Of a stretch of DNA of 50,975 nucleotides, positions 1 to 50,975 are shown one piece after another (within the stretch, counting starts at the first letter, position 1; every line of letters begins with the position of its first letter). The notes beneath the pieces are model-generated. The model made no database searches. It was not told the DNA's origin and saw only the letters and a program-made list of their open reading frames with translations. The translations under genes were made by a program, and so were the position numbers. Source of the DNA: an uncultured Desulfovibrio sp. (lineage in GTDB: Bacteria; Desulfobacterota; Desulfovibrionia; Desulfovibrionales; Desulfovibrionaceae); assembly GCA_949291675.1 (NCBI GenBank), contig CASEWR010000026.1:1-50975 (forward strand), written 5' to 3'.

Positions 1-140
1 ACTGGAAGTAACATCCGGCGCGGTGCCTATTTGCATTCCCAATGAAGCATTCCCAATCAACGTAGCTTCCCTTTCGGAAAGCTGAGGCTAGTCAACTCAG
101 GCTTTGTTCAAGCCTCGCCCTTCAGGGCGGGGTAGTTGAC
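1..140 (+). mobile_element. Right end of an IS200/IS605-type element (TnpB/omega-RNA 3' end)
   Basis: The last part of this segment folds into the terminal structure typical of IS605/IS1341-like right ends. An 8-bp hairpin CCTCGCCC-TTCA-GGGCGGGG lies at 113-132. GTCAACT at 91-97 is exactly complementary to AGTTGAC at 134-140, which would give the closing or pseudoknot stem. In TnpB elements this terminal segment is also the 3' scaffold of the omega-RNA, and the flanking DNA immediately downstream acts as guide. The guide would then be 141-160. Only the right end is in the window, so completeness and activity cannot be judged. The structure is seen directly; the family assignment is from recognition. 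Confidence 0.6.
2..85 (+). CDS. tnpB: C-terminal fragment of a probable TnpB RNA-guided nuclease
   Basis: An open frame runs in from the window edge and stops at TGA 83-85, giving 27 residues beginning LEVTSGAVPICIP. It lies directly upstream of an IS605-type right-end hairpin, where tnpB ends and overlaps its omega-RNA. No RuvC or zinc-finger motif is inside this short piece, so the call depends on position. A second frame is open over the first 42 bases only. Partial at the left edge; moderate to low confidence. Confidence 0.4.
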   Translation: MEVTSGAVPICIPNEAFPINVASLSES

Positions 141-297
141 GGAAATTTCCCTGAGAAAACACTGGAACAACGCTGAAACAACAGTGCGGCAATGTTGTGA
201 CAACAGCGGGCAACGTGTCTGTCAGCCTGCTGTCCTGCTTCTGGCCTGCTGTCTGACAGGCGGGCAGCAGGGACAAACAGGCAAAGAAACAGGAAAA

Positions 298-331
298 CAC
301 AGGGACTTTTTTCTGCAAAAAAGTCCCTGTG
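298..331. terminator. Bidirectional hairpin terminator
   Basis: A perfect 15-bp inverted repeat, CACAGGGACTTTTTT / AAAAAAGTCCCTGTG, with a 4-nt loop. The T-run in the left arm serves minus-strand transcription from the lipoprotein gene that stops at 373. The T-run on the other strand could stop read-through from the insertion element. Confidence 0.7.
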
Positions 332-372
332 TGAAAAGCAGATATGTCGTCCGGCTCTTGCCGTCTGACAGA

Positions 373-615
373 TTAATACCTGTAGTAATTGTCCTGCTGA
401 TGGCCGATGATGCCGCCCACCAGAGCACCGGCGCCTGCACCGGCCAGGGCACCCCAGCCTGCGGAGCCACCGGAAATGGCTGCAATGCCGGCACCACCAA
501 GGCCACCGATGACTGCACCACTGGCAGCACCCTGGGAGGTATTACTCATATTGGTGCAGCCGGCACCTGTGGCAAGCATGAGGGCAAGAACAACAAAGAT
601 GCATGTCTTTTTCAT
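373..615 (-). CDS. Small glycine-zipper lipoprotein
   Basis: 80 residues. It begins with a short basic n-region and hydrophobic stretch (residues 1-19) ending in GAG before Cys20, which fits a lipoprotein signal. The -3 position is Gly rather than the usual Leu/Val/Ile, so the lipobox is atypical. Residues about 35-70 are Gly/Ala-rich with GxxxG spacing (GGLGG, GAGAGALVGGIIG), like small YMGG / glycine-zipper outer-membrane lipoproteins, and the end is tyrosine-rich. Start chosen at ATG 613-615 because AAGGA lies about 10 nt upstream. The GTG at 622-624 abuts that Shine-Dalgarno and is less likely. It lies downstream of another exported protein on the same strand; specific function is unknown. 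Confidence 0.7.
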   Translation of the reverse strand: MKKTCIFVVLALMLATGAGCTNMSNTSQGAASGAVIGGLGGAGIAAISGGSAGWGALAGAGAGALVGGIIGHQQDNYYRY

Positions 616-698
616 ATCAGTCACGTCCTTATGTACTATGTACTGGAAGCCGTACGGTCTTCGCAGGCTGTCGTGCGCTTATTGGGCTATGACGGAAA

Positions 699-1142
699 TT
701 ACTGCTTCGCTGCGGGCACGGGCTGCTTCATGAGCTCCACCCAGATGACGGCCAGCACAAGCCTGTCTTCCTGGCCGGGATGTGCGGCATACCATGCGTC
801 GATCTGAGCGGCAATGTCTCTCAGAGACACAGTGGCAAAGGCCTTGTACCAGGCCTGGGCAAAGGGAGAGACTTCCTGGAAGTCAGACTTTTTTGCCCTG
901 GGATTTTTGGCAATCTCGGCATTGGCCATGTCCGTGCCCATCTTTTCCACATTGAGCGCAAGCTCAATGCCGCAGAGCAGGGCAACCCTGGCTTCCTGAC
1001 TGGAGGCCAGCCAGGCCTTGCCGGTCAGCTGTTCGATGCGGTTCTGAGGAGCAGCCTGTGCGCCATCAGTCTGTGAGGCAGCCATGGCAGGGGCAGCCAT
1101 GGCAAGCAGCAGCGCAAACACGAGAGAAAGGCATTTTTTCAA
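699..1142 (-). CDS. Exported protein of unknown function (signal peptide)
   Basis: 147 residues. TTG start at 1140-1142, chosen because AGGAGG sits 5 nt upstream and the product then begins with a clean Sec signal peptide: MKKC, then a Leu/Ala core, then a likely cleavage after AMA near residue 20. The ORF can be extended to 1238 but the extension has no signal character. The mature part is helical and charged, with single Cys and Trp-rich segments (QAWYKAF, DAWYAAHP). I do not recognise the family. The downstream neighbour is a small lipoprotein on the same strand. Periplasmic location is inferred from the signal peptide only. Confidence 0.65.
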   Translation of the reverse strand: MKKCLSLVFALLLAMAAPAMAASQTDGAQAAPQNRIEQLTGKAWLASSQEARVALLCGIELALNVEKMGTDMANAEIAKNPRAKKSDFQEVSPFAQAWYKAFATVSLRDIAAQIDAWYAAHPGQEDRLVLAVIWVELMKQPVPAAKQ

Positions 1143-1255
1143 GATGTCCTCCTGATAGACAGCCTGAAGACGGCTTCTTCGGTCGAAGGTCAGTACAGGG
1201 GGCCGGACAACGTCTGCCCGGACAGTGCCAGCAGACACTGACGGTCCTCCGGACG

Positions 1256-1284
1256 AAAGTAGACTACTTGCGACCCGGACTCAA
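1256..1284 (-). promoter_or_regulatory. Possible sigma-70 promoter for the exported-protein gene
   Basis: Reading the minus strand: TTGAGT (1279-1284), a 17-bp spacer, and TACTTT (1256-1261), about 114 bp upstream of the TTG start at 1142. The match is moderate and no other evidence supports it. Confidence 0.35.
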
Positions 1285-1292
1285 CTGCGAAG

Positions 1293-1336
1293 GAAGATGT
1301 TCCGAAGATGTTCCGAAGATGTTCCGATGATGTTCC
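1293..1336. repeat. 11-bp tandem repeat, four copies
   Basis: Four consecutive copies of GAAGATGTTCC. The first three are identical and the last reads GATGATGTTCC. They lie between carA and the exported-protein gene, directly next to a GC-rich hairpin. Confidence 0.85.
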
Positions 1337-1363
1337 AGCCTGCGGGGCCAGGCCCCGCAGGCT
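1337..1363. terminator. GC-rich hairpin downstream of carA
   Basis: A perfect 13-bp inverted repeat AGCCTGCGGGGCC / GGCCCCGCAGGCT around a single base, 44 bp past the carA stop. No T-run follows on either strand, so it may be a transcription-pausing or RNA-stabilising hairpin rather than a classical terminator. Confidence 0.5.
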
Positions 1364-1406
1364 CTGTAGAAAAAGACTAGCAAAAAGCGTGCCGAAGTCT
1401 CAGAGC

Positions 1407-2555
1407 TTATGCCAGGCTCTTTGCGATCATCTCGTGGAAGCGGGCAAAGAGGTAGTGGCTGTCATGGGGACCTGCGGCAGCTTCGGGGTGATACTGCACG
1501 CTCATCACCCTGCGCGAGGGGCTGGCAATGCCTTCCAGGGTGCCGTCGTTCAGGTTGATGTGTGTGGTCTCCACGTCGCTCAGGCCTTCAGGCAGCACGC
1601 AGAAGCCGTGGTTCTGGGAGCTGATTTCGATATGGCCTGTGGCCAGATCCTTGACAGGATGGTTGCAGCCGTGATGGCCGAACTTCAGCTTGGTGGTCTT
1701 TGCACCCATGGCCAGGCCCAGCAGCTGATGGCCAAGGCAGATGCCGGTGATGGGGAAGGTCTTCATGAGCTCGCGCACATTGGCCACGATGTCGGTGAGG
1801 GTGGCCGGGTCGCCGGGGCCGTTGGAGAGGAAGACTGCCTCGGCACCGCTCTTTCTGGCTTCCTCGGCTGTGAAGGACGGGGGCACCATGACAGGAGCAA
1901 AGCCTGCAGCAATGAGTTCGCGGATGATGTTCCACTTGATGCCGAAATCATAGACCAGCAGGCGAATGGGGCGGTTGCCGTTCGCTGTTTCCTGACTCAG
2001 GAAGGGCAGGCGGCCGCCGGCCTGGGCTGTGACGGGCTTGGGAGCATCCTTGTGCCAGATATAGGGCGTTGCTGGCGCAACAAACTGCACCAGACTCTGG
2101 CCTTCCATGGTGGGCAGGGCCCTGGCCTTGGCAACCAGGCTGTCCTTGTCCAGGTCCTTGGTGGAAATCATGCAGCGCATGGCGCCGTGTTCACGCAGGA
2201 CAATGGTCAGGGCGCGGGTGTCCAGGCCTTCCATGCCGGGCACCTTGTTCTTCATCATGAACTCGGGCAGGCTCATGATGGAGCGCCAGTTGGAGGGCTG
2301 CTTGCAGCATTCCTTCACCAGCAGGGCACGCATGTGAATGCGGTCGGACTCCATGTCCTCGGCAGTGATGCCGTAATTGCCAATCAGAGGATAGGTGAGG
2401 CAGACAAGCTGGCCGTAGTAGGACGGGTCAGTGAGGATTTCCTGATAGCCGGTCATGCCGGTATTGAAAATGACTTCGCCACCTGTCTCGAAGGTGCCGG
2501 TGAAGGACCTGCCTTCCAGGGTGAAGCCGTTTTCCAGGGCAAGAAGTGCTTTCAT
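1407..2555 (-). CDS. carA: Carbamoyl-phosphate synthase, small (glutaminase) subunit
   Basis: 382 residues, full family length. It hydrolyses glutamine and passes ammonia to CarB for carbamoyl phosphate, feeding arginine and pyrimidine synthesis. The N-terminal CPSase small-chain domain (about 1-150) carries [10 protein letters not shown]. The C-terminal class I glutamine amidotransferase domain (about 195-380) has [10 protein letters not shown] with nucleophile Cys273 and [10 protein letters not shown] with His356 and Glu358. All triad residues are present. ATG 2553-2555 has only a weak AGAG upstream. It lies downstream of carB with a 224-bp gap, so the subunit order is carB then carA. Confidence 0.97.
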
Positions 2556-2678
2556 ATATCTCTAAGCGCTGTTCTTATTCCGTGTCCCTGGTCTGCACAG
2601 TGTAGACTGTGACACTGGGACACCGGGACACCGGGATAAGGATGCGCTGCCTCCGTAAGAATTCTGGTTAATGACATG

Positions 2679-2745
2679 CGGGGCATCCCCGCAACCTTGC
2701 AGGAGAGACTGCAGAATAGACAGCAGAAAAATGCAGTTTTTCTGC
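2679..2745. other. Two hairpins in the carB-carA gap
   Basis: The 224-bp spacer between carB and carA holds TGCGGGG-CAT-CCCCGCA (near 2679-2695) and a perfect 9-bp repeat GCAGAAAAA / TTTTTCTGC (2723-2731 and 2737-2745). A short GGGACACC repeat lies near 2615-2635. The AT-rich hairpin just after the carB stop could attenuate read-through into carA. No clear promoter for carA was seen. Confidence 0.45.
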
Positions 2746-2779
2746 AAAACCCTTATGTTCTCACAAAGGATTGCAGTGC

Positions 2780-5700
2780 CTACACTGCGTCCTCGGGGGA
2801 ACTTGCACCGCTTGCGTAGTATTCCTGCAGGCTCTTGACCCGGACCTTGCGGCCTCTGGCTGCGCCGATGGCCCTGGCAGTGGCCCTGGCACCCTGGATG
2901 GTGGTGCAGCAGGGGATGTCGTACTGCAGGGTGGCTCTGCGGATGGCCTTGCCGGCATGGGCAGTGCCCTTGCCTGAAGCTGTGTTCACAACCAGAGCGA
3001 TTTCATTGTTGATGAGCTTGTCCACGATATTGGGTCTGCCTTCCTGCACCTTGTTGACCACTTCCACGGTAAGGCCGCGCTCTCTGAGCATGGTGGCAGT
3101 GCCGCGGGTGGCGCAGAGCTGGAAGCCCAGGTCTGCGTAGAGGAGGGCAATTTCCTCAATGGCAGGCTTGTCTCTGTCATTGACGGAGAGGAAGACCATG
3201 CCCTTGTCAGGCAGCATGTCGCCGGCACCAATCTGGCTCTTCAAAAAGGCCTCGGCAAAGTTGGCACCCATGCCCATGACTTCGCCGGTGGAGTGCATCT
3301 CGGGTCCGAGAATGATGTCCACATTGGGGAAGCGCTGGAAGGGCATGACTGCTTCCTTCACGCAGGTGAAGCCGCCGCGGCGCATGGACCAGGGGTCGAG
3401 CTCGTTCAGGGTCTTGCCCAGCATGACCTGGGTGGCCAGGAAGGCTAAGGGAACACCAGTGGCCTTGGACACAAAGGGCACTGTGCGCGAGGCTCTGGGG
3501 TTCACTTCGATGATGTAGAGCTCGTCGCCCTTGAGGGCGAACTGAATGTTCATGAGGCCGATGACCTTGAGCTCGCGGGCCAGAGCTTCGGCCTGCAGGG
3601 CGATCTGGGCCACATGGTCATAGGAAAGGGCATAGGGAGGCAGCACACAGGCGGAGTCGCCGGAGTGAATGCCTGCTTCCTCGATGTGCTCCATGATGCC
3701 GGCCACATAGACCTCGGTGCCGTCAGAGAGCACGTCCACGTCGATTTCCGTGGCATGCTGCAGGAACTGGTCAATGAGGATGGGATGCTCGGGGCGTTCC
3801 GGCACCTGCTCGCGGAAGTAGTCGATGAGCTCGTTCTTGTCATAGACCACGGCCATGGCCCTGCCGCCGAGCACGTAGCTCGGGCGCACCATGACGGGGT
3901 AGCCCACCTTTTCGGCCACAATAATGGCCTCGTCCAGGCTCATGGCAGTGCCATTGGCAGCCTGCTTGAGACCGAGCTTGTCAATCAGGGCCTGGAAGCG
4001 CTCGCGGTCTTCGGCACGGTCAATGGCATCCGGGGAGGTGCCCAGGATGTGCACACCTGCGCGCATGAGCGGCACAGCCAGGTTCAGCGGTGTCTGGCCG
4101 CCGAACTGGACAATGATGCCCTCGGGCCTTTCCTTCTCGATGATGTTCATCACATCCTCGAAGGTCAGAGGCTCGAAGAAAAGCCTGTCCGAGGTGTCAT
4201 AGTCCGTGGACACGGTCTCGGGGTTGGAGTTCACCATGATGGCCGTGATGCCTTCGGCCTTGAGGGCAAAGGAGGCATGGCAGCAGCAGTAGTCAAACTC
4301 AATACCCTGACCGATGCGGTTGGGGCCGCCGCCAAGGATGACCACCTTGCGCTCGTTGCCAACCTTGATTTCCTGGCCTGTCTCGTAGGTGGAATAATAA
4401 TAGGGTGTATAGGCCTCGAACTCGCCTGCGCAGGTATCCACCAGGTAGTAGGTGGGCTCAATGCCAAGTGTCTGGCGCAGTCTGCGCACGTCCGTTTCGG
4501 GACGTTTCCACATTTCGGCCAGCTGCTTGTCCGAGAAGCCGTATTCCTTGGCACTGCGCATAAGGCCCGGCAGCTCCTCGTTGAGAGGCGTCATGTCGTT
4601 GCCAAGGCCGAAGTCGCGAATCTGGTTTTCCATGTCCACGATGTCGCGGATCTGGTGCAAGAACCAGGGGTCAATGCCGGTATGCTCGTGAATTTCCTCC
4701 ACACTCATGCCCCTGAGCATGGCGTGACGGATAGAGAAGATGCGCCGTGAGTTGGGGGTGCGCAGGCTGGCCACAATGTCTTCCATGGCAGGAAGCTCGG
4801 CCCTGAAGTTGAAGCCAAGGCCGGAGGCTCCGATTTCCATGGAGCGCAGGCCTTTCTGCAGGGCCTCCTTGAAGGTGCGGCCAATGCTCATGGCTTCGCC
4901 CACGCTCTTCATGGAGGTGGTCAGCTCGTCCTTTGCACCGGGGAATTTCTCGAAGGTGAAGCGGGGAATCTTGACCACACAGTAGTCAATGGCAGGCTCG
5001 AAGCTTGCTGCCGTCTCCCTGGTGATGTCGTTGCGCAGCTCGTCCAGGGTGTAGCCCACAGCCAGCTTGGCAGCGATCTTGGCAATGGGGAAGCCTGTTG
5101 CCTTGGAGGCCAGGGCAGAGGAGCGGGACACACGGGGGTTCATTTCGATGACCACCATGTCGCCGTTGGCAGGGTTGATGCCGAACTGCACGTTGGAGCC
5201 GCCGGTTTCCACGCCGATTTCGCGCATGATGGCGATGCTTGCATCGCGCATCTTCTGGTATTCGGCATCCGTCAGGGTCTGCACCGGAGCCACGGTGATG
5301 GAGTCACCGGTGTGCACGCCCATGGGGTCGAAGTTTTCAATGGAACAGACAATGACGACATTGTCGTTCTTGTCGCGCATGACCTCCATTTCCATTTCCT
5401 TCCAGCCGATGACGCTCTGTTCGATCATGACTTCGGAAACGGGGCTGGCGGTCAGGCCCTTCTGGGCCACTTCCTCGAGGTCTTCAAAGTTGTAGGCAAT
5501 GCCGCCGCCTGTGCCGCCCAGGGTGAAGGCAGGGCGCACAATGAGGGGGAAGGGCAGGGTTTTGCCCAGTCTGCGCACATCCTCCATGGTGTGCGCAATG
5601 CCGCTCTGCGGCACCTTGAGGCCTATGCGTTCCATGGCCTCGCGGAAGAGCTCGCGGCTCTCGGCCTTTTCGATGACATCAGCCCTGGCACCGATGAGCT

Positions 5701-6040
5701 CAACATTGTACTTTTCGAGCACGCCGCGTTTGTAGAGACGCAGGGCAGCGTTGAGGGCCGTCTGGCCACCAAGGGTGGGCAGAATGGCGTCCGGGCGCTC
5801 CTTTTCCACAATGGCAGCAATGGTGTCTGCCTCAATGGGCTCGATGTAGGTTGCATCGGCCATGTGGGGGTCTGTCATGATTGTGGCCGGATTTGAGTTC
5901 ACAAGGACGACAGTGTAGCCCTCTTCCTTGAGTGCCTTGACTGCCTGTGAACCCGAGTAGTCAAATTCGCAGCCCTGGCCTATGACAATGGGGCCTGCGC
6001 CGATGACAAGGATTTTGTTGAGATCAGTGCGTTTTGGCAT
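2780..6040 (-). CDS. carB: Carbamoyl-phosphate synthase, large subunit
   Basis: 1086 residues, the normal length. It makes carbamoyl phosphate from bicarbonate, ammonia from CarA, and two ATP. Two homologous ATP-grasp halves are visible, each starting with a [10 protein letters not shown] / [10 protein letters not shown] motif (about residues 15-24 and 570-579) and each with a conserved ENxNPR-like metal segment ([26 protein letters not shown]). The C-terminal allosteric MGS-like domain follows (about 935-1080). The start [11 protein letters not shown] is the family consensus. A strong sigma-70 promoter lies about 170 bp upstream at 6207-6236. carA follows downstream. Confidence 0.98.
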
Positions 6041-6206
6041 GACGTATCCTGTTCCGGTTAAATGCGTTGCTGCTATGCTGCTATGCCGCTGTGCCGCTTT
6101 GCTGTTCCACCCTTCGGGGGAGCAGGGTCAAAAAGCGCGGGTGCGAGTGCTCAGGTTGCGACAGCCTGATTGACATGCCCAGCCTTTGCTATCCCTAAAA
6201 CAACTA

Positions 6207-6236
6207 ATTGTAGAGACTTTGCCGAAAGAAAGTCAA
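6207..6236 (-). promoter_or_regulatory. Sigma-70 promoter upstream of carB
   Basis: On the minus strand: TTGACT (6231-6236), an 18-bp spacer, and TACAAT (6207-6212), inside an AT-rich segment. It is correctly oriented for carB (start 6040) and lies after the argG terminator, so it probably drives carB-carA. Confidence 0.65.
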
Positions 6237-6306
6237 GGTTAGTGCTCCTATTTGTAACACTTTGGTATTGCTTGCAAATCTTACAGAACGCTCTGAAAAA
6301 GCACGC

Positions 6307-6345
6307 AAAAAAGTCCGCCAGTCCCGCAAGGGGGAGCTGGCGGAC
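6307..6345 (-). terminator. Rho-independent terminator of argG
   Basis: On the minus strand: a strong GC stem, GTCCGCCAG pairing with CTGGCGGAC, followed by six T. It lies about 80 bp past the argG stop. Confidence 0.85.
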
Positions 6346-6427
6346 GCAACGTTTTTGTCAGGCAGGAGCATGCTGCCCTGTGCTGCCCGAAAACGCAGGC
6401 GCTCTCGAAGCAGCAACCTGGCTGCCG

Positions 6428-7645
6428 CTACTTGCTGCTGTCTTCCTCAAGCTGCTTCTTCACCCTGGCGTACTGGCCGAGGCGCAGGGAGTTGAGGCGG
6501 ATGAAGCCTGTGGCATCGTGATGATCGTAATTGCTGGCTTCAAAGGTGGCCAGTTCGGCGTTGAAGAGGCTGTAGGGGGACTTGCGGCTCAAAGGCCAGA
6601 TGCCGCCCTTGTAGAGCTTGGCAGTGACGGAGCCGGTGACGTTCTCCTGCGCCTTGTCCATGAAGGCCTGCATGGCTTCGCGCTCAGGGCTGTACCAGTA
6701 GCCGTCGTACACGGCCTCGGAGTAGCGCACAGCCAGCTGATCCCTGATGGAGAGCAGGTTTCTGTCCATGCACAGGCCTTCCAGGTCCTGATGCAGCACG
6801 TAGAGGATGGTGCCTGCGGGGTTCTCGTACACGCCGCGACACTTCATGCCCACATAGCGGTTCTCCACGATGTCGCTTCTGCCCACGCCGTGTTTGCCGC
6901 CGATTTCGGCAAGGCTCTTGATCATTTCGTAGGGAGACAGGCGCACGCCGTTCAGGGCCACGGGGTTGCCGCGCTCAAAGTCCACGGTGATGATTTCCGG
7001 TTCATCGGGAGCCTGCTCCACGGGCACGCAGCGCTCGTGGCAGACAGGGTCAGGAGCAAGGCCCGGATCCTCGAGCTCTGAGCCTTCAAAGCTGGTGTGC
7101 AGCATGTTGGCGTCCATGCTGTAGCGCTTGGCACCGCTGGAGATCGGAATGCCGTTGGCTTCAGCAAAGGCATTGAGGGCAGTGCGGCTCATGAGGTCCC
7201 ATTCTCTCCAGGGAGCAATGACCCTGATGGCAGGGTCAAGGGCCTTGGCAGAGAACTCGAAGCGCACCTGGTCGTTGCCCTTGCCTGTGGCACCGTGGGC
7301 AATGGCGTCAGCGCCTTCCTTGTGGGCAATGTCAATAAGAGCCTTGGTGATGAGCGGGCGGGCAATGGAGGTACCGAGCAGGTACTTGTTCTCATAGATA
7401 CCGGCAGCGCGCACCATGGGGAAGACAAAGTCCCTGGCCATTTCCTCACGCAGGTCAAGCACATAGGCCTTGACGGCACCGGTCTTCAGGGCTTTTTCCT
7501 CCACACCGCTCAGGTCTTCGGGCTGGCCGAGGTCGGCAGTCACGGTGACCACTTCGCAGTTGTAGGCAGTGATGAGCCATTTCAGGATGACCGAGGTGTC
7601 GAGGCCGCCGCTGTAGGCGAGCACGACTTTCTTGACATTTGCCAT
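6428..7645 (-). CDS. argG: Argininosuccinate synthase
   Basis: 405 residues. It joins citrulline and aspartate with ATP to give argininosuccinate in arginine synthesis. The N-type ATP pyrophosphatase P-loop [10 protein letters not shown] is at residues 10-19. The family signatures [13 protein letters not shown] and [13 protein letters not shown] are intact, and the length is normal. ATG at 7643-7645 is preceded by AAGGAG with 7-nt spacing. The gene lies between pyk upstream and its own terminator; carB (whose product feeds citrulline synthesis) follows from a separate promoter. The leader holds a T-rich 15-bp tandem repeat. Confidence 0.98.
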
Positions 7646-7660
7646 GTGAGCACTCCTTCA

Positions 7661-7702
7661 AAAAAAGTACTGAACAAAAAAGCACTGAGCAAAAAAGCAC
7701 TA
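7661..7702. repeat. 15-bp tandem repeat in the argG leader
   Basis: About three copies of AAAAAAGCACTGAGC (plus-strand reading), ending only 5 bp before the argG Shine-Dalgarno. On the transcript each unit gives a U6 run followed by GYTCAGTGC-like sequence. Confidence 0.8.
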
Positions 7703-7704
7703 AA

Positions 7705-7757
7705 AAGCGGGCTGTCCGTCTGCTCTCCTGCGCAGGGAGCAGGGGGCAGACGTGAAG
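7705..7757 (-). terminator. Possible pyk terminator
   Basis: A GC-rich imperfect hairpin just past the pyk stop (arms containing GTCTGC and GCAGAC, with an inner CTGCTCC / GGAGAGCAG pairing). It is followed on the minus strand by CCGCTTTTTAG. The stem has bulges, so efficiency is uncertain. Confidence 0.4.
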
Positions 7758-7763
7758 GCCGCA

Positions 7764-9191
7764 TTACTTGTAGAAAATCTTGATGAGGTTGGTTCCACGG
7801 GCAGAGCTTGCCTGGGAGCTGCGGAACTGGCCGGCAGTGATGACCACGCAATCGCCCTTTTTCAGGGCATCGTTCTTCAGAATGAAGTTCTCGGTCCTGT
7901 AGAGGTGACTGGGCTCGGTCTCGGGCTCTTCCACCAGCACAGGGGTCACACCCCAGGAATAGTTCAGGTACTTGACCGAGGAATTTTCCGTGGTGAGGGC
8001 GTAGATGGGCTGCGGAGGCCTGCAGGAGGAGACCTTGCGGGCCGAGGCGCCGCTCAGGGAATGGATCACAATGGCCTGGGCCCTGGCCTTCTGGGCCAGC
8101 AGGCAGGCGGAGTAGGCCAGATAGGAGGGGATGCCGCGCTGGGTGCTGGGCTCCTCAAGCGTGTGCCTGGCTTCCATGATGGCCTCAGCCTCATCGGTGA
8201 TGCGGCGCATGTAGGCCACAGTCTCCACCGGGAAGTTGCCCATGGCCGTCTCTTCCGAGAGCATGACACAGTCAGCGCCATCGAGCACGGCATTGGCCAC
8301 GTCCGTGGTCTCTGCCCTGGTGGGCGAGGGGGAGTTCACCATGGAGAGCAGCATCTGGGTGGCCACAATGACGGGCTTGGAGGCTTCGTTGCAGGCCTTG
8401 ATGATGTGCTTCTGAATGCTGGGCAGCTTGGGCAGGGGGCATTCCACGCCAAGGTCGCCGCGGGCCACCATGACAATGTCTGCCTCTGCCAGGATGGCAG
8501 GCAGGTTGTGGACTGCGTTCTCGCGCTCAAGCTTCACACAGACAGGGATGAAGCGCAGGCTGTGCTTGTTGATGAGCTCCTTGGCCTCGCGCACGTCGTC
8601 TGCTGTCTGCACGTAGGACATGGCCACAGCGTCCACGCCAAGGCGGATGCCGTCGGTAAGGTCGCGCTTGTCCTTTTCGGTGAGGGCGCGCACGCGGGTG
8701 GTCTTGCCGGGCAGGGCAAGGCCCTTGCGGGAGGTGACAAGGCCGTTGTTCTTGGCCTGGAGCACGATGAGGTGATCATCGCGGCGCTCCACGACTGTGA
8801 ACTCAAGGCCGCCGTCTGCCAGCACAAGTCTGTCACCGGGCACCAGGGAGTCCAGCACTTCCTCGTGGTCAAAGGGCAGGTAGGGCATCTCGGTGGTGTA
8901 GCGGCCAGTGGTGCCGAGCAGAAGCTTCATGCCCTGCTGCACGTGAATGCTGTCCTCGCGGATTTCGCCAAGACGGATCTTGGGACCGGAGAGGTCCTGC
9001 ATGATGGTCAGGGGAATGCGAAGGTCACGCTCGACAGTGCGTATACTCTTGATGATGTCCACAAAGTCCCTGGCAGAGCCGTGGGAGAAGTTCAGGCGAA
9101 AGATCGAGGCGCCTGCCTGTGCCAGAGCCCTGATTTTTTCCGGGCTGCTGGAGGAAGGGCCGAGTGTGGCGACGATTTTTGTTTTGTTCAT
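7764..9191 (-). CDS. pyk: Pyruvate kinase
   Basis: 475 residues from ATG 9189-9191, the usual length; the frame stays open upstream to 9449 but that part is not pyruvate-kinase-like. It converts phosphoenolpyruvate and ADP to pyruvate and ATP. Visible signatures are the N-terminal MNKTKIVATLGPSS, substrate/metal segment MVARGDLGVE, KPVIVATQML, and the C-terminal allosteric domain from about residue 350. The start was chosen because family members begin MxxTKIVATxGP. The Shine-Dalgarno is weak. A 784-bp gene-free region lies upstream. Confidence 0.95.
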   Translation of the reverse strand: MNKTKIVATLGPSSSSPEKIRALAQAGASIFRLNFSHGSARDFVDIIKSIRTVERDLRIPLTIMQDLSGPKIRLGEIREDSIHVQQGMKLLLGTTGRYTTEMPYLPFDHEEVLDSLVPGDRLVLADGGLEFTVVERRDDHLIVLQAKNNGLVTSRKGLALPGKTTRVRALTEKDKRDLTDGIRLGVDAVAMSYVQTADDVREAKELINKHSLRFIPVCVKLERENAVHNLPAILAEADIVMVARGDLGVECPLPKLPSIQKHIIKACNEASKPVIVATQMLLSMVNSPSPTRAETTDVANAVLDGADCVMLSEETAMGNFPVETVAYMRRITDEAEAIMEARHTLEEPSTQRGIPSYLAYSACLLAQKARAQAIVIHSLSGASARKVSSCRPPQPIYALTTENSSVKYLNYSWGVTPVLVEEPETEPSHLYRTENFILKNDALKKGDCVVITAGQFRSSQASSARGTNLIKIFYK

Positions 9192-9975
9192 AATAACATG
9201 AGCCTGAATGAAATGTTCCTGTTGTCCCGCACAGGGGACAGCTATTCGGAAGGGGGATTTTGAGCGCTTGTCTTTACTACGCTCTTCCGCCGCTGTCCAG
9301 CGCGAAAAAGGCTGCAAATACAGGACAAAGGACCCTGTCATAAGGCAGATCAGAGCCGGAGCGGGAAAGAGGCAGGACCGGACCAGGACGGAACAGACGC
9401 CGGGCACAAGCAGGACTTCTGCCCCGCGGCAGGGCAGCTCCAGCTGCACAGGCCCCTGTCCTGCGTGACAGGAGTCCGGGGCGCAGACAGTCTGCTGGCC
9501 GGCCTGTCGTCATGACAGCCTCTCATCATGACGGCCTGCCATCATGGCATTCTGGCACAATGACGGCCTGGCACAATGACACTCTTCTGTCGTCCTTTTG
9601 TGACAGGATATGGCACTCCCTGGTGACAGCGCTGCTGCAGCTGTACGAAGCTGCGGTGACACGCACTTTCCCCGCACACGTCCTGAAAAGAGCTCCCCAT
9701 GCCTTTGCCAGACCGGGCTGTCCTGTTCTATAGGGTGCTGGTACAGGGCCTCCTGCCTGTGCTGCAGCCTTCCGACTGTGTCGCAGTCCTGATCCTGTGT
9801 CTGTCTCGCAGCCTCATGACTGTGCTGCACCTGGTCCCTGCCAGTGCCGCAGCCTTCTGCCGCTGCCTGGTCGCTGTCTGTGTCGCAGTCTTCTGACTGT
9901 GTCACAACCTGTCTGTGCCGCGCGCTGTGCCTTGTGCCAGACTTTGCCACCTTCTGCCATTTTGTGGAGAGCATA
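9192..9975. other. Gene-free stretch between pyk and the hydroxyacid dehydrogenase gene
   Basis: 784 bases between divergent genes. Open frames are present but have skewed composition and no recognisable domain. The sequence is full of degenerate short repeats: CATCATGACGGCCTG / CACAATGACGGCCTGG-like units around 9505-9585, and CTGTGTCGCAG / CTGCCGCTGCCTG-like units around 9770-9905. Both promoters should lie here but no confident -35/-10 pair was found. Confidence 0.5.
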
Positions 9976-10968
9976 ATGAATATCGTCATTCTCGACGGCT
10001 ACACCGTCAATCCCGGAGACAATCCCTGGACCCCGCTTGAGGAGCTGGGCACGCTCACTGTGTACGACAGAACGGCTGCTGCAGACATTCTGCCCCGCAG
10101 CATGAATGCCGACATCCTCATCACCAACAAGACACCCCTGCGTGCCGAAACCCTGGACAAGCTGCCCGGGCTTCGCTGCATCGGCATCCTGGCCACAGGC
10201 TATGATGTGGTGGATGTGGAGCATGCGGGTACCCTGGGCATCCCGGTCACCAATGTGGTCAACTATGGCGGCGATGCCGTGGCCCAGCACTGCATGGCCC
10301 TGCTGCTTGAGCTCTGTCGCAGGGTGGCCAGGCATGACCAGCTGGTGCGCGAGGGCAGATGGGCTGACTGCCCGGACTTCTGCTTCTGGGAAGGCACACA
10401 GATGGAGCTTGGCGGCAAAACCATGGGCATTCTCGGCTTCGGCACCATTGGCCGCAAGGTGGGCCGCCTGGCCCATGCCTTTGGCATGAACATCCTGGCA
10501 GCCTCTGCCAGAAAGTCCGGCGCAGAGCTTGCTGCCACTGCCGCTGACCCCGGCTACCCTGTGCGCTATGTGGACTGCGCGGAACTCTTTGCCACAGCAG
10601 ACGTCATCTCTCTGCACACCCCGCTTTCTGCAGACACAAAGGGCATCATCAATGCCGCACGCATTGCCACCATGAAGGATGGTGCCATCCTCCTCAACGT
10701 GGCCAGAGGCCCTCTGCTGGTGGAACAGGATGTGGCAGACGCACTGGCCAGCGGCAAGCTGGCAGGCCTTGGCTGCGATGTGGTCTCACAGGAGCCTGCC
10801 AGCAGGGACAATCCGCTGCTCACAGCCCCCAATGCCTTCATCACGCCCCATATTGCCTGGGCAAGCCTGCCTGCCAGACAGAACATCACCCGCATTCTGG
10901 CAGACAATCTCAGGGCCTGGCTTGCCGGCAGCCCGAAGAGCCTGGTTAACGAACGCTTTCTGAAGTGA
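9976..10968 (+). CDS. D-2-hydroxyacid dehydrogenase (glycerate / hydroxypyruvate reductase-like)
   Basis: 330 residues, NAD-dependent and cytoplasmic. The nucleotide-binding motif GFGTIG is near residues 156-161, and the catalytic Arg, Glu and His of the family are present in NVARG (about 240-245), SQEP (Glu273) and PHIAW (His292). Overall pattern and length are closest to HprA-type glycerate dehydrogenases, which reduce hydroxypyruvate to D-glycerate, but substrate cannot be fixed from sequence. The longer open frame from 9844 was rejected; ATG 9976 has GGAGA upstream and begins MNIVILDGYT, the family style. Transcribed toward the dcw cluster but separated by 449 bp. Confidence 0.9.
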   Translation: MNIVILDGYTVNPGDNPWTPLEELGTLTVYDRTAAADILPRSMNADILITNKTPLRAETLDKLPGLRCIGILATGYDVVDVEHAGTLGIPVTNVVNYGGDAVAQHCMALLLELCRRVARHDQLVREGRWADCPDFCFWEGTQMELGGKTMGILGFGTIGRKVGRLAHAFGMNILAASARKSGAELAATAADPGYPVRYVDCAELFATADVISLHTPLSADTKGIINAARIATMKDGAILLNVARGPLLVEQDVADALASGKLAGLGCDVVSQEPASRDNPLLTAPNAFITPHIAWASLPARQNITRILADNLRAWLAGSPKSLVNERFLK

Positions 10969-10973
10969 GCCTT

Positions 10974-11058
10974 GCTGAAAGGCGAAAGCTGAAGACTGAA
11001 GGCAACGCAACCTGGTCGAAAGACAGGCCTGGAACATCATAGTTTCGCCTTTTGCAGC
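10974..11058. ncRNA. Candidate structured RNA between the dehydrogenase gene and mraZ
   Basis: A closing helix pairs AAAGGCGAAA (10978-10987) perfectly with TTTCGCCTTT (11043-11052). Past a 2-nt bulge it extends by GCTG / CAGC (10974-10977 with 11055-11058). Inside is a hairpin capped by a GAAA tetraloop, CCTGGTC-GAAA-GACAGG (11011-11027, one bulged G), and adenosine-rich joining segments. The fold is seen in the sequence. Strand, transcription and function are unknown; it may be a 3'-end structure of the upstream gene, a leader element of the dcw operon, or an sRNA. Confidence 0.35.
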
Positions 11059-11352
11059 TAAAAAACGTTTCAAAACGCTGAACGTTGCAGGCAGCTCAAT
11101 GCACTTTGCCTGTCAAAAGGCATTGTTCTGCCCTGCAGGAAGAGAGGGCCCGGCACTGGAGAAAACACTGTGTTTTTTTCTGTGCAGGGCCCTTTTGCTG
11201 TGCTGCACGGCACAGACAGAAAGGGAAGCCGGGACAAAGTCAGAACAGGATTTTTCCTTGTCTTTTTCAAGGTTCTGTGGGAAAAGGGGCAAATAGTGTC
11301 AGGTTGTGGCATTTTCGGGAAAAAGAAGGGCGCAAAGCCCGCTTTTTTTCCT

Positions 11353-11387
11353 GTGTTCGCGAGTTCGTGTTCGCGAGCTTTTCGCGA
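11353..11387. repeat. TTCGCGA repeats just upstream of mraZ
   Basis: TGTTCGCGAG occurs twice, 14 bp apart (11354-11363 and 11368-11377), and TTCGCGA a third time at 11381-11387, 31-64 bp before the mraZ start. Possible operator; nothing more can be said. Confidence 0.5.
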
Positions 11388-11417
11388 AGTTTTCGTGAGC
11401 TGTTGAGGTACTGCAGC

Positions 11418-11879
11418 GTGCAGAAGCTTTTCTGCAAAAGTTCCCAGCGCAGTCTGGACGAGAAGGGCAGGCTCATGCTGCCGAGCGCCTATCGCCAGGC
11501 TCTGGAAGCCGGGGGAATCACAAGCATCTGGCTGACCTGCCGCTATGGTCGCCTGGTGGCCTGTGTCCCGGCAGACTGGGAAGCCTTCATGGAAAAGCTC
11601 AATGCCATTCCCACTCCGTCCCTGGCACTGGTGCGCTTCATGGCCAAGACCGCAGGTCTGGCCGAGGAGCTTACCTGGAATGCCCAGGGGCGTGTGCGCA
11701 TTCCCCAGCCCCTGCTGCGTGAGGCCGGCATTGCCACTGGTCCGGGCATCAGGGCACAAATCATGGTGGTGGGCATGTTTTCCCGCTTTGAAATCTGGGA
11801 TCTTGACCGCTTTAACGCCATTGACACGGAGGATGTCTCGCAGGAACTGGCTGCCAGGGGCATAGATCTGGGACTGTAG
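11418..11879 (+). CDS. mraZ: Division/cell-wall cluster transcriptional regulator MraZ
   Basis: 153 residues. MraZ is an AbrB-like ring-forming DNA-binding protein that represses the first promoter of the dcw cluster in other bacteria. The signature SSQRSLDEKGRLMLP occurs at residues 8-22, with the second half-repeat at about 78-125 (WNAQGRVRIPQPL). GTG start at 11418 chosen because GAGG lies 9 nt upstream and family members start only a few residues before this motif. The frame is open back to 11085 but that part is not conserved. First gene of the cluster; rsmH follows after a repeat-filled gap of 197 bp. Confidence 0.92.
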   Translation: MQKLFCKSSQRSLDEKGRLMLPSAYRQALEAGGITSIWLTCRYGRLVACVPADWEAFMEKLNAIPTPSLALVRFMAKTAGLAEELTWNAQGRVRIPQPLLREAGIATGPGIRAQIMVVGMFSRFEIWDLDRFNAIDTEDVSQELAARGIDLGL

Positions 11880-11940
11880 TCATGCAGCACTGGCATGCCT
11901 GCAGCAGCACTTTTGCCCGCAGGAACAAACGTCTTCCAGA

Positions 11941-12037
11941 CAGTGCACCCGGGGCAGTGCATCCGGGAGAGCTCATCCGGGACAGTGTACCCGGGACAGT
12001 GCTTCCGGGACAGTGCTTCCGGGACAGTTCCCCGGGA
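11941..12037. repeat. 14-bp tandem repeat between mraZ and rsmH
   Basis: About seven consecutive degenerate copies of CAGTGCTTCCGGGA. Two copies (11997-12010 and 12011-12024) are identical and the others vary by a few bases or length. It fills most of the mraZ-rsmH gap and ends 39 bp before rsmH. Confidence 0.85.
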
Positions 12038-12076
12038 GACTTCACCAGGAATTTCATGCAGGAGAGAGAGCAGGGT

Positions 12077-13147
12077 ATGACCAGCGCAGACAAGAAGGAC
12101 ACAGGAACAACTGCACACGCCGAAGCAGGACAGCCTGTGGCCATGACTGCGGCAGAGCTTGCCAGCTCCAGGCATATTCCGGTGCTCCGCGACCAGGTGG
12201 TGGACTTTGCACGCCCTCTTGCGGCACAGCGAAGCCCCATGCGCATCCTGGACGCAACCCTGGGCCTTGGTGGTCACAGCCAGGCCCTGCTTGAGGCCTG
12301 CCCGGGCGCGCAGCTCCTCGGTCTTGACCGGGACGAGGAAGCACTTGCCCTGGCCAGGGGCCGCCTTGCCTGTCTGGGCTTTGCCGTGGAAACCAGACAC
12401 TGCCGCTTCTCTCAGTGTGCCGCTGCCCTGGACAGCGCCGGCTGGGAGAGCGTGGACTTTGCGCTCATTGATATCGGCGTCTCATCCCTGCAGCTTGATG
12501 AGGGGGAACGCGGCTTCAGCCTCCATGCAGACGGTCCTCTGGACATGCGCATGGACCAGGGCTCTGGCCAGACCGCTGCTGACCTTGTCAACACCCTGCC
12601 CTGCGAGAAACTGCGCGAGATCATTGCCAGCCTTGGCGAGGATCCCATGGCGCAGCGCATAGCCAGGGCCATCTGCGAGGAGAGGGCAAAAGGCCCCATC
12701 ACCACAACCTTGCGGCTGGCAGACATTGTCTGGCATGCCTACCCGAAGGCCTGGCGGGCAAAGTCCCGTCACCATCCTGCCACCAGGACCTTTCAGGCCC
12801 TGCGCATGGTGGTGAACAACGAGCTTGGCGAGCTCGAAGCCTTCCTGGAAAGCATCCTTGCCCGCATGAGCAGCGGCGGCAGGCTCTGCGTCATCACCTT
12901 TCACAGTCTGGAGGACCGTCTGGTCAAAAGGACCATGCGCCGCTGGGCATCCGGGTGTCTGTGCCCGCCGCACGCACCCGTCTGCCGCTGCAATCATCAG
13001 CCTGAAGTGGAGATCCTGACCAGAAAACCACTTGTGGCTGACGCTGCAGAGCTTGCCCGCAATCCGCGGGCCAGTTCAGCCAAGCTCAGGGCCTGCGAAA
13101 AATGTGCTGCAGCGCACACGCCACTGACCATGGCCGAGCGCACCTGA
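12077..13147 (+). CDS. rsmH: 16S rRNA (cytosine-N4)-methyltransferase
   Basis: 356 residues. RsmH (MraW) uses S-adenosylmethionine to methylate N4 of C1402 in 16S rRNA. HIPVLRDQVV (about residues 33-42) and the SAM motif DATLGLGGHS (about 58-67) are present, as are DIGVSSLQLD, FQALRMVVN and the FHSLEDRLVK signature, so it looks complete. ATG 12077 was chosen over the open frame from 11882 because the extra residues are encoded by a tandem repeat. An AGGAGAG Shine-Dalgarno sits 10 nt upstream. Confidence 0.96.
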   Translation: MTSADKKDTGTTAHAEAGQPVAMTAAELASSRHIPVLRDQVVDFARPLAAQRSPMRILDATLGLGGHSQALLEACPGAQLLGLDRDEEALALARGRLACLGFAVETRHCRFSQCAAALDSAGWESVDFALIDIGVSSLQLDEGERGFSLHADGPLDMRMDQGSGQTAADLVNTLPCEKLREIIASLGEDPMAQRIARAICEERAKGPITTTLRLADIVWHAYPKAWRAKSRHHPATRTFQALRMVVNNELGELEAFLESILARMSSGGRLCVITFHSLEDRLVKRTMRRWASGCLCPPHAPVCRCNHQPEVEILTRKPLVADAAELARNPRASSAKLRACEKCAAAHTPLTMAERT

Positions 13148-13197
13148 AACAAAAGTTCCAGGACAGACAGGACAGTGTACACAGGCACAGGGAGGGC

Positions 13198-13245
13198 ATC
13201 GTACACGACATCGTACACGACATCGTGCACGGCACCGTACAGGAC
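13198..13245. repeat. 12-bp tandem repeat between rsmH and ftsL
   Basis: Four units of ATCGTACACGAC; the first two are identical and the last two diverged. The array ends 2 bp before the ftsL-like start codon, so it occupies the place of the ribosome-binding site. The last unit supplies AGGAC. Confidence 0.85.
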
Positions 13246-13247
13246 AT

Positions 13248-14357
13248 ATGGATCAGCGTTCGTCCTCAGCAACAGCTTTTTCCCCTTCCGGGCACGGGGA
13301 GGAAAAAGCGTCAATCACAGCGCCAGGTACGGCGCCTGTTTCAGCGGCTGCACCGGCAGCTGAGCAGGGCCGGACAGAAGATCGGCAGCATGAGGCAGCA
13401 GAGGCTGCCGCCTCTGCCGGTGTTGTCCGGCGTATTACCTCAAGACCACAGTGGCGTCCCCCGGGCCCTGAGGAACTGCCTGTCATTGCTGACGAGCAGG
13501 GTGGCGGCCAGGGCACAGGGCAGGGCACGGGCTCTTCGTCCGTGTCACAAATCCTGCCGCAGACTCCTGACCAGAGTGCTGCCGGCAGGGCCAGGCCTGC
13601 ACGGCGCAGGGGCTTTTTCTTCCTGCGCAGGAAGAAGGCGACACAGGCAGACAGCACAGCTGCCGGTCTGCCTGAGCTGTCTCTTTCGCCAGAACTGCCT
13701 GCTTCGCCTGCTCAGACTGGTTCCGGGCAGGCTGAGCCAGGCGCAGCATCTGTGTCAGGCTCGGTACCTGTGTCAGGCCCGGCATCTGCGTCAGGCCAGC
13801 CGGCTGAGCCAGGCCAGGCAGGCGAAGGCGGCCAGGCAGCTGCTGCCGGGACAGGGCCCGAGGCTGCAGATACGTCTGCGTCTGCGTCCAGCCAGTCGCT
13901 GACAGCTGACACTGCCCAGGCTGCACCTGGCCAGGACAGCGAGACTGCAGCTGACCTGGCAGAACAGCAGCCTGGTGTACGCAGTCTGGCACGGGGCGTT
14001 GCAGGGAGCTGGACACGGGGGCTGAACGCACTTTCGCAGAGTCGCTTTCTCAGGGGCAGAACCTGGTCCTTCCTGCTTTCCGCCAATATCCTTGCTGCCA
14101 TTGTGCTGGGGTTCATCCTGGTCTGGGTCAGTATCGAGCGCATGGACATCAACTATTTCATCAACAGGGAGCAGGTGCGGCTGCGTGAAAAACAGTCTCT
14201 GCACGGCAAACTGCTGGTGGAAAAGGAACGTCTGCTCTCTCCCTATGAGCTGCGCATCAAGGCTGAGAAACTGGGCATGAAGGCACCAAAGCCTGGCCAG
14301 ATACGCCGTATCGAGCTTGGGCCCGGGGTTGCGGCTCGTCCTGCCGCCAAACCCTGA
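13248..14357 (+). CDS. ftsL: FtsL-like division protein with long disordered N-terminal extension
   Basis: 369 residues, while FtsL is normally about 100-120. Residues 273-296 form one transmembrane helix, followed by a heptad-like coiled coil (about 297-335, INREQVRLREKQSLHG) and then ELRIKAEKLGMKAPKPGQI, the usual FtsL ending. It should sit in the inner membrane and, with FtsB/FtsQ, activate FtsWI. Residues 1-270 are Ala/Pro/Gly/Ser/Gln-rich and contain a 6-residue repeat encoded by an 18-bp DNA repeat (13746-13799). Position between rsmH and ftsI supports the call. The ATG has only AGGAC very close upstream; a later start is possible, which would shorten the extension. Confidence 0.75.
   Translation: MDQRSSSATAFSPSGHGEEKASITAPGTAPVSAAAPAAEQGRTEDRQHEAAEAAASAGVVRRITSRPQWRPPGPEELPVIADEQGGGQGTGQGTGSSSVSQILPQTPDQSAAGRARPARRRGFFFLRRKKATQADSTAAGLPELSLSPELPASPAQTGSGQAEPGAASVSGSVPVSGPASASGQPAEPGQAGEGGQAAAAGTGPEAADTSASASSQSLTADTAQAAPGQDSETAADLAEQQPGVRSLARGVAGSWTRGLNALSQSRFLRGRTWSFLLSANILAAIVLGFILVWVSIERMDINYFINREQVRLREKQSLHGKLLVEKERLLSPYELRIKAEKLGMKAPKPGQIRRIELGPGVAARPAAKP
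13746..13799 (+). repeat. 18-bp tandem repeat inside ftsL
   Basis: Three units like GCATCTGTGTCAGGCTCG encode ASVSGS-VPVSGP-ASASGQ in the disordered N-terminal region of the FtsL-like protein. Confidence 0.85.
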
Positions 14358-14971
14358 CAGCCACGTCTGCTCATATGCACCTTCACGACAGTCTGCCAGT
14401 TTCTTGACGTTTTCTGATCACTGTTGCTGCCGGCTGCTCTGGCAGTGCGCGCACACGATATGCTGACCAAGTCAGTTCTGCAGCATGGCTTCCGCATGAC
14501 TGCAGACTGACTGCAGGCTGACTATCGCAGGACTGCAGCCGGGCTGCACTGCCCGCTGAAAGACAGGCGTCTGCATAGAGGCGTTGCTGCAGTCTTCTGG
14601 TGCAGTACAAGCTCTCTCTGCACTTTGCCCCCTGTTCCTGTACCTTTTTGGGCTTTGCCTGTTGTTTTCTGCCTTTGTCCGGCATGCTTTGCAGCAGCCG
14701 GACTGTGTGCAGCCTGCTTTTTTTCAGACTGTTACACACAATGTTGCGCATACTATTGCACACAAAACTGCACACACTGTTCTGACATCGTCTGTCATGC
14801 GCTGTCATGCGCTGCCATGTGCGCTGCATGTCCTTCCTGATGATGCAGCAGCTCAAGACAGTGTGTGTACAGTCTGTTCACTGTTCACAGTCCTTTTTCA
14901 CATGGTTTCCGGATTCTGACCTGCAGGGCGTCTGAACGCACGCCCTGCCCTCTGGCACAGGGTCAGAACAT
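14358..14971. other. Gene-free stretch between ftsL and ftsI
   Basis: 614 bases inside a cluster that is normally tightly packed. Several short open frames are present but none has domain character or a good start. The sequence carries degenerate GACTGCAG units (14500-14550), GCACACA-like units (14730-14780) and TGTCATGCGC repeats (14795-14825). A T8 run near 14718 follows CAGCCTGC without a strong stem. No promoter was recognised with confidence. Confidence 0.5.
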
Positions 14972-17410
14972 ATGCGGGGAGATATGGGTCTTTTTGCACG
15001 CAAGAAAAAGCTGCCGCAGCCTGCGGACAGTTCTGAGCAGGCGTCCGCGCAGCAGCAGAGCGCGACACCTGTCGGTGCAGCAGACAGCTCTTCAGCCGTT
15101 GTCTCCGGACAGACACTGCAGGCCGCAGGCAACAGCCTGGCTCAGCCCGGACAGGGAAGCGGGGAGAGCACTGGCACAGAACCTGACAGGACCATTTTGA
15201 AGGAACAGGCCCCTGCCGAGGCTGCAGCAGCACAGGGGGCAGGTGGCCGTACACAGCCAGGCCAGCCGGGCCAGCCAGGCCAGCCAGATCACCCGGGCCA
15301 GTCAGGCCAGGGGAAAAAGCCCGGGCTGCTCCAGCGCCTCTTTCCTGATACCGACTGGGTCATGGTGCGCATCCGCCTGGTCTTCATCTGCTTTCTCTTG
15401 GTCTTTCTCGGCCTGTGGGGCAGAGCCTGGTATCTGCAGATGATCGAAGGCCCCAAGCTTGCCGCCTATGCCAGACGCCAGCACATTACCACCGAGCTTG
15501 TCACAGGCAGGCGCGGCATGATCCTGGACCGTGACGGCCAGGTGCTGGCCCGCAGCGTGGAAGCCCGCTCTGTCTACGCCAACCCGCGCGACGTGCAGGA
15601 CCCGCTCACAGTGGCCAATACCCTGGGTCCCATCATCGGTGTGGCACCACAGCGGCTCTATGACCAGCTGAAAAACTCCAAACGCTCCTTCCTCTGGCTC
15701 AAGCGCAGGGTGGACGACTATACGGCAGCTGCCGTGCGCAGGGCTGCCCTGCCGGGCATCGGCCTCTCCAAGGAATACGAGCGTGTCTATCCCTTCAAGC
15801 ACATGTGCGGCCAGCTGCTGGGCTTTGTGGGCTTTGAGGACAAGGGCCTGGAAGGCCTTGAGCTGGCCCTGAATGACCGTCTGAGCTCCGAGCCCAAGCG
15901 CGAGATTGTGCAGCGCGATGCCATGGGCAGGCGCTTTTATCTGCGCAAGGAAGGCGAGGAAGATCCCCATGGCGAGGACGTGCATCTGACCATTGATGTA
16001 CAGATGCAGTTCTTTGCCGAGGATGCCATTTCCAGGGCTGTGAAGGAGCAGAAGGCCCGCTGGGGCGGCGCCCTGGTTGTGCACGTGCCCACAGGCGAGA
16101 TCCTTGCCTGGGCGCAGTACCCCTTCTTCAATCCCAATGTCTATCGCGAGTCCAGGGCCTCCATCTACAGAAACCGTCTGGCCCAGGATGCGCTGGAGCC
16201 TGGCTCCACCTTCAAGCCCCTGGTGCTGGCAGCAGCCATACAGGAGCGCCAGGTGAGCCGCAGCACCCTCATCAACTGCGAGGGCGGCCGCTGGCAGAGC
16301 AAGTACACCGTGCTGCGCGATACCTCGCGCAAGGACATCATTCCCGTGCACAAGGTGCTGCGCTATTCCTCCAATATCGGCATGGCCAAGATTGGCCTCA
16401 TGATGACCCCGAACACGTTGTACAAGTATCTGCGTGAGCTGGGCTTTGGTGAGCGCGCCCGCGTGCCTGTGGTGAACAGAAGCGGCATTCTGCGCAAGCC
16501 TAAGGAGTGGACCGAGGTGGACCACATGTCCATCAGCTTCGGCCAGGGCATTTCCGTGACCCCGCTGCAGATGGCCCAGGCCTACCTGACCCTGCTCAGC
16601 AATGGCGTGAGCCGCAACCTTGTGCTTGTACGCGACATGCCCATGGAAGAGCCGCGCAAGCAGGTCTTCTCCGAGGCCGTGTGCAAGGAAGTGCGCTCCA
16701 TGATGCGCGAGGTGGTGGAGGCCAGTGACGGCACCGGCAGACGCGCAGCCATCAAGGGCATCAGCGTGGGCGGCAAGACAGGCACAGCCCAGAAGGCAGA
16801 CGCACGCTCCGGTGCCTACGGTACCAAGCGCACAGCCTCCTTTGTGGGCTTCATGCCCGCAGAAAAGCCCGAGTACCTCATCCTGGTCTTTATTGACGAA
16901 CCCCAGGCCACACAGTACGGCGGCGTCATTGCTGCGCCTGTGTTCAGGGACATTGCCGAGAGATCCTTAGCCTATGCAGGCATTCTGGGGACGCCTGACA
17001 AGACAGGCGAGGGCACTGCCACAGTGCTTGCTGACGGCACCAGGGTGCAGGGCAGGGGCTTTCGCCAGTCAGGCCTGGACTCGCCCTTTGTGCGCCGCAA
17101 AAAGCCGGCGCCAGTGGAAATTGCGGACATGGGCAGCAGGCATCTCACAGCCCAGGAGTCCATGCGCCTGCCAGGCCACCTTGCCAAAGCCTCAAGCACA
17201 GTGCCTGATGTGACAGGCAAGACTCTGCGCAATGCCGTGGAACTCTTTGCCAGAGGCGGCATTGTGCCGGAGCTCAAGGGCAACGGCATGCGCGTGGTGC
17301 GTCAGTCCCCGCCACCGGGCAGTCCCTGGCCGGAGAAGGATGACGGGAATGGCGGAAATGGCGGGAAAAAGGACACAACACAGTACATTCTCTGGCTGTC
17401 CGAGCGCTGA
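14972..17410 (+). CDS. ftsI: Septal peptidoglycan transpeptidase FtsI (PBP3) with PASTA domain
   Basis: 812 residues; the family is usually about 580-700. Residues 1-127 are a disordered Gln/Pro/Gly/Ala-rich tail with a PGQ repeat, then one transmembrane helix (about 131-150), the pedestal domain (about 160-320) and the transpeptidase domain. Active-site motifs are STFK (Ser412 nucleophile, Lys415), SSN (466-468) and KTG (602-604). A single PASTA-like segment lies at about 710-775 (VPDVTGKTLRNAVELF). It crosslinks septal peptidoglycan with FtsW. The start could instead be ATG 14984 (MGLFARKKK), whose style resembles the FtsQ start. Confidence 0.95.
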   Translation: MRGDMGLFARKKKLPQPADSSEQASAQQQSATPVGAADSSSAVVSGQTLQAAGNSLAQPGQGSGESTGTEPDRTILKEQAPAEAAAAQGAGGRTQPGQPGQPGQPDHPGQSGQGKKPGLLQRLFPDTDWVMVRIRLVFICFLLVFLGLWGRAWYLQMIEGPKLAAYARRQHITTELVTGRRGMILDRDGQVLARSVEARSVYANPRDVQDPLTVANTLGPIIGVAPQRLYDQLKNSKRSFLWLKRRVDDYTAAAVRRAALPGIGLSKEYERVYPFKHMCGQLLGFVGFEDKGLEGLELALNDRLSSEPKREIVQRDAMGRRFYLRKEGEEDPHGEDVHLTIDVQMQFFAEDAISRAVKEQKARWGGALVVHVPTGEILAWAQYPFFNPNVYRESRASIYRNRLAQDALEPGSTFKPLVLAAAIQERQVSRSTLINCEGGRWQSKYTVLRDTSRKDIIPVHKVLRYSSNIGMAKIGLMMTPNTLYKYLRELGFGERARVPVVNRSGILRKPKEWTEVDHMSISFGQGISVTPLQMAQAYLTLLSNGVSRNLVLVRDMPMEEPRKQVFSEAVCKEVRSMMREVVEASDGTGRRAAIKGISVGGKTGTAQKADARSGAYGTKRTASFVGFMPAEKPEYLILVFIDEPQATQYGGVIAAPVFRDIAERSLAYAGILGTPDKTGEGTATVLADGTRVQGRGFRQSGLDSPFVRRKKPAPVEIADMGSRHLTAQESMRLPGHLAKASSTVPDVTGKTLRNAVELFARGGIVPELKGNGMRVVRQSPPPGSPWPEKDDGNGGNGGKKDTTQYILWLSER
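15254..15307 (+). repeat. 9-bp tandem repeat inside ftsI
   Basis: Six units of CAGCCAGGC-type sequence encode QPG-like tripeptides (QPGQPGQPGQPDHPGQSG) just before the FtsI transmembrane segment. Confidence 0.85.
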
Positions 17411-17558
17411 GGCAGCTGCCCCTGGGTTGTCAGGGACAGTCAGGGACAGGCAGGAACAGGCAGACAGACGTGGAAACACGTGGAACTACATGGAAGCACG
17501 TGAAACCGCGTGGAACCATGCAGACGAACGGACTCTTCCAGCGACAAGGGGTGCGGAT

Positions 17559-19037
17559 ATGGAGCGTACAGACTGCGGCACTGACTATGCAAAGGTGCGG
17601 GAACTGGTGGCAGGCGGGTGTGACGTCTATGCGGATTCTCGCGAGGTGACCAGAGGATCTGTCTTTGTGGCAGTGACAGGTGCCGCAGAGGACGGCACAA
17701 AATACGTGCCTCAGGCACTGGAACAGGGGGCAGCGTACATTGTCCTGGACAGGACAAGGGCTGATGCTGACGTGCTGGCAGCCATTGCTGCCAGGGGCGC
17801 GCAGGCTGTGTGCTGCACAGATACGCGCTTTGCCATTTCTGACCTTGCCTGCGCACGCTACCACACCGAGGAGAGCAGGCTCACCATCCTTGCTGTCACA
17901 GGCACCAATGGCAAGACCACCTGCGCCTATCTGCTGGAGCAGTTGTTTGCAGCCATGGGCCACAAGGTGGGAGTGCTCGGCACAGTGAGCTATCGCTGGC
18001 CGGGCTTTTCCATGCCTGCACCCCTGACCACACCAGGCCCTGTCCAGGTGCACAAGGCCCTGCACGACATGGCAAAGGCCGGTGCCGATGTCTGCGTCAT
18101 GGAAGTCTCCTCCCATGCCCTGGCCCAGGGACGCGTGCAGCATGTGCCCTTTGCCGGCGCCTGCTTCACCAATCTCACCCAGGACCATCTGGACTTCCAC
18201 AAGGACATGGAAGACTACTTTGCTGCCAAGTCCCTGCTCTTCACGGCCACCCCGAAGCCTGACAAGGCTGTGGCCACCAATGCCGACGATGCGTATGGCC
18301 TGCGTCTGGCAAAGCTTTGCCCTGGCGCCTGGACCTATGGCTTTGGTCCTGCGCCCGAAGGCGTGGACCCGGCCCGTCACCTGCAGGGCGAACTTCTGGA
18401 ACACGGCACCTCAGGCGTGGGCCTGCGCCTCACCTGCCAGGGCAGAACCTGGGAGCTGCACTCCCCCCTTATCGGCCGCTTCAATGCTGACAATCTCATG
18501 ACTGTGCAGGCCCTGGGCCTGGCCATGGGGCTGACCGACTTTGCGCCCCTGCAGGGCTTTGCCGGTGTGCCTGGGCGCATGGAGCGTGTGGTCAATGCCA
18601 GGGGCCTGCATGTCTTTGTGGACTATGCCCATACCCCGGATGCCCTTGTGAACGTCCTGCAGGCCTTGCGCGGTGCAGGCTTTACGCGCATTGTCACAGT
18701 CTTTGGCTGCGGCGGCAACAGAGACCGCAGCAAGCGTCCCCGCATGGGTGAGGCTGTGGCAGCGTACTCGGATGTGGCTGTGCTCACTTCGGACAATCCC
18801 CGCTTTGAGGATCCGCTGGCCATCATGGCAGACGTCCTGCCGGGCCTGGCCACGGCAAAGGAAGTGCATCAGGAGGCTGACAGGCGCGCAGCCACTGCCT
18901 GGGCCCTGGAACAGCTCGGGCCCGAGGACGCACTGCTCATCGCAGGTAAGGGTCATGAGGACTATCAGATCGTCAATGGCGTCAAACGCCACTACAGCGA
19001 CCAGGAAACTGTGCGCGAACTGCTGGGAGAGGCATAG
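17559..19037 (+). CDS. murE: UDP-MurNAc-L-Ala-D-Glu:meso-diaminopimelate ligase
   Basis: 492 residues. It adds meso-diaminopimelate to the UDP-MurNAc-dipeptide in the cytoplasm. The Mur-ligase N-terminal domain (about 20-100) is followed by the ATP P-loop TGTNGKTT (about 114-121), MEVSSHAL, and the substrate-specificity motif DNPR within TSDNPRFEDP, which marks a diaminopimelate rather than a lysine enzyme. ATG 17559 gives normal length; the open frame back to 17232 overlaps ftsI and was rejected. 148-bp gap after ftsI. Confidence 0.97.
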   Translation: MERTDCGTDYAKVRELVAGGCDVYADSREVTRGSVFVAVTGAAEDGTKYVPQALEQGAAYIVLDRTRADADVLAAIAARGAQAVCCTDTRFAISDLACARYHTEESRLTILAVTGTNGKTTCAYLLEQLFAAMGHKVGVLGTVSYRWPGFSMPAPLTTPGPVQVHKALHDMAKAGADVCVMEVSSHALAQGRVQHVPFAGACFTNLTQDHLDFHKDMEDYFAAKSLLFTATPKPDKAVATNADDAYGLRLAKLCPGAWTYGFGPAPEGVDPARHLQGELLEHGTSGVGLRLTCQGRTWELHSPLIGRFNADNLMTVQALGLAMGLTDFAPLQGFAGVPGRMERVVNARGLHVFVDYAHTPDALVNVLQALRGAGFTRIVTVFGCGGNRDRSKRPRMGEAVAAYSDVAVLTSDNPRFEDPLAIMADVLPGLATAKEVHQEADRRAATAWALEQLGPEDALLIAGKGHEDYQIVNGVKRHYSDQETVRELLGEA

Positions 19038-19287
19038 GGTGTGCCCGGCCTGACACGGGACGCAGCGCCACCTTGCGCACAGACACAGGGCGCACAGATA
19101 CCAGGCGCAGCGCCACGGGACGCACAGACACAGGCGGCCGGGAAGCCGGCCGCGTCATCATTTTTCAACCGGGCATGGCTTGGCAGGTTTTGCTGCAGCA
19201 GACGCTGCTGCAGCAGGGAGCCGAGCAGCGAACAGCCCGAAAAACTGGCCGAACAACTGGCCGTAAGACTGACCGGGAGGGGGCAGA
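19038..19287. other. Repeat-containing gap between murE and murF
   Basis: 250 bases with degenerate units: CACGGGACGCAG-like and CGCACAGACACAGG-like sequences repeat between 19055 and 19140. No gene seen. Confidence 0.55.
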
Positions 19288-20796
19288 ATGCAGCTGACTG
19301 CGGGCGAACTTGCGCAGATACTGGGGTGTGAGCCCTGTTTTGCAGGCACAGTGGCAGACAGGAAGGCTGCCATGGCCAGGCGCCTCACAGGCGCTGCCAT
19401 TGACTCGCGTGCCGTGAAGGAGGGCGACCTCTTTGTCTGTCTGCCCGGTGAGAAGGCAGACGGCCATGACTTTGCCCTGCAGGCCTGCAGGGCAGGGGCT
19501 GGGGCCCTGCTTGCCCGGCGCATGCTGCCTGAGCTTGGCGAAGAATTCCCTGCCACGCCCGTCTTTGTGGTGGACAAGCCGGAACAGGCCTTTGGCAGGA
19601 TAGCCGCTGCAGTGCGGGCCGGATTTCACGGACACGTCATTGGCATCACAGGCACTGCCGGCAAGACCACCCTCAAGGAATGGCTCTCATCCCTGCTCTC
19701 GCAGAGCATGCGCTGCGCAAAGACCGAGGGCAATCACAATAATCAGCTGGGTCTGCCTCTCTCCATCTGCAACACACAAGGCGATGAAGACGCCTGGGTC
19801 ATGGAAATGGGGGTGAGTCACCCTGGTGACATGGAGGAGCTGGCAGGCATCCTGCGCCCGGACATCGGCATTGTGCTCAATGCCGGCACAGGCCACACCG
19901 AGGGCCTGGGCGCCATGGGTGTGGCCTGGCACAAGACGCGCATGTTTTCCCTGCTTGCCCCCCATGGCCTTGCCATTGCCTGCCGGGACTACCCGGACTT
20001 GCGCGAGAAGGCCGAGGCAGTCTGCAAAGAGTCCGGTGTGCCCCTGCACTTTTTTGCTGTGGCCCGCACGCAGCAGGAATACAGAAACTTCTGTGCCTCG
20101 GGACCTGCAGGCTGCATGGCCCTGGTGGACCCGAACAATCCCCTGTTGTGCCATGTCTGCGCACGCAGAAAAGACAGGGTGGAAGAGACCCATGTCACCC
20201 TGCCCATGGCAGGGGCTGCCGCAGCAGAGAACCTGGCCTGCATCACCCTCACAGCCTCCATATTGCGCCTTGACCTGTGTGTGCTGCAGGATGCCCTGCA
20301 TGCAGCCGTTGCCCCCGGCCATCGCTATGCCAGACACGAGTGTGGCAGGCATGTGCTCATTGATGACAGCTACAATGCCAATCCCCTTTCCATGGAGCGC
20401 ATGATTGCTGCCGCAGGCACAGAGAGCGCCCTGGCAGGCCGCAGCCTGGTGGCCGTGCTCGGTGCCATGCTGGAGCTCGGGGAGGAGGCAGAGGCTGCCC
20501 ACACTGCCCTGGGCGTCTGTCTGGCGCAGCATGCGGCACGCCTTGTGTGCTGGAAGGGGCCCTGTGCCGAGGCTGTGCAAAAGGGCCTGCATGCTGGCCT
20601 GCAGCAGGGCCAGACCGAGATTCCCTTTGTGGTCTTTGCCTCTGACGACGAGTGCGCAGCTGCCATAGCAGAATACATGCAGACACAGTCACAGCAGCAG
20701 GGCCTGACCATCCTGTGCAAGGGCTCGCGCTCCAACCATCTTGAAACTGCGGCCACAGCCATACAACGCCTGCTGACAGCATCAGCAGAGGACTAG
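19288..20796 (+). CDS. murF: UDP-MurNAc-tripeptide:D-Ala-D-Ala ligase
   Basis: 502 residues. It adds D-Ala-D-Ala to complete the UDP-MurNAc-pentapeptide. The N-terminal domain contains IDSRAVKEGDLFVCLPGEK (about 33-51). The ATP P-loop is GITGTAGKTT (about 119-128), followed by EGNHNNQLGLPL and the C-terminal ligase domain with LIDDSYNANPLSM. It has a GGGAGGGGG-type Shine-Dalgarno and ends 3 bp before mraY, so the two are probably translationally coupled. Confidence 0.96.
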   Translation: MQLTAGELAQILGCEPCFAGTVADRKAAMARRLTGAAIDSRAVKEGDLFVCLPGEKADGHDFALQACRAGAGALLARRMLPELGEEFPATPVFVVDKPEQAFGRIAAAVRAGFHGHVIGITGTAGKTTLKEWLSSLLSQSMRCAKTEGNHNNQLGLPLSICNTQGDEDAWVMEMGVSHPGDMEELAGILRPDIGIVLNAGTGHTEGLGAMGVAWHKTRMFSLLAPHGLAIACRDYPDLREKAEAVCKESGVPLHFFAVARTQQEYRNFCASGPAGCMALVDPNNPLLCHVCARRKDRVEETHVTLPMAGAAAAENLACITLTASILRLDLCVLQDALHAAVAPGHRYARHECGRHVLIDDSYNANPLSMERMIAAAGTESALAGRSLVAVLGAMLELGEEAEAAHTALGVCLAQHAARLVCWKGPCAEAVQKGLHAGLQQGQTEIPFVVFASDDECAAAIAEYMQTQSQQQGLTILCKGSRSNHLETAATAIQRLLTASAED

Positions 20797-20799
20797 TTC

Positions 20800-21876
20800 A
20801 TGCTTTATCATCTCCTTGTGCCCTATGCAGGCGACTTCACTGCCCTCAACGTCTTTCGCTACATCACCTTCCGCTCCCTGGGCGCCCTGATCACGGCCAT
20901 GCTCATCATGGTGATCTTCGGGCCTGCCTTCATCAACTTTCTCCACCGCATCAAGTGCGGCCAGTACATTCTCTCGGACGTGAAGGCCCATGAGCAGAAG
21001 GCAGGCACTCCCACCATGGGCGGCATCATGATTGCCATAGCCCTTTTTGCCAGCCTGCTTTTGTGGGCAGATCTGTCCAGCCGCTATATCTGGATGGTGT
21101 CCCTGGTCTTTGCCGGCTACGGTCTGGTGGGCTTCTGGGACGACTATACCAAGCTGCGCCACCATCAGAACAAGGGCATCTCCCCCAGAGCCAAGATGGC
21201 AGGCCTGCTCGCAGTCTCCGTCATTGCCATGTCCCTGCTCTACTTTGACCCCTGCTATTCCACCAATCTCTCCATCCCCTTCTCCAAGCAGTGGGCCCCG
21301 GACCTGGGCATTCTCTACTTCCCCTTCGGCATTCTGGTCATGGTCTCCTCTGCCAATGCCGTGAACCTCACTGACGGCCTGGATGGCCTGGCCATTGGTC
21401 CCACCATTGTGGCAGGCGTGGTCTTTGCCATCTTTATCTACATCACAGGCAACGTGATGCTCACCCAGTACCTCTACATGCCCTATATCCCCGGCATGGG
21501 TGAGGTGACGGTCTTCTGCGGCGCCTTTATCGGTGCGTCCTTAGGCTTTCTCTGGTTCAATGCCTATCCTGCCCAGGTCTTCATGGGCGATGTGGGCTCA
21601 TTAAGCCTGGGCGGCACCCTGGGCTTCCTCTCTTTGCTCTGCAAGCAGGAGTTTTTGCTGACCCTGGCAGGCGGCCTCTTTGTGGTGGAAACATTGTCCG
21701 TGATCCTGCAGGTGAGCTACTTTCGCTGGACAGGGGGCAAGCGCATCTTCCGCATGGCGCCCCTGCACCATCACTTTGAGCTCAAGGGCATCCCTGAGTC
21801 CAAGATCATCATCCGCTTCTGGATCACGTCCATTTTGCTTGCCCTGCTGGCCTTATCCACCATCAAGCTGAGATAG
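20800..21876 (+). CDS. mraY: Phospho-MurNAc-pentapeptide translocase
   Basis: 358 residues, polytopic inner-membrane enzyme with about ten transmembrane helices. It transfers phospho-MurNAc-pentapeptide to undecaprenyl phosphate to give lipid I. Conserved motifs are [44 protein letters not shown] and [11 protein letters not shown], with all catalytic Asp and His residues visible. The ATG is 3 bp after the murF stop, with GAGGA upstream. Confidence 0.98.
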
Positions 21877-21965
21877 GACGTCTTCCCGGCCCCTGCGCTC
21901 TGTCAGGGCCGGGTTTGCCTGTTTTTCAAGACTTTGCGCCGTGCGCGCGTCACGAGGATTTTGTC

Positions 21966-23378
21966 ATGCTGCACATGCCCCTGCGTCCCCTGACAGGAGA
22001 CCACGAGTGTCAGACCCTTCCTGCAGGCATCTCTTCCAGGCTGGGCAGGCTGCCTGCCCCTGGCGACAAGGTGGTGGTCGTGGGTTCCGGCAAGTCCGGC
22101 CAGGCTGCCTGCAGACTTCTGGCAGCACACGGCTGCAGGGTTCACCTGCTGGAGGCAGGTCAGATTGCCGATGCGCTCAGGGCCGAGTTCGAGGCCCTGG
22201 GCTGCGTGGTGGAAGTGGGTGCCCACACGAGAGCGCAGTTTGCAGACGCTGCCTTTGTTATCCCAAGCCCCGGTGTTTCCCTGCGCTCATTGCTTTCCGT
22301 CATGGGGCTTCCAGAGGATACAGCCCTGGAAGGCAGTGAAGGGCCTGTTATTCTGGCAGAGACCGAGCTTGCCTGGCGCTACCTTGCTGAGAGCGGCAGG
22401 GTGGCTGAAAAAATCATTGCTGTCACAGGCACCAGCGGCAAGACCACCACAGTGCACCTTATTGCCGACATGCTCACTCAGGCAGGCAAGAAGGCTGTGC
22501 TGGCAGGCAATGTGGGCACCCCCCTCTCCCAGTATCTGCTGGACCTGGCAGAGGGCGCAGCACGGGCCGATGTGCTGGTGGTGGAGATTTCAAGCTTTCA
22601 GCTGCAGACCTGCGTGCTCTTTCGCCCGGATGTGGCTGTGCTCATGAACATCACTCCCAATCACCTGGACTATCACGCGGACATGGCCGAATACACAGCT
22701 GCCAAGCTGCGCCTCTTTGCCTGCCAGAGGCCTGAGGACAAGGCCATTGTGCCTGGCGAATGGCTGCAGGCGTATGAGGAAGGGGGCTTTGCAGCCAGGG
22801 CAGTCCAGGTACAGGTTCAGCATCTTTTCCCGGACACACCCCTGTTCGGCGAGCACAATGCCCTCAATGCCGAAATCGCGTATGAGGCTGTGAAGGACAT
22901 GGTCTCGTTTGATGCAGCAGCCCAGGCTGTGGCACACTTCACCCCCCTTGCCCACAGGCTTGAGCGGGTGTGCGAGCAGGACGGGGTGCTCTATGTCAAT
23001 GACAGCAAGAGCACGACCCTCACTTCCATGGAAATTGCCCTCAAGGCCTTTACACGGCCAGTGCTGCTCTTGTGCGGCGGCCACTTCAAGGGGGGCGACC
23101 CTGCTGAGCTGGCAGCACTTGTTCGCGACAAGGTGCGCTGCGTGGCAGGCTTTGGTGATGCAAAGGATATCTTCATGCCTGCCTGGGAGGGCATTGTGCC
23201 CATGCAGTGGTTTGCGACCCTGCGCCCGGCAGTGCTCTGGCTGCAGCAGCAGGCACGGGCTGGCGACGTCATTCTTCTCTCCCCGGGCACGGCAAGCTTT
23301 GACCTGTATCAGGGTATGGCGTACCGGGGAGCCGACTTCAAGGCCATTGTGGCCGATATCTGCGCAGGCAGGGCCTGA
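21966..23378 (+). CDS. murD: UDP-MurNAc-L-alanine:D-glutamate ligase
   Basis: 470 residues. It adds D-glutamate to UDP-MurNAc-L-Ala. The Rossmann-like start KVVVVGSGKSGQAA (about 35-48) binds the UDP part. The P-loop TGTSGKTTT, NITPNHLDYH and YVNDSKSTT complete the Mur-ligase signatures. ATG 21966 chosen for its GAGG upstream; the open frame starts at 21915. It is followed by a 310-bp repeat-filled gap before ftsW. Confidence 0.96.
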   Translation: MLHMPLRPLTGDHECQTLPAGISSRLGRLPAPGDKVVVVGSGKSGQAACRLLAAHGCRVHLLEAGQIADALRAEFEALGCVVEVGAHTRAQFADAAFVIPSPGVSLRSLLSVMGLPEDTALEGSEGPVILAETELAWRYLAESGRVAEKIIAVTGTSGKTTTVHLIADMLTQAGKKAVLAGNVGTPLSQYLLDLAEGAARADVLVVEISSFQLQTCVLFRPDVAVLMNITPNHLDYHADMAEYTAAKLRLFACQRPEDKAIVPGEWLQAYEEGGFAARAVQVQVQHLFPDTPLFGEHNALNAEIAYEAVKDMVSFDAAAQAVAHFTPLAHRLERVCEQDGVLYVNDSKSTTLTSMEIALKAFTRPVLLLCGGHFKGGDPAELAALVRDKVRCVAGFGDAKDIFMPAWEGIVPMQWFATLRPAVLWLQQQARAGDVILLSPGTASFDLYQGMAYRGADFKAIVADICAGRA

Positions 23379-23688
23379 TGCCCTGCGGCACAGGGGCAGG
23401 CTGAAAGGCACACGCTGGACACAGCCGGCCGGGCCCGAGCAGGGCGATCTGAGCCAGGCTGGAGCCGGGTGACACAGGTGCAGGCACAAGGGCGATGGTC
23501 GCACAGGCAGACTGACACAGTCAGGCAGGTGCGGCATCGTGTGACACAGGCACAAGGGCGACAGTCGCACAGGCAGGCTGACACAGCCGGGCAGGTGCGG
23601 CATCGTGCGACACAGGTACAGGGGTGACAGTCGTGCAGGCAGGGCAGCAGTGACGTAAGCGTCAGGCTATGCCCTGAAGGAGCAGGCA
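23379..23688. repeat. About 66-bp imperfect tandem repeat between murD and ftsW
   Basis: Two full copies (23469-23540 and 23541-23606) and one partial copy (23607 to about 23645) share the order GACACAGG, CACAAGGGCGA, GGTCGCACAGGCAG, GGCAGGTGCGGCATCGT. They fill most of the 310-bp gene-free gap. The copies are directly adjacent with no spacers, so this is not CRISPR. No gene seen. Confidence 0.8.
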
Positions 23689-25404
23689 GTGAGCTGGTGG
23701 AAAAAGACACATCAGACAGTACAGACCGAGGCCGAAACAGCAGCCCATGCTGCGCATGAGGCCGGTCATGGCGCCGGCAATGGCCCTGGCAATGGCGCAG
23801 GCGGGCCTGTGCGCAATACCCTGCGCAAGGGAGAGGACAAGCCCTTTGAGTCCGCCCTGCTGGCAGCTCAGGATGGCTCGTCGCCAAAGGGGACTTCCGC
23901 AGCGCAGGCACACACTGCAGCCCCGGTGCAGCAGCAGCTGCGCCCTGCGCACAGGCCTCTCACACGGCCGTTCACAGGCATTTTGCGCAAGCAGGCAGTG
24001 TCGGAGGACCTGCCCCATCAGACATCCCGGCCCGTGCACTCCGTGCTGGCTGTGCCGCCCCTGCAGACGCACGCAGCGTCCGCAGAGGGGGCAGGGTTGC
24101 CTGGCACAGGCGAGCAAGCTCAGGTGAACTCTGTCATTGCCGCAGCCCCTGGTCAGGAGCCTGCAGGGCAGCACAAGCCCCTGCTGTTCCCCTCCGGGCA
24201 AGCGCAGGAGGGCGGGCATGAGACAGGACATGAGGCCGGGCATGCTGCCGGGCATGATGCAGAACATGCTGCGCAGCTGGAAGCCAGGCGCGAGAAGGCC
24301 AGGGCAGATGCTGCAGGCGGCATTGACTGGTGGCTCTTTGTGCTCCTGGTCATGATCCTCGGCATTGGCCTTGTCATGGTGCTCTCTGCCAGCGGCATTG
24401 TTGCCGAGAATGACTACGGGGACAAATACTACTTTTTCAAAAAGCAGCTGATCTTTGCCTCTGCAGGCGGCGTGCTCATGGGCCTTGCGGCCATGATGCC
24501 CCGCTCCCTGCTCTACAAAAGCCACTATCCGCTGCTCTTCATGGTGCTCTTTCTGCTGCTTCTGACACTCTCGCCACTCTCGCCGGCCATCAACGGTGCA
24601 CACCGCTGGATACGCGTGGGACCGGTGAGCATACAGCCCATGGAGTTTGTGAAAATTGCCCTGGCGCTCTATCTGGCCTATTACATGGCGACCAAGCAGG
24701 AGCTGGTGAAGACCTTCAGCCGCGGCGTGGTGCCGCCCTTCCTGGTCACCATGCTCTTTTGCGGGCTTCTGCTCCTGCAGCCTGACTTCGGCAGCTCGGT
24801 GGTGCTGGCCATGCTGCTTCTGCTCATGTGCATCGCCGGCGGCACCAGGCTCTTCTACATCATCATGGCCATGCTCCTGGCCATTGTGGGCGTTGTGGCC
24901 CTGGTTATCTTCGAGCCCTACCGCATGCGCAGGCTCATGGCCTTCCTGGACCCCTTCAAGGATGCCCATGACACAGGCTATCAGCTGGTGCAGTCCCTGC
25001 TTGCCATTGGCTCCGGCTCCTTCTTCGGTGTGGGCATGGGTGCCTCGCGCCAGAAGATGTTCTATCTGCCTGAAGCGCACAACGACTTCATCATGGCAGT
25101 GCTGGCAGAGGAAATGGGCTTTGTGGGCGTGAGCGTGGTCATGCTCCTCTTTCTGTTCTTCTTCTGGCGCTGCTATCTCATCATCAGGGGCCAGGAAGAG
25201 CTGCGGGCCCGCTACACAGCCTTTGCCCTAAGCTGCATCATTGCCCTTGGTGTCATTCTCAATCTGGCTGTGGTCATGGGTGTTGCCCCGCCCAAGGGCG
25301 TGCCCATGCCATTCCTAAGCTATGGCGGCTCCAATCTGGTCGCCATGATGATTTGTGTGGGCCTGCTGCTCAATTTCTCGCGGACAGCAAAACTGCCGCA
25401 CTGA
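23689..25404 (+). CDS. ftsW: Lipid II glycosyltransferase FtsW (SEDS) with long N-terminal extension
   Basis: 571 residues versus about 380-420 for the family. Residues about 212-565 form the ten-helix SEDS core. Family signatures include GAHRWIRVGPVSIQPMEF, QPDFGSS, the catalytic-loop segment DAHDTGYQLVQSL and PFLSYGGSN. FtsW polymerises septal glycan with FtsI. Residues 1-210 are low-complexity (Ala/Gly/His/Gln), with a GHExGHxAGH-type repeat at about 177-192, and should lie in the cytoplasm. GTG start 23689 has AAGGAG 6 nt upstream, which supports translation of the extension. Confidence 0.95.
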   Translation: MSWWKKTHQTVQTEAETAAHAAHEAGHGAGNGPGNGAGGPVRNTLRKGEDKPFESALLAAQDGSSPKGTSAAQAHTAAPVQQQLRPAHRPLTRPFTGILRKQAVSEDLPHQTSRPVHSVLAVPPLQTHAASAEGAGLPGTGEQAQVNSVIAAAPGQEPAGQHKPLLFPSGQAQEGGHETGHEAGHAAGHDAEHAAQLEARREKARADAAGGIDWWLFVLLVMILGIGLVMVLSASGIVAENDYGDKYYFFKKQLIFASAGGVLMGLAAMMPRSLLYKSHYPLLFMVLFLLLLTLSPLSPAINGAHRWIRVGPVSIQPMEFVKIALALYLAYYMATKQELVKTFSRGVVPPFLVTMLFCGLLLLQPDFGSSVVLAMLLLLMCIAGGTRLFYIIMAMLLAIVGVVALVIFEPYRMRRLMAFLDPFKDAHDTGYQLVQSLLAIGSGSFFGVGMGASRQKMFYLPEAHNDFIMAVLAEEMGFVGVSVVMLLFLFFFWRCYLIIRGQEELRARYTAFALSCIIALGVILNLAVVMGVAPPKGVPMPFLSYGGSNLVAMMICVGLLLNFSRTAKLPH

Positions 25405-25643
25405 CGGCACGCTGCCTGCTGCGCCTGCGCACTGGCAGGAGCACACACTGTGGCCAGGACGCTGCCAGGCAGCGCCCGGGCCACAGGAGTCCCCCCGTTT
25501 TTTCGTGTTCTGCTGACCAGGCAGTGCTTCGGGTCACAGCGAAGGCAGTGCCTGGTCAGGGCCGTTTTCCCGGCCTTCCCCTGACATTTCACTGACAAAG
25601 ACATAAAGGAGAGGCATGCCCCTTCGGGCGTGCAGAAACTGGT
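25405..25643 (+). promoter_or_regulatory. ftsW-murG gap with hairpin between Shine-Dalgarno and murG start
   Basis: AAAGGAGAGG lies at 25605-25614, 30 nt before the murG ATG. Between them GCATGCCC (25614-25621) can pair with GGGCGTGC (25626-25633, one G.U pair) around a CTTC loop, leaving 10 nt to the ATG, so folding would bring the ribosome site to normal spacing. An out-of-frame ATG occurs at 25616. The rest of the gap shows nothing clear. Confidence 0.45.
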
Positions 25644-26744
25644 ATGAAACGTGTCCTTCTCACTACTGGTGGTACCGGCGGTCACATCTTCCCGGCTCTT
25701 GCCGTTGCTGAAGAGCTGCGCAGGCAGTTTGAGGGTGTTGAGATTCTCTTCATGGGCTCGCAGAACGGGCTCGAAAAGCGACTGGCAGAACAGGCAGGCA
25801 TTACCTATATCGGCCTGCCGGTCAGTGGCGTGCTCGGCAAGGGCTTTGGTGCCATCTCAGCCCTGGCCAGGCTGGTCATGGCTGTGCCCAGGGCCATGCG
25901 CATTGTGCGCGAGTTCAACCCTGACTGTGCAGCGGGCTTTGGCTCCTATGCAGCCTTTGCCCCGCTTCTGGCAGCCCGCCTTCTGAAAGTCCCCTCCGTG
26001 CTCCACGAGCAGAATGCCGTGGCGGGTGCCAGCAACAGGGTGCTGGCCAGGTTCTGCGACCGCATCTGCACCTCACTGCCCGACACGACAGGTTTTGACA
26101 AGCGCCACATTGTGCAGACCGGCAATCCCGTGCGCAAGGCCATCACCGAAGTGGGCCAGCGTCCCAGACAGTTCCTGGGTAAGCATCTGCTGGTCATGGG
26201 CGGCTCCCAGGGTGCCCATGCCATCAATATGTATATCTGCGGCCTTCTGCCCCGCCTGAAAGAGCTTGGCATCGAAATCTGCCATCAGACAGGCAGGGAG
26301 GACGAGGAGGCTGTGAAGACTGCCTATGCGGAAGCAGGCATGACAACCTGCCGTGTGGCAGCCTTCTTTGACAATATGCCCCAGATGTACTCCTGGGCAG
26401 ACCTGGCTGTCTGCCGTGCCGGTGCCAGCACAGTGACCGAGCTGTGCTCTGCGGCACTGCCCTCCATCCTCATTCCCTTCCCCTATGCCATTCATGACCA
26501 TCAGACCTACAATGCCCTGGCCATGGAGCGCGCAGGGGCAGCCAAGGTCTATGCCCAGAAGGACGTGACCGAGGAAGTGCTTGGCGACCATATCTGCAAT
26601 CTGCTGAGCTCCGGGGATGCCCTGCAGAGCATGGCCAACTCCGCCCTGTGCCTGGCAAGCCCTGAGGCAGCAGCCAATGTGGTGCGCCAGATGCAGGAAG
26701 CTGTGGTGGCCCGCAGCACCATGAACAAGCCCAGAAAGCGCTGA
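25644..26744 (+). CDS. murG: Lipid II synthase, UDP-GlcNAc transferase MurG
   Basis: 366 residues. A membrane-associated GT-B glycosyltransferase that adds GlcNAc to lipid I on the cytoplasmic face. The N-terminal donor/acceptor motif TTGGTGGHIFPALAVAEEL is at about 6-24, with HEQNAVAGASN for lipid I binding, VMGGSQGA opening the C-terminal domain, and CRAGASTVTEL for UDP-GlcNAc. Length is normal. The ATG has no Shine-Dalgarno at usual distance; a hairpin may bridge it. Confidence 0.97.
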   Translation: MKRVLLTTGGTGGHIFPALAVAEELRRQFEGVEILFMGSQNGLEKRLAEQAGITYIGLPVSGVLGKGFGAISALARLVMAVPRAMRIVREFNPDCAAGFGSYAAFAPLLAARLLKVPSVLHEQNAVAGASNRVLARFCDRICTSLPDTTGFDKRHIVQTGNPVRKAITEVGQRPRQFLGKHLLVMGGSQGAHAINMYICGLLPRLKELGIEICHQTGREDEEAVKTAYAEAGMTTCRVAAFFDNMPQMYSWADLAVCRAGASTVTELCSAALPSILIPFPYAIHDHQTYNALAMERAGAAKVYAQKDVTEEVLGDHICNLLSSGDALQSMANSALCLASPEAAANVVRQMQEAVVARSTMNKPRKR

Positions 26745-26853
26745 AGGCCCGGGGACGTTTGCCGGGCCCTGATGCAGGGCCCTGACACCGGACACTGACA
26801 CCGGGCGTACGCGAGGGCTTCGGCAGTCAGGGGCTGTTTCGGCACGAGTCGCG

Positions 26854-26889
26854 GAGACAGTCACAGAGACAGTCACAGAGACTGTGTCA
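26854..26889. repeat. 12-bp tandem repeat between murG and murC
   Basis: GAGACAGTCACA occurs twice exactly, then diverges (GAGACTGTGTCA). Related units GAGGTCGCA and GAGACGGTCACAG follow to about 26930. The 261-bp gap also has a CCCGG/CCGGG hairpin just after murG. Confidence 0.75.
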
Positions 26890-27005
26890 GCATCGGCCAC
26901 AGAGAGGTCGCAGAGACGGTCACAGGACTGTCTCCGGGCGGACAACAACGCCTGTTTTGCACATATAAGACGGCCCTGCGTTGCAGCAGGGCCAGCAGGA
27001 TACCA

Positions 27006-28433
27006 ATGGACAGCAGAATCAAGCATATACATATGGTCGGCATAGGCGGCGCAGGCATGTGCGGCATTGCCGAGGTGCTCATCAACCTGGGCTATACCAT
27101 CACAGGCTCGGATCAAGCCGAGTCACAGACTGTACAGCGTCTTCGGGACATGGGCTGTGTGGTGCACATCGGCCACGATGCCTCGCACGTGGGCACCGAG
27201 CAGGTGCTGGTGAAGTCCACTGCCATCAGTGAGGACAATCCCGAGGTTGTGGAGGCCAGGCGTCTGGGCATTCCCGTCATCCCCAGGGCCGAGATGCTGG
27301 CAGAGCTCATGCGTCTGCGCCAGGGCATTGCCATTGCCGGTACTCACGGCAAGACAACCACCACGTCGCTGACTGCCTCCATCTTCGATGCTGCAGGCCT
27401 GGACCCCACGGTCATCATCGGCGGCAGGCTCAATGTCTACGGCACCAATGCCCATCTCGGGCACGGCGACTACCTCATTGCCGAGGCCGATGAGTCTGAC
27501 GGCTCCTTCCTCTGCCTCTTCCCCATTCTCAATGTGGTGACCAACGTGGACGAGGACCATCTTGATCACTACAAGACCAGGGAGAATCTGGACGAGGCCT
27601 TTGTGCAGTTCATGAACAAGGTGCCCTTCTACGGCATCAACGTGGTCTGCGGGGACGACAAGGGCGTGCGCCGCCTCCTGCCCAGGGTCAAGCGTCCGGT
27701 CATGACCTACGGGCTGGACGAGGGCAATACCCTGCGTGCCGAGGCCATTGACCTCTCGAAGGAGAGCCACTTCAGGGTCTGGTACAAGAAGCGCCTCCTT
27801 GGGGAAGTGCACCTGCCCCAGCCTGGTGTGCACAATGTGCGCAATGCCCTGGCAGCCATCGGGGTGTCCTTAAGTGCCCAGATTCCCTTCCAGGAAATCG
27901 TGAAGGGCCTTGCCACCTTCTCCGGTGTGGCCAGGCGCTTTGAATACAAGGGCACGCGCAGGGGCATTGTGGTGTACGATGACTATGGGCACCACCCCCA
28001 TGAAATCGAGGCAACCCTTGCCACAGCCCGCATGGTCTTCCCGGGCAGGCGGGTGGTCGCAGCCTTCCAGCCCCATCGCTTCTCCCGTACCCAGGCGCAC
28101 TTTGGTGAGTTCTGCAAGGTCTTTGACGGTGTGGACGAGGTCTTTCTGACCGAGATCTACGCAGCCTCGGAAAAGCCCATTCCCGGTGTCTCGGGCCAGA
28201 GCCTGGCCCAGGGCATGCGTCAGGTGAGCACTGCCCATGTGACCTACTGCGAGACCCTGGATGAGATGGTGCAGGCACTCGACAGGGAGCTGCAGCCTGG
28301 TGATGTGCTGCTCACCATTGGTGCCGGCAGCATCACAAAGGTCGGCCCTGCCTGGCTTGCCCTTGAGACTGCGCCAAAGGACGAAGGTGCAGCAGGGGCA
28401 GAGGCAGCCGGGGAAAGGGCAGACAGGGCATAG
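27006..28433 (+). CDS. murC: UDP-MurNAc:L-alanine ligase
   Basis: 475 residues. First amino-acid addition to UDP-MurNAc, cytoplasmic and ATP-dependent. [17 protein letters not shown] (about 9-25), the P-loop [30 protein letters not shown] and FQPHRFSRT are all intact. AGGA lies 7 nt before the ATG. It is 8 bp upstream of murB and probably co-transcribed with it. Confidence 0.97.
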
Positions 28434-28441
28434 GAGAGTGT

Positions 28442-29443
28442 ATGCGCATTGAGGACAGTGTCAGCCTGGCAGCCAGAACAACCCTGGGCCTTGGCGGAAC
28501 ATGCACAGCAGAAGTCGTGCTGGAGGAGACGGGCGACCTTGAGGCGCTGCCAGCGCTTGTCCGCCGCTTTTCTCTGCCCGTGTACGTGCTTGGTGCAGGC
28601 TCCAATGTCCTGGCCATGGACGGCAGGCATGAGCTGCTGCTGCTGCGGCCCGCCATGAACAAGGCGCCCTTTGTGTGCGGCACAGCTGTGCTGCCGGCAG
28701 GGCAGCAAGCACAGGCCGACTGCGCTGGCCAGGCCGACTGCGCAGACCAGGCCGGCCGCGCAGACCAGGCTGACAGTGCCACGTACGCAGCGTCTGAGGC
28801 TGTCCTTGTGCGCGTGGCTGCAGGCACTCCCCTGCCGCAGCTTCTGGCCTTCTGCCGCAGAGAAGGCCTCACGGGGCTTGAGGGCCTTGCCGGCATCCCG
28901 GGCCGTGTGGGCGGGGCCATAGCCATGAATGCCGGCTCCTTTGGGTCCTGCATGGGCGATCATCTGGCAAGCGTGGATATCTGGGCCGGGGCTGAACTGC
29001 AGACACTGAGCCGTGCAGAACTTGAGCTTGGCTACCGCCATTTTGCGCCTGCCCAGGCACTGCCCGGGCCCTGGTTTGTAACTGGTGCCACACTTGCTCT
29101 TGCCAGGACCAGAGACCCTTCTGAAGTGGGTGCTCGCATGGCAGAGCATCTGGCCACCAAGAAGGCACGCCAGCCTGTCACTGCCCGTTCGGCAGGCTGT
29201 GTCTTCAAAAATCCCCCGCAGGGGCCTTCTGCAGGCATATTGCTTGACAGAGCGGGCTTTAAGGGCAAAAAACTCGGCGGCGTGGCCTTTTCGACCATGC
29301 ATGCCAACTTCCTTGTCAATGAGGACAAGGGCACAGCATCTGATGCCGTGCGCCTTCTGGATCGGGCCCGGGAGCGCGTGGCTCAGCTGTTCAACACTGA
29401 GCTTGAGCTCGAGGTACAGACCCTGCCGTGGCGCTCTTTGTAA
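28442..29443 (+). CDS. murB: UDP-N-acetylenolpyruvoylglucosamine reductase with repeat insertion
   Basis: 333 residues. The FAD/NADPH enzyme that reduces UDP-GlcNAc-enolpyruvate to UDP-MurNAc. The FAD domain carries VLGAGSNVL and GLAGIPGRVGGAIAMNAGSFG. AGCVFKNPP holds a Cys where many MurB proteins have the proton-donor Ser. The C-terminus has AGFKGKKLGG, MHANFLVN and the LELEVQ glutamate. Residues about 91-115 are an inserted QADCAG/QADCAD/QAGRAD repeat from an 18-bp DNA repeat. TAGGAGAG precedes the ATG. It overlaps ftsQ by 16 bp. Confidence 0.93.
   Translation: MRIEDSVSLAARTTLGLGGTCTAEVVLEETGDLEALPALVRRFSLPVYVLGAGSNVLAMDGRHELLLLRPAMNKAPFVCGTAVLPAGQQAQADCAGQADCADQAGRADQADSATYAASEAVLVRVAAGTPLPQLLAFCRREGLTGLEGLAGIPGRVGGAIAMNAGSFGSCMGDHLASVDIWAGAELQTLSRAELELGYRHFAPAQALPGPWFVTGATLALARTRDPSEVGARMAEHLATKKARQPVTARSAGCVFKNPPQGPSAGILLDRAGFKGKKLGGVAFSTMHANFLVNEDKGTASDAVRLLDRARERVAQLFNTELELEVQTLPWRSL
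28712..28780 (+). repeat. 18-bp tandem repeat inside murB
   Basis: Nearly four units of CAGGCCGACTGCGCAGAC, in frame, encode Gln-Ala-Asp/Gly-Cys/Arg-Ala-Asp hexapeptides in the FAD-binding domain of MurB. Confidence 0.85.
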
Positions 29444-30582
29444 GAAAACGTCCTGATGCCGGCACATCTGCCAAAACCAGCACAGCCCCTGCTCCACCTG
29501 AGCAGGGGACTCTCAGCGATCGCGATGTGCTGGCCGGCATTGTGCACAGGACCACAGCCGGGGCACGGGAATATCAGCGCGACAGACGCAGCATCATGGA
29601 CATGCAGACCGTGGCAGGGCCAGGGGCTGCCAATACCCGCATTGTGGAATCTGGTGTGCTCTCTGACCAGCCCACTGTGGCGGACATGATGCAGGGGCAG
29701 ACAGGGCAGGGCCAGCCCGGTCAGCAGCCGGGCCAGCAGGGCCAACCGGGCCAGTCAGGTCAGGCCGATGCAGCCAGTCAGGCGGCAGAGGAGGCAGACA
29801 GACCCGAACGCCCCTCCTTCCTTGCCCGTCTGAAAAGGAAGGTACGCAATCTTGCTTTCCTTGTGGCAGGTCTTGCTGTCTTTGTGCTTTCCCTGCTGGG
29901 CGTCTATGAGTTCAGCAACTGGCTCTACATCTGGATGCATACCTCGCCCATGTTCGTGACAAAGCACATTGACATCACCGGCAATGTGCGTCTGCAGCGG
30001 GATATGATTTTGCAGCTTGGCGGCCTGAAAGAGGGCGACAATGCCTTTTCTGTCAGCGTGGCAGCTGTGGAGCACAGACTCAGACAGACGCCCTGGGTGG
30101 AGGATGTCTCAGTCAAGCGCATTCTGCCGGACCGCTTTGTTATTCGTCTGCAGGAGCGCATGCCGAGTTTCTGGATCCGCAGGGGCGGGCGACTGTTTTA
30201 TGCAAATGAACGCGGGGAATACATTGCTCCTGTGGAGAGCAGTAATTTCATGTCCCTGCCGATTCTGTCCATTGAACCGGGAAGTGAGGACGCAATACCG
30301 TATCTTTCACGCCTGATGCGTGATATACGCAGCGGAATACTGCCTGTAGAGGCCGGTGCCATTGCCACGGTTGACGTATCTCCCAGCCGTGGTGTAGAAC
30401 TGTATCTTGAGGATAGAGAAATGCGCCTGTCTCTTGCCCCTGATGACTGGGATGGAAACCTGGTTCGACTGAGTGCAACCATTGGTGATCTTGCCAGACG
30501 CAGGGAGCTGAGCAGTGTGCAGGAGGTCCGTACTTCGCGGAACAGCGTCTGGATCGTGTTGCGCCGGCCAGTGGATCAATAA
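29428..30582 (+). CDS. ftsQ: Cell division protein FtsQ with disordered N-terminal region
   Basis: 384 residues versus about 250-280 for the family. One transmembrane helix (about 141-160) is followed by a periplasmic POTRA domain (about 176-247, HIDITGNVRLQRDMIL) and the FtsQ beta domain. FtsQ scaffolds FtsL/FtsB at the septum. Residues 1-138 are cytoplasmic and disordered, with a TGQGQPGQQPGQQGQPGQ-type stretch (about 89-114). GTG start at 29428, inside the end of murB, implies translational coupling. The later part of the gene has visibly fewer C-ending codons than its neighbours. Confidence 0.92.
   Translation: MALFVRKRPDAGTSAKTSTAPAPPEQGTLSDRDVLAGIVHRTTAGAREYQRDRRSIMDMQTVAGPGAANTRIVESGVLSDQPTVADMMQGQTGQGQPGQQPGQQGQPGQSGQADAASQAAEEADRPERPSFLARLKRKVRNLAFLVAGLAVFVLSLLGVYEFSNWLYIWMHTSPMFVTKHIDITGNVRLQRDMILQLGGLKEGDNAFSVSVAAVEHRLRQTPWVEDVSVKRILPDRFVIRLQERMPSFWIRRGGRLFYANERGEYIAPVESSNFMSLPILSIEPGSEDAIPYLSRLMRDIRSGILPVEAGAIATVDVSPSRGVELYLEDREMRLSLAPDDWDGNLVRLSATIGDLARRRELSSVQEVRTSRNSVWIVLRRPVDQ
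29697..29765 (+). repeat. Degenerate CAG/GGC repeat inside ftsQ
   Basis: Units based on GGCCAGCCGGGCCAGCAG encode Gln-Pro/Gln-Gly runs. The DNA motif matches the ftsI array. Confidence 0.75.
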
Positions 30583-30699
30583 CAGGTTACAAGGATCTCA
30601 AAGGCCTGCCACGGCACATCATGTTCCAGCCATGGCAGAGGCAGGCAGACAGTTCTGACATCGGAAATCTATCTTTTCCTGAAGGCATGCGGAGGGGGC

Positions 30700-31995
30700 G
30701 TGGAAAAAGCTGGTTCTGAATACATTGTTGGTCTTGATATAGGGACGACCAAGGTTTGTGCCGTTGTCGCCGAACTTCTGCAGGATCGTCAGCTTAAGAT
30801 CATAGGTATCGGAGACTGCGAGTCCAGAGGACTGCGCAAGGGCATGGTGGTCAATATCGAGGACACCGTGCGTTCCATTCGCCAGGCTGTTGATGTTGCC
30901 GGTCAGATGGCTGGCTGCAACATCAACGCTGTTTTTGTGGGTATTGCCGGTGGCCACATCATGGGCATCAACAGCCATGGTGTCATTGCCGTGCAGGGCA
31001 ATGAGGTCATGTCCACGGACGTGACCCGTGTGATCGAGGCTGCCCGTACTGTTGCCATCCCCTCGGATCGCGAAGTCATCCATATCCTGCCCCAGGAATA
31101 CATTGTCGATAATCAGCGGGGTATTGTGGACCCCATCGGCATGGCCGGTGTGCGTCTGGAAGTGAACGTGCATATTGTGACAGCAGCGCTGTCCAGCGCC
31201 CAGAATATCGTGCGTTCCTCCAATCGCGCAGGCCTGCATGTGGAAGACATCGTGCTGGAATCCCTGGCTTCTGCCAAGGCTGTGCTCACAGATGAGGAAC
31301 GTGAGATCGGTGTGGCCCTGGTGGACCTTGGCGGCGGCACGAGCGATATCGCCATCTTCGAGAACAACTCCATCAAGCACACGGCTGTGGTGCCCCTTGG
31401 CGGCTCCACCCTCACCAATGACATTGCCTTTGGGCTGAGGACGCCCACCAAGGCTGCCGAGCGCATCAAGGTCAAGTACGGCTGTGCGCTGCGCGACCTT
31501 GTGCGTGAGGACGAGACCATCGAGGTGCCGTCCGTTGGCGGCCGTCCGCCGCAGAAGCTCTCCCGTCAGGTGCTGGCAGACATCTGCGAGCCGCGCATGG
31601 AAGAGATTCTCACCTTTGTGGACAGAACCCTGGTCAACTCCGGCTGCAAGGACAGAATCCGCTCCGGCGTGGTGCTCACCGGTGGCGCAGCCCTCATCGA
31701 AGGCTGCATGGAACTCGGCGAGCAGATCTTCGGTGTGCCGACCCGTATCGGCTACCCCACCAATGTGAAGGGCCTTACCGACGTCGTGAACAACCCCAAG
31801 TTCTCCACGGCAGTGGGTCTTCTCCATTTTGGTGCGGACAAGGTGCTGGCCAGACAGATTTCCAGGGTGTCCAAGGAAGCTGAGGAGGAGGCCAAGCCCG
31901 AGACCAAGATTGTGAGCGAGCTCAGTACTCCTGAAGAGGGACCGTTCAAGCGTTTGCTGCGCAAGATGCGCAGCTGGTTCCAGGACATCAGCTAG
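30700..31995 (+). CDS. ftsA: Cell division protein FtsA
   Basis: 431 residues. An actin-like ATPase that anchors FtsZ to the membrane. Phosphate-1 motif VGLDIGTTKVCAVV (about 10-23), SHC/1C domain following, LVDLGGGTSDIA for phosphate 2, and GVVLTGGAALIEG for adenosine. The C-terminal KRLLRKMRSWFQDIS is the amphipathic membrane-targeting helix. The GTG start has GGAGGGGG immediately upstream. A 117-bp gap separates it from ftsQ. Confidence 0.97.
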   Translation: MEKAGSEYIVGLDIGTTKVCAVVAELLQDRQLKIIGIGDCESRGLRKGMVVNIEDTVRSIRQAVDVAGQMAGCNINAVFVGIAGGHIMGINSHGVIAVQGNEVMSTDVTRVIEAARTVAIPSDREVIHILPQEYIVDNQRGIVDPIGMAGVRLEVNVHIVTAALSSAQNIVRSSNRAGLHVEDIVLESLASAKAVLTDEEREIGVALVDLGGGTSDIAIFENNSIKHTAVVPLGGSTLTNDIAFGLRTPTKAAERIKVKYGCALRDLVREDETIEVPSVGGRPPQKLSRQVLADICEPRMEEILTFVDRTLVNSGCKDRIRSGVVLTGGAALIEGCMELGEQIFGVPTRIGYPTNVKGLTDVVNNPKFSTAVGLLHFGADKVLARQISRVSKEAEEEAKPETKIVSELSTPEEGPFKRLLRKMRSWFQDIS

Positions 31996-32083
31996 GAGGC
32001 GGCAGGACCTCGGCTGACACGTCACCGGGACATCAGCTGAACAGATATTTTTTCGGTTTCAGACAGCTGCCCTGACAGACCGG

Positions 32084-32109
32084 CTGTGGAAAACCCCAAT
32101 TTTCCACAG
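32084..32109. promoter_or_regulatory. Perfect inverted repeat with two DnaA-box-like sites upstream of ftsZ
   Basis: CTGTGGAAAA-CCCCAA-TTTTCCACAG is a perfect 10-bp inverted repeat. Each arm contains TTTTCCACA, which fits the DnaA-box consensus TTWTNCACA, in opposite orientations. It lies 67 bp upstream of the ftsZ start. As RNA it would form a stable hairpin in the ftsZ leader. Role unproven. Confidence 0.5.
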
Positions 32110-32175
32110 TGCAGGATGGGTATGCCGGCTCTGGAAACCATGGTTTTGCGGGTTTTCAACTTGAGAGGAAGAGTC

Positions 32176-33531
32176 ATGCAGGACTCAATAATTGATATGA
32201 TTGATGATGGGCATATGACAGGCGGAGCACGTATCCTGGTGGTCGGCGTCGGTGGTGGCGGCGGGAATGCCGTCAAAAACATGATTGAACTTGGTCTCAC
32301 CGGCGTGGAGTTCATTTGTGCCAATACGGATCTGCAGGCTCTCAGCGCCAATCCTGCTCCTGTGCACATCCAGCTCGGCGAGAAGCTCACCAGAGGTCTT
32401 GGTGCAGGCTCCAATCCCGATGTGGGCCGCGAAGCTGCCTCCGAGAGCATTCAGCTCATCCAGGAAGCCGTTGCCCAGGCAGACATGGTCTTCGTGACTG
32501 CCGGCATGGGCGGCGGCACGGGCACTGGTGCAGCTCCCATTGTGGCCGAGACTGCCAAGAAGAACGGCGCCCTCACCGTGGGTGTGGTGACCCGTCCCTT
32601 CAGCTTTGAGGGCAAGAAGCGCGCAGCCTCTGCCCAGGCTGGCATTGATGAGCTCAGCAAGCATGTGGACTGCCTCATCATCATTCCCAATGACCGCATC
32701 ATGACCCTTGCTCCCAAGAAAACGCCTGTGCGCGAAGTCATGGCCATGGCCAATGACGTGCTCTACTACGGCGTGAAGGGCATTTCCGACGTCATCACCC
32801 GTCCCGGCTACATCAACCTTGACTTTGCCGACGTGCGCGCCTGCATGTCCGAAGCCGGCCTTGCCCTCATGGGCATGGGCTCCGGCAAGGGCGAGAACCG
32901 CGCTGACGACGCAGTCTCCAAGGCCATTTCCAGCCCGCTGCTTGAAGACATCACCCTGGCCACTGCCAAGGCCGTGCTCTACAACGTCACGGCTCCCGAG
33001 GACATTTCCAGCGATGAAATGGCCCGCATTGGCGAGAAGATCTACGAGGCAGCTCCTGAAGACGCCAATATCTTTGCCGGTGTAGTCTTTGACGATACCC
33101 TGGAAGACGAAATCCGCGTCACCCTGGTTGCCACAGGCATCGAGGCCGAGCCGCGCCTTGATCAGCGCAGCACCATGCGCCAGATTCCCAAACCCGCTCC
33201 CGTGCAGCAGAACTATGCTGCCGCAGGTCCTGCCTACGCCAGACAGCCCTTTGCCAGTGAGCCCTCGGCTGTGCGCCAGCTGGACATGAACAATGTGACC
33301 AGACCTGACATGCCTGCCCATGACGGCAGCGAGCCGGGCTTTCTTGCCGGTTCCGGGCATCCTACCAGCTCCATGCGCAGCAAGCAGTTCCGCGATGAAG
33401 CCAGAGTGCGCTGGGAACAGGAAAAGGGCTCCTTCTCCAGAGGGGAGCACGGGGAATACAATATGAAGATTGAGGACCCCAGCGATTCCATCCTGGATGT
33501 GCCCACCTTCATTCGCAACAAAATAGACTAA
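32176..33531 (+). CDS. ftsZ: Cell division protein FtsZ
   Basis: 451 residues. A tubulin-like GTPase that forms the Z-ring. Nucleotide-binding VGVGGGGGNAVKNM is near 24-37 and the tubulin signature GGGTGTGAAP near 114-123. The T7 loop with NLDFADV is present. A linker of about 110 residues ends in the conserved peptide LDVPTFIRNKID that binds FtsA. ATG 32176 with GAGAGG upstream was preferred over the longer frame from 32086, which would translate the inverted repeat. Last gene of the dcw cluster, followed by a terminator. Confidence 0.98.
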   Translation: MQDSIIDMIDDGHMTGGARILVVGVGGGGGNAVKNMIELGLTGVEFICANTDLQALSANPAPVHIQLGEKLTRGLGAGSNPDVGREAASESIQLIQEAVAQADMVFVTAGMGGGTGTGAAPIVAETAKKNGALTVGVVTRPFSFEGKKRAASAQAGIDELSKHVDCLIIIPNDRIMTLAPKKTPVREVMAMANDVLYYGVKGISDVITRPGYINLDFADVRACMSEAGLALMGMGSGKGENRADDAVSKAISSPLLEDITLATAKAVLYNVTAPEDISSDEMARIGEKIYEAAPEDANIFAGVVFDDTLEDEIRVTLVATGIEAEPRLDQRSTMRQIPKPAPVQQNYAAAGPAYARQPFASEPSAVRQLDMNNVTRPDMPAHDGSEPGFLAGSGHPTSSMRSKQFRDEARVRWEQEKGSFSRGEHGEYNMKIEDPSDSILDVPTFIRNKID

Positions 33532-33620
33532 TCACAACTGTACCGGCCTGAAGCCAGACGCAGGCTTCAAGGTACGGCATCCCGTTTTCAGGGCCCTTCC
33601 TCGGTTCTGAAAGCCCGCCG

Positions 33621-33654
33621 GGAGGTCCTTTGGGGAGGGCCTCCTGTTCTTTTT
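33621..33654 (+). terminator. Rho-independent terminator after ftsZ
   Basis: GGAGGTCC (33621-33628) pairs with GGGCCTCC (33637-33644, one G.U), followed by TGTTCTTTTT. It closes the dcw transcription unit. Confidence 0.7.
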
Positions 33655-33681
33655 CAACCAGCCGCAAGGCACGAGGCAACC

Positions 33682-33885
33682 ATGTCCCTCTTTGCACCAC
33701 GTTCTGCTCAGACCACCATTCCCTGCCCGCAGTGCAAGAAACCCATGACCATTGAGCGCTCCTGCCACAGGGTCTATATGCGCTGCCCCAACTGCCGCGA
33801 GACGCACCCTGTTGAGGGCTATATTCGCAAGGCAGACAAGGCCATGGAAGAGTTCCTGGACAACTGCTACGTAGACCGTATTTAA
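33682..33885 (+). CDS. Small dual-CXXC zinc-ribbon protein
   Basis: 67 residues. Two CXXC knuckles (Cys15/Cys18 in PCPQC and Cys35/Cys38 in RCPNC) with an extra Cys28-His29 between them indicate a rubredoxin-like or zinc-ribbon fold. Similar short dual-CXXC proteins occur in Desulfovibrio-type bacteria, without a firm role. GAGG lies about 6 nt before the ATG. It lies just past the ftsZ terminator, so it may rely on read-through or its own promoter. A nucleic-acid-binding or redox role is conjecture. Confidence 0.75.
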   Translation: MSLFAPRSAQTTIPCPQCKKPMTIERSCHRVYMRCPNCRETHPVEGYIRKADKAMEEFLDNCYVDRI

Positions 33886-34035
33886 AGCACAGGACGGTTG
33901 TCAGTCCGCGTCTCACGAGCAGGGACGCACGCAAGTCTTCTGTACAGGCTGTGCAGCAGCTGCACGCTTGTGCGGTATCGTACTTGTACTTCTGTGCAGA
34001 ACTGGTTCTGCGCCAGTTCTGCTTCAGCTCTGCTC

Positions 34036-34065
34036 TTGACAGATGCGGACCTGGAAAGCTAGAAA
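34036..34065 (+). promoter_or_regulatory. Promoter of tRNA-Val
   Basis: TTGACA (34036-34041), an 18-bp spacer and TAGAAA (34060-34065), ending 10 bp before the mature tRNA 5' end. This is consistent with a stable-RNA promoter. Confidence 0.6.
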
Positions 34066-34075
34066 GTTCTTTCGT

Positions 34076-34151
34076 GGGCGGTTAGCTCAGCTGGTAGAGC
34101 GCTGCCCTTACAAGGCAGATGCCACAAGTTCAAGTCTTGTACCGCCCACCA
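34076..34151 (+). tRNA. tRNA-Val (anticodon UAC)
   Basis: 76 nt including an encoded CCA. The acceptor stem GGGCGGT pairs with ACCGCCC. The D-stem is GCTC/GAGC, the anticodon stem CTGCC/GGCAG encloses CTTACAA (anticodon TAC in DNA), and the T-stem ACAAG/CTTGT encloses TTCAAGT. All stems are perfect. Confidence 0.97.
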
Positions 34152-34372
34152 AACATGCGATTTCACAGGGTTTTACATGTCTTTGTACAGTGTAAGACCC
34201 TGTTTTTGCATGCAGAGCTCTTTTTCCCGGAGAGTCAGACCCTGCCCTGCAAGCATGGCAGCATGGAAGCGCTGTATGGTTTTTGGTATGGTTTGCAGAG
34301 TTCAAGTTTTCTCATAGTCCTGCTGCAGAGTACTGCAGGCCAGTGTGCCTGTGCGGGCACAAGGAGAAGGTC

Positions 34373-34870
34373 ATGGAGCTGACAGACGGCAGAGACCGCA
34401 TTGCTGTGGTGCGCAGTCTCATTGAGGAGTACACGGACTCTCTGGGCCTTGACCTGAGCTTTCAGAACCTCGACGCAGAGCTGGATGACCCGGCAGGAAA
34501 GTATGCACCGCCCCATGGTCAGATACTGCTGGCCATGGAGGGCGAGAAGGCCCTGGGCATGGTGGCCTGGCACTGGCTGGACGAGACAGGCCGGGACGAG
34601 GCAGGCCAGGACGAGACAGGCAAGGTGAAGCGTGGCGAGGTCAAGCGCCTGTATGTGCGCCCGGAGGCCCGCAGAGAAGGTATTGCCGCGAAACTCATGG
34701 AGGGCATCATTGCCAGCGCCAGAGAGTGCGGCTGCAACGAGCTTGTCCTGGACACCCTGACCAGCATGACACCTGCCCGCAACCTCTATGCCAGGTTCGG
34801 CTTTGAGGAATGCGCGCCGTACTACTTCAATCCCCTGGATAATGTTGTGTACATGAAGCTGGTGCTTTGA
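34373..34870 (+). CDS. GNAT-family N-acetyltransferase
   Basis: 165 residues. Acetyl-CoA-dependent acetyltransferase fold: beta-strand segment KRLYVRPEARREGIAAKLM carries the Q/RxxGxA-like pyrophosphate loop (RREGIA), followed by LDTLTSMTPARNLYARFGFEE, the usual motif B. The substrate is unknown; similar small GNATs acetylate amino acids or toxins. Residues about 70-84 are a DETGRDEAGQDETGK insertion encoded by a 15-bp repeat in a surface loop before the core strand. ATG 34373 is preceded by AAGGAGAAGG. A terminator follows at 34961. Confidence 0.88.
   Translation: MELTDGRDRIAVVRSLIEEYTDSLGLDLSFQNLDAELDDPAGKYAPPHGQILLAMEGEKALGMVAWHWLDETGRDEAGQDETGKVKRGEVKRLYVRPEARREGIAAKLMEGIIASARECGCNELVLDTLTSMTPARNLYARFGFEECAPYYFNPLDNVVYMKLVL
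34580..34624 (+). repeat. 15-bp tandem repeat inside the GNAT gene
   Basis: Three units of GACGAGACAGGCCAG type, in frame, encode DETGR-DEAGQ-DETGK. Confidence 0.85.
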
Positions 34871-34960
34871 GGACTGAAGTCCCTTAGGCCTATTGCATAC
34901 TGTATGAGCTGCAAAACCGCCATCATCGCTACAGCACTGCCGTACAAAGCAAGTACAAGG

Positions 34961-34989
34961 AAAGGGTCCCCTCATCAGGGGACCCTTTT
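34961..34989. terminator. Hairpin terminator after the GNAT gene
   Basis: AAAGGGTCCCCT-CATC-AGGGGACCCTTTT forms a near-perfect 12-bp stem. Its A/T flanks allow termination in both directions, so it may also stop gntR read-through. Confidence 0.75.
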
Positions 34990-35101
34990 GAAGTTGGGAT
35001 ACCCAGAGCCGTACAGCGTTAGAAGAGTATCTGCAGGGGGCAGATGCCAGGGTGCGTGCAGGCACGCCTTCTCCCAGACTTTCAGCTCTGAAACGTTCTG
35101 G

Positions 35102-35770
35102 TTACTCTTCTCCGACATCATCTATCTGTTTTGCAAGTCTTCTTCCAGATTCCAGGTAGTGTTCACGTAATGTATATTCAATAACCTGAACGTTCTTGCT
35201 CTTTACTGCATCTAAAATAAGTCTGTGCCGTTCATAAAACTCATCAGGAGTAAAGAGCGTATTCCAGGCTTTGTAGTAGAGAAATTTTGAAATATGTGAA
35301 CAAGACTTACGAGCAACATCAATCATCAGAGAATTATGGCACTTGCTCATGAGTGCATCGTGGAATTTTTCATCAATTTCACTCATGGAAGACAGACCAT
35401 CGACAGTCTGACTCAGTGCCTTCATTTCCGCAAGGATGGCATCAAAATCCGCCAAATCTGCCTTGGTAATCTTCGGGAGAGCCAGGGTAATGCACACTCC
35501 TTCCAGTGTGCCCCCAAGGAAATAACTTTCCTCTATTTCCTTCGCGGACATAGCACGGATACGTTTGCACTTTTGCGGTGCTCCCATGACCAGCCCTTCC
35601 TGTTGCAGGGTCATAAGCGCATCGCGGACTGGACCACGGCTAATCCCCAGGGACTCGGCAATCTGGCTTTCCTTAATGGGATCACCTGGGCGCAACGTGC
35701 CATTTAACAGGCATTCCTTGATGTACTCACGTGCCTGTTCGCTGAAGGTTGAACATTTGGGGGCGATCAT
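35102..35770 (-). CDS. GntR-family transcriptional regulator (FadR/FCD type)
   Basis: 222 residues. The N-terminal winged helix-turn-helix (about 10-70) has IAESLGISRGPVRDALMTL. The C-terminal all-helical FCD ligand-binding domain (about 85-210) carries His residues typical of metal/carboxylate ligand sites (KFHDALM, YERHRLILDA). FCD regulators commonly sense organic or amino acids. It lies downstream of, and on the same strand as, a transport/catabolic operon, but is separated by a terminator, with its own promoter region. Probable local regulator of that operon (inference). Codons are more AT-rich than in the dcw genes. Confidence 0.9.
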   Translation of the reverse strand: MIAPKCSTFSEQAREYIKECLLNGTLRPGDPIKESQIAESLGISRGPVRDALMTLQQEGLVMGAPQKCKRIRAMSAKEIEESYFLGGTLEGVCITLALPKITKADLADFDAILAEMKALSQTVDGLSSMSEIDEKFHDALMSKCHNSLMIDVARKSCSHISKFLYYKAWNTLFTPDEFYERHRLILDAVKSKNVQVIEYTLREHYLESGRRLAKQIDDVGEE

Positions 35771-35859
35771 TACAACTCCGCGGTAAGGTACTGGAAAAAT
35801 ACTGGACTTTTTCTGGCGGTACGATTTTTTGAGTATACAGTCATGAAAAATCCTGATGA

Positions 35860-35871
35860 AGTTATATAACT
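35860..35871. promoter_or_regulatory. Palindrome AGTTATATAACT at the probable gntR promoter
   Basis: A perfect 12-bp palindrome overlapping the probable -10 region of gntR, 90 bp upstream of its start. A GTATAC core lies nearby at 35833-35838. Candidate operator for autoregulation; inference only. Confidence 0.4.
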
Positions 35872-36075
35872 ATTGATCGATGCCAGAATGTCAAGGACTT
35901 GCAGGGAAGTTTTTTGCCTACAACTCTTTTCTGTTATGCCATATTTAATTTGTAAAATTTTATGCAAAACAATATGCACAAGAACATAAGCATAGTATTT
36001 TAATATTCTTCTTTGTGTTGATTCAAAAACTTGTCATAATTTAGTCAACTTGTTCTTTTGTAGAGTTAAATAAAC

Positions 36076-36106
36076 AAAAAGCACCGTTGTAAAACGGTGC
36101 TTTTTT
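36076..36106. terminator. Bidirectional terminator after nhaC
   Basis: AAAAAGCACCGTT-GTA-AAACGGTGCTTTTTT: a strong stem flanked by A and T runs. It ends the symporter-racemase-lyase-nhaC transcript on the minus strand. Confidence 0.85.
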
Positions 36107-36169
36107 GAAAAATCAAATTATGTAGCAGCTGCTCTTGTTTTATGTATTGATTTACAAAGATGAATGAGG

Positions 36170-37573
36170 CTAGTTGGAAGACGCAGGTCCGGCACCTTCA
36201 GCATAGCGTCTGTTCCAGCCGGTTATGGCAGAGAATATGATGACAGCAAGAAGGGTCCAGGAATACGGATTGAGCAGGGCAGTAGCAACGGACGGTGCAG
36301 GTATGTCCCAGGCCTGAGCCGCACTGACCAATGCTCCATACCAGGCAGCAACGGCAATATGCCAGGGCAGGATAAAGAAGATTGTACACACTGCGCAGTC
36401 CATGAGATTGGCACGTCGTGCAGGTGCAAGCCCAAAGCGCTCACCCATGGGCCTGACCAGACTCGGCCCCACAAGCAGTTCAGCAGGTGCGTTGGCAGAA
36501 ATGGGGATGGATGCCAGAACAGTAGAGCCAATGATGAACAGTTCAGCCTGCCGCACAGTGTGAACCATCTTTTCATGGGCATAGTTCAGGATGCGCTGCA
36601 TAACGCCGCAGTCAACCAGGATACGTGTGACTGCGAGAATCAGAATGGCAAAGATGATGGCACCGACAACACTTTCAACACCAGCCTGAATGAGACCAGT
36701 GCTTGCACCAGCCTTTTCGGGGATGCAGAAGATGTCCGAGAGGGAAATGTTGCCAATGCATATGCCCACAACGGCTGCAGTGACATTGCCGTAGATGAGA
36801 GCCTCAATAATGTGTCTGCCGCGCAGTGCAGCCACCACAACGACGACAAGAGCCAGAAGCATGAAGATGCCGCTCGGATTCAGAGTTGCCTCCATCTGCG
36901 GAGCTACTCTGATTTCTCCTCCGCCACCGAAGAGAAGGAAGATGACGCCGGCGATGGCAGCAGCTGTAAGTGAGAGTGGTGCTCTGCTGCGCACGACGTC
37001 TTTCATTTCTGCCCCCTGCGTGTAGGCAGAAACGATGGTGGTATCAGAAATGGGGGCAAGATTGTCGCCGAAGGCAGCTCCGGAAAGTATTGCCGTACCA
37101 AGCAGCGCAGGATCCGCTCCAAGGTAGACGCCAGCCGGATAGAGCACAGGAGTCAGAGCAATACAGGTACCGGTACTTGTTCCGGTGCCAAGAGAAAAGG
37201 TCATGGCTGCCAGGAAGACCAGGAAGGTGAAGGTTGCTTCAGAAGCGCCTGTGGACATTCCCATCCACAAAAGCCCCTGAACAAGTCCGCCTGCTGCCAT
37301 CAGCTTGCCAAACACGCCGGCAAAGAGCCATGCAGTGACGATGACAATGCCGTTTTCGTCACCGATGCCCTTCATGGCAGAATCACAATACCTCTTTTTG
37401 TCCTTCGCAAAGAACAAACCAATGCAGAGAGCCAGCCAGGCGCATGCCCAGAAAGGCTTTGTACCGCCCCGTTGAGCTACTGACAGAGCTATGAGGCCGA
37501 TGACAAGGATGAGGAGAGGAATGAGGCCGCCCCAGATGCCGCCATACATGCGCAAGGGTGTCTTGTTTTCCAT
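36170..37573 (-). CDS. NhaC-family Na+/H+ (or substrate/cation) antiporter
   Basis: 467 residues with about eleven predicted transmembrane helices. Family signatures include LGTGTSTGTCIALTPVLYP (about 128-146) and AAFGDNLAPISDTT (about 166-179), a hallmark of NhaC. Most members export Na+, but the family also contains metabolite antiporters such as malate/lactate exchangers. Here it follows an amino-acid lyase with a 178-bp gap. It could restore the Na+ gradient used by the upstream symporter or exchange a product; the sequence does not decide. ATG 37573 with GGGGGA upstream. Confidence 0.88.
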   Translation of the reverse strand: MENKTPLRMYGGIWGGLIPLLILVIGLIALSVAQRGGTKPFWACAWLALCIGLFFAKDKKRYCDSAMKGIGDENGIVIVTAWLFAGVFGKLMAAGGLVQGLLWMGMSTGASEATFTFLVFLAAMTFSLGTGTSTGTCIALTPVLYPAGVYLGADPALLGTAILSGAAFGDNLAPISDTTIVSAYTQGAEMKDVVRSRAPLSLTAAAIAGVIFLLFGGGGEIRVAPQMEATLNPSGIFMLLALVVVVVAALRGRHIIEALIYGNVTAAVVGICIGNISLSDIFCIPEKAGASTGLIQAGVESVVGAIIFAILILAVTRILVDCGVMQRILNYAHEKMVHTVRQAELFIIGSTVLASIPISANAPAELLVGPSLVRPMGERFGLAPARRANLMDCAVCTIFFILPWHIAVAAWYGALVSAAQAWDIPAPSVATALLNPYSWTLLAVIIFSAITGWNRRYAEGAGPASSN

Positions 37574-37751
37574 AGGATCCCCCGAAGTACTGCATTGTGC
37601 AGAAAGCAGGCAGTACAGGTAGTGAAAAAGACAATGTTGTCCGGGAAGGTGAAGGCGGATTTGAGAATGGCAGAACCCCTGGATATACAGGAGCTCTGCC
37701 AGACTATAAGAGGATTGCGTCCGTCAGGAGGACGAATATGGAGAGGGAGTC

Positions 37752-38765
37752 TTAGAAGCGAGCGTCCTTGCGGAAGGTATCAAGGTAGGCATACAGAGCC
37801 GGAGAACCGCCTGTATGGAGGAAGAGCAGGTTGCTGCCAGGCTTGAAGTGATCCTTGCGGACAAGATCAATGAGGCCGGACATGGCTTTGCCGGAGTACA
37901 CAGGATCCAGAAGGATGCTTTCTGTGCGGGCCAGCATGACCACTGCTTCAACCATTGCATCTGTAGGCAGGGAATAGCCGGGACCCACGTAATCATCGTA
38001 TGCCACGACAGCTTCTCTGGGGATATCAAGCTTGGCGCCAATCAGCTCGGCAGTCTGCTGAGCAAGGGTGTAGACAGCTTCTTCCTGGACGGGCTTTTTA
38101 CGATTCACGCCAATGCCGGTGATCGGGATGTTCATGTTGCAGCCGACCATGCCCAGCAGGAAGCCGGCATGCGTCCCGGCGCTGCCGCTGGGAACGATAA
38201 TGTGGTCGAAGTTCAAGCCGGTCTCAAACATCTGCTGCATGGTCTCCTGAGCGCACTGCACGTACCCGAGAGCGCCAACGGGATTGGACGCACCGCCGGG
38301 AACAATGTAGGGCTTCCTGCCTTCAGCAGCGAGCTTGTCGGCAACCTTCTGCATCTCTTCAGCCATGTTGCTGCCGCCCTTGACGACAGTGATGCTTTTC
38401 ACGCCGAGCAGCTGATAGAGGAAGTTATTGCCGGAGGACTGGGGATTGTAGCTGTTTGCAACACGCTCTTCCAAAACAAGGTGACAATCGAGGCCTTCCT
38501 TGACGGACCAGGCCAGGGTGAGACGGGCGTGGTTGGACTGCACGGCACCGCAGGTAATGATGGTGTCTGCGCCCTTGGCAAGAGCATCAGCAATGGAGAA
38601 GTCAAGCTTGCGGGTTTTGTTACCTCCGCCAGTTCCAGGCAGGAGGTCGTCACGCTTCATATAGATGTTGACTTTGCCGCCGAGAGCCTTGGAAAAGCTG
38701 GGCAGATACTCAATGGGGGTAGGTTGTTTGACATATCCACGACGAGGGAACTGAGCAAGATTCAT
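37752..38765 (-). CDS. PLP-dependent D-cysteine desulfhydrase / L-cysteate sulfo-lyase family enzyme
   Basis: 337 residues, fold type II PLP enzyme of the ACC-deaminase/DcyD/CuyA group. The PLP lysine is Lys50 in GGGNKTRKL, and QSNHARLT (Gln76-Ser77-Asn78-His79) forms the substrate/PLP loop. VPSGSAGTHAG and a C-terminal HTGGSPALYAY are also family motifs. Relatives either split D-cysteine to pyruvate, ammonia and H2S (DcyD) or L-cysteate to pyruvate, ammonia and sulfite (CuyA). The N-terminus (FPRRGYVKQPTPIEYLPSFS) resembles both groups. The neighbours (acidic amino-acid symporter and racemase) favour a substrate with an acidic side chain, hence cysteate, as an inference. Confidence 0.88.
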   Translation of the reverse strand: MNLAQFPRRGYVKQPTPIEYLPSFSKALGGKVNIYMKRDDLLPGTGGGNKTRKLDFSIADALAKGADTIITCGAVQSNHARLTLAWSVKEGLDCHLVLEERVANSYNPQSSGNNFLYQLLGVKSITVVKGGSNMAEEMQKVADKLAAEGRKPYIVPGGASNPVGALGYVQCAQETMQQMFETGLNFDHIIVPSGSAGTHAGFLLGMVGCNMNIPITGIGVNRKKPVQEEAVYTLAQQTAELIGAKLDIPREAVVAYDDYVGPGYSLPTDAMVEAVVMLARTESILLDPVYSGKAMSGLIDLVRKDHFKPGSNLLFLHTGGSPALYAYLDTFRKDARF

Positions 38766-38821
38766 TCTTGTCTCCTTGTTTTGATGATAAGGTGGTAGAA
38801 TGGAGGGGAAGGAATCTCTTT

Positions 38822-39538
38822 CTACCGGGTTGGAAAAGGAAGAGTGTTTTTCGCTATGCCGACAATAGCCTTGGCCAGGACGTCAGCGGCATCAATGACA
38901 GGGCGGGGGTATTTTGCATCATGCAGAATACCAAGCTCTGTGCATGCAATCACCAGGGCATCTGCTCCCTGCCCGCAGACATCAGCAATGACAGTCTGAT
39001 AGCTTTCGTACACTGCAGGGCCCGTATCACCTGTTTTTATCTTCTTGATAACAGCAAGCAGCTGCTGTTCCTTTTCAGATGTCGCATAGACAGGTTCAAT
39101 GCCAAGACGCCGGCAAGGTTCTTCATACAGCTTTGTAATGCGAACAGCAGGAGAACAGAGTATGCCTGCTTTTCTTGCTCCAGGACATGCCTCAGCAACT
39201 GCAGCTGAGGTCAGTTCCACCATGTTTAATACAGGGATGGAGACTGCATCCTGGACATCCTTGTAGTAGTTGTGAGCCGTGTTGCAGGGAATACAGAGAA
39301 AATCCGCGCCCCACTGCTCCAGCTTTCTTCCCATCTCCGCCAGGCACGGACCGGGTGAGACGCTTCCGCCTTCAAGGAGTGCCTTGATGCGCGAAGGGAC
39401 CTTGGGGTTGTTGTCAACAATGCAGCGGACATGATCAATGTCATCCTGAGCATGGGTGAAGTGAATGACGCGCTGCATCAGGTCAACTGTCGCTTCAGGT
39501 CCCATTCCACCGAGGATTCCGGCTATCTTTTCAGCCAT
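38822..39538 (-). CDS. Aspartate/glutamate racemase family protein
   Basis: 238 residues. PLP-independent two-cysteine racemase fold. GILGGMGPEATVDL (about 7-20), first catalytic Cys85 in IPCNTAH and second Cys199 in IACTEL are all present, so it should be active. The family (RacX/YgeA/AspR) inverts aspartate, glutamate or related amino acids. It lies 15 bp after the symporter gene and 56 bp before the PLP lyase, so it probably converts an imported enantiomer into the form the lyase uses. The exact substrate is not readable. Confidence 0.9.
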   Translation of the reverse strand: MAEKIAGILGGMGPEATVDLMQRVIHFTHAQDDIDHVRCIVDNNPKVPSRIKALLEGGSVSPGPCLAEMGRKLEQWGADFLCIPCNTAHNYYKDVQDAVSIPVLNMVELTSAAVAEACPGARKAGILCSPAVRITKLYEEPCRRLGIEPVYATSEKEQQLLAVIKKIKTGDTGPAVYESYQTVIADVCGQGADALVIACTELGILHDAKYPRPVIDAADVLAKAIVGIAKNTLPFPTR

Positions 39539-39553
39539 AGGTCAACGCCTGCC

Positions 39554-40777
39554 TTATCCTTCCAGCTTTGCACCGCGTTCTTCATCCAGGTCATTTTCGA
39601 GACGGGAAACGAAGACTGCGCCAGTGGCATCACCAAGGACGTTGATGGTCGTGCGGGCCATGTCCATAATACGGTCTACACCAGCAACCAGGGCGATGGC
39701 TTCCAGCGGGATACCGACCTGAGTGAAAACCATGGTCACCATGAGGAGAGCAGCACCGGGCACGCCCATGGAACCGATGGAAGCGAGGATGGCCATAATG
39801 ACGATGGTGACCTGCTTATCCATGGGCATGGGGATGCCATAGACCTGTGCCGCAAAGATGGAGGCAATGCCCATATAAATGGCGGCACCGTCCATATTGA
39901 TGGTGTTACCCAGGGGAATTGAGAAGGTGGAAACCTGCTTGGAGGCACCCAGCTTCTGCACACCAAGCAGGTTTGCAGAAAGGGCTGCAGCAGAGGAGCA
40001 GGTGCTGAAGGCAATCATGAGAGGAGCAGACAGCACCCTGAAGAACTTTGAGGTCTTGATGCCGGAAAAGCGCACGCAGGGCAGGTACACAAAGATAATC
40101 TGGCAGAGACTGGCCACATACATGATGACGACCAGCTTGATGAGCGGCAGAAGAACTGCAATGCCGTGATTGGTGACTGTTACAGCCATCAGGGCAAAGA
40201 CACCAATGGGGGCATACAGCATGACAACTGTAGTGACCTTGATCATGATTTCAGACATGCCCTCAAAGAAAGAGGAGACAGTCTTTGTCTTGTCACTGCA
40301 CATGTTGATGCAGATGCCAATGAGAACGGCAAAGAAGATGATCTGAAGCATGTTTCCCTTGGCAAGAGCGTCCATGGGATTGATAGGAACAATGCCAAGA
40401 AGAACTGCAGAAAGGGGTGGAGGAGTGACATTCTTTGCCTGGAGGTTGTCCTTGGAGAGATCAAGACCAACGCCAGGTTCAAAAATATTGGCCAGAATCA
40501 GGCCGATGATAATGGCAATAGCAGTTGTCACCAGGTAGTAGACAAGCGTCTTCGTGGCAATGCGGCCAAGACAGCGTACATCACCAACACTCGCTGCACC
40601 GGCAACAAGTGTGACGAAGACGAGAGGGACAACAACCATGCGGATCAGGTTGATAAACAGCTGCCCGAAGGGTTGGAAGTAACTTGCTGACCAGCCCATA
40701 CTTGAGGCCAGCAATCCGACGATAACACCCAAAACCATGCCAATGCCCATTTGCATGGGCAGTCCCATCTTTTTCAT
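39554..40777 (-). CDS. Dicarboxylate/acidic amino acid:cation symporter (DAACS, Glt family)
   Basis: 407 residues, an inner-membrane elevator-type transporter with eight helices and two hairpins. TSxSSAA-type HP1 serine motif (STCSSAAAL), NINMDG-type TM7 motif (NTINMDGAA; Ala where many members have Thr), and TM8 DMARTTINVLGD. The TM8 Arg and Asp correspond to residues that bind the side-chain acid and amino group in glutamate/aspartate transporters, so an acidic side chain (carboxylate, or a sulfonate/sulfinate analogue) is expected. ATG 40777 chosen for GGAGGG 7 nt upstream. First gene of the operon. Confidence 0.93.
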   Translation of the reverse strand: MKKMGLPMQMGIGMVLGVIVGLLASSMGWSASYFQPFGQLFINLIRMVVVPLVFVTLVAGAASVGDVRCLGRIATKTLVYYLVTTAIAIIIGLILANIFEPGVGLDLSKDNLQAKNVTPPPLSAVLLGIVPINPMDALAKGNMLQIIFFAVLIGICINMCSDKTKTVSSFFEGMSEIMIKVTTVVMLYAPIGVFALMAVTVTNHGIAVLLPLIKLVVIMYVASLCQIIFVYLPCVRFSGIKTSKFFRVLSAPLMIAFSTCSSAAALSANLLGVQKLGASKQVSTFSIPLGNTINMDGAAIYMGIASIFAAQVYGIPMPMDKQVTIVIMAILASIGSMGVPGAALLMVTMVFTQVGIPLEAIALVAGVDRIMDMARTTINVLGDATGAVFVSRLENDLDEERGAKLEG

Positions 40778-40847
40778 GGAGCCCTCCAAAAAATGCTGGA
40801 GTGAATGGCAATGCACCGCCTTAGTTGTCAGCTGAATGTTGAAAATC

Positions 40848-40861
40848 AAATGTTAACATTT
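40848..40861. promoter_or_regulatory. Palindrome AAATGTTAACATTT upstream of the symporter
   Basis: A perfect 14-bp palindrome 71 bp before the symporter start. It has the GT...AC half-site style of many GntR operators and would lie near or just downstream of the possible promoter. Candidate operator; inference only. Confidence 0.45.
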
Positions 40862-41081
40862 AACAGTCATGATTTTTGTGTACAGGAGGTCAAGACGAAA
40901 AGTCAACATGTATGCCCTCTAAAGATAATAAAAAGTTTCACAAGCTAAAAAAATCCCTGTGATCTTCATATCTTACTGTTCTGCTATGAGCAGTGACAGC
41001 TGGTTCTGCCTGAACCTAAGGATGTGGGGTGTGATGTAAGGAGCTGATTGCTGTCTGCAGACACTCCTGCAGGCAGCAACG

Positions 41082-41109
41082 AAAAAGGGTCCCCGCACTG
41101 GAGACCCTT
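41082..41109 (-). terminator. Terminator of the DUF1538/PII-like operon
   Basis: On the minus strand AAGGGTC...GACCCTT forms a 7-bp stem followed by five T, 38 bp past the PII-like stop. Confidence 0.65.
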
Positions 41110-41146
41110 GAGACATCCGGGGTCACAGACCCGGAACTTCAAAGCG

Positions 41147-41884
41147 TTACTTGCCGCCCAGGGGCAGGAATTTCTCAACCCCCATGCAGAAGGCAATGCC
41201 AAGTCCCTCCTGCTGCAAAAAGTCGGTTGTACGGATGGCTTCCAGGATGTTGCGCGAGCTGTCGGCACTGGCCAGGATGAGCAGGATGTCCTTCTCAGGC
41301 ACAATGGAGATGCCGAAGAACTTTGCGTCTTCTTCCCTGGCAGTGCCTCTGCCGTGCAGAATGGTGCCGCCTGTGGCACCGGCCTTGCGGGCTACGGACA
41401 TGATGTCTTCTGCGTAGCCTGCGTTGATAATGACAGTAATGAGTTCGTGGCTGGCTGGGGTGCTTGTGCTCATGCTTGTATCCCTGTGGGCAAGCGACAG
41501 CACGCTTGCTCTGTGAAGTGCAAAGACGTCAATGACGAAAAGAATGCCCTTGACCTTTTTTCTGACCCATTCCGAAGTGTGCAGGGCCGTCATGATGGAG
41601 TCGGTGGTTTCCGGAGTGGCAAGAATGAGGACGATTTCCTTTCTGCTGTCTCCAAGACCAAGCATCTGCAGGAGGTCACTCTTTGCCGTACCGCGGCCAA
41701 GAAGAATGGTGCCGCCGGTTGCGCCTGCTTCCTTGCTGATGCTGACAATGCGCTCGCCGTGCTTGCGGTCCACGATGCAGCAGAGCAGCTTGCAGCCTTC
41801 CATTGTGATGGCAGGGCCAGTCTGTATGCTATCCATGAGACTATCCTTGAAGCTGTCCTTGAGGCTGTCCTTGAGACTATCCAT
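41147..41884 (-). CDS. Tandem PII-like signalling protein
   Basis: 245 residues, two PII-like (ferredoxin-fold) halves in one chain: about 30-120 and 145-245. Each contains the nucleotide-loop motif GATGGTILxGRGTA and an I(V/L)LILA strand. Single PII proteins are about 110 residues, so this is a fused duplicate. Most likely it binds a nucleotide and gates the adjacent DUF1538 membrane protein, as PII proteins do for transporters. The N-terminus DSLKDSLKDSFKDSLMDS is made by a 12-bp repeat. Two in-frame ATGs (41884 and 41836) each have AAGGA 7 nt upstream; the first overlaps the upstream gene by 8 bp. Confidence 0.85.
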   Translation of the reverse strand: MDSLKDSLKDSFKDSLMDSIQTGPAITMEGCKLLCCIVDRKHGERIVSISKEAGATGGTILLGRGTAKSDLLQMLGLGDSRKEIVLILATPETTDSIMTALHTSEWVRKKVKGILFVIDVFALHRASVLSLAHRDTSMSTSTPASHELITVIINAGYAEDIMSVARKAGATGGTILHGRGTAREEDAKFFGISIVPEKDILLILASADSSRNILEAIRTTDFLQQEGLGIAFCMGVEKFLPLGGK

Positions 41885-41902
41885 GAGGCTGTCCTTGAGT
41901 TC
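41831..41902. repeat. 12-bp tandem repeat at the DUF1538/PII-like junction
   Basis: Six units of (A/G)TCC(A/T)TGAGGCT type (plus strand). They cover the end of the DUF1538 gene, its stop, and the start region of the PII-like gene. The array duplicates the AAGGA + ATG initiation signal on the minus strand. Confidence 0.9.
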
Positions 41903-43409
41903 TCTCTCTTCGGGCAGCCCTGTTGCGCTCTCTGCGTTCCCGCAGGAGCTTCTGCTCCTTGCGATGGAAGAGGATACCCAGAATCTGAATGGTGATGAGG
42001 GGCATCATGGCAATCATGGCAATGACACCGAAGGCGTCAGTGATGGGATTGCCGCCAAGAGCCGCTGAGGCACCAAGGGTGAAGGCCAGAATGAAGGTTG
42101 AGGCCATGGGGCCGGAGGCAACGCCGCCTGAGTCAAAGGCAATGGCCGTGAACATCTGCGGGCAGAAGCGCATCAGTCCCAGGGCCAGGGCATAGCCGGG
42201 AATGAGCAGCCACCACAGGCTGATGCCATAGATGACGCGCATCATGGAGAGGCTCACAGCCAGAGCCACGCCCAGGGAAAGCGAGGCCAGCATGATATTG
42301 CGCTTGATGTGGCCGCCGGACACTTCTTCGATCTGCTCGTTCAGCACCCACACTGCAGGCTCTGCGCAGACCACCACAGCGCCGAGCACAAGGCCCACCA
42401 CCATGAAGATCCACGTATGGCCGAAGGAGGCCAGGGAGGCGCCGAGCACGCTTCCTGCAGGCATGAAGCCGCCCTGCACGCCCACAAAGAAGAAGATCAG
42501 GCCGATGAAGGTATAGACAAGACCGACACTCATGCGAATGAGCTGGGTCCTTGGCATCCTGATGAGGAAGAGCTGGAAGACAATGAACATGGCAACCAGG
42601 GGAGCCAGGGCCATGGACACTTCCTCAATGACATGGGGGATGCGGCTGGTGAACTGGGCTAGCAGGGAGAGCGGCTCTGTGGCAGCCTCGGCTGCAGCTG
42701 CAGCCGTCTCTGTGTGCATGCCCGTCTTTGCCGAGATGACGCCCAGGGTGATGACTGCCAGGATGGGGCCGATGGAGGCCAGGCCGATGAAGCCGAAGCT
42801 GTCCTGTTCGGCATGTCTTCCCCCGCGCACAGAGGCCACACCAATGCCCAGCGCCATGATGAAGGGCACGGTCATGGGGCCTGTGGTGGCACCGCCGGCA
42901 TCAAAGGCAATGCCCAGGAAGTCCGCAGGTGCAGCGGCTGCACAGCAGAAGAGCAGTACATAGAAGCCTGCCAGGGCCAGCTTGTAGGAAAAGGCAAGCA
43001 GAATGCGGCCAACTGCCACCAGCACAAAGATGCCCACGCCCATGGCTATCATGAAGACCAGGCTCTGGCTGGAGATGGCAGGATTGACGCTCAAGACCTG
43101 CTGGGCCAGCACGTGGACGTCTGGCTCTGCTATGGTGATGAGAAAGCCGATGACAAAGGCTGCGATGAGCAGGAGGAAGACGTTTCGTTTGGAGGTGATG
43201 GCGGCACCGGCCTTCTGCCCGATGGGCACCATACCGAGCTCTGTACCGTGCAAAAAAATACCAAGGCCCACGATGACAAGTGCCCCGCCGACAAGGAAGG
43301 GCCCAAAGGCATCACCCATGGGAGCAATGGTCAGGTGCAGCAGTACCCCGATGGCCATGATGGGAATGACCGAGATGACGGATTCCCGGATTTTTTCAAA
43401 AAGCTGCAT
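41877..43409 (-). CDS. DUF1538 family membrane protein (putative transporter)
   Basis: 510 residues, two homologous membrane halves of about 230 residues. The first half has FDAGGATTGPMTVPFI (about 167-182), and the second has FDSGGVASGPMASTFI, the DUF1538 duplicate signature. About 13-14 helices. Function is not established; the re-entrant-looking GGxxxGPM segments and a PII-like partner suggest a regulated transporter. The C-terminal tail is Arg/Lys-rich (about 485-505). ATG 43409 has a weak Shine-Dalgarno. It overlaps the PII-like gene downstream, so the two are co-translated. Confidence 0.88.
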   Translation of the reverse strand: MQLFEKIRESVISVIPIMAIGVLLHLTIAPMGDAFGPFLVGGALVIVGLGIFLHGTELGMVPIGQKAGAAITSKRNVFLLLIAAFVIGFLITIAEPDVHVLAQQVLSVNPAISSQSLVFMIAMGVGIFVLVAVGRILLAFSYKLALAGFYVLLFCCAAAAPADFLGIAFDAGGATTGPMTVPFIMALGIGVASVRGGRHAEQDSFGFIGLASIGPILAVITLGVISAKTGMHTETAAAAAEAATEPLSLLAQFTSRIPHVIEEVSMALAPLVAMFIVFQLFLIRMPRTQLIRMSVGLVYTFIGLIFFFVGVQGGFMPAGSVLGASLASFGHTWIFMVVGLVLGAVVVCAEPAVWVLNEQIEEVSGGHIKRNIMLASLSLGVALAVSLSMMRVIYGISLWWLLIPGYALALGLMRFCPQMFTAIAFDSGGVASGPMASTFILAFTLGASAALGGNPITDAFGVIAMIAMMPLITIQILGILFHRKEQKLLRERRERNRAARRERTQGQPHG

Positions 43410-43832
43410 GTGTTGGTTCTCATGTCCTGAAAGTGAGGGAGGTCACGGGGAAGCATGGCAAGCCATGCCAAAGTCTGCACATTACGTTATATCGCAAGAA
43501 ATGACAAATACTTGCTAATGGAAACAGCAAGAGATCCTCCCCTAAGCCTGGGCAGGAGAGACGCTTGTGCAGACAAGATACTCTATGCAAAATCCCTGCC
43601 TGAAGTGCTGCAAAAAAGCAGGGCAGGGTGGGGATATCGTCAGGGCAGAGGCTGGCAGAGCCCCTGAGCAGGCCCTGGAACAGGGCCAGGGGACAGGCTT
43701 TTGCCAGGCATTGGGCAGGGCCTTGAGACAGCGGACACAAAAAAGGGGAGCGGCAGCAAACGCTGTCGCTCCCCGGAATATGTCAGTCTGCAGCATCAGG
43801 CTGCATAAGCTGCCATGGGCTCAGGGTATGGT
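43410..43832. other. Gene-free stretch between groEL and DUF1538
   Basis: 423 bases. The groEL terminator is at 43736-43774. A GCATGGC-AA-GCCATGC inverted repeat lies at 43453-43468, 44 bp before the DUF1538 start. An AT-rich segment at 43480-43520 may hold a minus-strand promoter (GATATAAC) but no clear -35 was found. Confidence 0.5.
43736..43774 (-). terminator. Terminator of groES-groEL
   Basis: On the minus strand GGGGAGCGACAGC pairs with GCTGCCGCTCCCC around a GTTT loop (one mismatch), then TTTTTT. 58 bp past the groEL stop. Confidence 0.85.
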
Positions 43833-45482
43833 TTAGTACATACCGCCCATGCCGCCCATGCCACCCATGCCGCCCTGGGGCATGGCCGGAGCAGCATTCT
43901 TGGGCTCGGGCTTGTCGGAGATGGCGCACTCGGTGGTGAGGAGCAGAGAGGAGACAGAAGCTGCATTCTGCAGGGCCACACGGGTCACCTTCTTGGGGTC
44001 AATGACGCCGGCCTTGAACAGGTCTTCGTACTCGCCGGTAGCGGCGTTGAAGCCGAAGCCGTCCTTACCGTTGCGGACCTTCTCGACCACCACGCTGCCT
44101 TCGAAGCCGGCGTTGTGGGCGATCATGCGCATGGGCTCTTCGATGGCGCGGCGGATGATGTTCACACCAGCCATTTCGTCGTCATCAGCGGGCTTGATGT
44201 TGGCCAGCACCTTGGAAACGCGGATGAGGGCGGTGCCGCCGCCAGGCACAATGCCTTCCTCGACAGCTGCGCGGGTGGCGTTCAGAGCGTCTTCCACGCG
44301 GTCCTTCTTTTCCTTCATTTCCACTTCGGTGGCAGCGCCGACGCGGATGACGGCCACGCCGCCAACCAGCTTGGCCAGACGTTCCTGCAGCTTCTCACGA
44401 TCGTAGTCAGAGGTGGACTCTTCGATCTGAGCGCGGATCTGCTTCACGCGACCCTTGATGTCTTCCTTGTTGCCGTTGCCGTCAACAATGGTGGTGTTTT
44501 CCTTTTCCACCTTGATGCGCTTGGCCTGGCCAAGGTCGTTCAGGGTGAGGTTCTCAATCTTGGTGCCGGTGTCGTCGGAAGCAACCTGGCCACCGCAGAG
44601 AATGGCGATATCCTGCAGCATGGCCTTGCGGCGGTCACCGAAGCCGGGGGCCTTCACAGCCACAACCTGCAGAGCGCCACGCAGCTTGTTCACCACCAGG
44701 GTGGCAAGGGCTTCGCCTTCCACGTCTTCGGCGATGATGAGCAGGGGCTTGTTCACCTTGGCAACCTGCTCCAGGATGGGGAGCATGTCCTTCATGCTGG
44801 AGATCTTCTTGTCGGTGCACAGGATGAAGGGATTCTCGAACTCGCAGACCATCTTTTCGGGGTCGGTTGCGAAGTAGGGAGAGAGGTAGCCGCGGTCAAA
44901 ACGCATGCCTTCCACAACGTCCATGGTGGTGTCGAGACCCTTGGCCTCTTCCACGGTGATGACGCCTTCCTTACCAACCTTGGCCATGGCTTCGGCAATG
45001 ATGGTGCCGATGTTGGCGTCAGCGTTGGCGGAAATGGTGCCGACCTGTGCGATTTCCTTCTGGTCGCGGGTGGGCTTTGCAAGGTTGGCAAGCTCGTTCA
45101 CCAGAGCCTCGACGGCCTTGTCCATGCCACGCTTGATGGCGATGGGGTTGCGGCCGGCGGCCACAAGCTTCACGCCCTCATGGTACATGGCCTGGGCGAG
45201 AATGGTAGCGGTGGTGGTGCCGTCACCGGCAGCGTCGGAGGTCTTGGAGGCGACTTCCTTCACGAGCTGGGCGCCCATGTTCTCGAACTTGTCTTCGAGC
45301 TCGATTTCCTTGGCAACGGTCACGCCGTCCTTGGTGATGACCGGAGCGCCAAAGCTCTTCTCGATGGCAACGTTGCGGCCCTTGGGGCCAAGGGTGACTT
45401 TCACGGCATTGGCAAGCTTGTCAACGCCATTGGCAAGGCGCTCACGAGCTTTGACGTCATAGATGATTTCTTTAGCGGCCAT
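43833..45482 (-). CDS. groL: Chaperonin GroEL
   Basis: 549 residues, cytosolic 14-mer that folds proteins with GroES and ATP. N-terminal [16 protein letters not shown] site [13 protein letters not shown] and [11 protein letters not shown] (about 87-97), and the C-terminal flexible [11 protein letters not shown] tail are as expected. GGAGGA lies a few bases before the ATG. 38 bp downstream of groES. Confidence 0.99.
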
Positions 45483-45520
45483 GATAGGATTTCCTCCTGA
45501 ATATATATCTCAAACTCTTG

Positions 45521-45811
45521 TTAGTCGTTGATAATGGCAAGAACGTCGTCTTCACGGAGAACCAGATGGTCAACACCGTCCAGCTTCACTTCCGTGCCAG
45601 CGTACTTGTTGAAGAGGACCATATCGCCCTTCTTCACGGTCAGGGCAACGCGGTTGCCGTTGTCGTCCACCTTGCCGGGACCCACAGCGATGACTTCACC
45701 CTTGCTGGGCTTTTCCTTTGCTGTATCGGGGATGTAGAGACCGCCAGCGGTCTTTTCTTCGGACTCAAGGCGTTTGACCAGAATGCGGTCATTCAGCGGC
45801 TGCAGTTTCAT
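45521..45811 (-). CDS. groS: Co-chaperonin GroES
   Basis: 96 residues. Heptameric lid of Gro[18 protein letters not shown] start, mobile-loop segment [12 protein letters not shown] and [15 protein letters not shown] are conserved. ATG 45811 with GGAGGA upstream; the ORF extends to 46156 but the extra part is non-conserved. The 5' region (45812-46226) holds no CIRCE element that I can find. Confidence 0.98.
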
Positions 45812-46226
45812 AGCGGATATTCCTCCATACGCTTTATTACTGACTAATTTGTTCTGCCGGAACCATGCCTGGATATTTGGGCTTCCCGGCTTTGTTTGGG
45901 GTGGTGTTCCTGCATCGGGATACAAGATAAGGCAGAGAGTGAAATTGAGAAGGGGGGAGAGCAAAAATTTTTTAAAACCCTTCTGCTCATGTCTGGAAAA
46001 GCAACTATTCGCAAGCTTTTGGAAGCCAACCTGCCTGGGATTTTGTTTGCCGCAAATCCTTTTGGCCCACTTTTCGAAGAAAGGGAAAAGCATGTGATAC
46101 CGGCTTGTTGGTACGTATTTGGGCCAGATGCTTCGCCTGTCTGTGAGAAGGGACAAAAAAGCCCCGCCTTGCCCCTTGTCTTTTGGGGCAGGCGGGGAAG
46201 TGTCGTGTCTTGGGAGGGGATCTTGC
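45812..46226. other. Gene-free stretch upstream of groES
   Basis: 415 bases including the ACT-gene terminator (46155-46197) and the groESL promoter region. An AT-run TTTTAAAAAATTTTT sits near 45962-45976. No TTAGCACTC-N9-GAGTGCTAA element and no convincing sigma-32 promoter was seen, so heat-shock control is unresolved. Confidence 0.5.
46155..46197 (-). terminator. Terminator after the ACT-domain gene
   Basis: On the minus strand CCCCGCCTGCCCC pairs with GGGGCAAGGCGGGG (one bulge), followed by CTTTTTTG. 30 bp past the stop. Confidence 0.85.
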
Positions 46227-46679
46227 TTAGGCTACGCAGATCTTGTCCGAAGTGAGGATTTCGATGTTGTTTTCGCGAAGCACGGAGATGGCCTCGTCCA
46301 CCTTGTCAAAGCGGAAGATCATGGTGGCGGACTGTGCAGTCTTGGTCACAAAGGCGTACATGTATTCGACGTTGATGTTCTTGCTGGTCATGAGCTGCAA
46401 AATCTCGTCAAGGCCGCCCGGCCTGTCGTCCACATTGACTGCCACAACATAGGTGAGGCCCAGGGTAAAGCCCCTTTCCTTCAGAAGTTCCTGGCCCTTT
46501 TTTGCATTGCACAAGATCATGCGCAAGATGCCGAAATCCGAGGTGTCGGCAAGGGAGAGGGCGCGGACATTGAGCCCTGCTTCGGCCAGCACGTGCGTCA
46601 CCTCGGAAAGACGTCCTGCCCTGTTTTCCAGAAATACGGAAATTTGTTCTGTCTTGAACTCGTTCAATTGATCAGCCAT
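46227..46679 (-). CDS. Paired ACT-domain amino-acid-binding protein
   Basis: 150 residues with two ACT domains. The first (about 10-78) starts [19 protein letters not shown] and the second (about 82-150) [18 protein letters not shown], each with the ligand-turn Gly. No enzyme domain is attached. Such proteins, common in delta-proteobacteria, resemble IlvN/regulatory subunits and are often next to phenylacetate-CoA-ligase-like genes, but no such gene is in view. Start ATG 46679 with GGGGAGC upstream. Probably senses an amino acid; partner unknown. Confidence 0.88.
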
Positions 46680-46793
46680 TGCTAGCTCCCCTGTATCAGA
46701 CCCGGCAGGGCCGTGCTTGCTTGTAGTTTCCCCAATCCTTTGCTGTGCAAAGAAAGCCACGCAAAAAGCGTGTCCCTATATTTGGATTTTTTG

Positions 46794-46997
46794 TTAGGAA
46801 CGAGTGGTCTCTTCCTCGTCCGTCTTTTTCTTCTCTGCCTTGGGGGTGATGTCTATTTCATCCGGCTCGGAAGTGGCCTTTTTGAAGTTGCGAATGGCCC
46901 GACCAAGCCCTCCGCCGATTTCCGGAAGCTTCTTTGATCCGAAAAGGACAAGTACAACCAGAAGGATGATCAGGATTTCCTGCATTCCGATTCCCAT
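46794..46997 (-). CDS. tatA: Twin-arginine translocase subunit TatA
   Basis: 67 residues. One N-terminal transmembrane helix (about 4-20), hinge [14 protein letters not shown] and amphipathic helix, then a charged tail rich in Lys/Glu. TatA forms the protein-conducting part of the Tat pathway for folded exported proteins. ATG 46997 chosen because AAGGAG lies 8 nt upstream; the GTG at 47006 overlaps the Shine-Dalgarno. tatC is not adjacent. Confidence 0.93.
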
Positions 46998-47114
46998 TTT
47001 TGCCACTCCTTGAAAGAAAAAGATTGCTCAAGAGGGGGACAAGGCCCGTTGAGGGCCAGACCTTTCCTGTTGGGCTAGGCAAACATAGCGCCGCCCTGTC
47101 CTTGCGGTCAAGAG

Positions 47115-47163
47115 AGAAAAGAAAAAGGGCATGCCCGATCCTGTGGACCGGCTATAGGCCGGA
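47115..47163 (-). terminator. Possible terminator of the carboxypeptidase gene
   Basis: On the minus strand a CCGGC-CTATA-GCCGG hairpin and then GGGCATGCCC followed by TTTTTCTTTTC. Individually weak; together plausible. Confidence 0.45.
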
Positions 47164-47175
47164 TATGGGTCGAAA

Positions 47176-48192
47176 TCAGGATCTTCTCTTGCGCACCTTG
47201 GTCTTGCCGCTTTTGCGGGGCTGCTTCTTTGGATTCTTGCTCACATGGGCCTTCTTGCGCACTATCTTCTTGCGTTCCGAGGAGACGAGATTGCGCTTGG
47301 AGTTGCCGTCAACGGCCTGGCGGAAGAGGCGGGCGTTGTTCGGATACTTGTGAGCCGCTGTCAGAAGGATGTTGCCTGCTACCGACCTCTTTGTCTTGGT
47401 GCGCGCTCCAAGCAGGACGATGAGGATTTTGTTGTTGCCGCGCTGGGTTGTGAGAATGATGTTGTAGCCAGAGGCCTGGGTAAAGCCGGTTTTAAGCCCA
47501 TTGACGCCCCTTGATCCCAGGAAGGGATTGGTTGTGGGGTGTGTTCTTCCATGGAAGACATAGGAGTCCATGGCGTGGATGCGGGCAGCCGAAGGGTATT
47601 TGCGCAGATAGGCGGATGCAAGGCGCATCATGTCGCGGGCAGTGGTAAGCTGGCCCGCTGCCGGAAGGCCAGTGGGATTTTTGAAGACAGTGCCCTTCAT
47701 GCCAAGGCGCCTTGCCCTCGTGTTCATGGCGTTCACAAAGGGCCTTTGCCTGCCGCTGACCTTGAGGGCAAGGGCTGTTGCTGCGTCGTTGCCAGAGGAG
47801 ATGATGGTTCCCTGCAAGAGCTGTGATACGGTTACGCGCTCGCCTGCCCTGAGGTTCATGGTAGAGCCGCCGACCCTGGCGGCCTCCCGGGGTATGCGCA
47901 CCCTGGTGTTGCGGGTAAGCCTTCCTTCTGCCAGGGCATCGTGCACAAGCATGGAGGTCATGACCTTGGTCAGCGAGGCAGGGGGAATGCGCAGATCCGC
48001 GTTTTTCTGGTAGAGGATGCGCCCTGTGGTCATGTTGAGCACTATGGCGGACTTGACCGGTATGCCTGCCAACGCTTCCCCGGAAAGCAGGGTCAGGGGA
48101 AGAAGCAGGGTGCACAAAAACAGGCCCAGGAGAAGGATGCGGCCTTTTTGCCGCAGGGAAAGGGTGGCGAAACCGGGTTTTAAGGACAACAA
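47176..48192 (-). CDS. D-alanyl-D-alanine carboxypeptidase (S11 family, PBP5/6-like)
   Basis: 338 residues. An N-terminal signal/anchor helix (about 18-42, cleavage near GEALAG) is followed by a serine peptidase S11 domain with SLTK (Ser nucleophile and Lys, about 73-76), SGN in ISSGNDAA and KTG in LKTGF. It trims the terminal D-Ala of peptidoglycan stems in the periplasm. It ends in a Lys/Arg-rich tail (about 295-338) and lacks the PBP5 beta domain and amphipathic membrane anchor, so it is shorter than PBP5. The basic tail may bind acidic wall or membrane components. Confidence 0.92.
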   Translation of the reverse strand: MLSLKPGFATLSLRQKGRILLLGLFLCTLLLPLTLLSGEALAGIPVKSAIVLNMTTGRILYQKNADLRIPPASLTKVMTSMLVHDALAEGRLTRNTRVRIPREAARVGGSTMNLRAGERVTVSQLLQGTIISSGNDAATALALKVSGRQRPFVNAMNTRARRLGMKGTVFKNPTGLPAAGQLTTARDMMRLASAYLRKYPSAARIHAMDSYVFHGRTHPTTNPFLGSRGVNGLKTGFTQASGYNIILTTQRGNNKILIVLLGARTKTKRSVAGNILLTAAHKYPNNARLFRQAVDGNSKRNLVSSERKKIVRKKAHVSKNPKKQPRKSGKTKVRKRRS

Positions 48193-48264
48193 GGGAAGAG
48201 ATTCCTTCTGGGAGGAGATTAGGGAGATTGGGGTGATTGTTGAGCGTTGCGAAAAGATCTTGCC

Positions 48265-49476
48265 CTAGACCTGTTTTTTGTCATCCCTGACGCTCAAGGA
48301 CTGTAGAAAGTCCGGGTAGGCAAGGTTGCCTTCCTCCATGGCCTGGATTGCAAAGGCTAAGAGCACAGGTCCAAGGATGATGCCGATGGTTCCGAAGGCA
48401 GAGATGCCGCAGAGTATGGCAAGGATGAGGACAAGGTAGGAGGCCTTGATGCCTGTCTTCAAAAAGAGGGGACGCAATATGCTGTCCGCTGTGGAGACAA
48501 CAAGCACTCCCCACAAGACCAGGGCAAGGGCCTTCATGGGAAGGCCGCTGAACCAGAGCTGCAGGCTTAGGGGCACCCAGATGAGGGCAGTGCCAAGAAC
48601 GGGGATGGGGGCTACCAGGGCTGCGAGCAGTCCCCAGAAGGCAAACTGGCTTATGTCTACCATGGCAAAGCCTAGGGCGCACAAGAATCCCTGGATCAGG
48701 GCAACGAAGATGACGCCAAGGAGGATGGCGCGCAGGGCCTGGCGCATGGCAAGCACAAAGCGGTGCAAAACCTGTGGGCGAAGGTGCAGGATGCGGGCTG
48801 TGACAAGGTGTATGCGGGCAGCGTAGATGGTAAAGATGATGGACAGTGCAAAGAAGAGGAAGAAGCTCCAGAGCACGTTCATGGTGCCGCCAAGGACATT
48901 GAAGCCGTTGTTGATGAGCGTTGTCACAGTGTCCGTGGAAAAGTTGGTGAGATAGGCTGCCAGGGTGTCCAGATAGGTCTGAAGTTCTTCTGTCAGGCGC
49001 GCAAGCAGGGGCATGGACTCGAAGCGCGCGATAAGATTGTCCAGATAGGCTGCCCATTCCGGGGGAAGCTGGAAGTTGTGCTCCCACAGTTCCTTCAGGC
49101 GCGCGTAGCCTGCGCCAATCTGCGGTGCGACAAGGACCATGAAGATGGATATGGGCACCGCTATGGAGACAAAGATGACCGCAAAGGAGCCGGCTATGGG
49201 AAAGCTGTGCAAAAGGGCGAGCTTGATCCTTTGTCTGCGCACGTGAACGAAGCGCACAGCAGGCCCGGGATTGGTGGCGAGGAAGAGCTTGAGATTGAGC
49301 TCCGTGCGCCTGCGCATGCGCCTTGCGTACTTGCGCAGTGCCCTGTAGAGCGGCATCGAAAGGCAGGCAAGGCAGCCAGCCAGAAAGACAGGGGTGGGGC
49401 TGGGCCACAAAAGCCCGACCCAGGCGAGCCCTGCCAGCAGATACATGAGCCGCGGCATGAGAAGTGAGGTGTTCAT
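48265..49476 (-). CDS. AI-2E transporter family (PerM-like) permease
   Basis: 403 residues with about seven or eight transmembrane helices: two near the N-terminus, one pair at about 95-130, then a central soluble segment (about 140-200) and a C-terminal block of four with FWGLLAALVAPIPVLGTALIW, typical of the PF01594 family. Family members have been linked to autoinducer-2 export or Na+/H+ antiport, but most are uncharacterised. ATG 49476 with GGGAGT upstream; the open frame extends upstream without conserved sequence. Confidence 0.88.
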   Translation of the reverse strand: MNTSLLMPRLMYLLAGLAWVGLLWPSPTPVFLAGCLACLSMPLYRALRKYARRMRRRTELNLKLFLATNPGPAVRFVHVRRQRIKLALLHSFPIAGSFAVIFVSIAVPISIFMVLVAPQIGAGYARLKELWEHNFQLPPEWAAYLDNLIARFESMPLLARLTEELQTYLDTLAAYLTNFSTDTVTTLINNGFNVLGGTMNVLWSFFLFFALSIIFTIYAARIHLVTARILHLRPQVLHRFVLAMRQALRAILLGVIFVALIQGFLCALGFAMVDISQFAFWGLLAALVAPIPVLGTALIWVPLSLQLWFSGLPMKALALVLWGVLVVSTADSILRPLFLKTGIKASYLVLILAILCGISAFGTIGIILGPVLLAFAIQAMEEGNLAYPDFLQSLSVRDDKKQV

Positions 49477-49802
49477 GAATTGGGACTCCCGCTGGCTGCG
49501 GCATTGGCATTGAGACACTGTGGCACAGGCTTTTGGGCGCGCATAAGGGACGAGAATGAGGGACACGCATGATGGACGCGCAATCCCCCTGGGCATCCCC
49601 TGTCACAACCTTGCCACAAACCCCTTGCTTAAGGCGTAGGGCACACGATTGCAAGCGAAAAGCTTTTTGTTCCGCCTGCAGGCGCTGACGCTTTCCCTGA
49701 TGCTTTCGGTGGTGCTTTCTCGGTGGCGCTTTCAGTGATGTGTTCCCTGATGGGCAAGGGCAAAGAAAAAGGCAGGATTGTTTCCTGCCTTTGCTATGAA
49801 AC
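49477..49802. other. Gene-free stretch between the permease and greA
   Basis: 326 bases. It contains the greA terminator (49764-49792) and degenerate GGTGGTGCTTTC / GGTGGCGCTTTC-type repeats at 49700-49735. No promoter recognised. Confidence 0.5.
49764..49792 (-). terminator. Terminator of greA
   Basis: On the minus strand AAAGGCAGGA pairs with TCCTGCCTTT around a short loop, followed by TTCTTTG. 10 bp past the greA stop. Confidence 0.8.
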
Positions 49803-50291
49803 CTATTCCTCGACTACCTTTGAGCCCAGGAACTCGATCTTCGTGATTTCGTAGACAACGTTGCCGCGGGGAATCTGCACAGTGACCTCTTCCCCTTCCT
49901 CGTGGCCGAGAAGGGCCTTGCCCACAGGAGACTGGTAGGAGATGGTCTTCTTGCTTGCATTGGCCTCGTCCGGGCCGAGGATGGTGAACACCTTTTCCTC
50001 TTCCGTGTCCACGTCAACCACTGTGACCGTACAGCCGAACACGACCTTGCTTCCGGAAAGCTTGTCCAGATCAACAATGGTAGCCTGGGCCAGGCGGTTT
50101 TCCAGATAGTTGATGCGGGCCTCGTTCATGCCCTGGCGCTCGCGGGCTGCGTCGTAGCCAGCGTTCTCGCGCAAATCGCCCTGTTCGCGGGCCTCCTTGA
50201 TGGCCTGGATGATGGCGGGACGATCTTCTTTCAGCTGGGCCAGTTCCTTCTCGAGCCTCTGATAGCCCTGAGCAGAAATGGGAATAGCCAT
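49803..50291 (-). CDS. greA: Transcription elongation factor GreA
   Basis: 162 residues. The N-terminal antiparallel coiled coil (about 1-75) has the functional tip with acidic residues in GDLRENAGYDAARERQ, and the C-terminal FKBP-like domain (about 80-160) contains SPVGKALLGHEEGEEV. It stimulates transcript cleavage by backtracked RNA polymerase. ATG 50291 chosen because AAGGAGG lies 9 nt upstream; the frame is open to 50360. Confidence 0.97.
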   Translation of the reverse strand: MAIPISAQGYQRLEKELAQLKEDRPAIIQAIKEAREQGDLRENAGYDAARERQGMNEARINYLENRLAQATIVDLDKLSGSKVVFGCTVTVVDVDTEEEKVFTILGPDEANASKKTISYQSPVGKALLGHEEGEEVTVQIPRGNVVYEITKIEFLGSKVVEE

Positions 50292-50430
50292 GGGATTGCA
50301 ACCTCCTTGAAATTTCCACGCGCCCGTGGGGTGCGATATATCCTGATATGTGTGCGCCAAGCCTCCCCTGCCCTGATTTCCCTGATGTCCGGGATGGGTA
50401 GGGAGAGCCGGCGTCTAGCGCAGGGTAAAA

Positions 50431-50465
50431 AAAAGGTCCGCTGCAAAAAGGGCAGCGGAACAGCT
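50431..50465 (-). terminator. Terminator for a minus-strand transcript
   Basis: On the minus strand TCCGCTGC pairs with GCAGCGGA around a CCTTTTT loop, followed by CC and eight T. A strong terminator with no confident gene ending in front of it. Confidence 0.75.
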
Positions 50466-50646
50466 CGTTCGTATAACGTCGTATGGCGTCCTTGTAGCCG
50501 CTCTTGCGGGCAAGGTCAAGGGCGCTTTGTTCTCCTTTTCCCCTGGCCTCAGGGACCCATTTGTCACCTTCCTGCCCCGCATTTGTGTCCAAAGTCTCTC
50601 CCGGGCTTTGGCAGAATATCGCAAAGCCCTGGGCAGAATATGACAA
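50466..50646 (-). pseudogene. Possible remnant of an ankyrin-repeat protein
   Basis: The minus-strand frame contains GEQSALDLARKSGYKDAI, which resembles the TALDLAxxxGxxEI core of an ankyrin repeat. It runs straight into a terminator hairpin without an in-frame stop before it. Upstream residues (about 35) show no domain. It may be the broken 3' end of a former gene or chance resemblance. Confidence 0.25.
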
Positions 50647-50650
50647 AGTA

Positions 50651-50677
50651 TTGCAGAAAAATGCTATTTGCTATACT
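50651..50677 (+). promoter_or_regulatory. Extended -10 promoter for the final gene
   Basis: TGCTATACT (50669-50677) is an extended -10 element. TTGCAG (50651-50656) could act as a -35 with a short 15-bp spacer. About 170 bp before the final gene. Confidence 0.45.
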
Positions 50678-50846
50678 CAAAGGGCATGGGAAAAGCCCGG
50701 GTGTATGTGGTTATCCTTTTGGAATAACTAGACTTTTGTGAGGCTGCTGTTTGGCCTTTTGCAAGCTGCAACCTCCCCCTGGCTCCTTCCCGCCAAAGGC
50801 CGCCAGGCGTAGGCGGTCAATTTCCGTGTTGATGATGGAGAGCAGG

Positions 50847-50975
50847 ATGAAGAAATACTTGCGCTATCTTGGACCAGTGATAGTGGCGGCCATTTTTGTT
50901 CTGGCTGTATATCTGCTCTACAACAAGCTTTCGAGCTACAGCATAGAGGAAATCAGGGCCAGCATAGATCAGATA
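50847..50975 (+). CDS. N-terminus of an MprF/YbhN-like integral membrane protein (partial)
   Basis: 43 residues before the window ends. One transmembrane helix (about 8-25, GPVIVAAIFVLAVYLLY) follows a short basic start, then LSSYSIEEIRASIDQI. This layout matches the first helix and loop of lysylphosphatidylglycerol synthetase/flippase (MprF-type) or related UPF0104 membrane proteins. GGAGAGCAGG precedes the ATG. Only the start is visible, so the family call is tentative. Confidence 0.5.
   Translation, partial: MKKYLRYLGPVIVAAIFVLAVYLLYNKLSSYSIEEIRASIDQI

Follow-up and report, generated by a model that had tools for sequence, protein, structure and literature searches.

What does a five-gene cluster on the minus strand of an uncultured Desulfovibrio sp. 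take up and break down? The window (the whole stretch of DNA that was analysed, 50,975 nucleotides) carries, from the upstream end, genes for a Glt-type symporter of the SDF family (39554..40777; PF00375, 395.7 bits), a racemase (38822..39538; Asp_Glu_race, 132.6 bits), a PLP-dependent lyase of fold type II (37752..38765; PALP, 176 bits), an NhaC/MleN-family carrier (36170..37573; PF03553, Na_H_antiporter, 71.3 bits) and a GntR/FCD regulator (35102..35770; PF00392 and PF07729). The first four genes are separated by 15, 56 and 178 bp. A terminator-like hairpin with a 13-pair stem and a T-rich tail lies 3´ of the carrier gene (36076..36105, minus strand); such hairpins are found in the region at chance level (8 found, 7.7 expected from shuffles), as are sigma-70-like sites (6 found, 5.5 expected), and no promoter is claimed.

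An earlier note on this DNA had listed the five genes on this strand and in this order, the two shorter gaps and a terminator, all of which is confirmed, and had proposed that cysteate is imported, racemised and cleaved. It had also suggested comparing the gene order across Desulfovibrionaceae. The order SDF symporter, racemase, lyase, NhaC-type carrier and GntR regulator does recur, being repeated at L048, L051, L052 and L053 and, with a divergent racemase, at L067, so the arrangement is unlikely to be due to chance. The cluster is most likely a cysteate dissimilation operon that combines uptake, racemisation and sulfite release. These three steps of the earlier scheme are retained, whereas L-cysteate as the substrate of the lyase, the recycling of Na+ and the novelty of the enzyme pairing are not.

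The lyase exceeds the cut-off of the curated model for the D-cysteate sulfo-lyase CuyA (NF052482; 521.5 versus 450 bits). According to PMC11382572, which cites J Biol Chem 2024;300:107371, CuyB works on cysteate in both directions, L to D and D to L, and CuyA prefers the D form. This stated preference speaks against the L-cysteate enzyme assumed earlier, and it is the reason why a racemase would be needed. The racemase (clade I) scores above the cut-off for the curated cysteate racemase CuyB (NF052483; 269.7 versus 190 bits), and its two cysteines, C85 and C199, already pointed out in the earlier note, are invariant in 51 of the 51 racemases compared. The chemistry predicted for the two enzymes is well supported. 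The earlier note knew of no described pathway that pairs a two-cysteine racemase with CuyA; the pairing cannot be regarded as new, since PMC11382572 states that CuyB racemises cysteate for a D-preferring CuyA. NCBIfam includes curated models of both proteins.

The symporter fails the GltP equivalog model (NF008440; 331.1 versus 638 bits) and is not filed as GltP. The Asp/Arg pair that had been noticed in it is present as D372 and R375, which align with D394 and R397 of chain 3kbc (positions counted from the alignment); we take the latter to be TM8 residues, the arginine being typical of SDF carriers with acidic substrates. Membership of the SDF family and the TM8 Asp/Arg pair together identify an acidic-amino-acid SDF carrier. 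Cysteate is an analogue of aspartate, and the symporter is predicted to import L-cysteate. CuyB would convert it to D-cysteate, from which CuyA would take off the alpha proton and eliminate sulfite, leaving pyruvate and ammonia.

The sulfite could be respired, since the same genome encodes dsrA (639.3 bits versus a cut-off of 392.85) and sat. The finding of this sulfite reductase gene bears out the link to sulfite respiration drawn earlier. Cysteate has been described as supplying sulfite to anaerobic respiration, which yields hydrogen sulfide (PMC6278857). In this organism, dissimilatory sulfite reductase would reduce the sulfite to sulfide, sparing the ATP cost of sulfate activation.

A scan of genome contigs with the racemase gave only two loci, and the family was hence surveyed by a separate genome search. 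This found 94 CuyA genes at 91 loci; of the 288 genomes of the family, 85 carry at least one. Within 5 kb, 29 of these genes have both an SDF carrier and a racemase, 4 the SDF carrier only, 12 the racemase only and 49 neither (Fisher p 1.1e-10, kinship ignored), with absences being soft at the 33 genes that are no more than 5 kb away from the end of a contig or stretch. A source of L-cysteate, either an SDF carrier or HpsN, is near 35 of the 41 CuyA genes with a racemase versus 6 of the 53 without one (p 1.8e-13, kinship again ignored); the exceptions are these six and another six that have a racemase and neither SDF nor HpsN. HpsN, an aminotransferase, CuyA and the racemase occur together in six loci (L045, L061, L062, L069, L070 and L072), which connects both enzymes with cysteate that the cell produces itself. 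The racemases of this operon slot fall into two clades that are deeply separate. Their labels change 11 times (clade I) and 10 times (clade II) on a CuyA tree of 93 of the 94 rows (one short row dropped), in which the L138 racemase is carried as clade II and is itself of clade I, 97% identical to that of L050 and broken over two frames. So many changes indicate that the racemase association is not one event of shared ancestry.

The role of the fourth gene was reconsidered. What had been called an NhaC antiporter belongs to that broad family by Pfam and by fold, but it falls below the cut-off of the curated NhaC equivalog (TIGR00931; 65.9 versus 370 bits). The nearest PDB entry by fold is MleN (9a59_A, an integrative model; TM 0.68), and a PDB sequence search gave no match at E 0.1. 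A carrier of this type adjoins 29 of the 94 CuyA genes. Eighteen of these (16 loci) lack both a racemase and an SDF carrier over a distance of 5 kb. In a close relative, the SDF symporter and CuyB have been lost together, while the candidate operator, CuyA, the NhaC-type carrier and the GntR regulator are kept; the retained carrier may therefore move a substrate instead of recycling sodium. The recycling of Na+ proposed in the earlier note was rejected as the plain function of this protein, given the failed NhaC model and its place beside CuyA genes without SDF or racemase. More likely, it acts as a second transporter of the gene set, for D-cysteate or a product, and not as a housekeeping Na+/H+ antiporter. 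In a literature search on NhaC-family sulfonate carriers, 'NhaC family' was absent among the matches listed.

A perfect palindrome, AAATGTTAACATTT, precedes the start codon of the SDF gene by 71 bp (40848..40861) and is the sole match in the window at two or fewer mismatches (0.07 expected); AATGTYRACATT is found at one place only in the 3.07-Mb genome. The palindrome ATGTYRACAT is enriched upstream of CuyA operons, where 55 of 70 matches fall in 25.9 kb of 1.17 Mb (2%). It is present in 50 of 92 upstream regions and missing from 42, some regions being cut short. Moreover, it lies near 46 of the 58 CuyA genes accompanied by an orthologous GntR and near none of the 7 with a distinct GntR. As a marker across whole genomes, the CG-centred 12-mer AATGTCGACATT does little better than chance: among 61 genomes of the order, 6 contain it and 4 contain the reversed control. 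Three of the six belong to the family and have no CuyA over the cut-off (G033, G060 and G078), and the remaining three lie outside it. Most likely, the GntR/FCD protein is a dedicated regulator that represses the operon at this candidate operator and is released when substrate binds.

The closest PDB chain to the lyase bears the name D-cysteine desulfhydrase (7ysk), and the cluster might be read as serving the use or detoxification of D-cysteine (or another D-amino acid), with the lyase as a desulfhydrase and the racemase acting on an L-amino acid to provide its D enantiomer. The lyase passes the broad subfamily model TIGR01275, 'D-cysteine desulfhydrase family' (311 versus 289.4). With the numbering shifted by 14, a value deduced from the position of the PLP lysine, its residues K50, Q76, S77, N78, H79 and T318, each kept in 93 of 93 CuyA sequences, align with the active-site residues K51, Q77, S78, N79, H80 and T315 that PMC3344862 gives for the Salmonella enzyme StDCyD, and Y290 occupies the place of its Y287. 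CuyA is also said to act as a D-cysteine desulfhydrase (PMC10507020). However, the lyase is below the cut-offs of all three D-cysteine desulfhydrase equivalogs (312.5 versus 429, 284.8 versus 610 and 284.1 versus 469) while passing the CuyA model, and despite the shared family and active site, 38 positions conserved in at least 95% of the 93 CuyA sequences differ from StDCyD. A carrier with the arginine of acidic-substrate SDF carriers is an unlikely importer of cysteine. Furthermore, other CuyA genes of the family are accompanied by genes for HpsN and an aminotransferase, which make up a set for producing cysteate (route: PMC11382572). This makes D-cysteine a quite improbable substrate of the cluster.

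Aspartate deserves the same scrutiny, since the best PDB relatives are an aspartate racemase for the racemase and an 'Aspartate transporter' for the symporter (9bgz, 407.3 bits), and the racemase is likewise above the cut-off of TIGR00035, a subfamily model for amino acid racemases (151.7 versus 93.1). These two proteins would then serve D/L-aspartate in aspartate/glutamate use, and the adjoining lyase would have a separate role. The racemase nevertheless scores higher with the CuyB model and adjoins CuyA in many genomes, and one relative has a CuyA operon from which SDF and CuyB are both absent. This reading is very improbable indeed. Another use of the same enzymes would be to exploit cysteate for carbon and nitrogen, merely disposing of the sulfite: pyruvate and ammonia are among the products, and Ruegeria cuyA is listed with the sulfite exporter cuyZ (PMC4334477). 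Yet Pfam finds no exporter of the CuyZ kind among the five genes, and the genome encodes a dissimilatory sulfite reductase, so this is rather unlikely, and cysteate dissimilation with respiration of the sulfite is preferred.

The two enzyme steps have already been described, and the assembly of the operon and its switching are the added, testable detail. The study of the CuyB–CuyA cysteate pathway was reportedly made in Bilophila wadsworthia. Cysteate racemase and D-cysteate sulfo-lyase are common to that pathway (J Biol Chem 2024;300:107371, via PMC11382572) and to the window operon, in which they are joined by the SDF symporter, the NhaC/MleN-family carrier and the GntR/FCD regulator. Ruegeria pomeroyi cuyARZ shares CuyA with a regulator and lists CuyZ as a sulfite exporter (PMC4334477), its racemase gene being given as unknown in PMC11382572; in contrast, the window operon has an importer and a racemase and no CuyZ-type exporter. 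CuyA and the racemase also end the HpsN–aminotransferase route from DHPS or sulfolactate (PMC11382572). The window operon includes neither HpsN nor the aminotransferase, so its cysteate would come from outside.

The operon offers a concrete gene set, with importer, racemase, lyase, second carrier, regulator and candidate operator; the Desulfovibrio that carries it has relatives in the gut. It allows CuyA operons to be sorted into kinds expected to use L-cysteate, D-cysteate or cell-made cysteate. Taurinivorans muris is described as having CuyA and not growing with cysteate (PMC10507020), which counts against the cysteate reading; a possible reason for such behaviour in a cuyA-bearing bacterium is that it may be without a racemase or importer. 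Tentatively, the operator, CuyA, the NhaC/MleN-family carrier and the GntR/FCD regulator might form a core that alone imports and cleaves D-cysteate, with SDF–CuyB as a detachable L-cysteate adaptor, gained or lost jointly, and the place of the racemase taken by two deeply diverged clades. If so, the NhaC/MleN-family protein would represent a novel type of transporter for sulfonates.

The gene set in the window is confirmed as a cysteate operon, another member of a described pathway. All five genes lie on the minus strand, at the positions and with the gaps correctly given in the earlier note: an SDF (Glt-type) symporter (39554-40777), the racemase CuyB (38822-39538) 15 bp further on, the PLP lyase CuyA (37752-38765) after another 56 bp, an NhaC-family carrier (36170-37573) and a GntR/FCD regulator (35102-35770). 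A hairpin (36105-36076) lies between the carrier and regulator genes and a terminator-like hairpin (41109-41085) separates the operon from upstream P-II-like and DUF1538 genes, although the number of hairpins in this region is at chance level. The GntR gene is lower in G+C (46%) than its four operon neighbours (52-56%) and the window as a whole (58%). Upstream, the DUF1538 gene (41877-43409, minus strand) encodes a single 510 aa protein whose first half resembles UmpA and whose second half resembles UmpB, both matches being under the curated cut-offs; its end overlaps the P-II-like gene (41147-41884, minus strand). It may be a UmpAB antiporter in fused form, with the P-II-like protein as its partner.

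The enzyme steps, racemisation and cleavage, are well supported. The lyase matches the NCBIfam model for D-cysteate sulfo-lyase CuyA at 521.5 bits (cut-off 450), and the racemase matches that for cysteate racemase CuyB at 269.7 bits (cut-off 190). The lyase scores under the cut-offs of the NCBIfam equivalog models for D-cysteine desulfhydrase and ACC deaminase, and over that of TIGR01275, a wider subfamily model named 'D-cysteine desulfhydrase family'. The active-site residues of Salmonella D-cysteine desulfhydrase, as given in PMC3344862, are conserved in the window lyase, while at 38 positions the Salmonella enzyme lacks a residue that 95% or more of 93 CuyA sequences share. In the Salmonella enzyme, according to the same source, Tyr287 abstracts the alpha proton from the D-enantiomer. 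The window lyase carries Y290 at this place, in keeping with D-selectivity.

A paper on Bilophila wadsworthia is reportedly entitled 'Bacterial cysteate dissimilatory pathway involves a racemase and D-cysteate sulfo-lyase'. The earlier note regarded the pairing of a racemase with CuyA as undescribed, but it was already published, since PMC11382572 (citing J Biol Chem 2024;300:107371) has CuyB interconverting L- and D-cysteate and CuyA preferring the D form.

Of 288 genomes of the bacterial family, surveyed with curated cut-offs, 27 have CuyB and 85 have CuyA, the latter at 94 places. Neighbours were scored up to 5 kb from each of the 94 CuyA genes (91 loci, the window being used for its own locus; 33 genes lie within 5 kb of an end). 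An SDF symporter was near 33 genes, a racemase near 41 and both near 29 (p 1.1e-10, relatedness ignored), with the SDF matches including a short one (L118, 61 bits); the combination is spread over genera g1, g6, g20 and g32. An L-cysteate source (SDF, or HpsN plus aminotransferase) accompanied 35 of the 41 CuyA genes with a racemase versus 6 of the 53 without (p 1.8e-13, relatedness ignored). HpsN was near 8 of the 94 genes (racemase in six of these), RidA near 30 (racemase in four) and the DctM component of a TRAP carrier near 18 (racemase in one). An HpsN-like dehydrogenase, an aminotransferase, CuyA and a racemase occur together at loci L045, L061, L062, L069, L070 and L072, which probably allow DHPS or sulfolactate to be converted to sulfite within the family.

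An NhaC-type carrier was near 29 of the 94 CuyA genes, 11 with a racemase and 18 without; beside the latter (16 loci), no SDF symporter was found within 5 kb. A family of 409-416 aa proteins (L071:10536-11765, L074:10525-11775) also occurs close to CuyA where the operon lacks a racemase and has a TRAP or NhaC-type carrier; Pfam gave no match over cut-off, NCBIfam none for the one member scanned, and the PDB none below E 0.2.

Comparison of related loci suggests that SDF–CuyB may be a detachable unit. Loci L110 and L051 share about 92% identity on both stretches flanking a gap: in L110, the SDF gene and most of CuyB are absent between the palindrome and CuyA, short traces correspond to the beginning of the SDF region and to the last part of the CuyB region, and the best CuyB-model match in that genome is weak (E 1.6e-12). 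L092 differs from L048 in the same way, gain and loss both being possible. The NhaC-type carrier is kept with CuyA, at 69% identity or more to that of the window in relatives, 21 of the 26 listed having been aligned. The fold nearest to its structure model (mean pLDDT 79.8) in the PDB is MleN (TM 0.68, the MleN entry being an integrative model), followed by TRAP carriers that include one for isethionate; this likeness concerns the fold and not the substrate. We infer both the role of this carrier and repression by GntR.

Comparison of 51 racemases gave two deeply separated groups, with 25 and 26 members, split by a long branch, with a program warning that long branches may join wrongly. Identity to the window CuyB is 33-100% in clade I, to which it belongs, and 23-33% in clade II; the two racemase cysteines are invariant in all 51. 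Three clade II members scanned reach 184.4-186.8 bits against the CuyB cut-off of 190, and in the genome survey G011, G044 and G103 pass it narrowly (190.1-191.7 bits). Locus L067 has the window gene order but a clade II racemase, whose activity on cysteate is putative; its lyase, SDF symporter and NhaC-type carrier share 69-74% identity with their window counterparts. At L138:7615-8293, the racemase adjoining CuyA is split across two frames (scores 177 and 77) and is broken or misassembled.

The palindrome AAATGTTAACATTT (40848-40861), a candidate operator, occurs nowhere else in the window with up to 2 mismatches allowed (0.07 sites expected), and AATGTYRACATT is found at one place in the whole genome. 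The 91 loci (1.17 Mb) contain 70 matches to ATGTYRACAT; 55 fall in the sequence upstream of CuyA operons, 25.9 kb in total, and 50 of the 92 stretches upstream of these operons have it. Of the 58 CuyA genes accompanied by an orthologous GntR, 46 have the palindrome nearby; the figure is 14 of 29 where no GntR lies within 5 kb and none of seven where the GntR is the distinct one found in HpsN operons. ATGTYRACAT is absent from the HpsN loci L045, L061, L062, L069, L070 and L072, which have this different GntR. Where GntR is at least 55% identical to that of the window, the site is found in 13 of 14 cases, with a CG centre in none, whereas all 33 cases with a more distant GntR and a site show ATGTCGACAT first. 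We read this as a joint change of regulator and candidate operator. Against this reading, the CG-centred 12-mer is near chance genome-wide (6 of 61 genomes versus 4 of 61 for the reversed control).

The only relatives found that bear a name were Desulfovibrio sp. An276 and Candidatus Desulfovibrio intestinipullorum. According to PMC10507020, T. muris has CuyA yet did not grow with cysteate, which could be explained by an absent racemase or importer. The present analysis adds to the known pathway detail on carriers, racemase exchange and a candidate operator. Both dsrA and sat are present in the genome, so the sulfite released from cysteate could feed respiration.
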